A stretch of 45,389 nt of DNA from Asticcacaulis biprosthecium C19 (GTDB lineage: Bacteria; Pseudomonadota; Alphaproteobacteria; Caulobacterales; Caulobacteraceae). Shown here in pieces: positions 1-45,389 of this stretch; the first letter of the stretch is position 1, and the number at the start of each line of letters is the position of its first letter. Under the pieces are notes generated by a model. It was not told where the DNA came from, made no database searches, and saw only the letters and a program-made list of their open reading frames with translations. Made by a program: the position numbers and the translations under genes. The stretch is taken from positions 128,296-173,684 of the forward strand of contig NZ_GL883079.1 of NCBI RefSeq assembly GCF_000204015.1, in the 5' to 3' direction.

Positions 1-30
1 CTCTATCCGAAAAGTGCGTCACACTTTTTG
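1..30. repeat. Intergenic palindrome, CCAAAAAG family, truncated copy
   Basis: The arms AAAAGTG (10-16) and CACTTTT (22-28) form a 7-bp stem with a 5-nt loop. Read on the minus strand it gives CCAAAAAGTG, a short loop, then CACTTTTCGGATA. That matches the palindrome at 29406-29450 inside the kdp operon, so both belong to one dispersed family. It lies just upstream of the dGTPase-like gene and may also act as a terminator for whatever precedes the window. Confidence 0.5.
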
Positions 31-58
31 GGGTGCGCTCTGACGAAAGACGCGCCTG

Positions 59-1219
59 ATGAGCCTGGCACCTTACGCCGAAGACGTCACCAAGAGCCTC
101 GGCCGGCTTAACCCGCAGCCTGAAAGCCCGAGCCGTACAGCCTTTGCGCGCGACCGCGACCGCATCATCCATTCGACGGCTTTCCGCCGGCTGAAGGGCA
201 AGACCCAGGTCTTCGTCGCCAACGAAGGCGACTATTTCCGGACACGTCTGACACACTCGCTGGAGGTGGCGCAGATCGCCCGCTCGCTGGCCCATTCGAT
301 GAAGCTGAATGAGGATCTGGCCGAGACGATCGCCCTGTCGCACGACCTGGGCCATCCGCCGTTCGGTCATGCCGGCGAGGATGAGTTGCACAAATGCATG
401 GAGCCGTGGGGCGGGTTCGACCACAATGTCCAGACCTTCCGGGTGATCACCAAGCTGGAGACGCGCTATCCAGGCTTCGACGGGTTGAACCTGACCTGGG
501 AGACGCTTGAAGGCATCATCAAACACAACGGGCCGGTCGGGCATCATATGGCGGAGCCGTCGTGGAAGGCGATCGTCGACTTTAACGAGCAATGGGATTT
601 ACGGCCGGACACGTTCGCGTCCATGGAAGCCCAGGTGGCGGCGATTTCGGACGATATTGCGTACAACAATCACGATGTTGACGATGGTTTGCGGGCGGAT
701 CTGTTTACCATAGCCGACTTGCTGGAGGTCCCGTTGATTGGGCCCGCCTTGCGGTCGGTGCAGAAGGACTGGCCGAATATCGACAACCGGATGCTGCGGC
801 TGGAAGGCGTGCGGCGGATGATTGGCACGATGATCGAAGACGTCGAGGGCGAGACGGCGCGGCGGTTGGCGGCGGACGGGATTCAAACGGCGGAGGATGC
901 GCGCCTTGCGAAGCGTCAGATGGTGGCGTTTTCGAAAGGCGTGTTCGATGATCTCACGCGGTTGCGGGCGTTTTTGTACGAGCGGATGTACAAGCATTAC
1001 AAACTGAACCGGACGCGGTCGCATGCCCGCCGGACACTGAGTGAGATGTTTTTCCTGTTCATGAACGAGCCGGATACGCTGCCGACCGAATGGTTCCAGG
1101 TTGTCTGCGCTAAGGATTCCGAAACGGCGCGGGCTCGGGTGATTTGTGATTATATCGCCGGCATGACGGATGCTTTCGCCATCGAGGAACATCGGAGGCT
1201 GTTCAGCTTTATCGGCTGA
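59..1219 (+). CDS. dgt: Deoxyguanosinetriphosphate triphosphohydrolase-like protein (HD domain)
   Basis: A 386-residue protein of the dGTPase-like HD superfamily, whose members hydrolyse dNTPs to deoxynucleoside and triphosphate and help control nucleotide pools. The metal-binding HD signature is intact: THSLEV with His66, [11 protein letters not shown] with His95-Asp96, and [12 protein letters not shown] near residue 200. The basic segment [10 protein letters not shown] near residue 42 is typical of the family. Length is normal for the shorter alphaproteobacterial form. An in-frame TGA at 41-43 leaves ATG 59 as the practical start; no strong Shine-Dalgarno is visible. It stands alone, converging on the next gene with a 10-base gap. 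Family assignment is firm; the preferred nucleotide is not predictable. Confidence 0.93.
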
Positions 1220-1229
1220 AATACATGCG

Positions 1230-1679
1230 TCAAGTTTGTTTGAAACTCTCGTCTCTTCGTTGGTGATTGTCGAATATAATTCGGATGAATTTTCCGGTTC
1301 TTCTGTCAACAGATGCCGTAATGAGCGTCAAAGGAGATACCTGTCCCCTTTGCCCTGCCATTCCGGCTAGCTGAGGCAGTCCATAAAAGGCGTTTTTATC
1401 GTCTTTAAACTCAATTACCCATTTGCCGCCGAGATGCTTTCGGAACACTTGTCCTACGTACCTGGCTGCTCCGTCTAGCAACGCGGCTTCTGTCATGGGT
1501 CTGGTGTCCTCAATTTTCGCGTATCTGGCCAGAACGAAAGCCTCAACCGCTATTAACGATTCAGGCGAAAAGTCGAGGAGCGTAGAATTGGTTTGCGGTA
1601 CGGTTTTTTGGAACCTTTCGATAGCGTCGTCCATGTCCATCAACCAGAATTCAAACTGATCGTGCTTATCGAAAGACAT
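1230..1679 (-). CDS. Hypothetical protein, AT-richer than surroundings
   Basis: A 149-residue soluble protein that I cannot place in a family with confidence. The middle (RYVGQVFRKHLGGKWVIEF) recalls the core of DUF3806-like and immunity-type proteins, where a short helix is followed by a GG-W beta strand, but this is only a resemblance. I prefer the ATG at 1679 because GAGAAG lies eight bases upstream; an ATG five codons earlier (1694) has no ribosome site. Base composition is clearly lower in GC and codon use is less biased than in neighbours, which suggests a recently acquired gene. No partner gene such as a toxin is adjacent. It converges on the dGTPase-like gene. Confidence 0.7.
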   Translation of the reverse strand: MSFDKHDQFEFWLMDMDDAIERFQKTVPQTNSTLLDFSPESLIAVEAFVLARYAKIEDTRPMTEAALLDGAARYVGQVFRKHLGGKWVIEFKDDKNAFYGLPQLAGMAGQRGQVSPLTLITASVDRRTGKFIRIIFDNHQRRDESFKQT

Positions 1680-1700
1680 AATTATTCTTCTCATTTTTTT

Positions 1701-2096
1701 TTATGGATTGGCGGGCTCCAGCAGATCCCACAAATTCCCGAAACGGTCACGGAACACACAGACCTTGCCGTAAGGCTCCACCCGCGGCGCTTCGCGAAAC
1801 TCGACCCCAGCCGCCGCATAAGCCGCATAGTCCCGGTCGAAATCGTCGGTAAACAGCACTAGGAACACCCGGCCGCCGGTCTGATCCCCTATACGCGCCG
1901 TCTGTTCTGGACCCGATGCCCGGGCCAGCAGCAAGCGCGTCTCCGAAGACCCCGGCGGGGCCACCAGCACCCAACGCTTCCCGCTGCCAAGGTCGCTGTC
2001 CTCGATCAGATCGAATCCCAGATCGCCGCAGTAGTGCGCGATCGCCAGATCATACTCCGGCACCAGCACCGACAAGGCCGCTATATGCTGTTTCAA
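1701..2096 (-). CDS. VOC-family (glyoxalase/bleomycin resistance/dioxygenase) protein
   Basis: A 131-residue single-module vicinal-oxygen-chelate protein. It has the usual start KQHIAALSVLVPEYDLAIAHY, a central strand GKRWVLVAPPG and the closing motif VCVFRDRFGNLWDLLEP, where the last Glu is a usual metal ligand. Substrate is unknown; the family covers glyoxalases, antibiotic-binding proteins and dioxygenases. The likely start is TTG at 2096: its TTG shares bases with the TGA stop of the upstream GGDEF gene (TTGA), giving translational coupling, and the protein then begins exactly where the domain does. A longer reading from 2147 would lie inside the GGDEF gene. Confidence 0.82.
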   Translation of the reverse strand: MKQHIAALSVLVPEYDLAIAHYCGDLGFDLIEDSDLGSGKRWVLVAPPGSSETRLLLARASGPEQTARIGDQTGGRVFLVLFTDDFDRDYAAYAAAGVEFREAPRVEPYGKVCVFRDRFGNLWDLLEPANP

Positions 2097-2965
2097 CGGG
2101 CCGACTTCTTGACCAGGAACATGGCCGCATCGGCCTCGCTCAGCCACGCCTCGGCCGTCGGCTGGCCGGCATAGGCGCGGACCCCGAACGAACCGCCGGT
2201 CTTCAGATAGAGGCCATTGTAGGCGAACGTGCCCATCATCAGCTCGGCTTCCAGCTTCATCGCCTTCACCCGCGACGACTTCAGATCCGCCCGCCGCAGC
2301 AGAATGGCGAACTCGTCCCCGCCGATACGCGCGACAGCGTCACCCTCGCGGACGCTGGCCTTCAACGTCTCCGCCACATAGATCAGCGCCGCGTCGCCAG
2401 CGCCATGGCCGTAGGCGTCATTGATCGCCTTGAAGCTGTCCATGTCGAGATAAATCAGGCACGCCTCTTCGCCATAGCGCTTGCAATCGGCCATGGCACG
2501 GTGAACCTCATTCAGGAAGGCGCGCCGATTCAGGGTTGGGGTCAGGACATCGTTGTCGGCCTGGTCCCGGGCGGATTGCAAGGCCAGGGTCCGCTGATGC
2601 AGTTGCTCGCGCAGCCGCTCATTCTCCATCATCAGCGACTCGATCAGAGCCTGAGCCGAGGCCGGCCATTCATTCTGCTCCGGTTCGACGCCTTGAACCA
2701 CGACAGGTTCGACATGCAGGGCTGCCTCCAGCCGGGCAAACGAGGCCGCGATCGCGTCCTCAGGGCGCAGCCTGGGCGTCTCGTCCGTCACGCTCAGGGC
2801 ATGGCGCACGGGTTCAGCCGGCGTGGGATCATTGGCCGCCATCACATCGTCGGCCGTCTGTGTCTCGAAATACTGGGCCAGCAGACTCTGCATCGACGCC
2901 GTGGTGGCGCGTCGAATAGGCTCATGATCCTGCGCGGGCAGGGGCGGTTGCTGATCTGGCATCAT
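2093..2965 (-). CDS. Diguanylate cyclase with GGDEF domain
   Basis: A 290-residue soluble protein predicted to make cyclic di-GMP from two GTP. Residues 1-100 are variable and Pro/Ala rich, 105-135 form a likely coiled coil (ENERLREQLHQRTL), and 136-290 are a GGDEF domain. The active-site motif GGDEF is intact at 215-219, with LDMDSFKAINDAYGHGAGD before it. An RxxD inhibitory site (REGD, 206-209) lies exactly five residues ahead of GGDEF, so product inhibition is expected. No membrane segment, receiver or PAS domain is seen; dimerisation through the coiled coil is the likely control. It is coupled to the following VOC gene and divergent from purE. Confidence 0.92.
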   Translation of the reverse strand: MMPDQQPPLPAQDHEPIRRATTASMQSLLAQYFETQTADDVMAANDPTPAEPVRHALSVTDETPRLRPEDAIAASFARLEAALHVEPVVVQGVEPEQNEWPASAQALIESLMMENERLREQLHQRTLALQSARDQADNDVLTPTLNRRAFLNEVHRAMADCKRYGEEACLIYLDMDSFKAINDAYGHGAGDAALIYVAETLKASVREGDAVARIGGDEFAILLRRADLKSSRVKAMKLEAELMMGTFAYNGLYLKTGGSFGVRAYAGQPTAEAWLSEADAAMFLVKKSAR

Positions 2966-3223
2966 AAGACATAAAGGAAGGTTTTGGTGGGACGGGAGGT
3001 GTAAGAATGCGAGCTCTTACCGGCCCGTCGTAGGCTCTCATGAAAGCATACCCGCAGCCGCGGCGCAATGCGTTCGGCTGCGCAAATTCTGTTGATTTGA
3101 AGATCTGAAAAATCAAGCCACAGTAAGGTGGTTAACCCCCCATGAGCGGTTTCAAATCGGGGCTTGCAGACAGGGCCTTTTCACCTATATACGGCCCTTT
3201 TTGAGAGCCTGGAAAGGATCCCC
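2966..3223. promoter_or_regulatory. Divergent promoter region between the GGDEF gene and purE
   Basis: 258 bases without a gene that must carry both promoters. An imperfect inverted repeat lies at 3092-3116: TTGATTT and AAATCAA flank the palindrome AGATCT. It sits about 110 bases before purE and could be an operator, but no known consensus matches. No riboswitch fold was recognised. Confidence 0.35.
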
Positions 3224-3715
3224 ATGGCCGCCTCCGTACCCGTCGCCATTATCATGGGGTCGCGATCCGACTGGAACGTGATGAAGGCTGCAGCCGCAGC
3301 GCTCGACTCTTTAGGAGTCGCTTATGACGCGAAAGTGGTGTCGGCACACCGCACGCCCCAGCGCATGGTCGACTTTGCAACCGGTGCCAAGGCCGCGGGC
3401 TACAAGGTGATCATCGCCGGCGCCGGCGGCGCGGCCCATCTCCCCGGGATGACGGCATCCATGACCACCCTCCCGGTGCTGGGCGTTCCTGTACCACTGA
3501 AGGAAGGCCTGAAAGGCATAGATTCGCTGCTCAGTATCGTCCAGATGCCGGGCGGTGTCCCCGTCGGCACCCTGGCGGTCGGTGAGGCCGGCGCCAAGAA
3601 TGCCGGTCTGCTGGCGGCGCAGATCCTGGCACTCAATGATCCGGAACTGGCTGAGCGCATCGAAGCCTTGCGCGCCGCCCAGACCGACAGCGTTCCCGAT
3701 ACGGTGGAAGACTGA
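3224..3715 (+). CDS. purE: N5-carboxyaminoimidazole ribonucleotide mutase, PurE class I
   Basis: A 163-residue enzyme of de novo purine synthesis that moves the carboxyl group of N5-CAIR to C4, giving CAIR. Class I signatures are present: MGSRSDW near the N-terminus, [11 protein letters not shown] with the active-site His, and [16 protein letters not shown] 3224 is chosen because GGAAAGGA lies at 3211-3218 and the protein then starts right before the Rossmann-like core; upstream in-frame codons to 3164 add only a non-conserved tail. The stop overlaps the purK start (TGATG), so the two are translationally coupled, as is usual for this pair. Confidence 0.97.
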
Positions 3716-4800
3716 TGCAGGCTCTCGGCTTAGGGGCGACGATCGGTATTCTGGGTGACGGCCAACTGGGCCGGATGCTGAGCCAGGCGGCGTCGCGCCT
3801 GGGATTCAAGGTGGTCATCTTCGGTCCGGACGCGGAATCGCCCGCAGCCCAGGTGTCGCTGGCTTCCAAGGTTGCCGCCTATACCGACGAAGCCGTGCTG
3901 GCCCGCCTGGCCGAACGCTGTGACGTCATCACCTTCGAATTCGAGAACGTCCCGGCGTCGAGCCTGGACTATCTGGTCGGTCTGGGCGCCACGGTGGCGC
4001 CGTCGTCGAAGGCGTTGCGCATCACCCAGGATCGCGTGCTGGAAAAGAGCTTTGCCCGTGAGCAGGGTATCGGCACGGTCGATTTCCGCGCCATCGACAG
4101 CCTGGAGGACTTTCAGGCGGCCGTCGCTGAACTGGGCCCGCCGTCGCTGCTCAAGACCCGCCGCGAAGGCTATGACGGTAAGGGCCAGGTGTGGATCAAA
4201 TCGGCCGACGATATCGCCGCGGCGTTTGACAGCCTGAATGGCCGGCCCTCGATCCTGGAAGCCCGGGCGGATTTCACACAGGAAATCTCGGTGGTGGCGG
4301 CGCGCGGATGGGACGGGGCGGTCTCGACCTTCCCGATCGGCGAGAATCACCATGTCGGCGGTATCCTGTCGACCACCCTGGCGCCCGCCCAGATCGCCGC
4401 AGCGACGGTTGCCGAGGCGCACGCCATTGCCCGCAAGGTGCTGGAAGGGCTTGACTATGTCGGCGTTCTGGCCGTGGAATTGTTCGTTTTGCCGACCGGC
4501 AAAGTGCTGCTGAACGAGATTGCGCCGCGGGTTCACAATTCCGGCCACTGGACCCAGGACGGCTGCCTTTGCGACCAGTTCGAACAGCATATCCGTGCCG
4601 TCGCCGGCTGGCCGCTGGGGGATAGCTCGGCGCGCTGTACGGTAGAGATGACCAATCTGTTGGGGGCGGACATACTCGACTGGCGGCGCCTGTCAGCGGA
4701 AGCCCGCGCAAGACTGTATGTTTACGGCAAGGACTTTTCCGTGAAGGAAGGGCCGCGCCCCGGCCGCAAGATGGGCCATATCAACCGGATCAAGAGCTGA
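3715..4800 (+). CDS. purK: N5-carboxyaminoimidazole ribonucleotide synthase, PurK
   Basis: A 361-residue ATP-grasp enzyme that makes N5-CAIR from AIR, bicarbonate and ATP, the substrate of PurE encoded just upstream. The N-terminal pre-ATP-grasp fold has IGILGDGQLGRMLSQAA. The central part has LLKTRREGYDGKGQ, which grips ATP. The C-terminal part has LLNEIAPRVHNSGHWTQDGC, which carries metal ligands and the substrate site. Length is normal. Its ATG overlaps the purE stop and its own TGA overlaps the ATG of the next gene, so purE, purK and yciI form one tightly coupled operon. Confidence 0.97.
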   Translation: MQALGLGATIGILGDGQLGRMLSQAASRLGFKVVIFGPDAESPAAQVSLASKVAAYTDEAVLARLAERCDVITFEFENVPASSLDYLVGLGATVAPSSKALRITQDRVLEKSFAREQGIGTVDFRAIDSLEDFQAAVAELGPPSLLKTRREGYDGKGQVWIKSADDIAAAFDSLNGRPSILEARADFTQEISVVAARGWDGAVSTFPIGENHHVGGILSTTLAPAQIAAATVAEAHAIARKVLEGLDYVGVLAVELFVLPTGKVLLNEIAPRVHNSGHWTQDGCLCDQFEQHIRAVAGWPLGDSSARCTVEMTNLLGADILDWRRLSAEARARLYVYGKDFSVKEGPRPGRKMGHINRIKS

Positions 4801-5081
4801 TGATTATCGTACTTCTGACCTACAAGGTGTCCACTGAAGAGTTGGATACATCCATCGACGCCCACCGCGACTGGCTGATGGCCAGCATCGAGGCCGGCCG
4901 TTTGCTGGCGGCGGGTCGCAAGGTGCCGCGCACCGGCGGCATGCTGCTGGCGCGCGGCGATCTGGACCAGGTCAAGACCTGGGCCGCGACCGATCCTTTT
5001 GCGGTCAATGGTCTGGCTGACTATGACTTTACCGAGGTCGCCGTGACCCTGACGGCGGATGGCCTGGACGGGTTGAAATAG
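4800..5081 (+). CDS. YciI-family protein
   Basis: A 93-residue protein of the YciI/dimeric alpha-beta barrel family. It shows IIVLLTYKVSTEELD, then HRDWLMASIEAGRLLAAGRK with the conserved His, and DPFAVNGLADYDFTEV at the end. Family members are small dimers, often linked to dechlorination-like or degradative chemistry; the actual reaction here is unknown. The start overlaps the purK stop by one base (TGATG), so it is the third cistron of the pur operon. A stretch of its 3-prime end is repeated behind the following gene at 5438-5452 (see findings). Confidence 0.88.
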   Translation: MIIVLLTYKVSTEELDTSIDAHRDWLMASIEAGRLLAAGRKVPRTGGMLLARGDLDQVKTWAATDPFAVNGLADYDFTEVAVTLTADGLDGLK

Positions 5082-5108
5082 ACGTTTTCGTTTGGTTGTT
5101 GGGCAGTG

Positions 5109-5426
5109 ATGTCAATCTTTGATGAAAATGCCGAGATCTTACGTAGGATAGCATCCCAGGGTGTCGATCTCACCATTCCGCGCTCAATTGACTTTGCGCA
5201 CGCTTTCGCAAGCTCCGAGTCAGCCGAAGCATTCGCGCGAGATGTTAGGGCACAAGGGTTTGATGTGATCGTCGCTATGGCGGGAGAAAACGACAAGACA
5301 CCTTGGGATGCCGTCGCAAGCAAATACATGATCCCGACCTGCGAAAACATCACTGAAGCGGAACGTGAGTTGGGCGCTATATCCCGAACCTACGGCGGAT
5401 TTCCGGATGGTTGGGGGTTCTTTTGA
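5109..5426 (+). CDS. RraB-like (ribonuclease E inhibitor B family) protein
   Basis: A 105-residue soluble protein. The C-terminal part TPWDAVASKYMIPTCENITEAE followed by YGGFPDGWGFF is the typical end of the RraB/DUF695 fold, and the middle has HAFASSESAEAFARDVRAQGFDV. Enterobacterial RraB binds RNase E and restrains RNA decay; in stand-alone small homologues such as this one the partner is unproven. ATG 5109 is used; GTG 5106 is directly in front and equally possible. No clear Shine-Dalgarno is present. The gene is less GC-rich than its neighbours. It follows yciI by 24-27 bases and is followed by a copied fragment of the yciI tail, which suggests insertion. Confidence 0.78.
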   Translation: MSIFDENAEILRRIASQGVDLTIPRSIDFAHAFASSESAEAFARDVRAQGFDVIVAMAGENDKTPWDAVASKYMIPTCENITEAERELGAISRTYGGFPDGWGFF

Positions 5427-5437
5427 TCTCGGCGGGA

Positions 5438-5452
5438 TATGACTTTACCGAG
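5438..5452 (+). repeat. 15-bp copy of the 3-prime end of yciI
   Basis: TATGACTTTACCGAG here is identical to 5022-5036 inside yciI and is in a frame that again reads YDFTE, followed by a similar A-V. The two copies flank the RraB-like gene. This looks like a relic of the old yciI end left after an insertion. The 93 bases between the RraB-like stop and the COQ9 stop hold no gene. Confidence 0.55.
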
Positions 5453-5519
5453 TCAGCCGTGGCCGGAACGATCACGCCGAGCAATTGCTACACAACGGCA
5501 AACAGGATGCGCACCACTG

Positions 5520-6173
5520 TCACAGAGGCGCTTCGTGGCCGAAGCGCAAGCGACCCAGGGTCTGGGCCAGGTCCAGCACGACCTCTTCCGGCTTGGCCGG
5601 CAAGTTGGCCTTGAACTTTTCGTAGGCCATGACCGATTCGATATTACGGCGGATCTGGTCCAACTGCGCGTCGCGGCCCTGGCTCAACCGTGTCATCAGC
5701 GCCGTCGACAAAATGCCGCAGACGATGATCCGCTTGGAATAGTGATTCTCGTCCAGCGCCTTGTCACCGGCCAGACGCCAGATGCTGTCGGCTGTGGCCC
5801 ACAATAGACGGTGGAACAGGGCGGCATGGTGGGGCAGGGCGAAAAAGCCCATCAAACGCCGGGCAAGTCGTTCGTCCGTGGCCGCCGCATCGAGCCGCAA
5901 ATTGAGCAGGTGAGCGATCTTCTCGCGAATCTTAAGGCCGTCGACAACGGCATCGTCCAGAGCCGCGTCGTGACCGCGCCACAGAATGGCAGCGATATCC
6001 GAAGCGCCATTGGGCGCGATCAGGTCGCGCAAGCCTTCGTCCATGTTCAGCGCCTGGGCGCCGGCCTCAACACTGCCACGGTTCAGGCCCATATCCGGCA
6101 CGAAAGGCGCCACCGCCTGGGCCAGGCGGTATTCGGCTTCCTTGAGGTCTGAGAAGGGTGTGTGTGCGCTCAT
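5520..6173 (-). CDS. COQ9 family protein (ubiquinone biosynthesis)
   Basis: A 217-residue protein of the COQ9 family, which folds like a TetR regulator but binds lipids and supports ubiquinone hydroxylation (COQ7 partner in mitochondria). Recognisable segments are the helical N-terminal half ending in KIREKIAHLLNLRL, the pair ALFHRLLWATADSIWRLAGDKALDENHYSKR near the middle, and ILSTALMTRLSQGRD after it. ATG 6173 is chosen; a GTG nine codons upstream (6200) would add MGDRDYPDT, and CAGGGA sits between the two starts. No adjacent coq gene is present. It is divergent from rpsU across a 261-base leader region. Confidence 0.88.
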   Translation of the reverse strand: MSAHTPFSDLKEAEYRLAQAVAPFVPDMGLNRGSVEAGAQALNMDEGLRDLIAPNGASDIAAILWRGHDAALDDAVVDGLKIREKIAHLLNLRLDAAATDERLARRLMGFFALPHHAALFHRLLWATADSIWRLAGDKALDENHYSKRIIVCGILSTALMTRLSQGRDAQLDQIRRNIESVMAYEKFKANLPAKPEEVVLDLAQTLGRLRFGHEAPL

Positions 6174-6287
6174 CGTGTCAGGATAGTCCCTGTCTCCCAC
6201 CGCGCCAAGGGGTGGAAATGTCGCAGGCGGGGCGAAATCCCGGAAAAACGCCGGCGAAACTCCCTTTTAACGTAAGCTTCGTATGGA

Positions 6288-6360
6288 CATGCCCCAGGCT
6301 CTGATGTATGGGCATGCGACCTTCCCGCAGACCGCCCGGTTTGCGGGCTTAACTTTTTAT
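6288..6360 (+). promoter_or_regulatory. rpsU leader with consecutive hairpins, one terminator-like
   Basis: Two stem-loops lie in the 5-prime region of rpsU. The first pairs CATGCCC (6288-6294) with GGGCATG (6310-6316). The second pairs CCCGCAGACC (6324-6333) with GGTTTGCGGG (6338-6347) around a GCCC loop and runs into CTTAACTTTTTATT, which is intrinsic-terminator-like. A third small stem (CCCCA/TGGGG) follows near 6380-6392. This suggests attenuation or autoregulation of rpsU, but the transcription start is not known. Confidence 0.5.
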
Positions 6361-6434
6361 TCGACTGAACCGGCAGGTTCCCCAGGTTGGGGCGGCCACG
6401 ATCTCAGTCCCGAACTGTGAATGGAGAGAGACCT

Positions 6435-6668
6435 CTGGTACAGATTTTCGTCCGTGACAACAACGTCGATCAGGCTCTGAAGGCGCTGAAGAAGAAGATG
6501 CAACGTGAAGGCTCCTTCCGTGAAATGAAGCGTCACGTGCATTATGAAAAGCCCTCCGAGAAGCGCGCTCGCCAACAGGCGGAAGCCGTGCGCCGCGCCC
6601 GTAAGTTGGCTCGCAAGCGCATCCAGCGTGAAGGCGGTATCACCGCGGCCCGTCCGGCCAAGCCCTAA
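6435..6668 (+). CDS. rpsU: 30S ribosomal protein bS21, apparent CTG start
   Basis: A 77-residue basic protein of the small subunit that sits near the 3-prime end of 16S rRNA and aids initiation. The family N-terminus [20 protein letters not shown] is complete, followed by the Arg-rich helix [21 protein letters not shown]. The codon in the position of the conserved Met is CTG (6435-6437), and a strong ribosome site GGAGAGAG (6423-6430) is spaced exactly for it. The other in-frame candidates (GTG 6417, TTG 6387) would add 6 or 16 non-conserved residues and lack a ribosome site. A good terminator follows. The identity is certain; the CTG start is an inference from motif and spacing. Confidence 0.95.
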
Positions 6669-6708
6669 GTCACGGCTTACCAGGTCTTTCTGTCTTGAAA
6701 GCCAGTTT

Positions 6709-6744
6709 AAAAAGGCGTTGAAGGATAACCTTCGACGCCTTTTT
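6709..6744 (+). terminator. Intrinsic terminator of rpsU
   Basis: AAAAAGGCGTTGAAGG (6709-6724) pairs with CCTTCGACGCCTTTTT (6729-6744) around ATAA, with one G-T wobble, and ends in a T run. It lies 40 bases after the rpsU stop and just before the thioesterase gene. Confidence 0.88.
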
Positions 6745-6758
6745 CATGTGGATTCGCA

Positions 6759-7136
6759 ATGGATACTCCCGACCCCGCCGACATCGCCATCCTGACTACC
6801 GCCATGCCAGCCGACACCAATCCGTCGGGAGACATCTTCGGTGGCTGGCTGATGGCCCAGATGGACCTGGCGGCCGGCAATGTTGCCGCGCGAACCTCAC
6901 GCGGCCGCGTCGCCACCATTGCGGTCGACGGCATGATCTTCCTCACTCCTGTCAAGGTCGGCGACGAGGTCAGCGTCTACGCGAAAATCCTGTCGGTGGG
7001 GCGCACCTCAATGAAGCTGAAGGTCAAGGCCTACCGCCGCCTGCGTGACAGCGACACCCGGATTCCGGTGACCGAAGCGACCTTCACCTTCGTCGCCATT
7101 GACGCCAATGGACGGCCACGGCCGGTCGAAGCATGA
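6759..7136 (+). CDS. Acyl-CoA thioesterase, YciA-like hotdog fold
   Basis: A 125-residue single hotdog-domain protein that should hydrolyse acyl-CoA to free acid and CoA. Motifs are MPADTNPSGDIFGGWLMAQMDLAAG with the catalytic Asp, then TIAVDGMIFLTPVKVGDEVSVYA and TEATFTFVAIDANGRPRPV. Size and order match YciA/BFIT-type acyl-CoA hydrolases of broad chain length. It begins 15 bases after the rpsU terminator, so it should have its own promoter within or just after that hairpin, or rely on read-through. The chain-length preference cannot be told from sequence. Confidence 0.9.
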   Translation: MDTPDPADIAILTTAMPADTNPSGDIFGGWLMAQMDLAAGNVAARTSRGRVATIAVDGMIFLTPVKVGDEVSVYAKILSVGRTSMKLKVKAYRRLRDSDTRIPVTEATFTFVAIDANGRPRPVEA

Positions 7137-7226
7137 TCCCCCTTTCGCGTGCCTAAAATTGTGTTAAGAATGCGTCAAACTCCCTGCGTGGGAGATAAGG
7201 CGACAACAAGCCCCGGGGTAGCATAC

Positions 7227-7724
7227 ATGGTGAAATCGACCTTCTTCAGCCGTTTCCAGGAATGGCTTTCCGAGTGGGACGAAACCAAGACCCGTCAGGT
7301 ACTGGTCGTTGTTTTGGCCGTTCTTGTCGGACTTCTGGTCGGACTGATCATCGATACCGCCATGCGGCTGCTGGGGGATTTCACCTTTCCGCCGCCCCCC
7401 GTGCTCAACATGGCTGATGAGGCGCAACTCAAGGAGTTGTACGCGACAATGCCGGCCGAAGCCTTTGCCATCAAGGTGTTCTCCTGGGCCTTGGGTACAC
7501 TGGCCGGCGGCTATACAGCCGTCCGTGTTGCCAAGATGGGGCAATTCCCCGCCTGGATCGTGGGTATTCTGCTGTATGCCGGTTACCTGATCGGCATGGT
7601 GGGCCTGCCGGTCCCGCTTTGGGTGCACATTGTCTGCCCGCTGCTGGTGGCGGCCTGCGCCTACGGTGCCGGCTGGCTGGGGATGTACATAACCGTCCAA
7701 AAAGAAATCAAAGCCCAAGCTTGA
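7227..7724 (+). CDS. Four-helix integral membrane protein, unknown function
   Basis: A 165-residue membrane protein with four predicted helices: VLVVVLAVLVGLLVGLIID (about 25-43), FSWALGTLAGGYTAVRVA, WIVGILLYAGYLIGMVGLP and VCPLLVAACAYGAGWLGMYI. A Pro-rich loop FPPPPVLNMADEAQLKEL lies between helices 1 and 2, probably periplasmic. I do not recognise the family. ATG 7227 is chosen because GGGGTA lies six bases upstream; the open frame continues to 7149 but without a ribosome site. It ends at the repeat patch 7725-8111 and converges on the secreted-protein pair. Confidence 0.78.
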   Translation: MVKSTFFSRFQEWLSEWDETKTRQVLVVVLAVLVGLLVGLIIDTAMRLLGDFTFPPPPVLNMADEAQLKELYATMPAEAFAIKVFSWALGTLAGGYTAVRVAKMGQFPAWIVGILLYAGYLIGMVGLPVPLWVHIVCPLLVAACAYGAGWLGMYITVQKEIKAQA

Positions 7725-8111
7725 GCCACGCTGGTGGGCTGCAACCCGCCGTCTGGCTGCGATGCGGTGCTCACGTACAAGCGTACGCTCCGCTCCGCGT
7801 CTCGCCAGCCAGCGTCTTTCGCCTCACCATCGTGGCTCAGCTATGGCGTGTCTTTACTGGTGGGCTGCAAACCGTCATCTTCTTGCGATACGGTGCTCAC
7901 GTACAACGTTTTTGGTTGTGCTAACGCTTCGCTCGTTGAGCACGAAACGCTCCGCTCCGTTTCTCAGAAGCCAACGGGTTTCGCCTCACGATAAGCGCTC
8001 AGGTTAAAGCGCTTCCCTAGTTGAGCACGAAGAACTCCGCTCCGCGTCTCGCCAGCCGGCGCGTTTCGCCTCACCATCGCGGCTCAGCTTAAGTGCGCTC
8101 ATTCTACAGAG
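7725..8111. repeat. Degenerate repeat patch, GGTGCTCACGTAC/GCTCCGCTCCG family
   Basis: 387 bases without a gene between convergent genes. GGTGGGCTGCAA occurs at 7733 and 7859, and CGGTGCTCACGTACAA at 7765 and 7891, both with a 126-base period. The companion block CTCCGCTCCG..TCTC..GCC..TTTCGCCTCAC appears three times (from about 7788, 7950 and 8034). Copy 2 carries an extra stretch of some 36 bases. A further copy lies at 32175-32238, also in a convergent gap. The short frames reading through it are not convincing genes. Confidence 0.8.
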
Positions 8112-8777
8112 TTATTTGGCTTTCGGGACGATGTACATGGCCGTGGGGGCGCGGTCGAGATTGATCCGCGTGGCATCGGGGATATCGGCCGGGAAGAAGC
8201 AGGGGGCCTTCGTCTTGCCCGAGGTTTGTAGTTTCAGGTTCACGGTCTTGCCCGCCTTGGTTGCCACCGTACCGCTTTGGGCGCCTTCGAAACACACTGC
8301 CTTGTAGTCAGGGACGGCCAGGCTCATCAAACCCGCCGCCCTTTTGGCGCCATCGTGGGCCTGTTTTACGGCCGCGGCCAGGGGGCTTGCCTCCATCGAC
8401 GCCGAAGGCGCCACATTGGGCATCAGCCGGATATCGATGCCGATCTTGCCATCCTTCGGGCCGGTCAGGGCAATTTCGCGCTTCCCTTTAAGGTCAGCAG
8501 CGGTTGGCAATGGCAGGACCCGACCATTGGTCGCAATATTTAGCGGCCGATCGCCGGCCTGGCTTTTCATAACCAGAGAGACACTGTTCCTGTCGACGCC
8601 ATCGAACAGAAGGAAATAGCCCATCGTGAAATGATCACGCTGATTGGCTTGCAGGTCATAATAGGCTTTCAGAAACGGAAACAGCTTTTCCGCCGGAACG
8701 TTTTTTGTTTCTGCCAGCGCCGCCGTTGCCAGCAGTACGAAAGGAAGTGCCGCCGCCGCGGCCTTTGCAAATGTCAT
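8112..8777 (-). CDS. Secreted protein of unknown function, paralogue 2 of a tandem pair
   Basis: A 221-residue protein with a cleavable signal peptide (FAKAAAAALPFVLLATAALA, cleavage near residue 22). The mature part has LPTAADLKGKREIALTGP, then a segment with one Cys (YKAVCFEGA) and the ending ADIPDATRINLDRAPTAMYIVP. The block order and the closing motif match the upstream gene, so the two are tandem duplicates. I do not recognise the family and see no catalytic signature. Six bases separate it from the upstream stop; the AGGT of the ribosome site overlaps that stop (TAGGT). Likely periplasmic. Confidence 0.8.
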   Translation of the reverse strand: MTFAKAAAAALPFVLLATAALAETKNVPAEKLFPFLKAYYDLQANQRDHFTMGYFLLFDGVDRNSVSLVMKSQAGDRPLNIATNGRVLPLPTAADLKGKREIALTGPKDGKIGIDIRLMPNVAPSASMEASPLAAAVKQAHDGAKRAAGLMSLAVPDYKAVCFEGAQSGTVATKAGKTVNLKLQTSGKTKAPCFFPADIPDATRINLDRAPTAMYIVPKAK

Positions 8778-8783
8778 GGTAAC

Positions 8784-9476
8784 CTATTTCGGAGGGGTGT
8801 CGAACAGGGCGGTGGAAGCCGCTTTTGTAAGGGTGATACGGGTAGCGCCGGGGAATTGCGACGGCACGAAATACGGCGTTCCGGCCGGATATTCCCCGCC
8901 CGCGGCCGTTTTGGGCATTGGTTTCTTCTGGTCGCCGACCTCGACCGTGCCGTCGCCGCCACCGACAAAGTAGACGCGGTCCAGCTTCTTCAGGGCCAGC
9001 GCCATGGCGCCGGCAATCTTGCCCATGGCGGCATTACCCTGCTTGATGCCGAGCGCCAGGCCGGCAGCATCGTAGGACTTGCCGGCCGCCTGGGTCGAAT
9101 GCACCTTGATCTTGGGACCAATGGTGCAGGTCTGGGGCATGTTCATGGTGATGGTGGCGCCGGCGTTCAGCTGATCGCGGGTCGGCAAGGGCGTGATGCG
9201 GCCGTCACCGGCGATACGCAGGGGCGTCGTCTTGCCACCAGCGTTCAGAGTGGCCGTCACCTTGGAGGTGTCGCAGTTCTTGATGCGCAGGTTATAATAG
9301 ACATTGACCTGGCTGCGTTCACCGGCCGGCAGGTTCAGGAACTTTTGCAGACCGGGCAGGGCTTCGGACGCCTTGCCGGTCTGACTGATCATGTTCTGCG
9401 CCATGGCGGGCGCAGCAGACAGCAACACCGCGGCCGACACAGCCATCGAGGCCGTTTTGACAAGATTACGCAGCAC
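8784..9476 (-). CDS. Secreted protein of unknown function, paralogue 1 of a tandem pair
   Basis: A 230-residue protein with a signal peptide (TASMAVSAAVLLSAAPAMAQ, cleavage near residue 27). The mature part has VYYNLRIKNCDTSK, ITPLPTRDQLNAGATI, a long helical middle (ALGIKQGNAAMGKIAGAMALALKKL) and the ending QFPGATRITLTKAASTALFDTPP. It shares the LPT..L block and the P.ATRI.L..A.TA ending with the next gene. The start appears to be GTG 9476. First cistron of a two-gene unit. Function unknown; two Cys in this copy could form a disulfide. Confidence 0.8.
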   Translation of the reverse strand: MLRNLVKTASMAVSAAVLLSAAPAMAQNMISQTGKASEALPGLQKFLNLPAGERSQVNVYYNLRIKNCDTSKVTATLNAGGKTTPLRIAGDGRITPLPTRDQLNAGATITMNMPQTCTIGPKIKVHSTQAAGKSYDAAGLALGIKQGNAAMGKIAGAMALALKKLDRVYFVGGGDGTVEVGDQKKPMPKTAAGGEYPAGTPYFVPSQFPGATRITLTKAASTALFDTPPK

Positions 9477-9580
9477 CTTTGGATCCCTCGATCATCGCCC
9501 CGACAAGAGCGTTGTATGTAACATAGTGGGGTGATTGTGCCAAATTGTGGCTGAACGGCGGGTGAATGACGGCCGGTCCA

Positions 9581-10012
9581 TCAAGCCTTGTAACGAAGTT
9601 TGGCCGTTTCATAGCTCCATTTGATCAGGGTTTTGAGCTTGTCCAGGTTAAGGTCGGACAGCCTGTTGAAATAGAGACACGCCACGCTGGTCTTGAACCT
9701 GCCCAGCCCCTCCAACAGATCCGGACGGTCGGAAAATCCCGCCATGAGATAGACGGTCATCTGCGCCTTGCGCGGAGAAAAACCGGCCAACGGCCAGTCG
9801 GACGCTTGTTTCTTGCCGTTGATCGACGTGTAGCGGTCGAAGCCGATGATAGCGTCACCCCACATGACGGGCTGTTGGCCCGTGATGTCTACATGCAGAT
9901 CGAGCAGAGCCAGGCTATCGGCGCGCCGGTTCTCAGGCGCTATGGCCGTGATGTAATCAATAGCGCTGGCGTCGGTGGGTTTGGTTTTCGGCTCGTTCTT
10001 GGAGTCTGGCAT
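9581..10012 (-). CDS. DUF1801 (YdhG-like) domain protein
   Basis: A 143-residue soluble protein. The DUF1801 pattern is clear: YITAIAPENRRADSLALLDL, QPVMWGDAIIGFDRYT, WPLAGFSPRKAQMTVYLMAGF, LLEGLGRFKTSVACLYF and LDKLKTLIKWSY. The biochemical role of the family is not known. Although its start lies 56 bases inside the upstream membrane-protein gene, GAGGT seven bases ahead of ATG 10012 supports it, so the overlap looks real and implies coupled translation. No other start in frame would keep the first conserved helix. Confidence 0.86.
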   Translation of the reverse strand: MPDSKNEPKTKPTDASAIDYITAIAPENRRADSLALLDLHVDITGQQPVMWGDAIIGFDRYTSINGKKQASDWPLAGFSPRKAQMTVYLMAGFSDRPDLLEGLGRFKTSVACLYFNRLSDLNLDKLKTLIKWSYETAKLRYKA

Positions 10013-10733
10013 GGGCTACCTCAAGAGGTTTGGGCGCCGGCAGGAACAGTTCGCTGATAGCGGCGCGCCGGGCAGGATCCAGTTGTTCCATATAACCGGC
10101 CATGCAGTCCATATAGCTGTGGTCGGAATGCCATTCCGAAATGAACCGTTTGACGCCGCGGTGTTCCAGATCACGCTGGAGGCCCTGAATCGCGGCGTAC
10201 CACACCCTGGCTTGAGGCGCGGATGTCAGGCCCGTGGCCAGGTTAACCGTCTGGCCGCCCGAAAATTCCACGACATAGTCGACAGCGTAGGTGTTGGCGC
10301 TTTGGTTGCATGAGACCTGTATCGATGTTGCTTCGCCAAGGTCGAAGCTCCGGTAGATAGGGCTCAACTGGCTGGGCGCGCGGGTGACGATCCGGTCGCG
10401 ATAAAGGGCTGTGCCACCGGTCAGGTCCAGGGCGAGGGCGCAGACGATCAGAGCTGCAGCGAAGACGGTATGTGTCTTCATCCAGGCGTTGCTGTGCGCC
10501 AACCGGGTAAATCGGATCAGAGCCAGGAACACCGCCGCATACATTGCGAGGGCGAGCGCGCTGTACAACGACAGGCTCGGCCACCAGAGCAACGGATCTG
10601 CTGGCAGGGTGCGGGGGAAGACGGAAAGTTGGCCCAGGACATGAAACGGTCCCACCAACAGATAGGCGGCATAAAGCGCGAGGACGATCCAGAATCCCCA
10701 AATGGTGAAGAACTGTCGCGGTTGAGTTGCCAT
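9957..10733 (-). CDS. Membrane protein with C-terminal periplasmic domain, unknown
   Basis: A 258-residue protein with three likely membrane helices: FFTIWGFWIVLALYAAYLLVG (8-28), LYSALALAMYAAVFLALI (about 56-74) and TVFAAALIVCALALDLTGG (about 88-106). The rest is soluble and begins with LYRDRIVTRAPSQ; it contains VDYVVEFSGGQTVNL and a Cys pair (CNQS, DCMAG). I do not recognise the family. The last 56 bases overlap the DUF1801 gene in another frame. It follows the 53-residue HigA-like gene by 30 bases, so a unit pntB, HigA-like, membrane protein, DUF1801 is possible. Confidence 0.75.
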   Translation of the reverse strand: MATQPRQFFTIWGFWIVLALYAAYLLVGPFHVLGQLSVFPRTLPADPLLWWPSLSLYSALALAMYAAVFLALIRFTRLAHSNAWMKTHTVFAAALIVCALALDLTGGTALYRDRIVTRAPSQLSPIYRSFDLGEATSIQVSCNQSANTYAVDYVVEFSGGQTVNLATGLTSAPQARVWYAAIQGLQRDLEHRGVKRFISEWHSDHSYMDCMAGYMEQLDPARRAAISELFLPAPKPLEVAHARLQERAENQTHRRQRY

Positions 10734-10763
10734 CGCCGTTTCCCTGCAGGAAACGGACCATGT

Positions 10764-10925
10764 TCAGTCTTCGGGGAAATGGTCGTCCTCGTAGGCGGCG
10801 ACCAGGTCCAGAAGGGCCTGCAGTTCATCGCCTTCGGGCGAGCCGGGAGGCGCACCGGTGAGCGTATCAAGCCGCCTAAGGGCGTCCTGGTACTCTGACT
10901 CTGTCCGTAGGAATTCGTACTGCAT
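10764..10925 (-). CDS. 53-residue protein resembling the N-terminal segment of HigA-type antitoxins, no HTH
   Basis: A short reading frame coding for MQYEFLRTESEYQDALRRL, then GAPPGSPEGDELQALLDL and ending AAYEDDHFPED. It matches in order the N-terminal 50-60 residues of HigA-like antitoxins, where a TEADYEAAL helix, a PGTPEGDEL turn and VEAYEDEHFP precede a helix-turn-helix domain. Here a TGA follows directly and no HTH appears in any downstream frame, and no HigB toxin is adjacent. It lies 23 bases after the pntB stop with only a weak ribosome site. It could be a functional small protein or a relic. Codon use is normal for the genome. Confidence 0.7.
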   Translation of the reverse strand: MQYEFLRTESEYQDALRRLDTLTGAPPGSPEGDELQALLDLVAAYEDDHFPED

Positions 10926-10948
10926 GTTGTGGCGTCCAGGGCGCTTTT

Positions 10949-12358
<1,410 letters not shown>

Positions 12359-12360
12359 GA

Positions 12361-12690
12361 TTAGTGCGCTCCCCCTTCAATTTTCTTTTCTTTTTTCTTG
12401 TACATGGCCAGCATCCGTCGGGTGACCATGAAGCCGCCGAAGATGTTGACGGCGGCCAGGGCCGAGGCGATGGCGCCTGCGCCCTTGGCGATCCAGGTAT
12501 TGATGTCGGCGCCGGCTGGGCCTGCGGCCTGCGACGCCGCGGCGATCAGGGCGCCGACGATGATGACCGAGGATATGGCGTTGGTGACGGCCATCAGCGG
12601 TGTGTGAAGGGCCGGTGTGACGCTCCACACGACGTAGTAACCGACGAAGATGGCCAGAACGAAGATGGCGAAGTGAAATACGGTTTCCAT
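12361..12690 (-). CDS. pntAB: NAD(P) transhydrogenase subunit alpha, membrane part
   Basis: A 109-residue membrane protein corresponding to domain II of the alpha subunit. In many alphaproteobacteria alpha is split into a soluble and a membrane polypeptide, as here. Three helices are seen: FHFAIFVLAIFVGYYVVW, LMAVTNAISSVIIVGALIAA and AGAIASALAAVNIFGGFMVT. The motif HTPLMAVTNAISS is typical. A lysine-rich tail (YKKKEKKIEGG) faces the cytoplasm. AAGGATAAG precedes the ATG. It lies 40 bases behind pntAA. Confidence 0.95.
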   Translation of the reverse strand: METVFHFAIFVLAIFVGYYVVWSVTPALHTPLMAVTNAISSVIIVGALIAAASQAAGPAGADINTWIAKGAGAIASALAAVNIFGGFMVTRRMLAMYKKKEKKIEGGAH

Positions 12691-12730
12691 GGCTTATCCT
12701 TTGCCCTGACGCGTTGCTGCGTGAGGGCAG

Positions 12731-13864
12731 TTACCCCTTGAGATTCGGATGGACGACGGCGCCGTCCCGGGTGACCAGCGACGCCTTGAGGATATCGTCC
12801 TCGTAGTCGGGCGCCAGATTGCCTTCCTTGTCGATCAAGAGACCAACAAAGGCCTGCAGGTTCCGGGCGTACAGGGCCGAGGCATCGGCCGCGATCGTGG
12901 CGGCAATGTTGGAGAAGCCGATGATCCTGACGCCGTTGACGTCGACGACCTGATCCGCGATGCAGCCCTCGACATTGCCCCCCTGGGGCGCGGCGAGGTC
13001 GATGATGACCGAGCCGGGCTTCATGGAAGCCACCTGTTCTTTCGTCACCAGGATCGGCGCGGCGCGGCCGGGAATCAGCGCCGTGGTGATGACGATGTCC
13101 TGCTTGCCGATATGGGTGGTGATCAGTTCGGCCTGCTTGGCCTTGTATTCCGCCGACATTTCCTTGGCGTAACCGCCGGCGGTCTGAGCGTTCTTGAACT
13201 CTTCGTCCTCGACGGCGATGAACTTGCCGCCCAGGGACTCAACCTGTTCCTTGGTGGCCGGGCGGACGTCCGTGGCCGTCACCACGGCGCCCAGGCGACG
13301 GGCGGTGGCGATGGCCTGGAGACCGGCGACGCCGACACCCATGATGAAGGCCTTGGCGGGAGCGACCGTGCCGGCGGCCGTCATCATCATCGGAAAGGCC
13401 TTGCCGAAGGCGGCGGCGGCTTCGATGACGGCGCGGTAGCCGGCCAGGTTGGCCTGGGACGACAGCACGTCCATGACTTGGGCGCGGGTGATGCGCGGGA
13501 CAAATTCCATGGCGTAGCCATTGGCATTCGCCGCGGCGAGGCCGTTCAGAGCGTCCTTGTCGCGATAGCCGTCAAGTTGGGCGATCACCGAAGCGCCGGG
13601 CTTCAGCGCGGCGATTTCGGAGGCCTGGGGCGGGCGCACCTTCAGGACGATATCGGCGCCTTCGAGTGTTTCGGCAGTGGTACCGGTGAGCGTCGCGCCG
13701 GCAGCGGTATAGGCCTCGTCGCTGATCGAAGCGCTGAGGCCAGCGCCGCTTTGGACGCGGACCGTCTGGCCGGCGCCTGTCCATTTCTTCACCGTATCCG
13801 GCGTTGCGGCGACCCGCGTCTCACCGGCGTGCGATTCCTTGAGAATTGCGATGGTAACAGCCAA
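12731..13864 (-). CDS. pntAA: NAD(P) transhydrogenase subunit alpha, soluble NAD-binding part
   Basis: A 377-residue cytoplasmic subunit that binds NAD(H) (domain I). It begins VTIAILKESHAGETRVAATP, shared with alanine dehydrogenase, and has DVLSSQANLAGYRAV, the Rossmann stretch IMGVGVAGLQAIATARRLGA and VIIDLAAPQGGNVEG. The initiation codon appears to be TTG at 13864, with AAGGGA about eight bases before it; no ATG fits the conserved start. First gene of pntAA-pntAB-pntB. Its promoter should lie in 13865-14046, where no clear consensus was seen. Confidence 0.95.
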   Translation of the reverse strand: MAVTIAILKESHAGETRVAATPDTVKKWTGAGQTVRVQSGAGLSASISDEAYTAAGATLTGTTAETLEGADIVLKVRPPQASEIAALKPGASVIAQLDGYRDKDALNGLAAANANGYAMEFVPRITRAQVMDVLSSQANLAGYRAVIEAAAAFGKAFPMMMTAAGTVAPAKAFIMGVGVAGLQAIATARRLGAVVTATDVRPATKEQVESLGGKFIAVEDEEFKNAQTAGGYAKEMSAEYKAKQAELITTHIGKQDIVITTALIPGRAAPILVTKEQVASMKPGSVIIDLAAPQGGNVEGCIADQVVDVNGVRIIGFSNIAATIAADASALYARNLQAFVGLLIDKEGNLAPDYEDDILKASLVTRDGAVVHPNLKG

Positions 13865-14046
13865 CTTGTTTTCCCTTATATGGCAAGGCGGTACGCAAGA
13901 TTACCCGCAGCGACTCTGAAGGCCGCTTAACTGAATTATGGCTTGTTATGGGCAAACGCAGCGGGAGTCAAAGGACGGTTGCGTGATATATCGTGCCGGT
14001 TGGCGTTACCGTTGCTAAACTGGCGGCATTCTCTGGCTGAAGCACG

Positions 14047-14081
14047 CAAAAAGCCGGAACGAAGGCTGTCGTTCCGGCTTT
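14047..14081 (-). terminator. Intrinsic terminator behind the oxidase subunit IV gene
   Basis: A perfect 13-bp stem: AAAGCCGGAACGA (14050-14062) pairs with TCGTTCCGGCTTT (14069-14081), loop of six. On the minus strand it is followed by TTTTTGCG. It ends transcription of 14105-14359 before the pnt promoter region. Confidence 0.88.
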
Positions 14082-14104
14082 GGCATTGTGAGCGCAAATG
14101 GCGC

Positions 14105-14359
14105 TTAGTGGGCCGGGTCGGCCTTCTTCTTTAGCAGGAACCAGCCGACGACGGCGACGACGACAGCCGAAACGCCAGCTGCGATCAGGCCCAGCTTGGT
14201 GCAGGTCAGGATGATGATAAAGGTAAGGAAAACGGCGAGGTTCAGGCTGCCCCACTTGGTGAGGGCTGCGAACAGGCCATAGGTGCCGCGGTGCTGATGG
14301 ATATCCATTTCGCCGCGGACATAGTCGCTGTGGCTGTCGTGATCGTGATGGTCGGCCAT
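14105..14359 (-). CDS. aa3-type cytochrome c oxidase subunit IV family protein
   Basis: An 84-residue membrane protein. The His/Asp-rich N-terminus (ADHHDHDSHSDYVRGEMDIHQH) is followed by RGTYGLFAALTKWGSLN and two helices, LAVFLTFIIILTCTKLGL and AAGVSAVVVAVVGWFLL. The YVRGEMDIxxHxxTYxLF pattern is the signature of the bacterial aa3-type oxidase subunit IV family, a small accessory subunit of the respiratory oxidase. It is monocistronic here, away from the catalytic subunits, with its own terminator. The repeat element 14437-14600 lies upstream. Confidence 0.88.
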   Translation of the reverse strand: MADHHDHDSHSDYVRGEMDIHQHRGTYGLFAALTKWGSLNLAVFLTFIIILTCTKLGLIAAGVSAVVVAVVGWFLLKKKADPAH

Positions 14360-14436
14360 GAGGGTCCTCGAAACATATGCATAATCAGCAGATTCTCTTC
14401 GCTCTTACAAAAGCGCAAGGCTTTGGTCAATCAGGC

Positions 14437-14600
14437 TAGTGTCGTGATTTCGAAGTTCGCCAGCTTCGATATCAGCCAAGAGCGCGAACTTCGAAATCTC
14501 AACGACACTAAAATGATAAGTTGCTGGTGTCCTTTTGATTCTGAAATTCGCATAGAGCTTGATATCGGACAGGGGCGAATTTCAGAATCAGGACACCAGG
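14437..14600 (+). repeat. Composite two-hairpin element, copy 1
   Basis: Hairpin A spans 14437-14510: TAGTGTCGTGATTTCGAAG opens it and the mirrored CTTCGAAATCTCAACGACAC closes it. Hairpin B spans 14524-14599: CTGGTGTCC and TCTGAAATTCG arms with GGACACCAG at the far end. GATATC is in both loops. Copy 2 is at 41998-42161 in reverse orientation and has the same length. The right arm of B contains the last codons and stop of the MarR-GNAT gene. Confidence 0.85.
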
Positions 14601-15559
14601 ACCTTTTCCAGCGAGATGTCGGAGCGCTGATACAGTTCGTGCAGTCCCGTGGCGCTGTCGACATAGCCCAGTTTGCGATAGGTCGGCACGGCGTGCGGTA
14701 GTTTCACCGATGAGACCAGGTAGAGCTTGGTGAGGCCCAGTGACCGGGCATGGTCCTCCACGGCGGCGACCAGGGCAGTGCCGATGCCCTTGCCCTGGAA
14801 CACCGTTGACACCGCCATTTTGGCCAGTTCGTACATATCGTCCGAGCGTTTGACCAGGGCACAGGTACCGACGATCTGGCCATGGACGGCGGCCATATAG
14901 ATGGCGCCGCCGGGGGCGATGATCAGGCCAACCGGGTCGGCAAACATCTGGCGATCGACGGGCTCGACGGTGAAATAGTGTTCCAGCCATTCGGTGTTCA
15001 ATGCTTCGAAATAGCGTTGATTGTCAGGCATGGCCGGGTCGTAGGGGCGGATTTCGAGCCCTTCCAGAAGACGATCGCGCTTCAGAACAGTTTTCAGTCC
15101 CCGTGGAATGGCGCGGTCGTCGACGGCTTCCTCAAGACGGGCCAGCAGTTGTAGCGTTTGGTCGGCGGTCTCGCCAGGAAAGGCGGTTTCAAGGGCCTGG
15201 CGCAGGACGAACCAGGCTGGCTCCAGCCGGGTGTGCAGGACCTGGCCCGAGGCGGTGAGGGTGACCTGTTTGATCCGCCCGTCGGTCGGTGCCGGGGTGA
15301 GTTCGATCAGTCCGGCTTCGACCAGTTGTTTGCAGAAGGCGTTGACGGCGGCATGCGACACGCCGAGTTGCTGCGACAAGGCCATCATGCCGATACCGGG
15401 CTGCTTGTGGACCGTGCGGAAGAGGGGGAACCAGCGCGGTTCAAAGTCGAGCTTGTGCTCGTCGTAGAAGGCCTTGACGGTGGCCATCATGTTTTCGCTA
15501 AGCACGCGGAACCGTGTGCCAAGGGCGAGGATACCGAGGTCTTGCAGGGCTTGTGTCAT
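14588..15559 (-). CDS. MarR-type regulator fused to GNAT acetyltransferase
   Basis: A 323-residue fusion. Residues 1-150 are a winged-helix MarR domain (VHKQPGIGMMALSQQLGVSH, then VEAGLIELTPAPTDGRIKQV). Residues 170-320 are a GNAT domain with the acetyl-CoA loop VFQGKGIGTALV. Bifunctional proteins of this layout are common; the acetylation target is unknown. A perfect palindrome right at the promoter suggests autoregulation. The -10 element would put the transcript start at the ATG, so the mRNA may be leaderless; no ribosome site is seen. The final codons (V-L-V-S-stop) are supplied by the inserted repeat element, so the natural C-terminus may once have been different. Confidence 0.9.
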   Translation of the reverse strand: MTQALQDLGILALGTRFRVLSENMMATVKAFYDEHKLDFEPRWFPLFRTVHKQPGIGMMALSQQLGVSHAAVNAFCKQLVEAGLIELTPAPTDGRIKQVTLTASGQVLHTRLEPAWFVLRQALETAFPGETADQTLQLLARLEEAVDDRAIPRGLKTVLKRDRLLEGLEIRPYDPAMPDNQRYFEALNTEWLEHYFTVEPVDRQMFADPVGLIIAPGGAIYMAAVHGQIVGTCALVKRSDDMYELAKMAVSTVFQGKGIGTALVAAVEDHARSLGLTKLYLVSSVKLPHAVPTYRKLGYVDSATGLHELYQRSDISLEKVLVS

Positions 15560-15563
15560 GAAG

Positions 15564-15595
15564 TACGTAATATGTTACGTAAATTATCACGTCAA
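15564..15595 (-). promoter_or_regulatory. Promoter with overlapping palindromic MarR operator
   Basis: TACGTAA (15564-15570) and TTACGTA (15575-15581) form a perfect 18-bp palindrome around TATG. On the minus strand TTGACG (15595-15590), a 17-base spacer and TATTAC (15572-15567) make a good sigma-70 promoter. The -10 box lies inside the palindrome and the predicted start falls about one base before ATG 15559. Confidence 0.7.
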
Positions 15596-15623
15596 GCGAC
15601 GCCGCAGAATTCTGTAGCCGTGG

Positions 15624-16886
15624 CTATTCCTTCCTTACGACCTCGCCGCCCTTCATGACAAAGACCGGCTTTTCCAGCACGGTCACGTCGCTGAGCGGAT
15701 CGCCGACAACGCCGACCAGGTCGCCATAGTGGCCGGGCTTCAGGCTGCCGACATCGCTCTCCCAGCCCAGGGCCTGCGAAGCTGTGACCGTGGCTGACTG
15801 GATGGCCTGCAAGGGTGTCGCGCCATAGCGCACCATGATGGCGAACTGTTTGGCGTTGTCGCCGTGCGGATAAATACCGGCATCGGTGCCGTAGATCATC
15901 TTGACGCCGGCTTTCAGGGCCTTTTTGAAGTTCTGGCGCTGGGCTTCGGCCAGTTCCAGATCCTTGCGCAGATTGTCCGGCAGGACGCCGTTCTTCGCGC
16001 CTTCGGCCTGGGTGTAGTCGGTGTTGTAGATGTCCATCGACAGGTAGGTGCCGTGCTGGATGGCCAGTTTGATGCCTTCGTCGTCAATCAGAGAGGCGTG
16101 TTCGATCGTGTCGACTCCACCGATGATGGCCGCCTTGATGCCCTCAAAACCATGGGCATGGGCGGCGACGCGCAGGCCGTCCATATGGGCTTCCGTGGTG
16201 ATGGCGGAGATCTCAGCGACGCTCAGCTGCTGGGCACCCGACGACTTGCCGCGCGAGAAGACACCGGCGGTGGCGCAGATCTTGATCACCGTGGCGCCAT
16301 ATTTGCGCAGGGTGCGGACCGCTTTGATGCCTTCGGCCGGGCTGTCGGAATTGAACGGTTCCTTGGCGTTGAACGAGGCAGGAAAATAGGTGTCATCGCA
16401 ATGGCCGCCGGTGGCGCCAAAGGCAAAGCCGGCCGTGTCCATGCGCGGGCCCGGGACATAGCCGGCGTCGATGCCTTCGCGCAGGCCGACATCGTTCCAT
16501 TCATAGGAACCCACATTGCGGATGGTGGTGAAGCCGGCATTGAGCGTCTTTTCGGCATTGGCGACGGCGACCGTCATCCAGAAGCGATCGGAGAACTGCA
16601 GATAGGTATAACCGCTGAACCGCGGATCGGCGTCGATATGGACGTGCATGTCGATCAGGCCGGGCAGCAGTGTGACGCCGGGCAGGTCGACACGCTCGGC
16701 GCCGGCCGGGATGGCGACACCGGAGCCGGCAGCCGTAATACGACCGTCGGTGATAACGACCACAGGTTTGGAGATGACCTTGCCGGTCTCGACCTCGATC
16801 ATGCGGTCTGCCGTGACCGCGATGGTCTTGGCATGGACGCCGGTGGCGGCGAGGGCCATAGCAGCGGCAACAACAAGGATTTTCAT
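15624..16886 (-). CDS. Exported amidohydrolase, Xaa-Arg/Lys dipeptidase-like
   Basis: A 420-residue protein with a signal peptide (ILVVAAAMALAATGVHA). It belongs to the metal-dependent amidohydrolase superfamily: DMHVHID in strand 1, VIKICATAGVFSR with the bridging Lys, AAHAHGFEG, TIEHASLID and YGTDAGIYPHGDNA with the catalytic Asp. These fit the imidazolonepropionase/prolidase-like group whose Caulobacter members cleave dipeptides with C-terminal Arg or Lys; the exact substrate is inferred. Its ribosome site AGGAG is enclosed in an inverted repeat (16886-16920). It lies 59 bases behind the oligoendopeptidase gene, so peptide use may be shared. Confidence 0.9.
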   Translation of the reverse strand: MKILVVAAAMALAATGVHAKTIAVTADRMIEVETGKVISKPVVVITDGRITAAGSGVAIPAGAERVDLPGVTLLPGLIDMHVHIDADPRFSGYTYLQFSDRFWMTVAVANAEKTLNAGFTTIRNVGSYEWNDVGLREGIDAGYVPGPRMDTAGFAFGATGGHCDDTYFPASFNAKEPFNSDSPAEGIKAVRTLRKYGATVIKICATAGVFSRGKSSGAQQLSVAEISAITTEAHMDGLRVAAHAHGFEGIKAAIIGGVDTIEHASLIDDEGIKLAIQHGTYLSMDIYNTDYTQAEGAKNGVLPDNLRKDLELAEAQRQNFKKALKAGVKMIYGTDAGIYPHGDNAKQFAIMVRYGATPLQAIQSATVTASQALGWESDVGSLKPGHYGDLVGVVGDPLSDVTVLEKPVFVMKGGEVVRKE

Positions 16887-16920
16887 GATCCGGCTCCTGA
16901 TGATTCAGGTCACCGGATCA
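16886..16920 (-). promoter_or_regulatory. Nested hairpin over the amidohydrolase ribosome site
   Basis: TGATCCGG (16886-16893) and CCGGATCA (16913-16920) pair perfectly, and inside them CCTGA (16896-16900) pairs with TCAGG (16905-16909). On the transcript this encloses AGGAG and reaches the ATG. It could limit translation or act as a temperature-sensitive switch. Confidence 0.45.
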
Positions 16921-16945
16921 CAAATTCGTCCGCAGGGCAAGTTAA

Positions 16946-18742
16946 CTAAAGCAGAGCTTCGAAACCGTCGATCAGCCCTTCCAGGCGGGCACAGCCCATC
17001 TTCCAGAAGGCCTTGTCGCGCGGGTTCATGCCGAAGGGGGCCAGGGCCTCGGTGTAGGCTTTGGTGCCGCCGCCCGACAAAAGCGTCTTGTACAGCGGCG
17101 TGAACCCTTGCGGATCCTGGCGGCGCTTTTCCATCAGGGCCGAGACCAACAGGTCGCCGAAGGCATAGGCATAGACATAGAAGGGCGCGTGGACGAAGTG
17201 GCTGACATAGGCCCACCAGTATTCGTAGCCGTCATTGAGCTTGATCGCCGGGCCCAGGGACTCGCCCATGACCTCCAACCAGATGGCATTGATCTGGGGA
17301 ACGGAGACTTCGCCGTCCAGACGGGTGGCGTGGAAACGCTCTTCGAAGCGGTGGAAGGCAATCTGGCGAATAACGCTGTTCAGGCAGTCTTCGATCTTGC
17401 CGGCCAGCAGCGCCTTCTTGTCCTCGGCCGAGGCGTCGGCGACCAGGTGTTCGAACACCAGGCCTTCGGCAAAGATTGACGCCGTTTCGGCCAGGGTCAG
17501 GGGCGTGTCGGCCAGGATGGAGCCCAGGGGCTGGCACAGAGTCTGATGGACGGCATGACCCAGTTCGTGGGCCAGGGTCAGGACTTCACGGCGGTCGCCG
17601 GTGAAGTTCAGCATGACATAGGGGTGACGATTGGCGGTTACCGGGTGGGCGTAGGCGCCCGACGACTTGCCTGGCCGCGGGGCGGCGTCGATCCATGGCC
17701 TGTCGAAGAAGACCTGGGCGCGATCGGCGAACTCGATTCCCATCTGACGGAAGCTGTCGAGTACGATCTTTTTCGACTCGTCCCAGCCGTACTTTTTCTG
17801 CACCTCCTGGGTCAGAGGTGCGTTGCGGTCCCAGAAGTCGAGTTGCTTCTTGCCGAGGATCCTGGCCTTTAGCTTGTAATAACGGTGCGACAGGGCGGTA
17901 TAGGATTCCGCCACGGCATCGGCCATGGCGTCGACAGCGTCCTTGTCGACCTCGTTGGCCAGGTGGCGTGAGGCCGCGGGGGCTTCGTATTTGCGCCAAC
18001 GGTCTTCGACTTGCTTTTCGAAAGCGAGCGTATTGAGTGCCAGGGCCAGGACCGGAGCATTCTCTTTCAGGGCTTCGGTCAGGCCGCCGGCCGCGGCCTT
18101 GCGAACCGCCGGTTGCGGTGACGACAGGCGGGTCAGGGCTTCGTTCAGGGTCAGCTGTTCTTTTCCGACCTTGGCGCGCAGCCGCGTCAGGGTTTCGTCG
18201 AATAGCCGTGTCCACTGGCCGACGGCCGGGGCGCGTTCCAGCATCAGCCGTTCCAGTTCGGCGGACAGTTCGTGGGGCCGCGAAGCGCGGATACGGCGCA
18301 GCCACGGCCGCCACTTCTGGGCCTTGTCAACGGCCTTCAGCGCCTGTTCGATCTCCCAGTCGTCCAGCTTGTTCAATTCGAGACTGAGGTACAGGCTGTC
18401 GGATGAGATCATCGACGCCTGCGCGCCCAGGTCCGATTGCAGCTTGGCGATCTGCGGGTTTTCGCGGTCGATGGTCGAGGCTAGGGTGGCGTAGGCAAGG
18501 GCGCCGCCCATATCGTCCATGGCCTTTTCGTACAGGGAGGCTGCCTGGTCGATCAGCAGGCCCAGGCGTTCCGGGTTGCCGCGCGCCGACAGGAAAGAGC
18601 CCTGCAGCTTGGCCAGTTCCTTGATGTGGCCTTCGCCGGACGCGAAGTCCTGGGCGATCTTCGGATCTTCCGGTCCGGTGTAGAGGTCGGTGAGGTCCCA
18701 GACGGGAAGGGCGGAATCGAGGTTGGTCGGCATCTGTGTCAT
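16946..18742 (-). CDS. pepF: Oligoendopeptidase F, M3 family zinc metallopeptidase
   Basis: A 598-residue cytoplasmic peptidase that cuts short peptides. The zinc motif HEXXH is seen in TLAHELGHAVHQTL, followed by ETASIFAEGLVFE with the third ligand. The N-terminal helical part starts VWDLTDLYTGPEDPKIAQDF, as in other PepF proteins; the end has FVHAPFYVYAYAFGDLL. ATG 18742 is chosen because upstream residues to 18862 do not look conserved; no strong Shine-Dalgarno precedes it. Followed by the amidohydrolase gene on the same strand and divergent from the response regulator. Confidence 0.94.
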   Translation of the reverse strand: MTQMPTNLDSALPVWDLTDLYTGPEDPKIAQDFASGEGHIKELAKLQGSFLSARGNPERLGLLIDQAASLYEKAMDDMGGALAYATLASTIDRENPQIAKLQSDLGAQASMISSDSLYLSLELNKLDDWEIEQALKAVDKAQKWRPWLRRIRASRPHELSAELERLMLERAPAVGQWTRLFDETLTRLRAKVGKEQLTLNEALTRLSSPQPAVRKAAAGGLTEALKENAPVLALALNTLAFEKQVEDRWRKYEAPAASRHLANEVDKDAVDAMADAVAESYTALSHRYYKLKARILGKKQLDFWDRNAPLTQEVQKKYGWDESKKIVLDSFRQMGIEFADRAQVFFDRPWIDAAPRPGKSSGAYAHPVTANRHPYVMLNFTGDRREVLTLAHELGHAVHQTLCQPLGSILADTPLTLAETASIFAEGLVFEHLVADASAEDKKALLAGKIEDCLNSVIRQIAFHRFEERFHATRLDGEVSVPQINAIWLEVMGESLGPAIKLNDGYEYWWAYVSHFVHAPFYVYAYAFGDLLVSALMEKRRQDPQGFTPLYKTLLSGGGTKAYTEALAPFGMNPRDKAFWKMGCARLEGLIDGFEALL

Positions 18743-18970
18743 GCATCGGGCATAGCCAAAACCGCGTATGAAATCGAGAAGGAATTTCTTGCCGCTGTGG
18801 ATGAAGGCTGTCTCACTTTTTGGCTTCGCCTCGCTGGGGATAAGCGTCCGGAAACGGGACATTAACCCTCTCCTTCAATCCGATGTTCAACCTCTTTGGC
18901 TACAACTGTCTCAAAACAAACGTACCTCGCCTTCGCGGGGCGCGTCTCAAAACGAGATGGTGTGCTGAAA

Positions 18971-20422
18971 ATGGCCAAGACGATCCTGATCTGTGACGAC
19001 GATCCGACGCAACGCCGCCTGATCCAGGCCGTGCTCGAACGCGAAGGCTTCATGGTCATGCACGCCGAGAACGGCGCTCAGGCCTATGATCGCCTGACGA
19101 CCCTGCCGGGGATTGACGCTGTCATTCTCGACCTGGTCATGCCGGGCCAGTCGGGTATCGATACGCTAAAAGAGGTCCGTGCTGCCGGCATCCGTACCCC
19201 GGTCGTGGTGCTTACGGCGTCAGGCGGGATCGACACGGTGGTCAAGGCCATGCAGGCTGGCGCCCAGGACTTCTTTATCAAGCCGGCGTCACCCGAGCGC
19301 ATCCTCGTTTCGGTCCGCAATGCCCTGCAGATGGGCGACATGGCCGCCGAAGTCACGCGCCTCAAAAAGCACGTCGGCAACCGGATTTCGTTCGACGACC
19401 TGATCGGCACCTCGGGCACCATGCAGATGGTCCGCCGCCTGGGTGAACGCGCCGCCAAGTCGTCGATTCCCGTCTTGATCCTGGGCGAAAGCGGCGTCGG
19501 CAAGGAACTGATCGCCCGTGCCATCCAGGGCTCGTCGGAGCGCGCCGGCAAGCCGTTCGTCGCCGTCAACTGCGGCGCCCTGCCGGAGAACCTGGTCGAA
19601 TCCATTCTGTTCGGTCACGAAAAAGGCTCGTTCACGGGCGCGTCGGACAAGCATCTGGGCAAGTTCCAGGAAGCCAATGGCGGTACCCTGTTCCTCGATG
19701 AGGTCGGTGAACTGCCGCTGGACATGCAGGTCAAGCTGCTGCGCGCGCTGCAGGAAGGCGAGATCGATCCGGTCGGCTCCAAGCGTCCGGTCAAGGTCGA
19801 TGTCCGCATCATCTCGGCGACAAACCGCAACCTGTCCGACCAGGTCAAGACCGGCCAGTTCCGCGAAGATCTGTTCTATCGCCTCAATGTCTTCCCGGTC
19901 GAAGCCCCTTCCTTGCGCGAACGCCGCGAGGATATCCCGGCCTTGATCGAGCACTTTATTCGCCGTTTCAATGTCGAAGAAGGCAAGCGTGTCACAGGCG
20001 TCTCAAGTGAGGCTCTGCAACTGCTGTGCGCCTACGACTGGCCGGGCAATGTCCGCCAGTTGGAAAACACCGTCTACCGCGCCATCGTCCTGGCCGACAA
20101 CCCGTACCTGCAGGCCTTCGACTTCCCGGCGATCAGCGGCCAGGCCATGCCGATGCCGGCAGCCGAAGCCCCGCGTCTGGGCATGGTGGAAGCCCACCAT
20201 GAGGCGATCAATGCCTTGCCGGACGCCCCGGTGCGGATCCTGGATGCGGCCGGTCACCTGCGCAAGCTGGAAGACATCGAACGCGACCTGATCGAGCATG
20301 CCATCGGCGTCTATGCCGGCCATATGTCGGAAGTGGCCAGGCGCTTAGGGATTGGCCGCTCGACCTTGTACCGCAAGGTTCGTGACTGTGGGCTGGAAGG
20401 CCTCGTCAAGGAAACGGGCTGA
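18971..20422 (+). CDS. Sigma-54-dependent response regulator, NtrC family
   Basis: A 483-residue activator. Residues 1-125 are a receiver with Asp54 (VILDLVMPG) as phosphorylation site. Residues 145-380 are the AAA+ domain: Walker A LGESGVGKE, sigma-54 contact loop GSFTGA (Ser in place of the usual first Ala), Walker B GGTLFLDEVGE, and LREDLFYRLNVF. The C-terminus is a Fis-type helix-turn-helix (MSEVARRLGIGRSTLYRKVR). It resembles TacA-like regulators of Caulobacter, but the orthology is not proven. ATG 18971 places the receiver at the very start; a 75-base upstream extension is not conserved. No histidine kinase is next to it. Confidence 0.94.
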   Translation: MAKTILICDDDPTQRRLIQAVLEREGFMVMHAENGAQAYDRLTTLPGIDAVILDLVMPGQSGIDTLKEVRAAGIRTPVVVLTASGGIDTVVKAMQAGAQDFFIKPASPERILVSVRNALQMGDMAAEVTRLKKHVGNRISFDDLIGTSGTMQMVRRLGERAAKSSIPVLILGESGVGKELIARAIQGSSERAGKPFVAVNCGALPENLVESILFGHEKGSFTGASDKHLGKFQEANGGTLFLDEVGELPLDMQVKLLRALQEGEIDPVGSKRPVKVDVRIISATNRNLSDQVKTGQFREDLFYRLNVFPVEAPSLRERREDIPALIEHFIRRFNVEEGKRVTGVSSEALQLLCAYDWPGNVRQLENTVYRAIVLADNPYLQAFDFPAISGQAMPMPAAEAPRLGMVEAHHEAINALPDAPVRILDAAGHLRKLEDIERDLIEHAIGVYAGHMSEVARRLGIGRSTLYRKVRDCGLEGLVKETG

Positions 20423-20430
20423 GTTCGCGA

Positions 20431-20447
20431 CGCGGTTCCTAACCGCG
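20431..20447 (+). terminator. Stem-loop after the response regulator
   Basis: CGCGGTT (20431-20437) pairs with AACCGCG (20441-20447) around CCT, nine bases after the stop. There is no T run, so termination strength is doubtful. Confidence 0.35.
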
Positions 20448-20513
20448 GCGGCTGCTCCCCGGTAGCGCCCACACGCGATTGCGATTATGGTGTGGGCTGA
20501 GGGGGATGCCATC

Positions 20514-21572
20514 ATGCATTATTTAAAATCTGTAACGCTCCTGGGCCTGGTAATGGCCATGGTTCTGGCCGGGCCTGCCGTGGCCAAGGGCCAGCCGAAC
20601 TGGTTGCGCGAGGCGACTCCGGCGCAACGCGGTCAGGCAGAGATGTCTATTCGCGACATTGCCTTTCGTAACGGCCTGGGCGACGACGCGATCATTGCTC
20701 TGGTGACCATGGTAGACGCCCCGGCCGGGACGTCGCCGCAAGACCGGATTGCTGGAGCCTCCGGCCTGATCGACCACGCCCGCCACATCCGTAACATGCT
20801 CCACAGTCAGATTTCTGGCTTCTCCTATAAGCAGGACAAGGCGGTCGTCGCGGGATTGGGAAAGGTGCTCAAGGCTTTCAATCAAGGTCGTTTCGACAAG
20901 GCTGTCGCATATCTCGACGATCTCGTTCCAGTTGACGGGCGACCGACGATCGTGCCCGATCCGGAATGGCGGTTCCTGATCCAGATTCGCATGTCGATCG
21001 CCACCCTTATCGGCGACTACGACACGGCAATTTCCGGATTGCAGGCCGCACGCCGGGTTCGTGCCGACGCTGATCGTCCGCTGCGCTACTATCTCGCCTC
21101 GCTGGAAGCTGGCACTTGGTACAATAAGGGGCGGACGGACCGGACGGCGCTGCTGAAGTCGATCCAGCTCTATACCGATGAGGTTCTGCCGCTGGCGCCG
21201 CGCGATACGGCACCGCAGGATTGGGCGGCGACGCAAATGGCGCTGTGCATCGGCGGGCGCGTGCTGGGAAAAAGCGAAGACGGAACGGAGTCGCTCGACC
21301 ATGCCATTGTGGCCTGTGATCGAGCGCTCGAGGTTGTGAAGCGCGAGGGGCAGTTGTTCGTGTGGGGCGAGCTTCAGGCGAACCTAGCCGAGGCGTGGGA
21401 GGCGCGTATGCAGCGCCAGATAGACCCCGTGGCGCGGAAGCAAGATGCCGCCAAGGCTTTGGAGCATTTCCGGCTGGCGCACCAGGCGTTCGGCCCGGAA
21501 AAGCACCGCCGCGATGGCTATGTCGTGGACCGGATTGACGCCTTGGAAGACTGGCAGAACGCAAACCCCTAG
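20514..21572 (+). CDS. Exported helical-repeat (TPR-like) protein, unknown function
   Basis: A 352-residue protein with a signal peptide (YLKSVTLLGLVMAMVLAGPAVA, cleavage near residue 24). The mature part is almost all helix with repeat-like pairs such as VLKAFNQGRFDKAVAYLDDL, GDYDTAISGLQAARRV and ALEHFRLAHQAFGPE, which looks like divergent tetratricopeptide repeats. Start ATG 20514 has GAGGGGGA eight bases before it. The stop codon interlocks with the kdpE stop through a CTAG palindrome, so the two convergent genes leave no space for terminators. No function is assigned. Confidence 0.8.
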   Translation: MHYLKSVTLLGLVMAMVLAGPAVAKGQPNWLREATPAQRGQAEMSIRDIAFRNGLGDDAIIALVTMVDAPAGTSPQDRIAGASGLIDHARHIRNMLHSQISGFSYKQDKAVVAGLGKVLKAFNQGRFDKAVAYLDDLVPVDGRPTIVPDPEWRFLIQIRMSIATLIGDYDTAISGLQAARRVRADADRPLRYYLASLEAGTWYNKGRTDRTALLKSIQLYTDEVLPLAPRDTAPQDWAATQMALCIGGRVLGKSEDGTESLDHAIVACDRALEVVKREGQLFVWGELQANLAEAWEARMQRQIDPVARKQDAAKALEHFRLAHQAFGPEKHRRDGYVVDRIDALEDWQNANP

Positions 21573-22246
21573 TCGGCGAAGCGATAGCCGATACCGGGTT
21601 CCGTCAGGATAAAGCGCGGGCTCAAGGGATCGTCCTTCAGCTTCTCGCGCAGATGCTGGGTGTGGATGCGCAGGTAGTGGTTCTGCTCGGTCGAGCGCCG
21701 GCCCCAGACGGCGTTCAGAAGCTGGGCGTGGGTCAAGACCTTGCCAGGGTGCTGGATCAGCGCGGTCAGCAGGCGGTACTCGATCGGCGTCAGGTGGACA
21801 TCCTCGCCGTCCAGCCACACCCGTCGCGCCGACAGGTCCAGCCGCAAACCGTTGCGCTCGAAGATCTCCATCCTGGGGCCGGCGTCGCGGGCAGCGTGAC
21901 GCAGGGCCACCTTGATCCGGGCCAGCAGTTCGCGCGGTGCAAACGGCTTGGTCAGGTAATCGTCGGCGCCGCTTTCCAGCGCCTCGATCTTGTCGGCCTC
22001 CTGCTCGCGCGCGGACAAAACGATGATCGGCACCTGCGACCATTCCCGCACCGCACGAATAAAGTCCTGACCGTCCTGGTCCGGCAGGCCGAGGTCGAGC
22101 AGGACCAGGTCCGGTTGGTTCAAGGTCAGGTTCTGCACGCCTTCCTTCGCTGTGGCGGCTTCCAGGACAGCATAGTCCTGAGCCGTCAAGGTGGCGCGCA
22201 GGTAACGGCGGATATCGCCTTCGTCTTCGATGATCAGGATTTTCAT
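21569..22246 (-). CDS. kdpE: KDP operon response regulator KdpE
   Basis: A 225-residue OmpR/PhoB-type regulator. The receiver has IIEDEGDIRRYLRATL and the phosphorylated Asp in VLLDLGLPDQDG; the C-terminal winged helix has LTPIEYRLLTALIQHPGKVLTHAQLL and the wing near RFILTEPGIGYRFAD. It activates kdpFABC at low potassium after phosphorylation by KdpD, encoded just upstream. An 82-base gap with a GGCGCTTCGCGCC hairpin (22283-22295) separates it from kdpD. No strong ribosome site is visible. Its stop overlaps the stop of the convergent gene. Confidence 0.95.
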   Translation of the reverse strand: MKILIIEDEGDIRRYLRATLTAQDYAVLEAATAKEGVQNLTLNQPDLVLLDLGLPDQDGQDFIRAVREWSQVPIIVLSAREQEADKIEALESGADDYLTKPFAPRELLARIKVALRHAARDAGPRMEIFERNGLRLDLSARRVWLDGEDVHLTPIEYRLLTALIQHPGKVLTHAQLLNAVWGRRSTEQNHYLRIHTQHLREKLKDDPLSPRFILTEPGIGYRFAD

Positions 22247-22328
22247 ACGGTTGGTTTAGACTCTTAAGGAAGGGCCCCGCCCGGCGCTTCGCGCCACCCT
22301 CGCCGTAAACGGGGTGGGCAAAGAATGG

Positions 22329-25019
22329 TTAAGCCGATCGGCCAATGGTATTAGCCACCGGAAGGGTAAAGATAAAGCTGGCGCCGCCGGTGGGGTTGTT
22401 TTTGGCATAGATCAGCCCGCCATGGGCTTCGACAATGCCCTTACAGATGGCCAGGCCCAATCCCGTTCCGGAATTGCCGCGGTCGGATTTCAGATCGTTG
22501 TCGGTGTGAAACTTGTCGAAGACCTGGTCTTCCGTGCCCGGTTTCAGGCCCGGACCGTCGTCACTGATGCGCACGCGGACGCGGTCGGCGTCGGTTTCGA
22601 AGTTCAGGGTGATGATACCGTCTGCGGTGGTGTGGGCGATGGCGTTTTCGAGCAGGTTGATCAGGACCTGTTCGATCAGGGCACCGTCGATCGTCACCAT
22701 GGGCAGTTGGCCGGCGGTGACGGTTCGGATCTGGCGGGCGCCCTTCTGCGCCTCGATGCGCTGGATGGCGGCACCGGCGATTTCCTGGATCAGATAGGGT
22801 TCGAAATTCAGCTTGAGCTGGCCCGATGTGATGGCCGCCATGCGCAACAGGTTGGAGACGAACTTCTGCAAGCGGGTCAGTTGCCCCCACAGGGCCGTCA
22901 GTTCGTCGACCGCCTCGCGCGGCAGCTTCTTGCGCATCTTCAGCAAGGACGACACCGCCCCGCCCATGACCGTGAGGGGCGTTTTCAGGTCGTGCGACAA
23001 CGAGGCCAGCAAGACGTTGCGCAGCTTTTCGTTCTCGCTTTCGACGCGGGAGGCCTCGGCGTCCGCCCCCTGACGCGCGCGTTGGAAGGCGCCGGCGATC
23101 AGCGAGGCCACGGTCTCGAAAACCAGTTGTTCGGCGCTGGTAAACTGGCGAACGCGATCGCGCGGCGTCAGGGACAGCACACCGAGGTCAGCCGCTTCGG
23201 CCGTCAAGGGCAGGTAAAGTCCGCTGGCCGAGGGCAGGGTGTCGGTATGGCGCCCGGCAATCTGATGATTGTGCATCACCCAGTGCAGGACGCCCAGTTC
23301 GCGCGGATCGTCCTCCGCCGGGCCGGTGACCTGGCGGCCGCCGCTCCACAGGCGAACCTCGACGTCGAAGGCCGGCTCCAGGCAGCGGGCGGCGACGGTG
23401 GCCATGGCCTCGACTCCGCGCGCCGCCGACAGGTGTCGCGACAGGTCGTACAAAAGCCGGGTCTCGGTTTCACCCTGGCGCGCCAGGCGCACATGCAACG
23501 ATAACCGCGCTGTCAGCGAGCCGACGATCAGCGAGGTCGCCAACATGACGGCGAAGGTCACGGCATAGCTGATATTGTCGAAGGTGAAGCTGTAATAGGG
23601 TTCGATATAGAACCAGTTGAACGTCGCGACCGACAGGACCGACGCCAGGACGGCGGGGCCGATGCCGAAGCGCGCCGCCACGATCACCACGCCGGTCATG
23701 TACAGCATGATGAAGCTGTCGGGATCGATCAGGTGGCGGAAGGGCAGCCCCATCAAGGTGCACACCGCCACCGCCAGCACCGCCATAAGGTGGTCGCGAG
23801 GGCGGGCGACCAGGGCGGACCATCGCGGGGGCTCGCGTTCGACGGTGGGGTCCGCTACGGCGTCGGCGTTCAGCGTGGTGATTTCCAGTCCCGCGGCCTG
23901 GGCGATCAGCTTCTGGGACAGGCCCTGTTGACCCGTGGCGCGCCGCCACCACGGTTGGCGGCTGTGGCCCAGGACCAGGCGGGTAAAGCCGTTCCTGCCG
24001 GCATAGTCGAGGATGGTGGCGGCTGCCGCGCCCGCGTTTAGTCGCACGACCCGCCCGCCGAGCTTTTCAGCCAGGCGCAGATTGTGTTCCACCCGCAACC
24101 GCGCCTTGGGCGACAGGGTCTCATGCCGGTCGGTTTGAAGGTACAGGGCGAACCAGGGCGCGCGCGAGCGGTCGGCCATGCGTTTGGTATGGCGGATCAG
24201 GCGCGACGACAGCGAATCCGCGCCCACCAGGACCAGGATCTTGTCACCGGTTGCCACCTCGCTTTGGCCGTGCGCAGCGTTGAGTTGGTCGTTTTGGGCG
24301 TCGACCCGCTCGGCGGCGCGACGCAGGGCGATTTCACGCAGGCGGCCGAGATTGGCTTTCTTGAAAAAGTTGTCGGCGGCGCGTTGGTGGGCGCCATCGG
24401 CGACATAGACCTTGCCGGCGGCCAGGCGTTGCAGCAGTTCGTCCGGTGGGATGTCGATCAGGGCGATCTCATCGGCCGCGTCGAACACCGTGTCGGGGAC
24501 AGTTTCCTTGACCCAGACGCCGGTCAGCTTGGCGACCACATCGTTTAGGCTTTCCAAGTGCTGGACATTGAGCGTGGTAAAGACGTCGATGCCGTTGTCG
24601 AGCAATTCCTCGACGTCCTGCCAGCGCTTGGGGTGGCGTGAACCGGGGGCATTGGTGTGGGCGTATTCATCGACCAGGATCAGGGAGGGGCGGCGCGCCA
24701 GAGCAGCATCGAGGTCGAACTCGGTGACCTGGACGCCGCGATGATCGATGACCTTGCACGGCAGAACCGGCAGGCCTTCGATCAGAGCCAGGGTTTCCGG
24801 CCGGCCATGGTGTTCGACGATGCCGATCTCGACGTCTCGGCCGTCCTTGTGCAGGCGGCGGGCTTCGCTCAGCATGGCGAAGGTCTTGCCAACCCCGGCC
24901 GAGGCGCCGAAGAAGATTTTCAAGCGTCCGCGCGCGTCTTCGCCCCCGTCACTGGTGACGAGGGCGAGGAGCTTGTCGGGGTCGGGGCGCCCCTCGTTAT
25001 GTTTAGTGTCAGGGTTCAC
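22329..25019 (-). CDS. kdpD: Osmosensitive K+ channel sensor histidine kinase KdpD
   Basis: An 896-residue membrane sensor. The N-terminal KdpD domain has Walker A GASAGVGKT (38-46). A Usp-like domain follows (ILVLVGADSLSSRLIRHTKR). Next come four close membrane helices (DUF4118; HLMAVLAVAVCTLMGLPF onwards), a GAF-like part, HisKA with SLSHDLKTPLTVMGG (phospho-His) and an ATPase domain with LLENAIAHT and ISDDGPGLKPG. Start GTG 25019 overlaps the kdpC stop (GTGA), which is the decisive argument; the frame upstream of it to 25379 is only the shadow of kdpC. It should respond to low K+ and phosphorylate KdpE. Confidence 0.96.
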   Translation of the reverse strand: MNPDTKHNEGRPDPDKLLALVTSDGGEDARGRLKIFFGASAGVGKTFAMLSEARRLHKDGRDVEIGIVEHHGRPETLALIEGLPVLPCKVIDHRGVQVTEFDLDAALARRPSLILVDEYAHTNAPGSRHPKRWQDVEELLDNGIDVFTTLNVQHLESLNDVVAKLTGVWVKETVPDTVFDAADEIALIDIPPDELLQRLAAGKVYVADGAHQRAADNFFKKANLGRLREIALRRAAERVDAQNDQLNAAHGQSEVATGDKILVLVGADSLSSRLIRHTKRMADRSRAPWFALYLQTDRHETLSPKARLRVEHNLRLAEKLGGRVVRLNAGAAAATILDYAGRNGFTRLVLGHSRQPWWRRATGQQGLSQKLIAQAAGLEITTLNADAVADPTVEREPPRWSALVARPRDHLMAVLAVAVCTLMGLPFRHLIDPDSFIMLYMTGVVIVAARFGIGPAVLASVLSVATFNWFYIEPYYSFTFDNISYAVTFAVMLATSLIVGSLTARLSLHVRLARQGETETRLLYDLSRHLSAARGVEAMATVAARCLEPAFDVEVRLWSGGRQVTGPAEDDPRELGVLHWVMHNHQIAGRHTDTLPSASGLYLPLTAEAADLGVLSLTPRDRVRQFTSAEQLVFETVASLIAGAFQRARQGADAEASRVESENEKLRNVLLASLSHDLKTPLTVMGGAVSSLLKMRKKLPREAVDELTALWGQLTRLQKFVSNLLRMAAITSGQLKLNFEPYLIQEIAGAAIQRIEAQKGARQIRTVTAGQLPMVTIDGALIEQVLINLLENAIAHTTADGIITLNFETDADRVRVRISDDGPGLKPGTEDQVFDKFHTDNDLKSDRGNSGTGLGLAICKGIVEAHGGLIYAKNNPTGGASFIFTLPVANTIGRSA

Positions 25020-25582
25020 TTCTGCTTGCCGTCGAGTCGGAGATTGACCTGTAACACATTGACGCGCGGTTCGCCGAGAAGGCCCAGGGTCGGTTGTTCG
25101 GTGGAGGCTTCGATCGCCGAACGGACCTTGGCCTCGGACAGTCCGCGTGCCTGGGCGATGCGGGGGACCTGAAGGTCGGCCGCCGCCGGGCTGATATGCG
25201 GGTCGAGGCCTGAGCCCGAGGCGGTGATCAGGTCGACCGGGACGGGGCCTGAGACGCCCATGGCCTCGCGTCGGGCGGTTGCCGCTTCGATCAGGGCGGG
25301 GTTGTTGACGCCGTAGTTGGAACCCGACGAGGCACCGGCATTGAAGGGCGCTGGTCCCGTGGCGGAAAGGCGGCCCCACAGATACTGCGGCTGGGTGAAG
25401 TTCTGGCCGATGAGGGACGAGCCGATCACGGTATTGCCGTTGCGGATCAGGGAGCCTTCTGCCTGACTGTGGAAGGCGGTCTGGGTGATGGCCAGGGTGG
25501 CCAGGGGATAGGCGCCACCGAACAGCAGGGTGAAGAAGGCCAGCGAGGCGAGGGTGGGTTGGATGTGTTTGAGGAGGGACAT
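25016..25582 (-). CDS. kdpC: Potassium-transporting ATPase subunit KdpC
   Basis: A 188-residue subunit with one N-terminal membrane helix (PTLASLAFFTLLFGGAYPLATLAI). The periplasmic part has GSSLIGQNFTQPQYLWGRLSAT, ASGSGLDPHISPAAADLQVPRIAQARGL and LLGEPRVNVLQVNLRLD, all typical. KdpC stabilises the KdpFABC complex and raises ATP affinity. It follows kdpB by nine bases and its TGA overlaps the kdpD GTG. Confidence 0.97.
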   Translation of the reverse strand: MSLLKHIQPTLASLAFFTLLFGGAYPLATLAITQTAFHSQAEGSLIRNGNTVIGSSLIGQNFTQPQYLWGRLSATGPAPFNAGASSGSNYGVNNPALIEAATARREAMGVSGPVPVDLITASGSGLDPHISPAAADLQVPRIAQARGLSEAKVRSAIEASTEQPTLGLLGEPRVNVLQVNLRLDGKQK

Positions 25583-25591
25583 TTTGAGATC

Positions 25592-27655
25592 CTAAACCAG
25601 ACCGACCATGGTCAGGCCCATGTCGATGATTTTGATGCCGATAAAGGGCGTGACGATCCCACCCAAGCCGTAGATCAGGGCGTGGCGCGTCAACAGGGTC
25701 GAAGCCGGTTCGGCGCGGTACTTGACGCCTTTCAGGGCCAGCGGGATCAAGGCGATGATGATCAGGGCGTTGAAGATGACCGCCGCCAAAATTGCGCTCT
25801 GGGGCGACGACAGGCCCATGATGTTCAGCAGGCCGAGCGCCGGGAAGGTGGTGGCGAAGGCAGCCGGGATGATGGCGAAATACTTGGCCAGGTCGTTGGC
25901 GATGCTGAAGGTGGTCAGGGCGCCGCGCGTCATCAGCAGTTGCTTTCCGATTTCAACGATCTCGATCAGCTTGGTCGGATCGGAGTCGAGATCGACCATG
26001 TTGCCGGCTTCCTTGGCCGCCTGGGTGCCGGAGTTCATCGCCACCGCAACGTCGGACTGGGCCAGGGCCGGGGCGTCGTTGGTGCCGTCGCCGACCATGG
26101 CGACCATTTCGCCGCCTTCCTGCATTTTGCGGATATATTTCAGCTTGGTCTCCGGCGTGGCCTGGGCGACGAAGTCGTCAACCCCGGCTTCAGAGGCAAT
26201 GGCCGCGGCGGTCAGCGGGTTGTCGCCGGTGATCATCACGCTCTTGATGCCCATGCGGCGCAGTTCGGCCAGGCGCGCCTTGATGTCCGGCTTGACGATA
26301 TCCTTGAGGTGGATGACGCCCAGGACCTTGGGGCCTTCGGCGACCATCAGCGGCGTGCCGCCCTTGCGGGCGATGTCGTCGATGGCGGTCTTGGCTTCCG
26401 GGGGAACCAACCCGCCCTTGAGGTTGATCAGGCCGGAAATGGCGTCACCGGCGCCCTTCATGATGTGGCGTTCATTGATGACCACACCCGAAACGCGCTG
26501 TTCCGCCGAGAAGGGGATAAAGGTGGCCTCGACGTCTTCGGCTTTGCGTTCGGGCAAACCGAACTGGCCGCGCGCCAGGGCGACGATGGAGCGGCCTTCC
26601 GGGGTTTCATCGGCCAGGGATGACAGTTCCGCAGCCTCAGCCAGTTGCTGGGCGCTGACATTGAGCACCGGCACGAATTCTACGGCCTGGCGGTTGCCGA
26701 AGGTGATGGTGCCGGTCTTGTCGAGCAACAGGACATTGATGTCGCCGGCGGCTTCGACGGCACGGCCCGAGGTGGCGATGACATTAGCGCGGATCAGCCG
26801 CTGCATGCCGGAAATGCCGATGGCCGACAACAGCCCGCCGATGGTGGTCGGGATCAGGCAGACCAGCAGGGCGATCAGAACCGTAATTGTGATCACCGAA
26901 CCGGAACCCGCCCGCTCGACGCTGAACAGCGAGAAGGGCAGGAGGGTGGCTGTGGCCAGAAGGAAGACCAGGGTCAGGGCCGCCAGCAGGATCGACAGGG
27001 CGATCTCGTTCGGCGTCTTCTGGCGCTTGGCCGATTCGACCAGGCCGATCATCTTGTCGAGGAAGCTTTCGCCCGGATCGGCGGTGACCCGGACGATGAC
27101 CCAGTCGCTGAGGACGCGGGTGCCACCGGTGACGGCGTCGCGGTCGCCGCCGGATTCGCGGATCACCGGCGCCGACTCGCCGGTAATGGCGCTTTCGTCG
27201 ACGCTGGCGATACCTTCGATGACCTGGCCGTCGGCGGGGACGACGTCGCCGGCCTCGATCCGGACGACGTCGCCCTTGCGCAGGGAGGTGGCCGCGACGA
27301 CAGTCTGGTTTTTCGACTTGTCCAGTTTTTTGGCCGGGACGTCGCGGCGGGCCTTTTTCAGGCTGTCGGCCTGGGCCTTGCCGCGGCCTTCGGCCATGGC
27401 TTCAGCGAAGTTGGCGAACAGGAGGGTGAACCACAGCCAGAAACAGATCAGGCCGACGAACCACACCGGTTGACCACCGCCGATGATATTACCGGGATCG
27501 GCCAGCATGACGGTCAAGATGACGGTGGTGATCACCGACCCGACCCAGACGAGGAACATGACCGGATTGCGGACCTGATAACGCGGGTCAAGGCGCGCAA
27601 AAGCCTGGAGAACGGCTGACATCAAGTCGGATTTGGATTTTACTGTCGTGGACAT
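25592..27655 (-). CDS. kdpB: Potassium-transporting ATPase ATP-binding subunit KdpB
   Basis: A 687-residue P-type ATPase that energises K+ uptake through KdpA. TGES in [16 protein letters not shown] carries the Ser known to be phosphorylated for inhibition in E. coli. [11 protein letters not shown] holds the phosphorylated Asp. [21 protein letters not shown] and [19 protein letters not shown] complete the P domain. Start ATG 27655 gives [18 protein letters not shown], close to known KdpB starts; the frame upstream to 27886 is a shadow of kdpA. Five bases separate it from the kdpA stop. Confidence 0.97.
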
Positions 27656-27660
27656 GGAGA

Positions 27661-29388
27661 TCAGCCCTTGATCATGTTGAGGTGTTCGATGACCGGACCC
27701 AGGGCGAGCGCCGGGGCATAGGTCAGGACGCCGACCAGGACGATGGTTCCGATCAGGACGACGACGAACAGGGGGGTATGGGTGGGCAGGGTGCCGGCTG
27801 AGGCCGGTACGGTTTTCTTGGCGGCTAAGGAACCGGCGATGGCCAGGACCGGCAGCAGGACGAAGAATCGCCCGAACAGCATGCAAAGACCCAGCAGGCT
27901 GTTGTAGAAGGGGTTGTTGGCGCCGAGGCCGGCAAAGGCCGAACCGTTGTTATTGGCCGCCGAGGTGAAGGCATAGAGGGCCTCCGAGAAACCCTGCGGG
28001 CCAGGATTGTACAGGCCCGCCTGGCCCGGGGCGGTCAGGACGGCGGCCGCGGTGCAGATCAGGACCGGGGCGGATGGGAACAGGACGGCGATCGAGGCCA
28101 TCTTGATCTCAAAGGCGCCGATCTTTTTGCCGAGATATTCCGGCGAGCGTCCGACCATCAGCCCGGCGATAAACACCGTGAGAATGACGAAGATCAGCAT
28201 GCCGTAGAGGCCGGAACCGGCCCCGCCATAGATGACTTCGCCGAACTTCATCAGCAGCATGGGGATGGCGCCGCCCAGCGGAGTGAAGCTGTCGTGCATG
28301 GAATTGACGCTGCCGTTGGACGCGGCGGTGGTGGCGGCGGCCCAGATGGCGGAGTTGGCTATGCCGAAGCGGGTTTCCTTGCCTTCCATATTGCCGCCTG
28401 CTGCATCGGCGCCGGCAGCGATCAGGTGGGGATTGCCCGCCTGTTCCAGGCCGATGCAGGCGATGGTCATGGGTACAAAGACAAGAGTCATGGCGGCGAA
28501 GATGGCAATGCCCTGGCGTTTGTCGCCGATCATGCGGCCAAAGGTGAAGCACAGGGCGGCCGGGATGATCAGGATGGAGATCATCTCGATGAAGTTGCTG
28601 AACGGGGTCGGGTTCTCGAACGGGTGAGACGAGTTGGTATTGAAGAAACCGCCACCGTTGGTGCCCAGCATCTTGATGGCTTCCTGCGACGCCACGGGGC
28701 CCAGCGCAATCGTCTGGTCGGCGCCTTCCAAGGTCTTGGCGACGACGTAAGGTTCCAGGGTCTGGATGACGCCCTGCGAGGCCAGCAGGACGGCAAGGAT
28801 CAAGGACAGGGGCAGCAGGATGTAGAGATTGACCCGGACCATATCGACCCAGAAATTGCCGAGTTTGTCGGTGGCCAATCTATCACTGGAGTGACGCGAC
28901 AGGCCGCGGATGAGGGCGGTCAGGACGGCGATGCCGACGGCGGCAGAGACGAAGTTTTGCACCGTCAGGCCGGCCATCTGGCTGAAATAGCTCAGGGTGG
29001 TTTCACCGCCATAGGATTGCCAGTTGGTGTTAGTGACGAAGCTGACCGCCGTGTTGAAGGCCAGATCCGGCGTCAGACCGGGCAGGTTCTGCGGGTTGGG
29101 TGGGATCGAACCCTGCGCCAGCAGCAGGCTGAATAGCAGGATAAAGCCGCCGAGGGAGAACAGGATGACGGCGGTGGCGTAGTCCTTCCAGGTCATTTCT
29201 TGTTCTGGGCGGACATTGCAGGCGCCGTAGATCAGCTTTTCGACCGGGGCGAGGATGGGGGTGAGCAGGTTGCGCTCGCCCGACAGGACGCGCGCCATGT
29301 AGAGGCCCAGCGGCACGGCCACAGCCGTGAGCACAAGCATGTAAAGCGCAAGCTGTAGCCAGCTTGCGGGTGTGATACCGAACAGCAT
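27661..29388 (-). CDS. kdpA: Potassium-transporting ATPase subunit KdpA
   Basis: A 575-residue, ten-helix channel-like subunit that binds and passes K+. Selectivity-filter-like turns are seen in [52 protein letters not shown] and [13 protein letters not shown]. The N-terminus [22 protein letters not shown] is standard. AAGGAG lies close before ATG 29388. A palindromic hairpin (29406-29450) separates it from kdpF. Confidence 0.97.
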
Positions 29389-29405
29389 GCCGGTAGCTCC
29401 TTAAG

Positions 29406-29450
29406 CCTCATGCCAAAAAGTGGATGGCCGCTTTTTGGATAAACATGAGG
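29406..29450 (-). repeat. CCAAAAAG-family palindrome between kdpF and kdpA
   Basis: CCTCATG (29406-29412) pairs with CATGAGG (29444-29450), and CCAAAAAG (29413-29420) with CTTTTTGG (29431-29438). The order resembles a palindrome widespread between genes of alphaproteobacteria (GAAAAGTGG...TTTTCGGATAA). A truncated relative is at 1-30. On the mRNA it would shield or stabilise the kdpA leader. Confidence 0.7.
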
Positions 29451-29461
29451 CGTTGCTAAGA

Positions 29462-29554
29462 TTAGGGGAAAAGTTCGGGTTTGATCAGGGCGACGATCAG
29501 GTAGCCAGCGAGGCCCAGAGTGATGATGCCGGCGGCGATGTAGAGGGCAGTCAT
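29462..29554 (-). CDS. kdpF: Potassium-transporting ATPase small subunit KdpF
   Basis: A 30-residue single-helix protein: TALYIAAGIITLGLAGYLIV followed by ALIKPELFP. The ending Y-L-x-x-A-L-(I/L)-x-P-E-x-F is the KdpF signature. KdpF sits at the KdpA-KdpB interface and stabilises the complex. GAGGGAGGGATC precedes the ATG, whose ATGA overlaps the stop of the small ORF upstream. Easily missed because of its length. Confidence 0.93.
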   Translation of the reverse strand: MTALYIAAGIITLGLAGYLIVALIKPELFP

Positions 29555-29643
29555 GATCCCTCCCTCAGGCTGTCAGCAAAGGCGACGAAAGCCAGGCACA
29601 GGCCGAAGAAGCCTGCCCCGGCCAGAAGATAGACGATGGCCAT
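29551..29643 (-). CDS. 30-residue membrane protein leading the kdp operon
   Basis: A small protein with one helix: AIVYLLAGAGFFGLCLAFVAF, then ADSLREGS. GGAGGG lies seven bases ahead of ATG 29643, and the stop TGA shares bases with the kdpF start (ATGA), so it is translationally coupled. Short frames with a similar layout (LLAG..FF.LC..F...CD/AD.L) are often found in front of kdpF in other proteobacteria, usually not annotated; this last point is from memory. It may be a further small subunit or a translational leader. Confidence 0.75.
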   Translation of the reverse strand: MAIVYLLAGAGFFGLCLAFVAFADSLREGS

Positions 29644-29705
29644 ATGGGCCCTCCGTTCGATCAATGGGAACGGTGGGTGGTTTAGGCGCGATCGCATATG
29701 GCCGG

Positions 29706-29744
29706 CGTATAGATGCGAAAAGTGCGCGTATAGATTCCGTATAG
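29706..29744 (-). promoter_or_regulatory. Three phased CGTATAG repeats upstream of kdp
   Basis: CGTATAG occurs at 29706-29712, 29727-29733 and 29738-29744, start spacings of 21 and 11 bases, so all lie on one face of the helix. They are 63-101 bases upstream of the first kdp ORF. A bound response regulator such as KdpE would fit. The region 29644-29923 is shared with the divergent RTX gene and holds no other gene. Confidence 0.55.
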
Positions 29745-29923
29745 GCCGTGATCGGCGGACACCGTTGGTGCTGCGAAGTGCAATCGATGTCGTTGCGGGT
29801 TATGGCTTCACGCCTGGATGACATTGCCGTCATAAGGCGGACTTGCGGTAGCCGCGCTCTGTGATCCTGTTTAGATTCGCCGCCAGCGATAAGAACAGTG
29901 GAAACGACCCAAAGGAACTGACC

Positions 29924-32119
29924 ATGACCAAAGCGTTCAACCGGTTCAGTGCGTTCGCAGGCGGGATCAACCAGGCCATCTATTACGGCACCATCGCCAA
30001 TGACACCTATGTAGGCACCTCCGACAACGACCAGGCCGACGGAAATAGCGGTGACGATTACCTCGACGGCGCCGGCGGCAATGATTTTCTCGTCGGGGAG
30101 CGTTACTGGGAGCTTGTCGGCAACGACACCCTGATCGGCGGGGACGGCAACGATAATCTGAGCAGCCTGGGCGGGATCGACGTTCTGGATGGCGGCGCCG
30201 GCATCGACTTCGTCGAGTATGTCCAGACCTATGCGACCGTGTCCTATCTGTTCGATGTCACGGCCATGGCGACGACGACCGGCGTGACCCTGGCGGACGG
30301 CACCATAATTCGCAACGTCGAGCGCGCGCATTTCGACGCGGGGCTGGGCAATGACACCTTTATCGGCGGTTCCGGAAGTGACACTTTTTTAGGCGGTGGC
30401 GGCAACGATCTGGCGACCGGCGGTTCCGGCGAAACCTATCTGTCGGGCGGCGCCGGCAATGATACGCTATCGGGCGGCGGCGGCGTGGACCGGCTGAGCG
30501 GCAACGAGGGCAATGACAGCATCACCGGTGGCACGCACAACGATTTCCTGCATGGCGATTGGGGCAATGACACGCTGTTTGGCAATACGGGCAACGACCG
30601 CCTGGAAGGCAGTGATGGCGACGATCTGTTGAACGATACCTCCGGCGCCAACATCCTGCAGGGTCATTCCGGCAATGACACCATCACTGCAGGTAACGGC
30701 AATGACAGCATCTGGGGCAACGCCGGTGCCGACTTGATCGAGGCCGCTGGTGGAAACGACACTATTTATGATGACGACAGTGTTTCCACGCGTGGGAATG
30801 ACACCATCAGTGCGGGTGGTGGCGACGATATCGTCAGCCTCTGGGGCGGCGCGGATGCGATCGATGCCGGCGCAGGCCAGGACAGTTTCACGCTGTGGTA
30901 TGGCGGGCTGAGCGATGATTTCCTGATCGATGTATCCCAGGCGCACACCAGTGCCGGCTCGATCTTCTCGACCGGTACGGTGATCCGCAATGCCGAATTC
31001 TTCAAAATCTATACCGGTAGTGGCGACGACACCCTGGTCGGGACGGCCCATGACGATGTGATCGAAACCGGCTCAGGCGATGACTCGATCACCGGCGGCG
31101 ATGGCAACGACAGCATAACCGGTGGGTTGGGCTATGACTTTATTGATGGCGGCGCCGGGAACGACACGATCTGGGTGGCGCAGCCCGATATCTCGGAAGG
31201 CGATACCCTGTACGGCGGCGATGGAAATGACGCACTCTACGGCACGCGGACCGGCGACGATGTCCTGATGGGCGGGGCGGGGAATGACTCGATCTACGGC
31301 CATTTCGGCAATGACACGGTCTCCTATGCCGACGCCACGGCTGGGGTGACGGTCGATCTAAATCTGGCGACGCAGGCGACGGGTGGCAGCGGGACGGACT
31401 GGCTCGACGATATCGAGAACCTGATTGGCTCGGAGTTAAACGATAACCTCTTGGGTGACGGCGCTGATGGGGTGATGCAAGGCCTCGGCGGCAATGACAC
31501 GGTGGCGGGCAGTTCCGGCCACGACACGATCAGCGGCGATGATGGCAATGATAACCTGTCGGGTGGAACGGGTAACGACGTGCTTATGGCCGGTGACGGT
31601 GACGACCTGATCCAGGCGGGGGCCGGTGATGACTCGATCGACGGCGGGCTGGGTTTGGATACGATGAGCTACTCCACCGCCACGGCGGCGGTCACGGTCG
31701 ACCTGGCGCTGGCGGTGTCACAGGCGACCGGCGGGGCGGGGTCGGATATGTTGCAAGCGATCGAAGGGCTCATCGGGTCCGGTCACAATGACACGCTGTC
31801 GGGGGATGGTGGTGACAACAACCTGGATGGGCGTGCCGGCAATGACATCCTGAATGGCGGTGCAGGCAAGGATATCCTGAGCGGGAAGGCAGGGCTGGAT
31901 ATCTTCCTGTTCGGAATCGGCAGTGGGCTGGACGTGATCAACGATTTCAGCGCGACCGATGGCGACCTGATCAATGTCAATGCCTATACCGGCGGGGTGG
32001 CCAGTCCGGGAGCGGTTACTCAGACAGGCTCCAGTGTCACCATCGACCTGGGTGGGGGGAATGCGATCACCGTTTTCAACGCCAGCCAGGCCGATGTGCT
32101 CAGTCATATGGTGTGGTAA
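29924..32119 (+). CDS. RTX calcium-binding repeat protein, probable type I secretion substrate
   Basis: A 731-residue protein made almost wholly of GGxGxDxLx nonapeptide repeats (for example GGDGNDNL, GGAGNDTLSG, GGTGNDVLMAGDGDD), which fold as calcium-bound beta rolls outside the cell. Four longer modules interrupt the repeats, two of them similar (VTVDLNLATQATGGSGTDWL and VTVDLALAVSQATGGAGSDM). The C-terminus (LDVINDFSATDGDLINVNAY to SHMVW) is the usual uncleaved type I secretion region. No catalytic domain is seen. Start ATG 29924 follows AAAGGAAC. No ABC exporter or outer-membrane factor is in the window. Divergent from kdp; ends near a repeat of the 7725-8111 family. Confidence 0.9.
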   Translation: MTKAFNRFSAFAGGINQAIYYGTIANDTYVGTSDNDQADGNSGDDYLDGAGGNDFLVGERYWELVGNDTLIGGDGNDNLSSLGGIDVLDGGAGIDFVEYVQTYATVSYLFDVTAMATTTGVTLADGTIIRNVERAHFDAGLGNDTFIGGSGSDTFLGGGGNDLATGGSGETYLSGGAGNDTLSGGGGVDRLSGNEGNDSITGGTHNDFLHGDWGNDTLFGNTGNDRLEGSDGDDLLNDTSGANILQGHSGNDTITAGNGNDSIWGNAGADLIEAAGGNDTIYDDDSVSTRGNDTISAGGGDDIVSLWGGADAIDAGAGQDSFTLWYGGLSDDFLIDVSQAHTSAGSIFSTGTVIRNAEFFKIYTGSGDDTLVGTAHDDVIETGSGDDSITGGDGNDSITGGLGYDFIDGGAGNDTIWVAQPDISEGDTLYGGDGNDALYGTRTGDDVLMGGAGNDSIYGHFGNDTVSYADATAGVTVDLNLATQATGGSGTDWLDDIENLIGSELNDNLLGDGADGVMQGLGGNDTVAGSSGHDTISGDDGNDNLSGGTGNDVLMAGDGDDLIQAGAGDDSIDGGLGLDTMSYSTATAAVTVDLALAVSQATGGAGSDMLQAIEGLIGSGHNDTLSGDGGDNNLDGRAGNDILNGGAGKDILSGKAGLDIFLFGIGSGLDVINDFSATDGDLINVNAYTGGVASPGAVTQTGSSVTIDLGGGNAITVFNASQADVLSHMVW

Positions 32120-32174
32120 GAGACTGCTTGCAAATTCGCCAGGCTGGCCTGCAAAGTGCTGTTTTCTGCGCTTC

Positions 32175-32238
32175 CGGTGCTCACGTACTTGAGTATGCTC
32201 CGCTCCGGTTCTCGAAACCAGCCCTTTTCGGCTCAGCC
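32175..32238. repeat. Further copy of the GGTGCTCACGTAC/GCTCCGCTCCG repeat
   Basis: CGGTGCTCACGTAC (32175-32188) followed by GCTCCGCTCCGGTTCTCG and TTTTCGGCTCAGCC repeats the order seen in 7725-8111. As there, it lies in a gap between convergent genes (RTX and transporter). Confidence 0.75.
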
Positions 32239-32277
32239 TTGAAGGCAAGCCTGACCCATTTTCAAAGCAGTCTCTCG

Positions 32278-33661
32278 TCAGACTTCGGTCTTGATGCCGC
32301 CGACGATCTCGGCCTGGACGCGGATGACCTTGTCAGCCTTCAGATCGTAGAAGCCGATAATGATAGCGCCGAGCGCCGCCATGCCCGCCGGAACCAGACC
32401 GATCAGGATCCGGATATGGTCCAGCAATTCGGTTGAGGCCTCGGTATTGGCGGTGTAGCCCTGCGCTGTCAGGGCCCAGGCGATCAGGGCGACGGCCACG
32501 GCGGCGCCGATCTTGCGCGCCACCATGATCATCGAAAAGGTCATGGCGGTGGCGCTTTTGCCCGTGCGCCAGGCGTTGAAGTCGGCGACGTCGGCGTACA
32601 TGGCCATAGTGATGGCCCAGATCGGACCAAGGGCCAGGCCGCTTATCAGTTGGCAGAAAAGAATCATGCCCAGTTGATCGTTCGGCGCGAGGTAAAGGCC
32701 TAGGCTGGAGGCGGCGACGATGCCCAGCATGATGGCGATCAGGCTGGGGCGGCTTAGCCAGCGCGTCAGGGTCGAGGTGGTGGCGGCGCCGGCGGCGAGG
32801 CCCAGGCCGAACAACATGGTGAAGCCGGTCACCAGGTCAGGATCGCCGACATAGTATTTGATGTAGTAGGGCGCGACGCCTGTATGCAGGGCAAACGCTA
32901 CCATCTGGACGAACCCGAGCCCGAACAGGGCAAGCCACGGCCGGCAAGTGAACAGGTCGCCGACGTCGCGCAACGGATTGGCGTGCGGCGCCGACTGGGG
33001 CGTAAAGCGTTCGTGGGTATTGAGGAACAGGTTGATGAAGACGCCGGCGGCCAGGACACCGAAGATGGTCATGGCGAACTGCCAGCCCAGGGCCTCCTGT
33101 CCAGGGCCGGTAAAGCCGACCAGTTTCGGCGTCAGCCAGGTCAGGAAGACCATGGCCAGGAAGCCACCGCCGAAGCGAGCGCTCATCAGGTATTCGCGCT
33201 GGCTGGAATCGGGGGTGAGGGCGCCCGACATGGCGTTATAGGGCACCATTATGGCGGTGTAGATCAGGTTCAGCAGGCAGAAGCTGACATAGACGGCGGG
33301 TAGGCGGGTGTCTTCGGTGAAGCTGGCCGTCGAAAATGCCAAAACGCCCGCGGCTGCCAGGGGCAGGGACAACCAGAGGAACCACGGGCGATAGCGGCCA
33401 TAGGCTGTGCGGGTGCGGTCAGCAATGGCAGCGAAAACGGGATCGGCGATGGCGCTGGTGATGCGCATGGCGACCAGAAGGCCACCAACCGCCGCGGCGC
33501 TGAGGCCCACAACGTCGGTGAGATACAGCATCAAAAAAAGCTGTCATCGGCGCCCAGTAAAGGTTAAAGCCGATATCGCCCAGGCTGTAGCTCACGGTTT
33601 CGACGGTGCCGACCCGCTGATAGGCCGCAACGTCAGCCCTGGAAGATGCAACTTTCGCCAT
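32278..33661 (-). pseudogene. GPH-family sugar transporter (MFS) with homopolymer frameshift
   Basis: A 12-helix transporter of the glycoside-pentoside-hexuronide:cation symporter family broken into two frames. The N-terminal part begins at ATG 33661 (AKVASSRADVAAYQRVG ... YSLGDIGFNLYWAPMTAF) and the rest continues as LMLYLTDVVGLSAAAVGG. The break is at seven T on the coding strand (plus 33533-33539). Six T would give one frame of 460 residues with WAPMTAFLMLYLTD aligning without gap to WATISSFLLYFYTD of the second transporter in this cluster. It is either a sequencing error, a real single-base insertion, or slippage-controlled. Family features are otherwise intact (DPVFAAIADRTRTAYGRYRPW). 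Divergent from the lactonase gene. Confidence 0.82.
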
Positions 33662-33909
33662 GTTTGTTTCACCCACTCCGATTGGGGAGTATGGCGGAAT
33701 TATGTGAGGAAACCGTAAAACCAGCGCCGTAAAACGCGAGTTATGACGTTTTTTGCTTCGAAAAATCATAGGTTTACCAAATTGATCGCCCGTGAAGGTT
33801 GTGCAAACAGTTGGGGCGATGTTTGTAAAACCGAAATGGCGGTGAGAAATTGCTGGCGAGCCCGCACCAAGGTGGCTACGACTATCGCCAAAGATTGAAA
33901 GGAAAGCTG
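33662..33909. promoter_or_regulatory. Divergent promoter region, transporter and lactonase
   Basis: 248 bases without a gene. It is AT-rich near 33720-33780. I saw no clean operator palindrome or sigma-70 pair. AAAGGAAAG (33896-33905) is the ribosome site of the lactonase. Confidence 0.35.
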
Positions 33910-35037
33910 ATGACGACGTCCATTTTGAACCGCCGTACGCTGATGGTCAGTGCCCTGGCGATTGCCACCGCACCAGCTTGCGCGCAGACAAAGGAAGGCG
34001 CCGCTGCTGCGGGTAATTTGAACCTGTTTGTCGGCACCTATAATGGCGACGATGCCAAGGGCGTCTATCCGCTGACGTACAGCGCTTCGGCGGATTCCTG
34101 GACGGTTGGCCAACCGGCGCCTCAGGTTGAGAATGTCTCATTCGGTGCCTACAGCCCGAAGTTCAAGCGGCATTATCTGCTCAACGAAAAGGACGACGGC
34201 AAGGTCGGCGCCTGGACCGTGGCGGAGGGTGTGTGGACGCTGACCAGCGAACAGTCGGCGGAAGGTTCGTCGCCATGCTACGCCGCCCTGTCGAAGGACG
34301 AAAGCGTCCTGGCCGTGGCCAATTACGGCGGCGGCAATGTCGTGGTCTATCCCTTGAGCGACAAGGGCGAATTGCTGGCGCCGATGGCCAACCGCAAGAA
34401 TGCTGGTTCGGGGCCCAACAAGGACCGCCAGGAAGGCCCGCACGCCCACTGGGTGCAGTTCTCGCCGGACCAGAAGCACATTTACAGCGTCGATCTCGGC
34501 ACCGATCAGGTCCTGGCCTACGCTTTCGACGGCAAGACGGTTGGTGAACCGGTCGTGGCCTTCCAGGCACCGCCGGGTTCGGGGCCGCGCCACCTGGCTT
34601 TCCACCCCAACGGCGAGGTTGCCTTGCTGGTCACCGAGCTCAACAACCTGTTGATCAGCTTGAAGAAAAATTCTGATGGCAGCTTTACCCAACTCCAACA
34701 GGCTCCGCTGTTGCCGGCGGATTTTGCCGGCAAGAGCCAGGCCGCGCATATCGCCGTTAATGCTGCCGGCACGCGCGTCTATGCCTCCAACCGCGGCCAT
34801 CACAGCATCACCGTGTTCGAAACTGACGGCTCTGGCGCGTTGAAGCTGCTGCAGATCGCGCCGACTCTCGGAGACTGGCCGCGCTTCTTTGCCCTCTATG
34901 AAGCCCAGAAGCGCGTTATCGTCGCGCATCAGCGCAGCAACGATATCGTTGTCTTCACGCTCAATGATGACGGTACCTTGACACCGAAGGACCAGAAGAT
35001 CGCCGTGCCGCGGCCGGTCTTTATCGGCGCGGCGTAA
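33910..35037 (+). CDS. Exported lactonase, 7-bladed beta-propeller (6-phosphogluconolactonase-like)
   Basis: A 375-residue protein of the lactonase/Pgl beta-propeller family. It has a Tat-type signal (NRRTLMVSALAIATAPACAQ) and so should act in the periplasm, which argues against a role on cytosolic 6-phosphogluconolactone. Typical blades: NLFVGTYNGDDAKGVY, VANYGGGNVVVYPL, GPHAHWVQFSPDQKHIYSVDLGTD, GPRHLAFHP and VYASNRGHHSITVF. The neighbours (GH94 phosphorylase, two symporters) suggest it opens aldonolactones of sugars or disaccharides before uptake. AAAGGAAAG precedes ATG 33910. Its last 17 bases overlap the 3-prime end of the convergent GH94 gene. Confidence 0.88.
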   Translation: MTTSILNRRTLMVSALAIATAPACAQTKEGAAAAGNLNLFVGTYNGDDAKGVYPLTYSASADSWTVGQPAPQVENVSFGAYSPKFKRHYLLNEKDDGKVGAWTVAEGVWTLTSEQSAEGSSPCYAALSKDESVLAVANYGGGNVVVYPLSDKGELLAPMANRKNAGSGPNKDRQEGPHAHWVQFSPDQKHIYSVDLGTDQVLAYAFDGKTVGEPVVAFQAPPGSGPRHLAFHPNGEVALLVTELNNLLISLKKNSDGSFTQLQQAPLLPADFAGKSQAAHIAVNAAGTRVYASNRGHHSITVFETDGSGALKLLQIAPTLGDWPRFFALYEAQKRVIVAHQRSNDIVVFTLNDDGTLTPKDQKIAVPRPVFIGAA

Positions 35038-37375
35038 CCACTTCGATTTTATAGGTTTTTCCGGCCTCAAAACCGCTGACCAGATCGCCATCAACCGTTG
35101 CTGTCGGGCAGGTGACGGTGGTCTTGGCGGCGGTGTCGTGGCTGCGGATGTCGATGTCGAAAACGGCGCCGCGGAAGCACCGGGTGATGCGCGCCTGCGG
35201 CCACTGCGACGGCAGTTGCGGCGAGATGCGAAGGCCCTCGCGGCAGCCCTTGAGGCCGAAAAGGCCTTCGATGACGCTGCGATAGATCCAGGACGCCGTG
35301 CCGGTGTTGAACAGGTGCGACGAGCGGCCAGACGCATCTGGAAACTGGCGGTGGGCACCGCGATAGTAGTTGGGCACGAAGACAGGCATTTGACCGCGGC
35401 GCAGATAGTCGGCTTCGTCCGGTCCGACCAGCATTTTGCGTAACAGTTCGAAGGCCTTGTCGCCTTCGCCGACCTGGTAGAGGCTGTAGATGTAAAAGGC
35501 GGCGGCGTGGTTGTAGACCGAGCCGTTTTCGGCGACGCCGGGGAACTTCTGGGTCAGCCGGCCGACGTCTTCGCGCATGTGGGTGTAGGCGGGCGCGATC
35601 ATCTCAACGCCGTAGGGCGTCTCAAGCTGTTCTTCGATCGCCTTGATCATCAAGGTTTTTTTGCCGTTGCCCGCAAGCCCGGCCATAAGCGCGAAGCTTT
35701 GCGGGTTGAGATAGATGCGGCCTTCTCCGTCAGCCTTGACGCCGAAGATGACGCCGTCATCGGTGATGCCGCGGCCGTACCAGTCGCCGTCCCACAGATG
35801 GGTATTGGCGGCGTCGCGAAACTGCTCAATGGCGGCTTCGAATAAGGTCGGATCGCGACCGTCGCGGGTGAGGATCTGCGCCCACAGCTTCAGGCCATAG
35901 GCGGTGGCAATGGTCAGCCAGCCCGAGACGCCCTTGCCCTTCCAGCCGACCATGTTCATCGGGTCGTTCCAGTCGCCCTGCTCGATGAAGCTGAGGCCGC
36001 GTTGGTCGACCTTTTCGATCAACCATTGCATAGCCCAGGAAACCCGGTCGCGGACGGTTTTGGACTGGCCGGTTTCCTGGTCGGTCACGGTTTCGTCGAG
36101 GACGGCATAGTCGCCGGTTTCGTCGAGATAGGCTTCCAGCAGCATGGGCAGCCAGACGCAGTGATCGGTGTGCGGAACCTGGTTGATATATTTCAGTTCG
36201 GCGCCGTCATAGAGGGTGATGCCGTCAGGCATGGATCCATTGGCATGCTGTTGCGACAAGGCTTTGAGCAGTGTGGCGCGGGAGGATTCTGGTCGGACAT
36301 AGACATTACCCAGTGCGTCCTGAAGGAAGTTTCGCGTCTGCGGATCTGTGGTCAGGCGGTTGGTGTCGCCGTGGTAATAGACCTGGCGTGGCAGCCAGGT
36401 ATTGACGAAGTATGTAAGGTGATTGTCGCCAAAATCAATATTGATCGATCCGCGGCCTTGCGCCATGTAGGCGGCATACTCTGTTCGGGCGCGTTCGAAG
36501 CCTTCGGCCGACAGCCAGGTGTCTTTGACCCGCTGAATCTCGGCATGATCGAACGCCGGCCCGAACAAGAAGCGATGGGTAACCGTTTCGCCCGGCGACA
36601 GGTCGTGATCGAATTGTAGGGCGGCGATCGGATTTTCGTAACGCGAGATGCCATTTGCCAGTCGATCCGCGATCAGGGCGTCGGGATGGTGAAGACCGCC
36701 TTCGCCTTCAAACGGCCGCTGACGGGTCTCAAACGCCACCGGTGTCTGTTCGCTTAGGAGGAAGACCTTGTCCTTCAGGTCCTTGTTCTTGAAATAGTCG
36801 GCGACCTTTTGATAGGGCGTGACGCAATCGCCGACGATGGCATTCAGGCCGGGATCGTATGCGGCCGACTGGCTCATCCAACTCATCAGCCCCAGGGGAA
36901 AGGCCGGGTAAAGGCTCAGACGACGCGGTGCTTCACCGTTGATCAGCCGCAGTTCCCACAGTTCGACGGCTTCGTCGACCGGCAGGCTAAGTTCGAGTTC
37001 CAGCCGCAGACCGTTCTGTTCCAGGACCCAACCGATGCTTTCGGGCTTTGCCTCGAAGGCGAACCGGTCCCAGGCGCTGCGGACCGGTTCATAAGGCGCC
37101 GAACGCAGATCGCCGCTGTCACGGTCCTTCAGGTAGAAGAAGCGGCCGGGGTGGTGGGCGTAGGTGCCCTGTTCCGGGAGCATGAAGTGCTTCTGTTCCA
37201 GGATTTGGGCGCGGGCGTATTTGGACGGTTCCGGCTGCATAAACTGGGCGGTGGCGTAGCCGCGGGCGTTCATATGGATCATCATCCGCTTGTTCCACAG
37301 GTAACCTGCGGCCAAGGGGAGGGCGGTCGGGCTGTTGAGACGGCACAGCCGGGCTTCGAAATCGATCAGGGACAT
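35021..37375 (-). CDS. GH94 glycoside phosphorylase, cellobionate/cellobiose phosphorylase-like
   Basis: A 784-residue phosphorylase predicted to split a beta-linked disaccharide with phosphate into glucose 1-phosphate and the reducing-end unit. The N-terminal beta-sandwich has WNKRMMIHMNARGYATAQF; the (alpha/alpha)6 barrel has QVPHTDHCVWLPML and EQGDWNDPMNMVGWKGKG with the general-acid Asp. The DWNDPMN form with KGKGVSGWL, the length, and the adjacent lactonase make cellobionic acid a better guess than cellobiose, but substrate is inferred. It is cytoplasmic (no signal). Three bases separate it from the stop of the upstream transporter, so the two are one operon. It overlaps the lactonase 3-prime end. 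Confidence 0.9.
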   Translation of the reverse strand: MSLIDFEARLCRLNSPTALPLAAGYLWNKRMMIHMNARGYATAQFMQPEPSKYARAQILEQKHFMLPEQGTYAHHPGRFFYLKDRDSGDLRSAPYEPVRSAWDRFAFEAKPESIGWVLEQNGLRLELELSLPVDEAVELWELRLINGEAPRRLSLYPAFPLGLMSWMSQSAAYDPGLNAIVGDCVTPYQKVADYFKNKDLKDKVFLLSEQTPVAFETRQRPFEGEGGLHHPDALIADRLANGISRYENPIAALQFDHDLSPGETVTHRFLFGPAFDHAEIQRVKDTWLSAEGFERARTEYAAYMAQGRGSINIDFGDNHLTYFVNTWLPRQVYYHGDTNRLTTDPQTRNFLQDALGNVYVRPESSRATLLKALSQQHANGSMPDGITLYDGAELKYINQVPHTDHCVWLPMLLEAYLDETGDYAVLDETVTDQETGQSKTVRDRVSWAMQWLIEKVDQRGLSFIEQGDWNDPMNMVGWKGKGVSGWLTIATAYGLKLWAQILTRDGRDPTLFEAAIEQFRDAANTHLWDGDWYGRGITDDGVIFGVKADGEGRIYLNPQSFALMAGLAGNGKKTLMIKAIEEQLETPYGVEMIAPAYTHMREDVGRLTQKFPGVAENGSVYNHAAAFYIYSLYQVGEGDKAFELLRKMLVGPDEADYLRRGQMPVFVPNYYRGAHRQFPDASGRSSHLFNTGTASWIYRSVIEGLFGLKGCREGLRISPQLPSQWPQARITRCFRGAVFDIDIRSHDTAAKTTVTCPTATVDGDLVSGFEAGKTYKIEVVTPRR

Positions 37376-37378
37376 GGA

Positions 37379-38743
37379 TTAGTTTTGGGCTTTGCGCGCG
37401 TCCAGGTCGGCCTGGATGGTTTTCAGCCTGGTATCGTCGAGATTATAGAAAAAGAGGACGGCGACGGAGATGAAGGCGACAGCGCCGGGAACGAAGCTCA
37501 TCAGCAGGACGATGCCTTCTTGCGATGCGCCGGTCTGGGCCTGTTTGGCGACGTAGCCCATGGAGGCGAGAACCCAGCCGATGACGGCCGAAGCCAGGGC
37601 GGCGCCCATCTTTTGCGAGAAAGTAGCGGCGGCAAAGGTCATGCCGGTGGCGCGGCGGCCGGTCTTGTGCTCGTTGTAGTCGGCTGCATCGGCATACATG
37701 GAGAAGGTCAGCGGCGATTTCGGGCCCAGGCACAGGCCGATGGCCGCCTGCAGCCCGTACATCAGGACAATATCGCCCTTCGGTACGAAATAGAAGGCGC
37801 AGGACAGTATGCCGACCAGGGTCATAAGGATGATCAGCAGCCGTTTCTTGTCGATAAACCGCGTCAGAACGGGGGTAAGTAGCGAACCGAGCGCCAGGGC
37901 CATGCCGTAGACGGTCAGGAAGGTGGCGGCATCTGCGTCGCTGCCGCCGGCAAAGTATTTGATATAGTAGATGCTGGCGCCAGCACGGGTGCTGATGGTG
38001 ACCATGATGATCAGGGCCAGGATGAACAGGATCACCCACGGGCGGTTCTGCATCAGGTCGCCGATGTCCTTGAACGGGCTAACCTTTTCTTCCGAGCCGG
38101 GCTGGATACGCTCACGCGTCACCACGGCCAGGACGGCAAACAGGAAACAGGCCAGCAGTCCATACAGCCCCATTGTGGCCGGCCAGCCGTCGACGACGCC
38201 CTGCTTGTCGAACCAGGCGACGAATTTCAGGGTGAAATAGTTGACGAAGGTGGTGCCCAGGAAGCCGCCGACGAAACGGAAGCTGTTGATCTGGGTGCGG
38301 ATCTGCGGATCGTTGGTTATCACCGCCGACAGGGCGCCATAAGGTATGTTGGCGACCGAATAGAGCGCTCCCAGGGTGCCGAAGGTCAGGGCGGCATAGA
38401 CCAGTTTCGCGTTCAGCGACAGGTCAGGGGTGATGAAGGTGATGACCCCGAACAGGGCCAGCGGCAGGCTGCCCCACAACAGCCAGGGACGGAAGCGGCC
38501 CCATTTCGATTTCGTGCGATCGGCGATGGCGCCCATGACCGGGTCGACGCAGGCGTCGATCAGCTTGACCACCAGAAGCATGGTGCCGGCGGTGGCGGGG
38601 GCCAGACCGAAACTGTCGGTATAGAAGTACAGCAGGAAGGACGAAATCGTGGCCCAATAGAGGTTGAACCCAAAATCGCCGAAGCCATAGGTAATGCGTT
38701 CCAGCCACGAAGGCTTGCCGCCGCGTTGCGTCGTTTGTGTCAT
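37379..38743 (-). CDS. GPH-family sugar:cation symporter (MFS)
   Basis: A 454-residue, 12-helix transporter. The N-terminus ERITYGFGDFGFNLYWATISSF and DACVDPVMGAIADRTKSKWGRFRPW are hallmarks of the GPH family (melibiose/xyloside/glucuronide symporters). ADAADYNEHKTGRRATGM matches the usual motif before helix 9. It likely imports the disaccharide or aldonate split by the GH94 enzyme encoded next. Its ribosome site GGGAAG sits in an inverted repeat. It is a paralogue of the frameshifted transporter at 32278-33661. Confidence 0.93.
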   Translation of the reverse strand: MTQTTQRGGKPSWLERITYGFGDFGFNLYWATISSFLLYFYTDSFGLAPATAGTMLLVVKLIDACVDPVMGAIADRTKSKWGRFRPWLLWGSLPLALFGVITFITPDLSLNAKLVYAALTFGTLGALYSVANIPYGALSAVITNDPQIRTQINSFRFVGGFLGTTFVNYFTLKFVAWFDKQGVVDGWPATMGLYGLLACFLFAVLAVVTRERIQPGSEEKVSPFKDIGDLMQNRPWVILFILALIIMVTISTRAGASIYYIKYFAGGSDADAATFLTVYGMALALGSLLTPVLTRFIDKKRLLIILMTLVGILSCAFYFVPKGDIVLMYGLQAAIGLCLGPKSPLTFSMYADAADYNEHKTGRRATGMTFAAATFSQKMGAALASAVIGWVLASMGYVAKQAQTGASQEGIVLLMSFVPGAVAFISVAVLFFYNLDDTRLKTIQADLDARKAQN

Positions 38744-38744
38744 C

Positions 38745-38775
38745 TTCCCAACCGTATTGTTTTCTTCGTTGGGAA
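38745..38775 (-). promoter_or_regulatory. Inverted repeat at the start of the symporter-GH94 operon
   Basis: TTCCCAAC (38745-38752) and GTTGGGAA (38768-38775) are perfect 8-bp arms with a 15-base spacer. The arm nearest the gene holds the ribosome site (GGGAAG, then ATG at 38743). It may be an operator or a translational hairpin. Confidence 0.45.
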
Positions 38776-38812
38776 AGGTGTTAGCAGCCGAACGCTGTTT
38801 TGGCCAGCGCTG

Positions 38813-39787
38813 TCACCTCAAAAAGCGTGCGCTCTTTTGCCGGCAGGTGAGCAGTTCGCGGTCGCCATTACGTTGTGAGGGTTCGATTTCCGATCCTTCG
38901 TGCCATTCGTTGAACGACACAATCAGGATCCAGTCGGGATCGGCGGCGATGGCGGCGTCCCACAAGGCGCGGAACAGCTTGCCGTTGTCACGGGCGACGA
39001 CCGGGCGGGGTTTGGGGCGGTCGGGGACGAGCCGGTCGTCGAACCCGGGCAGGATGGTGGCGGTCTTGACCTTGAGGCCCGCCTGGTAGCCGATCCAGCC
39101 GCTATAGAACTGACGCTGCCACAGCCATTCGAAATCATGTTTTTGACTGAGGTAGAAGGCCATGTCGTAGATGTGGACGCCGTCGACATGGGGGGCGCGT
39201 TCAGCGATTTGATTGCGGCCATTCCCGGTCGTGATAAAGGCCAGGGCCTTCGGTGCTTTGGTTTCGATGAGTTTCCGGGCGCGTTTCCAGCCGTCCAGGC
39301 CAATCGTCTGCAGGACGCGGTCGTAGAGGAAAACCACCTTTCGGCCGTCCAGAGTCAACCATTGTTTATGGCCGGTGTGCTTGGCGTGGAGATACAGGAC
39401 CTGCTCGGCCAAGGCTTCGGGCGTCGTGGCATTCTCGACATAGGCACAGACCTTGAGGTCGGTCTTGGTGGCCGCATCAAGCAGCTTAGGCAATTGTTGA
39501 TCAGTCGGATCGCCCGGTCCCCACCACGAGGCGATGAAACCGGTGATGCCGTTGGTTTTCGCCTGCTGGACATGGCGGGCGATGACAACGTCGTCCTGGC
39601 TGTCATAGGGGCCCGTGACCGGCGTGTTGGGTGAGCCGGGATTTTGCCAGTGGGCCTGGGGGTCTTTGGTGCGGTACCAGCCGTAATAGAAGGCCAGGAC
39701 CTCTTTTCTCGATCGCGTTGCGGCCACAGCGCGCAGCGGCGCGAGCACCAGGGCCGACATGGCCGTAAGCAGACTACGCCTAAGCAT
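38813..39787 (-). CDS. Exported GH99-like glycoside hydrolase family protein
   Basis: A 324-residue protein with an export signal (RRSLLTAMSALVLAPLRAVA). The motifs EVLAFYYGWYRTKDPQAHW at the start, ITGFIASWWGPGDPTDQQ, and the ending ILIVSFNEWHEGSEIEPSQ are characteristic of the GH99-like (endo-mannosidase-type) TIM barrel found also in glycan-related proteins. Acidic residues in NEWHEGSEIEP form the probable active site. The substrate is unknown. It lies 69 bases downstream-side of the symporter start on the same strand and overlaps the upstream small gene by eight bases, so it is likely transcribed with that gene. Confidence 0.85.
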   Translation of the reverse strand: MLRRSLLTAMSALVLAPLRAVAATRSRKEVLAFYYGWYRTKDPQAHWQNPGSPNTPVTGPYDSQDDVVIARHVQQAKTNGITGFIASWWGPGDPTDQQLPKLLDAATKTDLKVCAYVENATTPEALAEQVLYLHAKHTGHKQWLTLDGRKVVFLYDRVLQTIGLDGWKRARKLIETKAPKALAFITTGNGRNQIAERAPHVDGVHIYDMAFYLSQKHDFEWLWQRQFYSGWIGYQAGLKVKTATILPGFDDRLVPDRPKPRPVVARDNGKLFRALWDAAIAADPDWILIVSFNEWHEGSEIEPSQRNGDRELLTCRQKSARFLR

Positions 39788-40172
39788 CAGGTTTGGCCTT
39801 TCGCGCCTTCTTGCGGATTTCGTTGAGCTTTACGCCCTGTCGCAGGGACAGGGTGCCGTTCATCGCGCCCTTGTCGGGATCGGCGAAGGCCCGGCCATAG
39901 GTTTTGACGCGTTCGGCGACGCCTTCGATGAAGTCGCTTTCCCAGGGCGACAATTCGACGCCGGAGGTGGCGGCGTCGTGTCGGGCCTTTTCCAGGGCGC
40001 GCAGGGTCGCGTTTTGCAGGGACTTTTGCTGGGCCTTGCGTTGTTCGGCCGGCGAGGGCGGGGCGGTCTTCATCCCGCCACCCTGCTTCATGCCTGAGGT
40101 CTTCAGGGCCGTGTTGGTCTGAAACGCCTTGGTGCGCTGGAGCGGCTTTCCGGGTTTGGAGGTGAAGGCCAT
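39780..40172 (-). CDS. Small basic protein, unknown
   Basis: A 130-residue protein. The N-terminal 55 residues are basic and disordered-looking (AFTSKPGKPLQRTKAFQTNT, KQGGGMKTAPPSP); the rest is helical (AEQRKAQQKSLQNATLRALE, ESDFIEGVAERVKTYGRAF) with a Lys-rich end. I do not recognise a family. ATG 40172 is chosen because the frame upstream runs into the repeat array and lacks conservation-like features; no good ribosome site is visible. Its stop overlaps the start of the GH99-like gene by eight bases. Confidence 0.68.
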   Translation of the reverse strand: MAFTSKPGKPLQRTKAFQTNTALKTSGMKQGGGMKTAPPSPAEQRKAQQKSLQNATLRALEKARHDAATSGVELSPWESDFIEGVAERVKTYGRAFADPDKGAMNGTLSLRQGVKLNEIRKKARKAKPDA

Positions 40173-40678
40173 GGCAGGGATTTGAGCATCCCGTGACGAG
40201 GCGTCAAGTCTGGATTGCATTGGGCCGGTGGAATTAAACCACGGAAGGCACGGAAACGCCGCTACGCGGCGGCACGGAAAACACTGAAACGTGGCGCTGA
40301 TCGGCGCGAAGCGCATTCCTTATGATGCACGCATTGAAGCGCTTTGCGCCGTCGGTGTTGACACCCTGAATTCCGTTTTTTCAGTGTCGCCGCGCAGCGG
40401 CCTCCGTGTGGTCCGTGTTCCCATTCTTTGTTCCAGAGAACTCCCAACCCGTCGGCCCGCCGCTGACATTTGAGGGGAACACGGACAACACTGAAGCGCC
40501 GCTTTGGCGGCGTGCTCGGAAGTCACGGAATTCAAGGCTGCAATTCTGCCGGCGCATGAACTTATGCACCAGGCGAGGAAGGCGCTTCGCGCGGGAGGTA
40601 CAGACACCGGAATTCCGTTTCTTTCCGCTTTTTTCTGGGGGTTCCGTCGTTTGATTCCACAAACGGCCGACGAATATC
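40173..40678. repeat. Tandem array of a palindromic repeat beside gapR
   Basis: 506 bases without a credible gene. GCGCTT(t/c)GCGC..GGT...GACACC..AATTCCGTTT occurs at about 40339 and 40583, a 244-base period. Each unit also carries a CACGGA..GCCGC..CGGC..ACACTGAA arm (near 40243 and 40482) and a mirrored arm (40375-40425). GC hairpins such as GCCGCTACGCGGC abound. Short frames here read both ways and are not supported. Confidence 0.75.
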
Positions 40679-40951
40679 TTACATCCCGATGGCGGACATG
40701 TAGAGGTCCAGAATCGCTTCTTCCTCGTCGCGCTTGGCCTTGTCCTTCTTGCGGATCGATACGACCTTGCGCAGGATCTTGACGTCGAAGCCTTCGCCCT
40801 TGGCTTCGGCATAGACTTCCTTGATGTCGTTGGCGATCACAGCCTTGTCTTCTTCCAGACGCTCAATCCGCTCGATAATGGTGCGCAGGCGTGTCTGGGC
40901 GGCGCCGGAGATCACGTCGTTGGAGGTAATGGAGGCGGCATCATCGGCCAT
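40679..40951 (-). CDS. gapR: Nucleoid-associated protein GapR (DUF2312)
   Basis: A 90-residue DNA-binding protein. The DUF2312 pattern is complete: [41 protein letters not shown] and [20 protein letters not shown], ending LDLYMSAIG. In Caulobacter GapR clamps overtwisted AT-rich DNA ahead of replication and transcription forks and is important for growth and division. The gene stands alone; its upstream neighbour is the HAD gene. It is the clearest marker for Caulobacterales/Rhizobiales ancestry in this window. Confidence 0.95.
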
Positions 40952-41053
40952 GGTCGTAATCCTGATACAAAAAAGGGATGGGCTTAACCATAGCCAAGGT
41001 GATTCGCGACCTCAACGCCCAGTTTGCTGGCAGGGCCGATCGCCTGTGGATAG

Positions 41054-41656
41054 TTATAGGATGCCGGCCGCTACCAGGGCCGGACGCAGGGCCTTCGGAT
41101 CCTGGAAGAGATGGGTGAGGAAGCCCATGTTTCGGGCGGCATCAATATTGACGCTGCTGTCGTCTATGAAAAAGATATCCGCCGCTGGCAGGCCCAGCCG
41201 CTGCAGGGTGATGTCGTAGATGGCCGGATCGGGCTTGATCACCCCCTCTACACCGGAAATGATGATGTCGCGGAAATAACCAAAGACAGGGCTTTTCGAG
41301 AAGACCATGGCCGATTTTTCGACAGGCATGTTCGTCAGGGCATATAAAGGCACGCCCTTTTGGTGCAGATCTTCGATCGTGGCGACGGATTCGGGTACCA
41401 GATCGCCCAGCATCTCTTCGAAACGTTCGTCGAAGGCCTGGATTTCCGCTGCATAGGACGGGTGGGCCAGCAAGCGTTCCTTGCGGTTCTCGGCAAAGGT
41501 CACACCGGCATCGTGGGCGGCGTGCCACGACATTGGCACCACGGTTTCCAGCACGAAGGCGCGGCGGACCGGGTCGGCGACCATCTTGTTGTAGAGATTG
41601 GAGGCATGCCAGGTGATGATGACATTGCCGATATCGAACAGAACCGCCTTAACCAT
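41054..41656 (-). CDS. HAD-superfamily phosphatase, YihX-like
   Basis: A 200-residue HAD hydrolase. Motif I is LFDIGNVIITW (D-x-G-N-V form as in the glucose-1-phosphatase YihX), motif II lies in YALTNMPVEKS, the motif III Lys in VEGVIKPDPAIYDI, and motif IV in IFFIDDSSVNIDAA. Sugar phosphates are likely substrates, but this is inference. ATG 41656 has GGATGAG eight bases upstream; an ATG three codons earlier is possible. It lies behind the rpmJ terminator and may share its promoter by read-through or have its own. Confidence 0.88.
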   Translation of the reverse strand: MVKAVLFDIGNVIITWHASNLYNKMVADPVRRAFVLETVVPMSWHAAHDAGVTFAENRKERLLAHPSYAAEIQAFDERFEEMLGDLVPESVATIEDLHQKGVPLYALTNMPVEKSAMVFSKSPVFGYFRDIIISGVEGVIKPDPAIYDITLQRLGLPAADIFFIDDSSVNIDAARNMGFLTHLFQDPKALRPALVAAGIL

Positions 41657-41674
41657 AATTCTCATCCGGGCGTG

Positions 41675-41708
41675 AAAAAACGCTTGAAATCCAGGGACTT
41701 CAAGCGTT
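41675..41708 (-). terminator. Intrinsic terminator of rpmJ
   Basis: AACGCTTGAA (41679-41688) pairs with TTCAAGCGTT (41699-41708). On the minus strand the stem ends in TTTTTT. It lies 33 bases after the rpmJ stop. Confidence 0.88.
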
Positions 41709-41741
41709 CGTTTCAGCTAATGAAAGCGAAGGGCGTAAGGC

Positions 41742-41867
41742 TTAGCCTTGCTTGGCCTTGAAGCGCGGGTCGGTCTTGTTAATGACATAGACGACGCCTT
41801 TGCGGCGCACGATCTTGCAGTCGCGATGGCGACCCTTGAGCGACTTGAGCGAGCTGCGGACTTTCAT
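41742..41867 (-). CDS. rpmJ: 50S ribosomal protein bL36
   Basis: A 41-residue protein: [20 protein letters not shown] then [20 protein letters not shown]. This is the longer, 41-residue bL36 form with a single Cys, lacking the zinc-binding CxxC set of the 37-residue type. ATG 41867 is chosen because the mature family begins MKVRSS; a 19-codon extension upstream is not conserved. GGGTAG lies near the start. Followed by a good terminator. Confidence 0.95.
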
Positions 41868-41997
41868 GGTTCTACCCGAAAATGAATGTGTTATGTCAAC
41901 CTGGCGCGACGCGGGGCATGACAAGAGCGGAGGTCTCTAGGGGAGCGCCTCAATTTTGTCAACGCGATAAAGCAGGGTGAATTCAGAATTTCCTGCC

Positions 41998-42161
41998 CCA
42001 GTGTCCTAAATTCTGAAATTCGCTTGTGTTTGATATCGGCCTCAGGTGAATTTCAGAGTTTAAGGGACTCTCGTGATTATTAAGTTTTAGTGTCGTTCAG
42101 ATTTCGAAGTTCGTTGCGCAGGCTATATCAAAAACGTACGAACTTCGAAATCACGACACTA
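41998..42161 (-). repeat. Composite two-hairpin element, copy 2 (reverse orientation)
   Basis: Hairpin A spans 42088-42161 (TAGTGTCGTTCAGATTTCG at one end, CGAAATCACGACACTA at the other). Hairpin B spans about 41998-42070 (CCAGTGTCC, TTCTGAAATTCG, GATATC in the loop). The reverse complement lines up over its whole length with 14437-14600. It lies in the 383-base gap between rpmJ and the transglycosylase gene, which otherwise must hold two divergent promoters. Confidence 0.85.
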
Positions 42162-42250
42162 GGGCGTTATTTTCATCACGTGTGTGGCCTTTAAAGCCTT
42201 GGAAAGGGAATCGCAATCGGGGTAAACTTGCCTCAAACCCGGGAGCTTCT

Positions 42251-43609
42251 ATGCGTCTTCGTTATGTCAGCCTGTTCGCCCTGTTGAGCGCCTGCGCCAC
42301 CGACACGCAGTCGCCGGCGCCTGTGCCGCACGCGCCCGTTGCCCCGCCTGCTGCCGCAGGTGAGCCTGCGCCGGCACAAGTTCCAGGGGCGGGGAGTTCG
42401 GCTTCATCAACGCCTGCCGCGGCGGAGCCGGCACCGGCGCCTGTGCCGACCATAAGCTACAGCAACTTCGACCAGTGGAAGCAGAACTTCATCAGCAAGG
42501 CGGCCTCGCGCGGCTTCGACCCGGTCTTTACGTCGCAGGTTCTGGAAAACGTCCAGCCGCTGCAGAACGTCCTGTCATCTGACAATCAGCAGCCGGAATT
42601 CTCCAAACCAGCCAGTTCCTATATGCGCCAGGCCGTCAGTCCGACGCGTGCCGCAGCGGCGCGGACGAGACTGGATGCCAACTTCAATGTCCCCGTGATC
42701 GTTACCAAGTTCGGTGTCCCAGCGCATCTTCTGGGCGGAATCTGGACGATGGAAAGCGACCTGGGTCGTGTCCAGGGGAATATAGACGTTATCTCGGCCC
42801 TGGCGACCCTGGCCTATGACGGTCGGCGCCGGGTGTGGGCGGAGGACGAACTCATCGCCTGCCTGACCATCCTGCGCGACCATAAGATCAGCCGCCAAAC
42901 CCTGAAAGGGTCCTGGGCCGGGGCGATGGGCCAGACCCAGTTCCTGCCCGACAACTATCTGCGCCTGGGCGCGGACGGTGACAATGATGGGGTCGTCGAT
43001 ATCTGGAAATCCGACTCGGACGCCCTGGCGTCGTCGGCGAACCTTTTGTCGAAGGCTGGCTGGAAACCCGACCAGGATTGGGCCGTTGAGGTGCTCTTGC
43101 CGGCGGGCTTTGACTATTATCTCGGTGAGACAGCCAAGAAAACGCCCGCCGAATGGGCGGCGCTGGGCGTAAAGCGCGCTGACGGCGGCTACTGGCGTGC
43201 GTCAGAGCAGGCGGAGGCGACGACCCTGCTGTTGCCGTCGGGGGCCAAGGGGCCGGCCTTCCTGGCCTTGCCGAACCATTACGCTATTCGAAAGTACAAT
43301 AATTCGACCAGCTATGCCCTGGCCGTTGGACTGATCGCCGACCTGATCGCGGGCAAACCGGCTCTGACGACGCCGTGGCCGACGGAACCGCCGCTCAGCC
43401 TGGAGCAACGCAAGAAGTCGCAGGAAGCCTTGAAGGCGGCGGGCTACGATATTGGCACCGTCGACGGCGTCATCGGCGTCAAGACGCGCCAGGCGGTTCG
43501 TGAATGGCAAAAGGCGCGCGGCGAGGTGGCGGACGGCTATCTCAGCTTCGACCTGGCCAACCGGTTCGTTGTCATGCAGGGCGGTACGCCGGCAACACCA
43601 CCTTCCTGA
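42251..43609 (+). CDS. Lytic murein transglycosylase, MltB-type lipoprotein with peptidoglycan-binding domain
   Basis: A 452-residue envelope enzyme that cleaves peptidoglycan to 1,6-anhydro ends. A lipobox (LLSAC, Cys15) suggests outer-membrane anchoring. A Pro/Ala-rich linker (about 20-65) precedes the GH103 domain: HLLGGIWTMESDLGRVQGN with the catalytic Glu, SWAGAMGQTQFLPDNYLRLG and DGDNDGVVDIWKSDSDALAS. The C-terminal 60 residues are a peptidoglycan-binding domain (ALKAAGYDIGTVDGVIGVKT, then RQAVREWQKARG). Start ATG 42251 puts the signal peptide at the N-terminus and has GGGAGC ahead. Confidence 0.93.
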   Translation: MRLRYVSLFALLSACATDTQSPAPVPHAPVAPPAAAGEPAPAQVPGAGSSASSTPAAAEPAPAPVPTISYSNFDQWKQNFISKAASRGFDPVFTSQVLENVQPLQNVLSSDNQQPEFSKPASSYMRQAVSPTRAAAARTRLDANFNVPVIVTKFGVPAHLLGGIWTMESDLGRVQGNIDVISALATLAYDGRRRVWAEDELIACLTILRDHKISRQTLKGSWAGAMGQTQFLPDNYLRLGADGDNDGVVDIWKSDSDALASSANLLSKAGWKPDQDWAVEVLLPAGFDYYLGETAKKTPAEWAALGVKRADGGYWRASEQAEATTLLLPSGAKGPAFLALPNHYAIRKYNNSTSYALAVGLIADLIAGKPALTTPWPTEPPLSLEQRKKSQEALKAAGYDIGTVDGVIGVKTRQAVREWQKARGEVADGYLSFDLANRFVVMQGGTPATPPS

Positions 43610-43635
43610 CCGGCGCATCCGGTAAAGATTCACGG

Positions 43636-43675
43636 TTAAAACGTTCCGTTAAGAAACCGGGCCTTAAGGATTAAC
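43636..43675 (+). promoter_or_regulatory. Cluster of TTAA motifs upstream of motA
   Basis: TTAA occurs at 43636, 43649, 43664 and 43671, the last as TTAACC. CtrA half-sites in Caulobacterales are TTAA/TTAAC, but the standard seven-base spacing is not met, so CtrA control is only a possibility. Confidence 0.3.
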
Positions 43676-43713
43676 CACGATAGTGACGACAAAGAATCGT
43701 TCGTGGGCCCCTT

Positions 43714-44586
43714 ATGTTTCAGATCATCGGTATTGTTCTTCTGTTTGGCATGGTGTTCGGCAGCTATATGCTGGCCGGGGGCAATTTTGCGCCCATCATC
43801 GAAGCCGCCCCGCACGAACTGATGGCCATCGGCGGTTCTGCCGTGGCGGCCAGTCTGATCGGCAATTCGCTGACGACCCTGAAAGGCATGGGCGGCGGTA
43901 TGGGCAAGGTCTTCGGCGGTCCCAAGTGGAAGGCGTCCGATTACCGTGACCTGTTGTCGCTGCTGTTCCTGCTGACCAAGACGATGAAGTCCAAAGGTGT
44001 CATCGCTCTGGAAAGCCACATCGAAAAGCCCCACGATTCCAGTATCTTCAAGCGCTTCCCCAAGATCGTGAAAGATCACTTTGCCGTCGATTTCATCTGC
44101 GACACGCTGCGCATGATGACGATGAACCTCGAAGACCCGCATCAGGTCGAAGACGCCATGGAAAAGCAACTCGAAAAGCACCACCATGAGGCGCTGCACC
44201 CGGCCCACGCGCTGCAGAACATGGCCGATGCCTTGCCGGCCCTGGGGATCGTCGCCGCCGTTCTGGGCGTTATCAAGACCATGGGCTCCATTACGGAACC
44301 ACCGGAAGTTCTCGGCGCCATGATCGGTGGCGCTCTGGTTGGTACCTTCATGGGCGTGTTCCTGGCCTATGGCCTGGTCGGTCCGTTCGCCACACGCATG
44401 TCCGGCGTGATTGAGGAAGAGAGCGCCTTCTACAAGATCATTCAGTCGGTGCTGGTCGCCCACCTGCACGGCAATGCTGCCCAGATTTCGGTCGAAATCG
44501 GCCGCGGTTCGATCCCGACGCCGTCGCAACCCTCCTTCCTGGAGATGGAAGAGGCGCTCAACAATATTCCGGCCGAAGCGGCCTGA
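43714..44586 (+). CDS. motA: Flagellar motor stator protein MotA
   Basis: A 290-residue inner-membrane protein with four helices: FQIIGIVLLFGMVFGSYML, LMAIGGSAVAASLIGNSL, ALPALGIVAAVLGVIKTMGS and GALVGTFMGVFLAYGLVGP. The large cytoplasmic loop holds PHDSSIFKRFPKIVKDHFAV, which in other MotA proteins meets FliG. MotA and MotB form the proton-driven stator. motB is not in the window, which is common in alphaproteobacteria. The end PSFLEMEEALNNIPAEAA resembles other alphaproteobacterial MotA tails. Upstream TTAA motifs hint at cell-cycle control. Confidence 0.95.
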   Translation: MFQIIGIVLLFGMVFGSYMLAGGNFAPIIEAAPHELMAIGGSAVAASLIGNSLTTLKGMGGGMGKVFGGPKWKASDYRDLLSLLFLLTKTMKSKGVIALESHIEKPHDSSIFKRFPKIVKDHFAVDFICDTLRMMTMNLEDPHQVEDAMEKQLEKHHHEALHPAHALQNMADALPALGIVAAVLGVIKTMGSITEPPEVLGAMIGGALVGTFMGVFLAYGLVGPFATRMSGVIEEESAFYKIIQSVLVAHLHGNAAQISVEIGRGSIPTPSQPSFLEMEEALNNIPAEAA

Positions 44587-44894
44587 CCGGCGATATCCGC
44601 GCCACCACCGCAGCGCGAATCACGAGCCTTGCGGTGTCATGCCGCGGTTCTGGCGACCCATTCATGCTGCCCTGCAGCACAGCCCCGGTGGGTTTCGCCC
44701 TATGACGGGGGCTTTGCGGGTTGGGGACAGCCCAATTTTCATCCTTTCTGTTGAAAAAGGCGATCACAATCGCATCTTCGATCACAGTTTTGTGAAATAG
44801 CACTTGCGGGACTCAGGCGTTTTGAGTATGACTCGATCCGTGGGCGTAGGCTTCAAGGTCCTGACGCTCTAACGTTAGAATTAAGGATCTGATC
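44587..44894. promoter_or_regulatory. Intergenic region with probable promoter of the small lipoprotein gene
   Basis: 308 bases without a gene. TTGCGG (44804-44809), a 17-base spacer and TATGAC (44827-44832) form a plausible promoter. AAGGATC lies before ATG 44895. No terminator for motA was recognised. Confidence 0.4.
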
Positions 44895-45086
44895 ATGACC
44901 TCCAAAATCGTCCGCGTCGCCCTGATCGCCGCTGTTGCCGCTGCTTCGCTGTCCGTCGCTGCTTGCCAGCCGAAGGCCGCTGAAGAAGCTGCTGAAGCTT
45001 CGGTCGCCGCTTCGGAAGCCGTTGTCGAGTCGGCTGAAGCCGTTTCGGCCGCTTCGGTCGAAGCTTCGGAAGCTGCTTCGCACTAA
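44895..45086 (+). CDS. Small Ala/Glu/Ser-rich lipoprotein
   Basis: A 63-residue protein. The signal peptide KIVRVALIAAVAAASLSVAAC ends in a lipobox (Cys24). The mature 40 residues use almost only Ala, Glu, Ser and Val (AAEEAAEASVAASEAVVESA and so on), predicting a long acidic helix on the outer face of the inner membrane or inner face of the outer membrane. Role unknown; entericidin-like or Lpp-like structural or stress proteins are comparisons only. It has its own promoter and a strong terminator, so it is monocistronic and may be highly expressed. Confidence 0.8.
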   Translation: MTSKIVRVALIAAVAAASLSVAACQPKAAEEAAEASVAASEAVVESAEAVSAASVEASEAASH

Positions 45087-45112
45087 TCAATTCGCCTCAG
45101 GGCGATATGATG

Positions 45113-45143
45113 AAGGGCCGCACCTATGGTGCGGCCCTTTTTC
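45113..45143 (+). terminator. Intrinsic terminator of the small lipoprotein gene
   Basis: AAGGGCCGCACC (45113-45124) pairs with GGTGCGGCCCTT (45128-45139) around TAT and runs into TTTTC. Perfect 12-bp stem. Confidence 0.92.
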
Positions 45144-45171
45144 GTGCCGTAATCCTGAGCTAGGAAGAGCC

Positions 45172-45389
45172 ATGCGCCCGATTCTGATTCCCTTGATGTT
45201 CGCTGTACTGAGCCTGGCCGCCTGCGGTGAAAAGGCCGAAGATGGCCATGAGGCCGCTGAAGCCGAAGCCCCGGTGGATATGCCGATGGACGCGGCCAGC
45301 GCCGACGCCCAGGCCGCTCTGGAAGCCGCCGCGGCCGCTGAGCCTGTCGCTGTGGAAGCCGGATCAGCCTCCGCGTCGCCGGCGTCGGC
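45172..45389 (+). CDS. Ala/Glu-rich lipoprotein, cut by window end
   Basis: 72 complete codons are visible and the frame is open at the edge. The signal PILIPLMFAVLSLAAC ends in a lipobox (Cys18). The mature part is acidic and low in complexity (EDGHEAAEAEAPVDMPMDAA, then AQAALEAAAAAEPVAVEAG). AGGAAGAG precedes the ATG. It resembles the gene before it in layout, though not in alignable sequence, so the two may be related in role. No family recognised. Confidence 0.75.
   Translation, partial: MRPILIPLMFAVLSLAACGEKAEDGHEAAEAEAPVDMPMDAASADAQAALEAAAAAEPVAVEAGSASASPAS

Follow-up and report, generated by a model that had tools for sequence, protein, structure and literature searches.

The window analysed here, a stretch of 45,389 bases from Asticcacaulis biprosthecium C19, contains a folded element of about 164 bp at two places. 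The locus raises the question of what such an element is: a unit that moves, a site kept for the use of the host, or a structured RNA.

The two window copies and the twin-hairpin architecture

The original prediction described a 164-bp element present twice in opposite orientation, and both copies were confirmed. Their earlier limits shifted by one base once the CTAG feet were included; copy 1 spans 14436–14599 on the plus strand (164 nt, from a CTAG foot to a CCAG foot) and copy 2 spans 41998–42162 on the minus strand (165 nt, from a CTAG foot to a CTGG foot). An independent repeat search of the window also paired the two (24 nt at 100% and 29 nt at 97%). The covariance model R1 scored copy 1 at 160 bits and copy 2 at 136 bits, both being part of its training set. 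As delimited by element tabulation and DNA folding, copy 1 comprises hairpin A (14436–14511, feet CTAG and CTAA) and hairpin B (14524–14599, feet CTGG and CCAG, with GANTC in both arms), separated by the spacer AATGATAAGTTG (14512–14523), a diverged IHF-like site by consensus comparison. In copy 2, read on the minus strand, hairpin A (42087–42162) is followed by the spacer AACTTAATAATCA (42074–42086) and a partly decayed hairpin B (41998–42073). Folded as DNA, copy 1 reached −50.1 kcal/mol (z −11.1) and copy 2 reached −33.7 kcal/mol (z −7.7), and none of 200 dinucleotide shuffles was equally good in either case. Copy 1 adjoins a MarR-GNAT fusion gene (14588–15559, minus strand), the stop codon of which is supplied by the element, inside hairpin B. 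Copy 2 is located between the divergent genes rpmJ (L36; 41745–41867, minus strand) and a transglycosylase gene (42251–43609, plus strand). Elsewhere in the window, an 83-nt direct repeat occurs three times at 7763–8092 (63–77% alike), and a 752-aa ORF at 29861–32119 contains 27-nt periodic repeats resembling, by appearance, RTX calcium-binding nonapeptides.

The architecture was analysed in elements taken from the best 150 of 210 and the best 150 of 196 matches on both strands; 158 of 165 distinct elements were tabulated, the others being too short, duplicate, or with feet that did not pair within 3 mismatches. The order of parts was hairpin A, spacer and hairpin B, with an element length of 158–172 nt and hairpins of ∼76 nt. 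The spacer measured 13 nt in 105 elements, 14 nt in 30, 12 nt in 11, 15 nt in 5, and had some other length in the remaining 7. At each of the four feet, CTAG was more frequent than any other tetranucleotide (118, 106, 103, and 111 of 158). The three-base asymmetry next to the arm, pointed out earlier in the two copies, was found to be real and general: the spacer-side arm carries 3–4 extra bases, and was the longer one in 153–155 of the 158 A hairpins and 150–153 of the B hairpins, the range depending on the alignment window. The terminal inverted repeats were present as well, with a length of 24 nt. The loops, which had been taken as free, were not fully so, as the two loops of one element are alike when inverted; loop A, reverse-complemented, was closer to loop B in 110 of the 158 elements and less close in 48. 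GATATC in the loops marks a subfamily, with 49 and 47 of the 158 loops containing it. Hairpins A and B are inverted relatives of each other, and owing to the mirror asymmetry, the feet and the likeness of the loops, the element has the appearance of a single hairpin unit dimerised in inverted orientation. Solo hairpin units also occur; L328, L330, and L332 are hybrids that combine the left arm of A with the right arm of B, as if formed by loop-to-loop deletion. The element thus shares with REPINs and BIMEs an inverted pair of asymmetric palindromes, and with MITEs the terminal inverted repeats and an intergenic location, all but two of the tabulated elements lying outside called ORFs.

Base pairing of the arms was supported by covariation. 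In the alignment of 43 sequences, 96.9% of cells were paired, as against at most 47.4% with slid partners. Two-sided changes were observed in 22 of 47 pairs (9.7 ± 1.8 in shuffles) and in 108 cells (21.2 ± 4.0 in shuffles), this covariation resting on the outer arms and on B outside the core because the search fixed the cores.

The IHF consensus is WATCARNNNNTTR. The spacer with its feet was within one mismatch of this consensus in 86 of 156 cases, compared to 2.8% in per-spacer shuffles, a figure that is not a probability as the rows share descent; with distinct spacers only, 46 of 117 were within one mismatch. Part of the match is lost in the spacer of copy 1. The spacer is therefore a predicted binding site, to which IHF may bind. 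GANTC was found 1.75 times per element as against 0.63 in shuffles, located in arm B in 107 of the 158 elements, in the spacer or feet in 61, in loop A in 17 and in loop B in 3.

Distribution and genomic setting of the family

An exact scan for the hairpin A core identified at least 117 stretches, 80 of them among the matches listed, and the core was present in Bradyrhizobium, Mesorhizobium, Bosea, Asticcacaulis, Phenylobacterium, Hyphomicrobium, and others. The twin-hairpin model R1 (166 positions, built from 43 full elements) matched 106 of the 117 core stretches at E ≤ 0.001 (91/100 and 15/17, counted by eye). The other 11 carry a different single hairpin and do not follow the twin plan. 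These single-hairpin repeats (L010, L016, L026, L043, L060, L072, L075, L081, L100, L116, and L122) have a loop like GGCCCCGAACGGCAGCCCCC and belong to Bradyrhizobium wherever the record was listed.

In the genome of A. biprosthecium C19 itself, R1 matched eight distinct loci, i.e., seven full elements and one solo hairpin. Matches were found in 17 of 25 Asticcacaulis genomes (own genome counted), and in 20 of 385 Alphaproteobacteria genomes and 17 of 277 genera, the class-wide count being a lower bound since only seven candidates per genome were scored. The original prediction had proposed such a covariance-model search and had set its claim against a finding of only two copies with no empty sites; both further copies and empty sites were found. 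Further subfamilies of the genus showed partly different arms, changed on both sides together with the plan unchanged (L225, L247, L257, and L258; the L245 group). The genus genomes richest in matches were G001 and G006, and both the own genome and G001 have copies missing from close relatives. No match was found in plasmids, phages, and viral contigs by BLAST, which is weak for short palindromes, one of the searches being for the exact core. A high-copy repeat of another kind adjoins two elements, at G006:C1 ∼31872 (left flank of L242) and at G001:C25 ∼6568 (right flank of L234), and is matched at dozens of positions across several genomes of Asticcacaulis.

The setting of the 158 tabulated copies, determined with a home-made ORF caller with unrefined starts and with distance limits, was a tandem gene gap for 73, a divergent one for 48 and a convergent one for 10, while 16 lay at a distance from any gene, 9 at an edge and 2 inside an ORF; an earlier count without distance limits gave 57 divergent and 10 convergent gaps. 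Background gaps were 97 tandem, 55 divergent, and 44 convergent. The divergent to convergent ratio of 48:10 hence differed from the 55:44 of the background (p = 5e-4), as it did with stricter gene calls (19:1 against 24:21, p = 0.0013); for a second stricter gene set it was 4:0 against 8:5 (p = 0.26). The direction relative to tandem genes was random (41:39).

Conservation varied from locus to locus. In the orthologous pair L246/L252, 1 of 167 element positions was changed, compared to 45 and 47 of 400 in the flanks, whereas the pair L240/L149 drifts, with 21 of 164 changed. The greater conservation of some copies than of their flanks suggests a retained function at these loci, and a use may have been acquired in some cases. 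The copies L245, L246, L251, and L252 (in G002, G004, G012, and G013) are nearly unchanged, each of four pairs differing at 1 of 167 positions, next to flanks diverging up to 12%, and are a candidate for a host function. Among nine aligned Bradyrhizobium contigs, eight retain one locus, and L064, the ninth, represents a different one.

Empty sites, target and outer feet

The sites of both window copies were found to be empty in the sister genomes G007 and G009. The search for empty sites by joined flanks used 28 elements, with L248, L249, and L255 outside the set. Elements with an ambiguous junction (L229, L231, and L134) or with no unbroken match across the junction (L155, L234, L139, L160, L142, L242, and L148) were left out, and the remaining 18 elements and the two window copies provided 20 sites. 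The mobility considered in the original prediction is thus supported by the number of copies, by sites that are empty in sister species, by the terminal inverted repeats and by the compensatory arms.

The target at the 20 empty sites was mostly CTAG-like, and at seven of them one or more relatives had exact CTAG; in the window, CTAG occurs 12 times as against 159.5 expected from base composition. CTAG was present in all relatives for L228 (5/5), L159 (2/2), and L239 (4/4), and in the single relative of L137, where it is part of six extra bases and the identity is 76%. It was present in two of four relatives for L240 (GTAG in the others), in one of two for L224 (CTGG in the other) and in one of five for L256. 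The empty site read CTAA in all four relatives of L237 and in two of three of L227 (CTTA in the third), CCAG in all five relatives each of L232 and L235, CTGG in all three of L238 and in one informative relative of L138, the second being uninformative, and TTGG in all four of L144. Two targets were not clearly CTAG-like: L145 (TAGG, CAGG, CAGG, and CAGA) and copy 1 (TGAG and CGAG-like in two relatives). Three extra bases rather than four were seen at four sites, namely, L147 (CTT, 3/3 relatives), L223 (about CTAA), L222 (CAG, or CCAG with one shifted flank base, in one relative at 80% identity) and copy 2 (CCG and CTG).

Nine sites showed four clear bases other than CTAG (L227, L237, L232, L235, L238, L138, L144, L145, and copy 1) and could be used to follow the fate of the target. 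At these, the left foot was CTAG in 9/9 and equal to the target in 0/9, and the right foot was CTAG in 7/9 and equal to the target in 1/9 (L235); the target site duplication of a MITE was hence not seen at them. At L222, the target reads CCAG and so do both outer feet, as duplication would give. Among the 158 tabulated elements, altered outer feet matched their own hairpin partner in 21 of 40 cases on the left and 25 of 47 on the right, and equalled the opposite outer foot in 6 of 40 and 6 of 47. As altered feet often match the hairpin partner, the data accommodate both a replacement of the target and a later correction of the feet. We favour the former, in which the element would bring its own CTAG feet and the target bases would be lost.

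Mode of movement and relation to known systems

A moving enzyme was looked for in several ways. The transposase with matching inverted ends that the original prediction had asked for was sought in 17 genus genomes, several of them in many contigs, allowing up to 3 mismatches of one consensus, and none of the genomes yielded an insertion sequence sharing these ends; the reversed-pattern control gave 0 in 17/17 genomes. Outer-arm matches were either inverted pairs 49–143 nt apart from start to start, mostly 139–143, or unpaired arms. Eleven unpaired-arm regions were inspected and read as hairpins, solo or hybrid, in a state of decay or as coding-like sequence, and the remaining ones were at places already matched by R1. 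The RAYT family PF01797, detected in 5 of 14 control genomes including E. coli and Caulobacter vibrioides, was found in 4 of 25 genus genomes and was absent from the other 21, among them G001 and G006, as well as from the own genome (0 matches). Clustering of 3,033 ORFs around the loci showed, judged by eye, shared synteny and common transporter-like families as the largest clusters. None of these searches (ends, PF01797, and ORF clustering by eye) revealed a transposase linked to the copies.

DDE insertion sequences of the IS5 or IS701 type make a 4-bp CTAR duplication. It is rather unlikely, but conceivable, that the element is an ordinary MITE of such an insertion sequence, in which template switching inside each hairpin later converted the duplicated feet to CTAG. 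The CTAG-like target, the 24-nt terminal inverted repeats, L222 and the frequent identity of altered outer feet to their hairpin partner are as expected from this explanation, but the target seldom matched either foot at the clear non-CTAG sites, altered outer feet rarely equalled each other, and no pair of ends at insertion-sequence length was present in the 17 genomes. The MITE likeness drawn earlier does not hold in its textbook form, as duplication fits L222 only among the tabulated sites. The BIME likeness stands for the inverted palindrome pair with its IHF-like spacer and fails for movement driven by a RAYT. A REPIN or BIME mobilised by a RAYT (Y1 transposase) of the same genome would account for the inverted pair of asymmetric hairpins and for tetranucleotide feet with a tetranucleotide target, but is very improbable given the distribution of PF01797, for which RAYT-driven movement was rejected in most carriers, and given hairpins of ∼76 nt compared to REPs of 20–40 bp (PMC3733652).

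A role mainly as a host regulatory site, for IHF or the nucleoid or for cell-cycle methylation, spread by descent with mobility long ended, appears quite improbable. It agrees with the scarcity of convergent neighbours in the home-made gene calls, the enrichment of GANTC and the single locus kept in eight Bradyrhizobium contigs, but presence varies between sister species, the own genome and G001 hold copies missing in close relatives, and the distribution across the class is patchy (20/385). An RNA element (terminator, attenuator, or sRNA) is extremely improbable in spite of the long and stable hairpins. The window gave no Rfam match at gathering scores, orientation was random with respect to tandem genes, and there was no enrichment between convergent genes. 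Mismatches in 295 distinct hairpins were G.T in 66, A.C in 67 and others in 145, and on the co-transcribed strand of tandem copies G.U was no more frequent than A.C (32 and 32; 17 and 13 with stricter gene calls). As RNA would be expected to show a preference for G.U, the pairing of the arms is probably maintained in DNA.

The element is rather likely to be a non-autonomous, REPIN/BIME-like mobile element that is moved in trans by an enzyme encoded elsewhere. It consists of two homologous hairpin units head to head, with CTAG feet and a fixed spacer-side asymmetry of 3–4 nt; binding and bending of the spacer by IHF would let the hairpins meet. The enzyme would recognise the hairpin shape, the asymmetry and the CTAG feet, and the moving form of the unit would be either a folded single strand of DNA or its two ends in synapsis. 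Insertion would take a CTAG-like tetranucleotide and leave the element's own CTAG at the ends, in accordance with most scored sites; the feet might be corrected afterward, and old copies would then be retained or decayed locus by locus. Against this mobile-element reading stand the failure of the searches to reveal an enzyme, L222, which fits duplication, the four sites with three extra bases, the targets of L145 and copy 1, which are not clearly CTAG-like, and the orthologous copies that are better conserved than their flanks. More tentatively, the element may represent a recombination system not described so far, which jointly reads the shape and asymmetry of an IHF-held, CTAG-footed hairpin pair, exchanges a CTAG-like tetranucleotide for a CTAG-ended element without duplication or linked transposase, and has spread across Alphaproteobacteria with arms changing mostly in compensatory pairs. 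Intergenic palindromes scattered over Bradyrhizobium, Mesorhizobium, Bosea, Asticcacaulis, and others are hereby united by a single architecture, the target and ends of which are defined. The system is testable through sister genomes that carry or lack a given copy, through the contact predicted for IHF and through the enzyme that is missing; should replacement of the target be true, this mode of insertion lies outside the target-duplication models.

No prior report of the element was recognised among the literature matches listed, as far as their available text goes. The E. coli BIMEs/RIBs and REPINs share with it the inverted pair of asymmetric palindromes, and RIBs also an IHF-like site in the spacer; the element differs in the absence of RAYT from most carriers, in its larger hairpins and in having CTAG instead of GTAG. 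RIBs, reportedly located at the 3′ ends of transcription units according to Boccard and Prentki, differ from the element in this respect as well. Transposition of the IS200/IS605 HUH type likewise involves hairpin ends with extrahelical bases and a tetranucleotide target with no duplication, whereas the hairpins of the element are inverted, with CTAG at both ends, and most carriers have no Y1 enzyme. The Correia/NEMIS elements of Neisseria are similarly small, with terminal inverted repeats and an IHF site, and are mostly intergenic in their longer form, but they have a target duplication and one overall stem rather than two arms with a linker (PMC2229807). CGTC-tagged REPs are also palindromes found mostly in Alphaproteobacteria without a link to a transposase gene, but differ in their short stems, which bear a CGTC tag and in most cases a CCA tail (PMC3733652), and the sequences of Br-REP1 and Br-REP2 of Bradyrhizobium differ from the element (PMC5082802). 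The CIR elements of Caulobacter, compared by description only, are ∼110 bp long, with GANTC at the terminal loop and no terminal inverted repeat listed in the sections available (PMC2229807, PMC10969869). Like them, the element is intergenic, occurs in Alphaproteobacteria, and has two palindromic arms with a linker and GANTC sites. On the same descriptions, it is set apart from CIR by its length of 158–172 nt, by GANTC mainly in arm B and the spacer rather than at or near the terminal loop, and by its clear terminal inverted repeats, CTAG target and IHF-like spacer.
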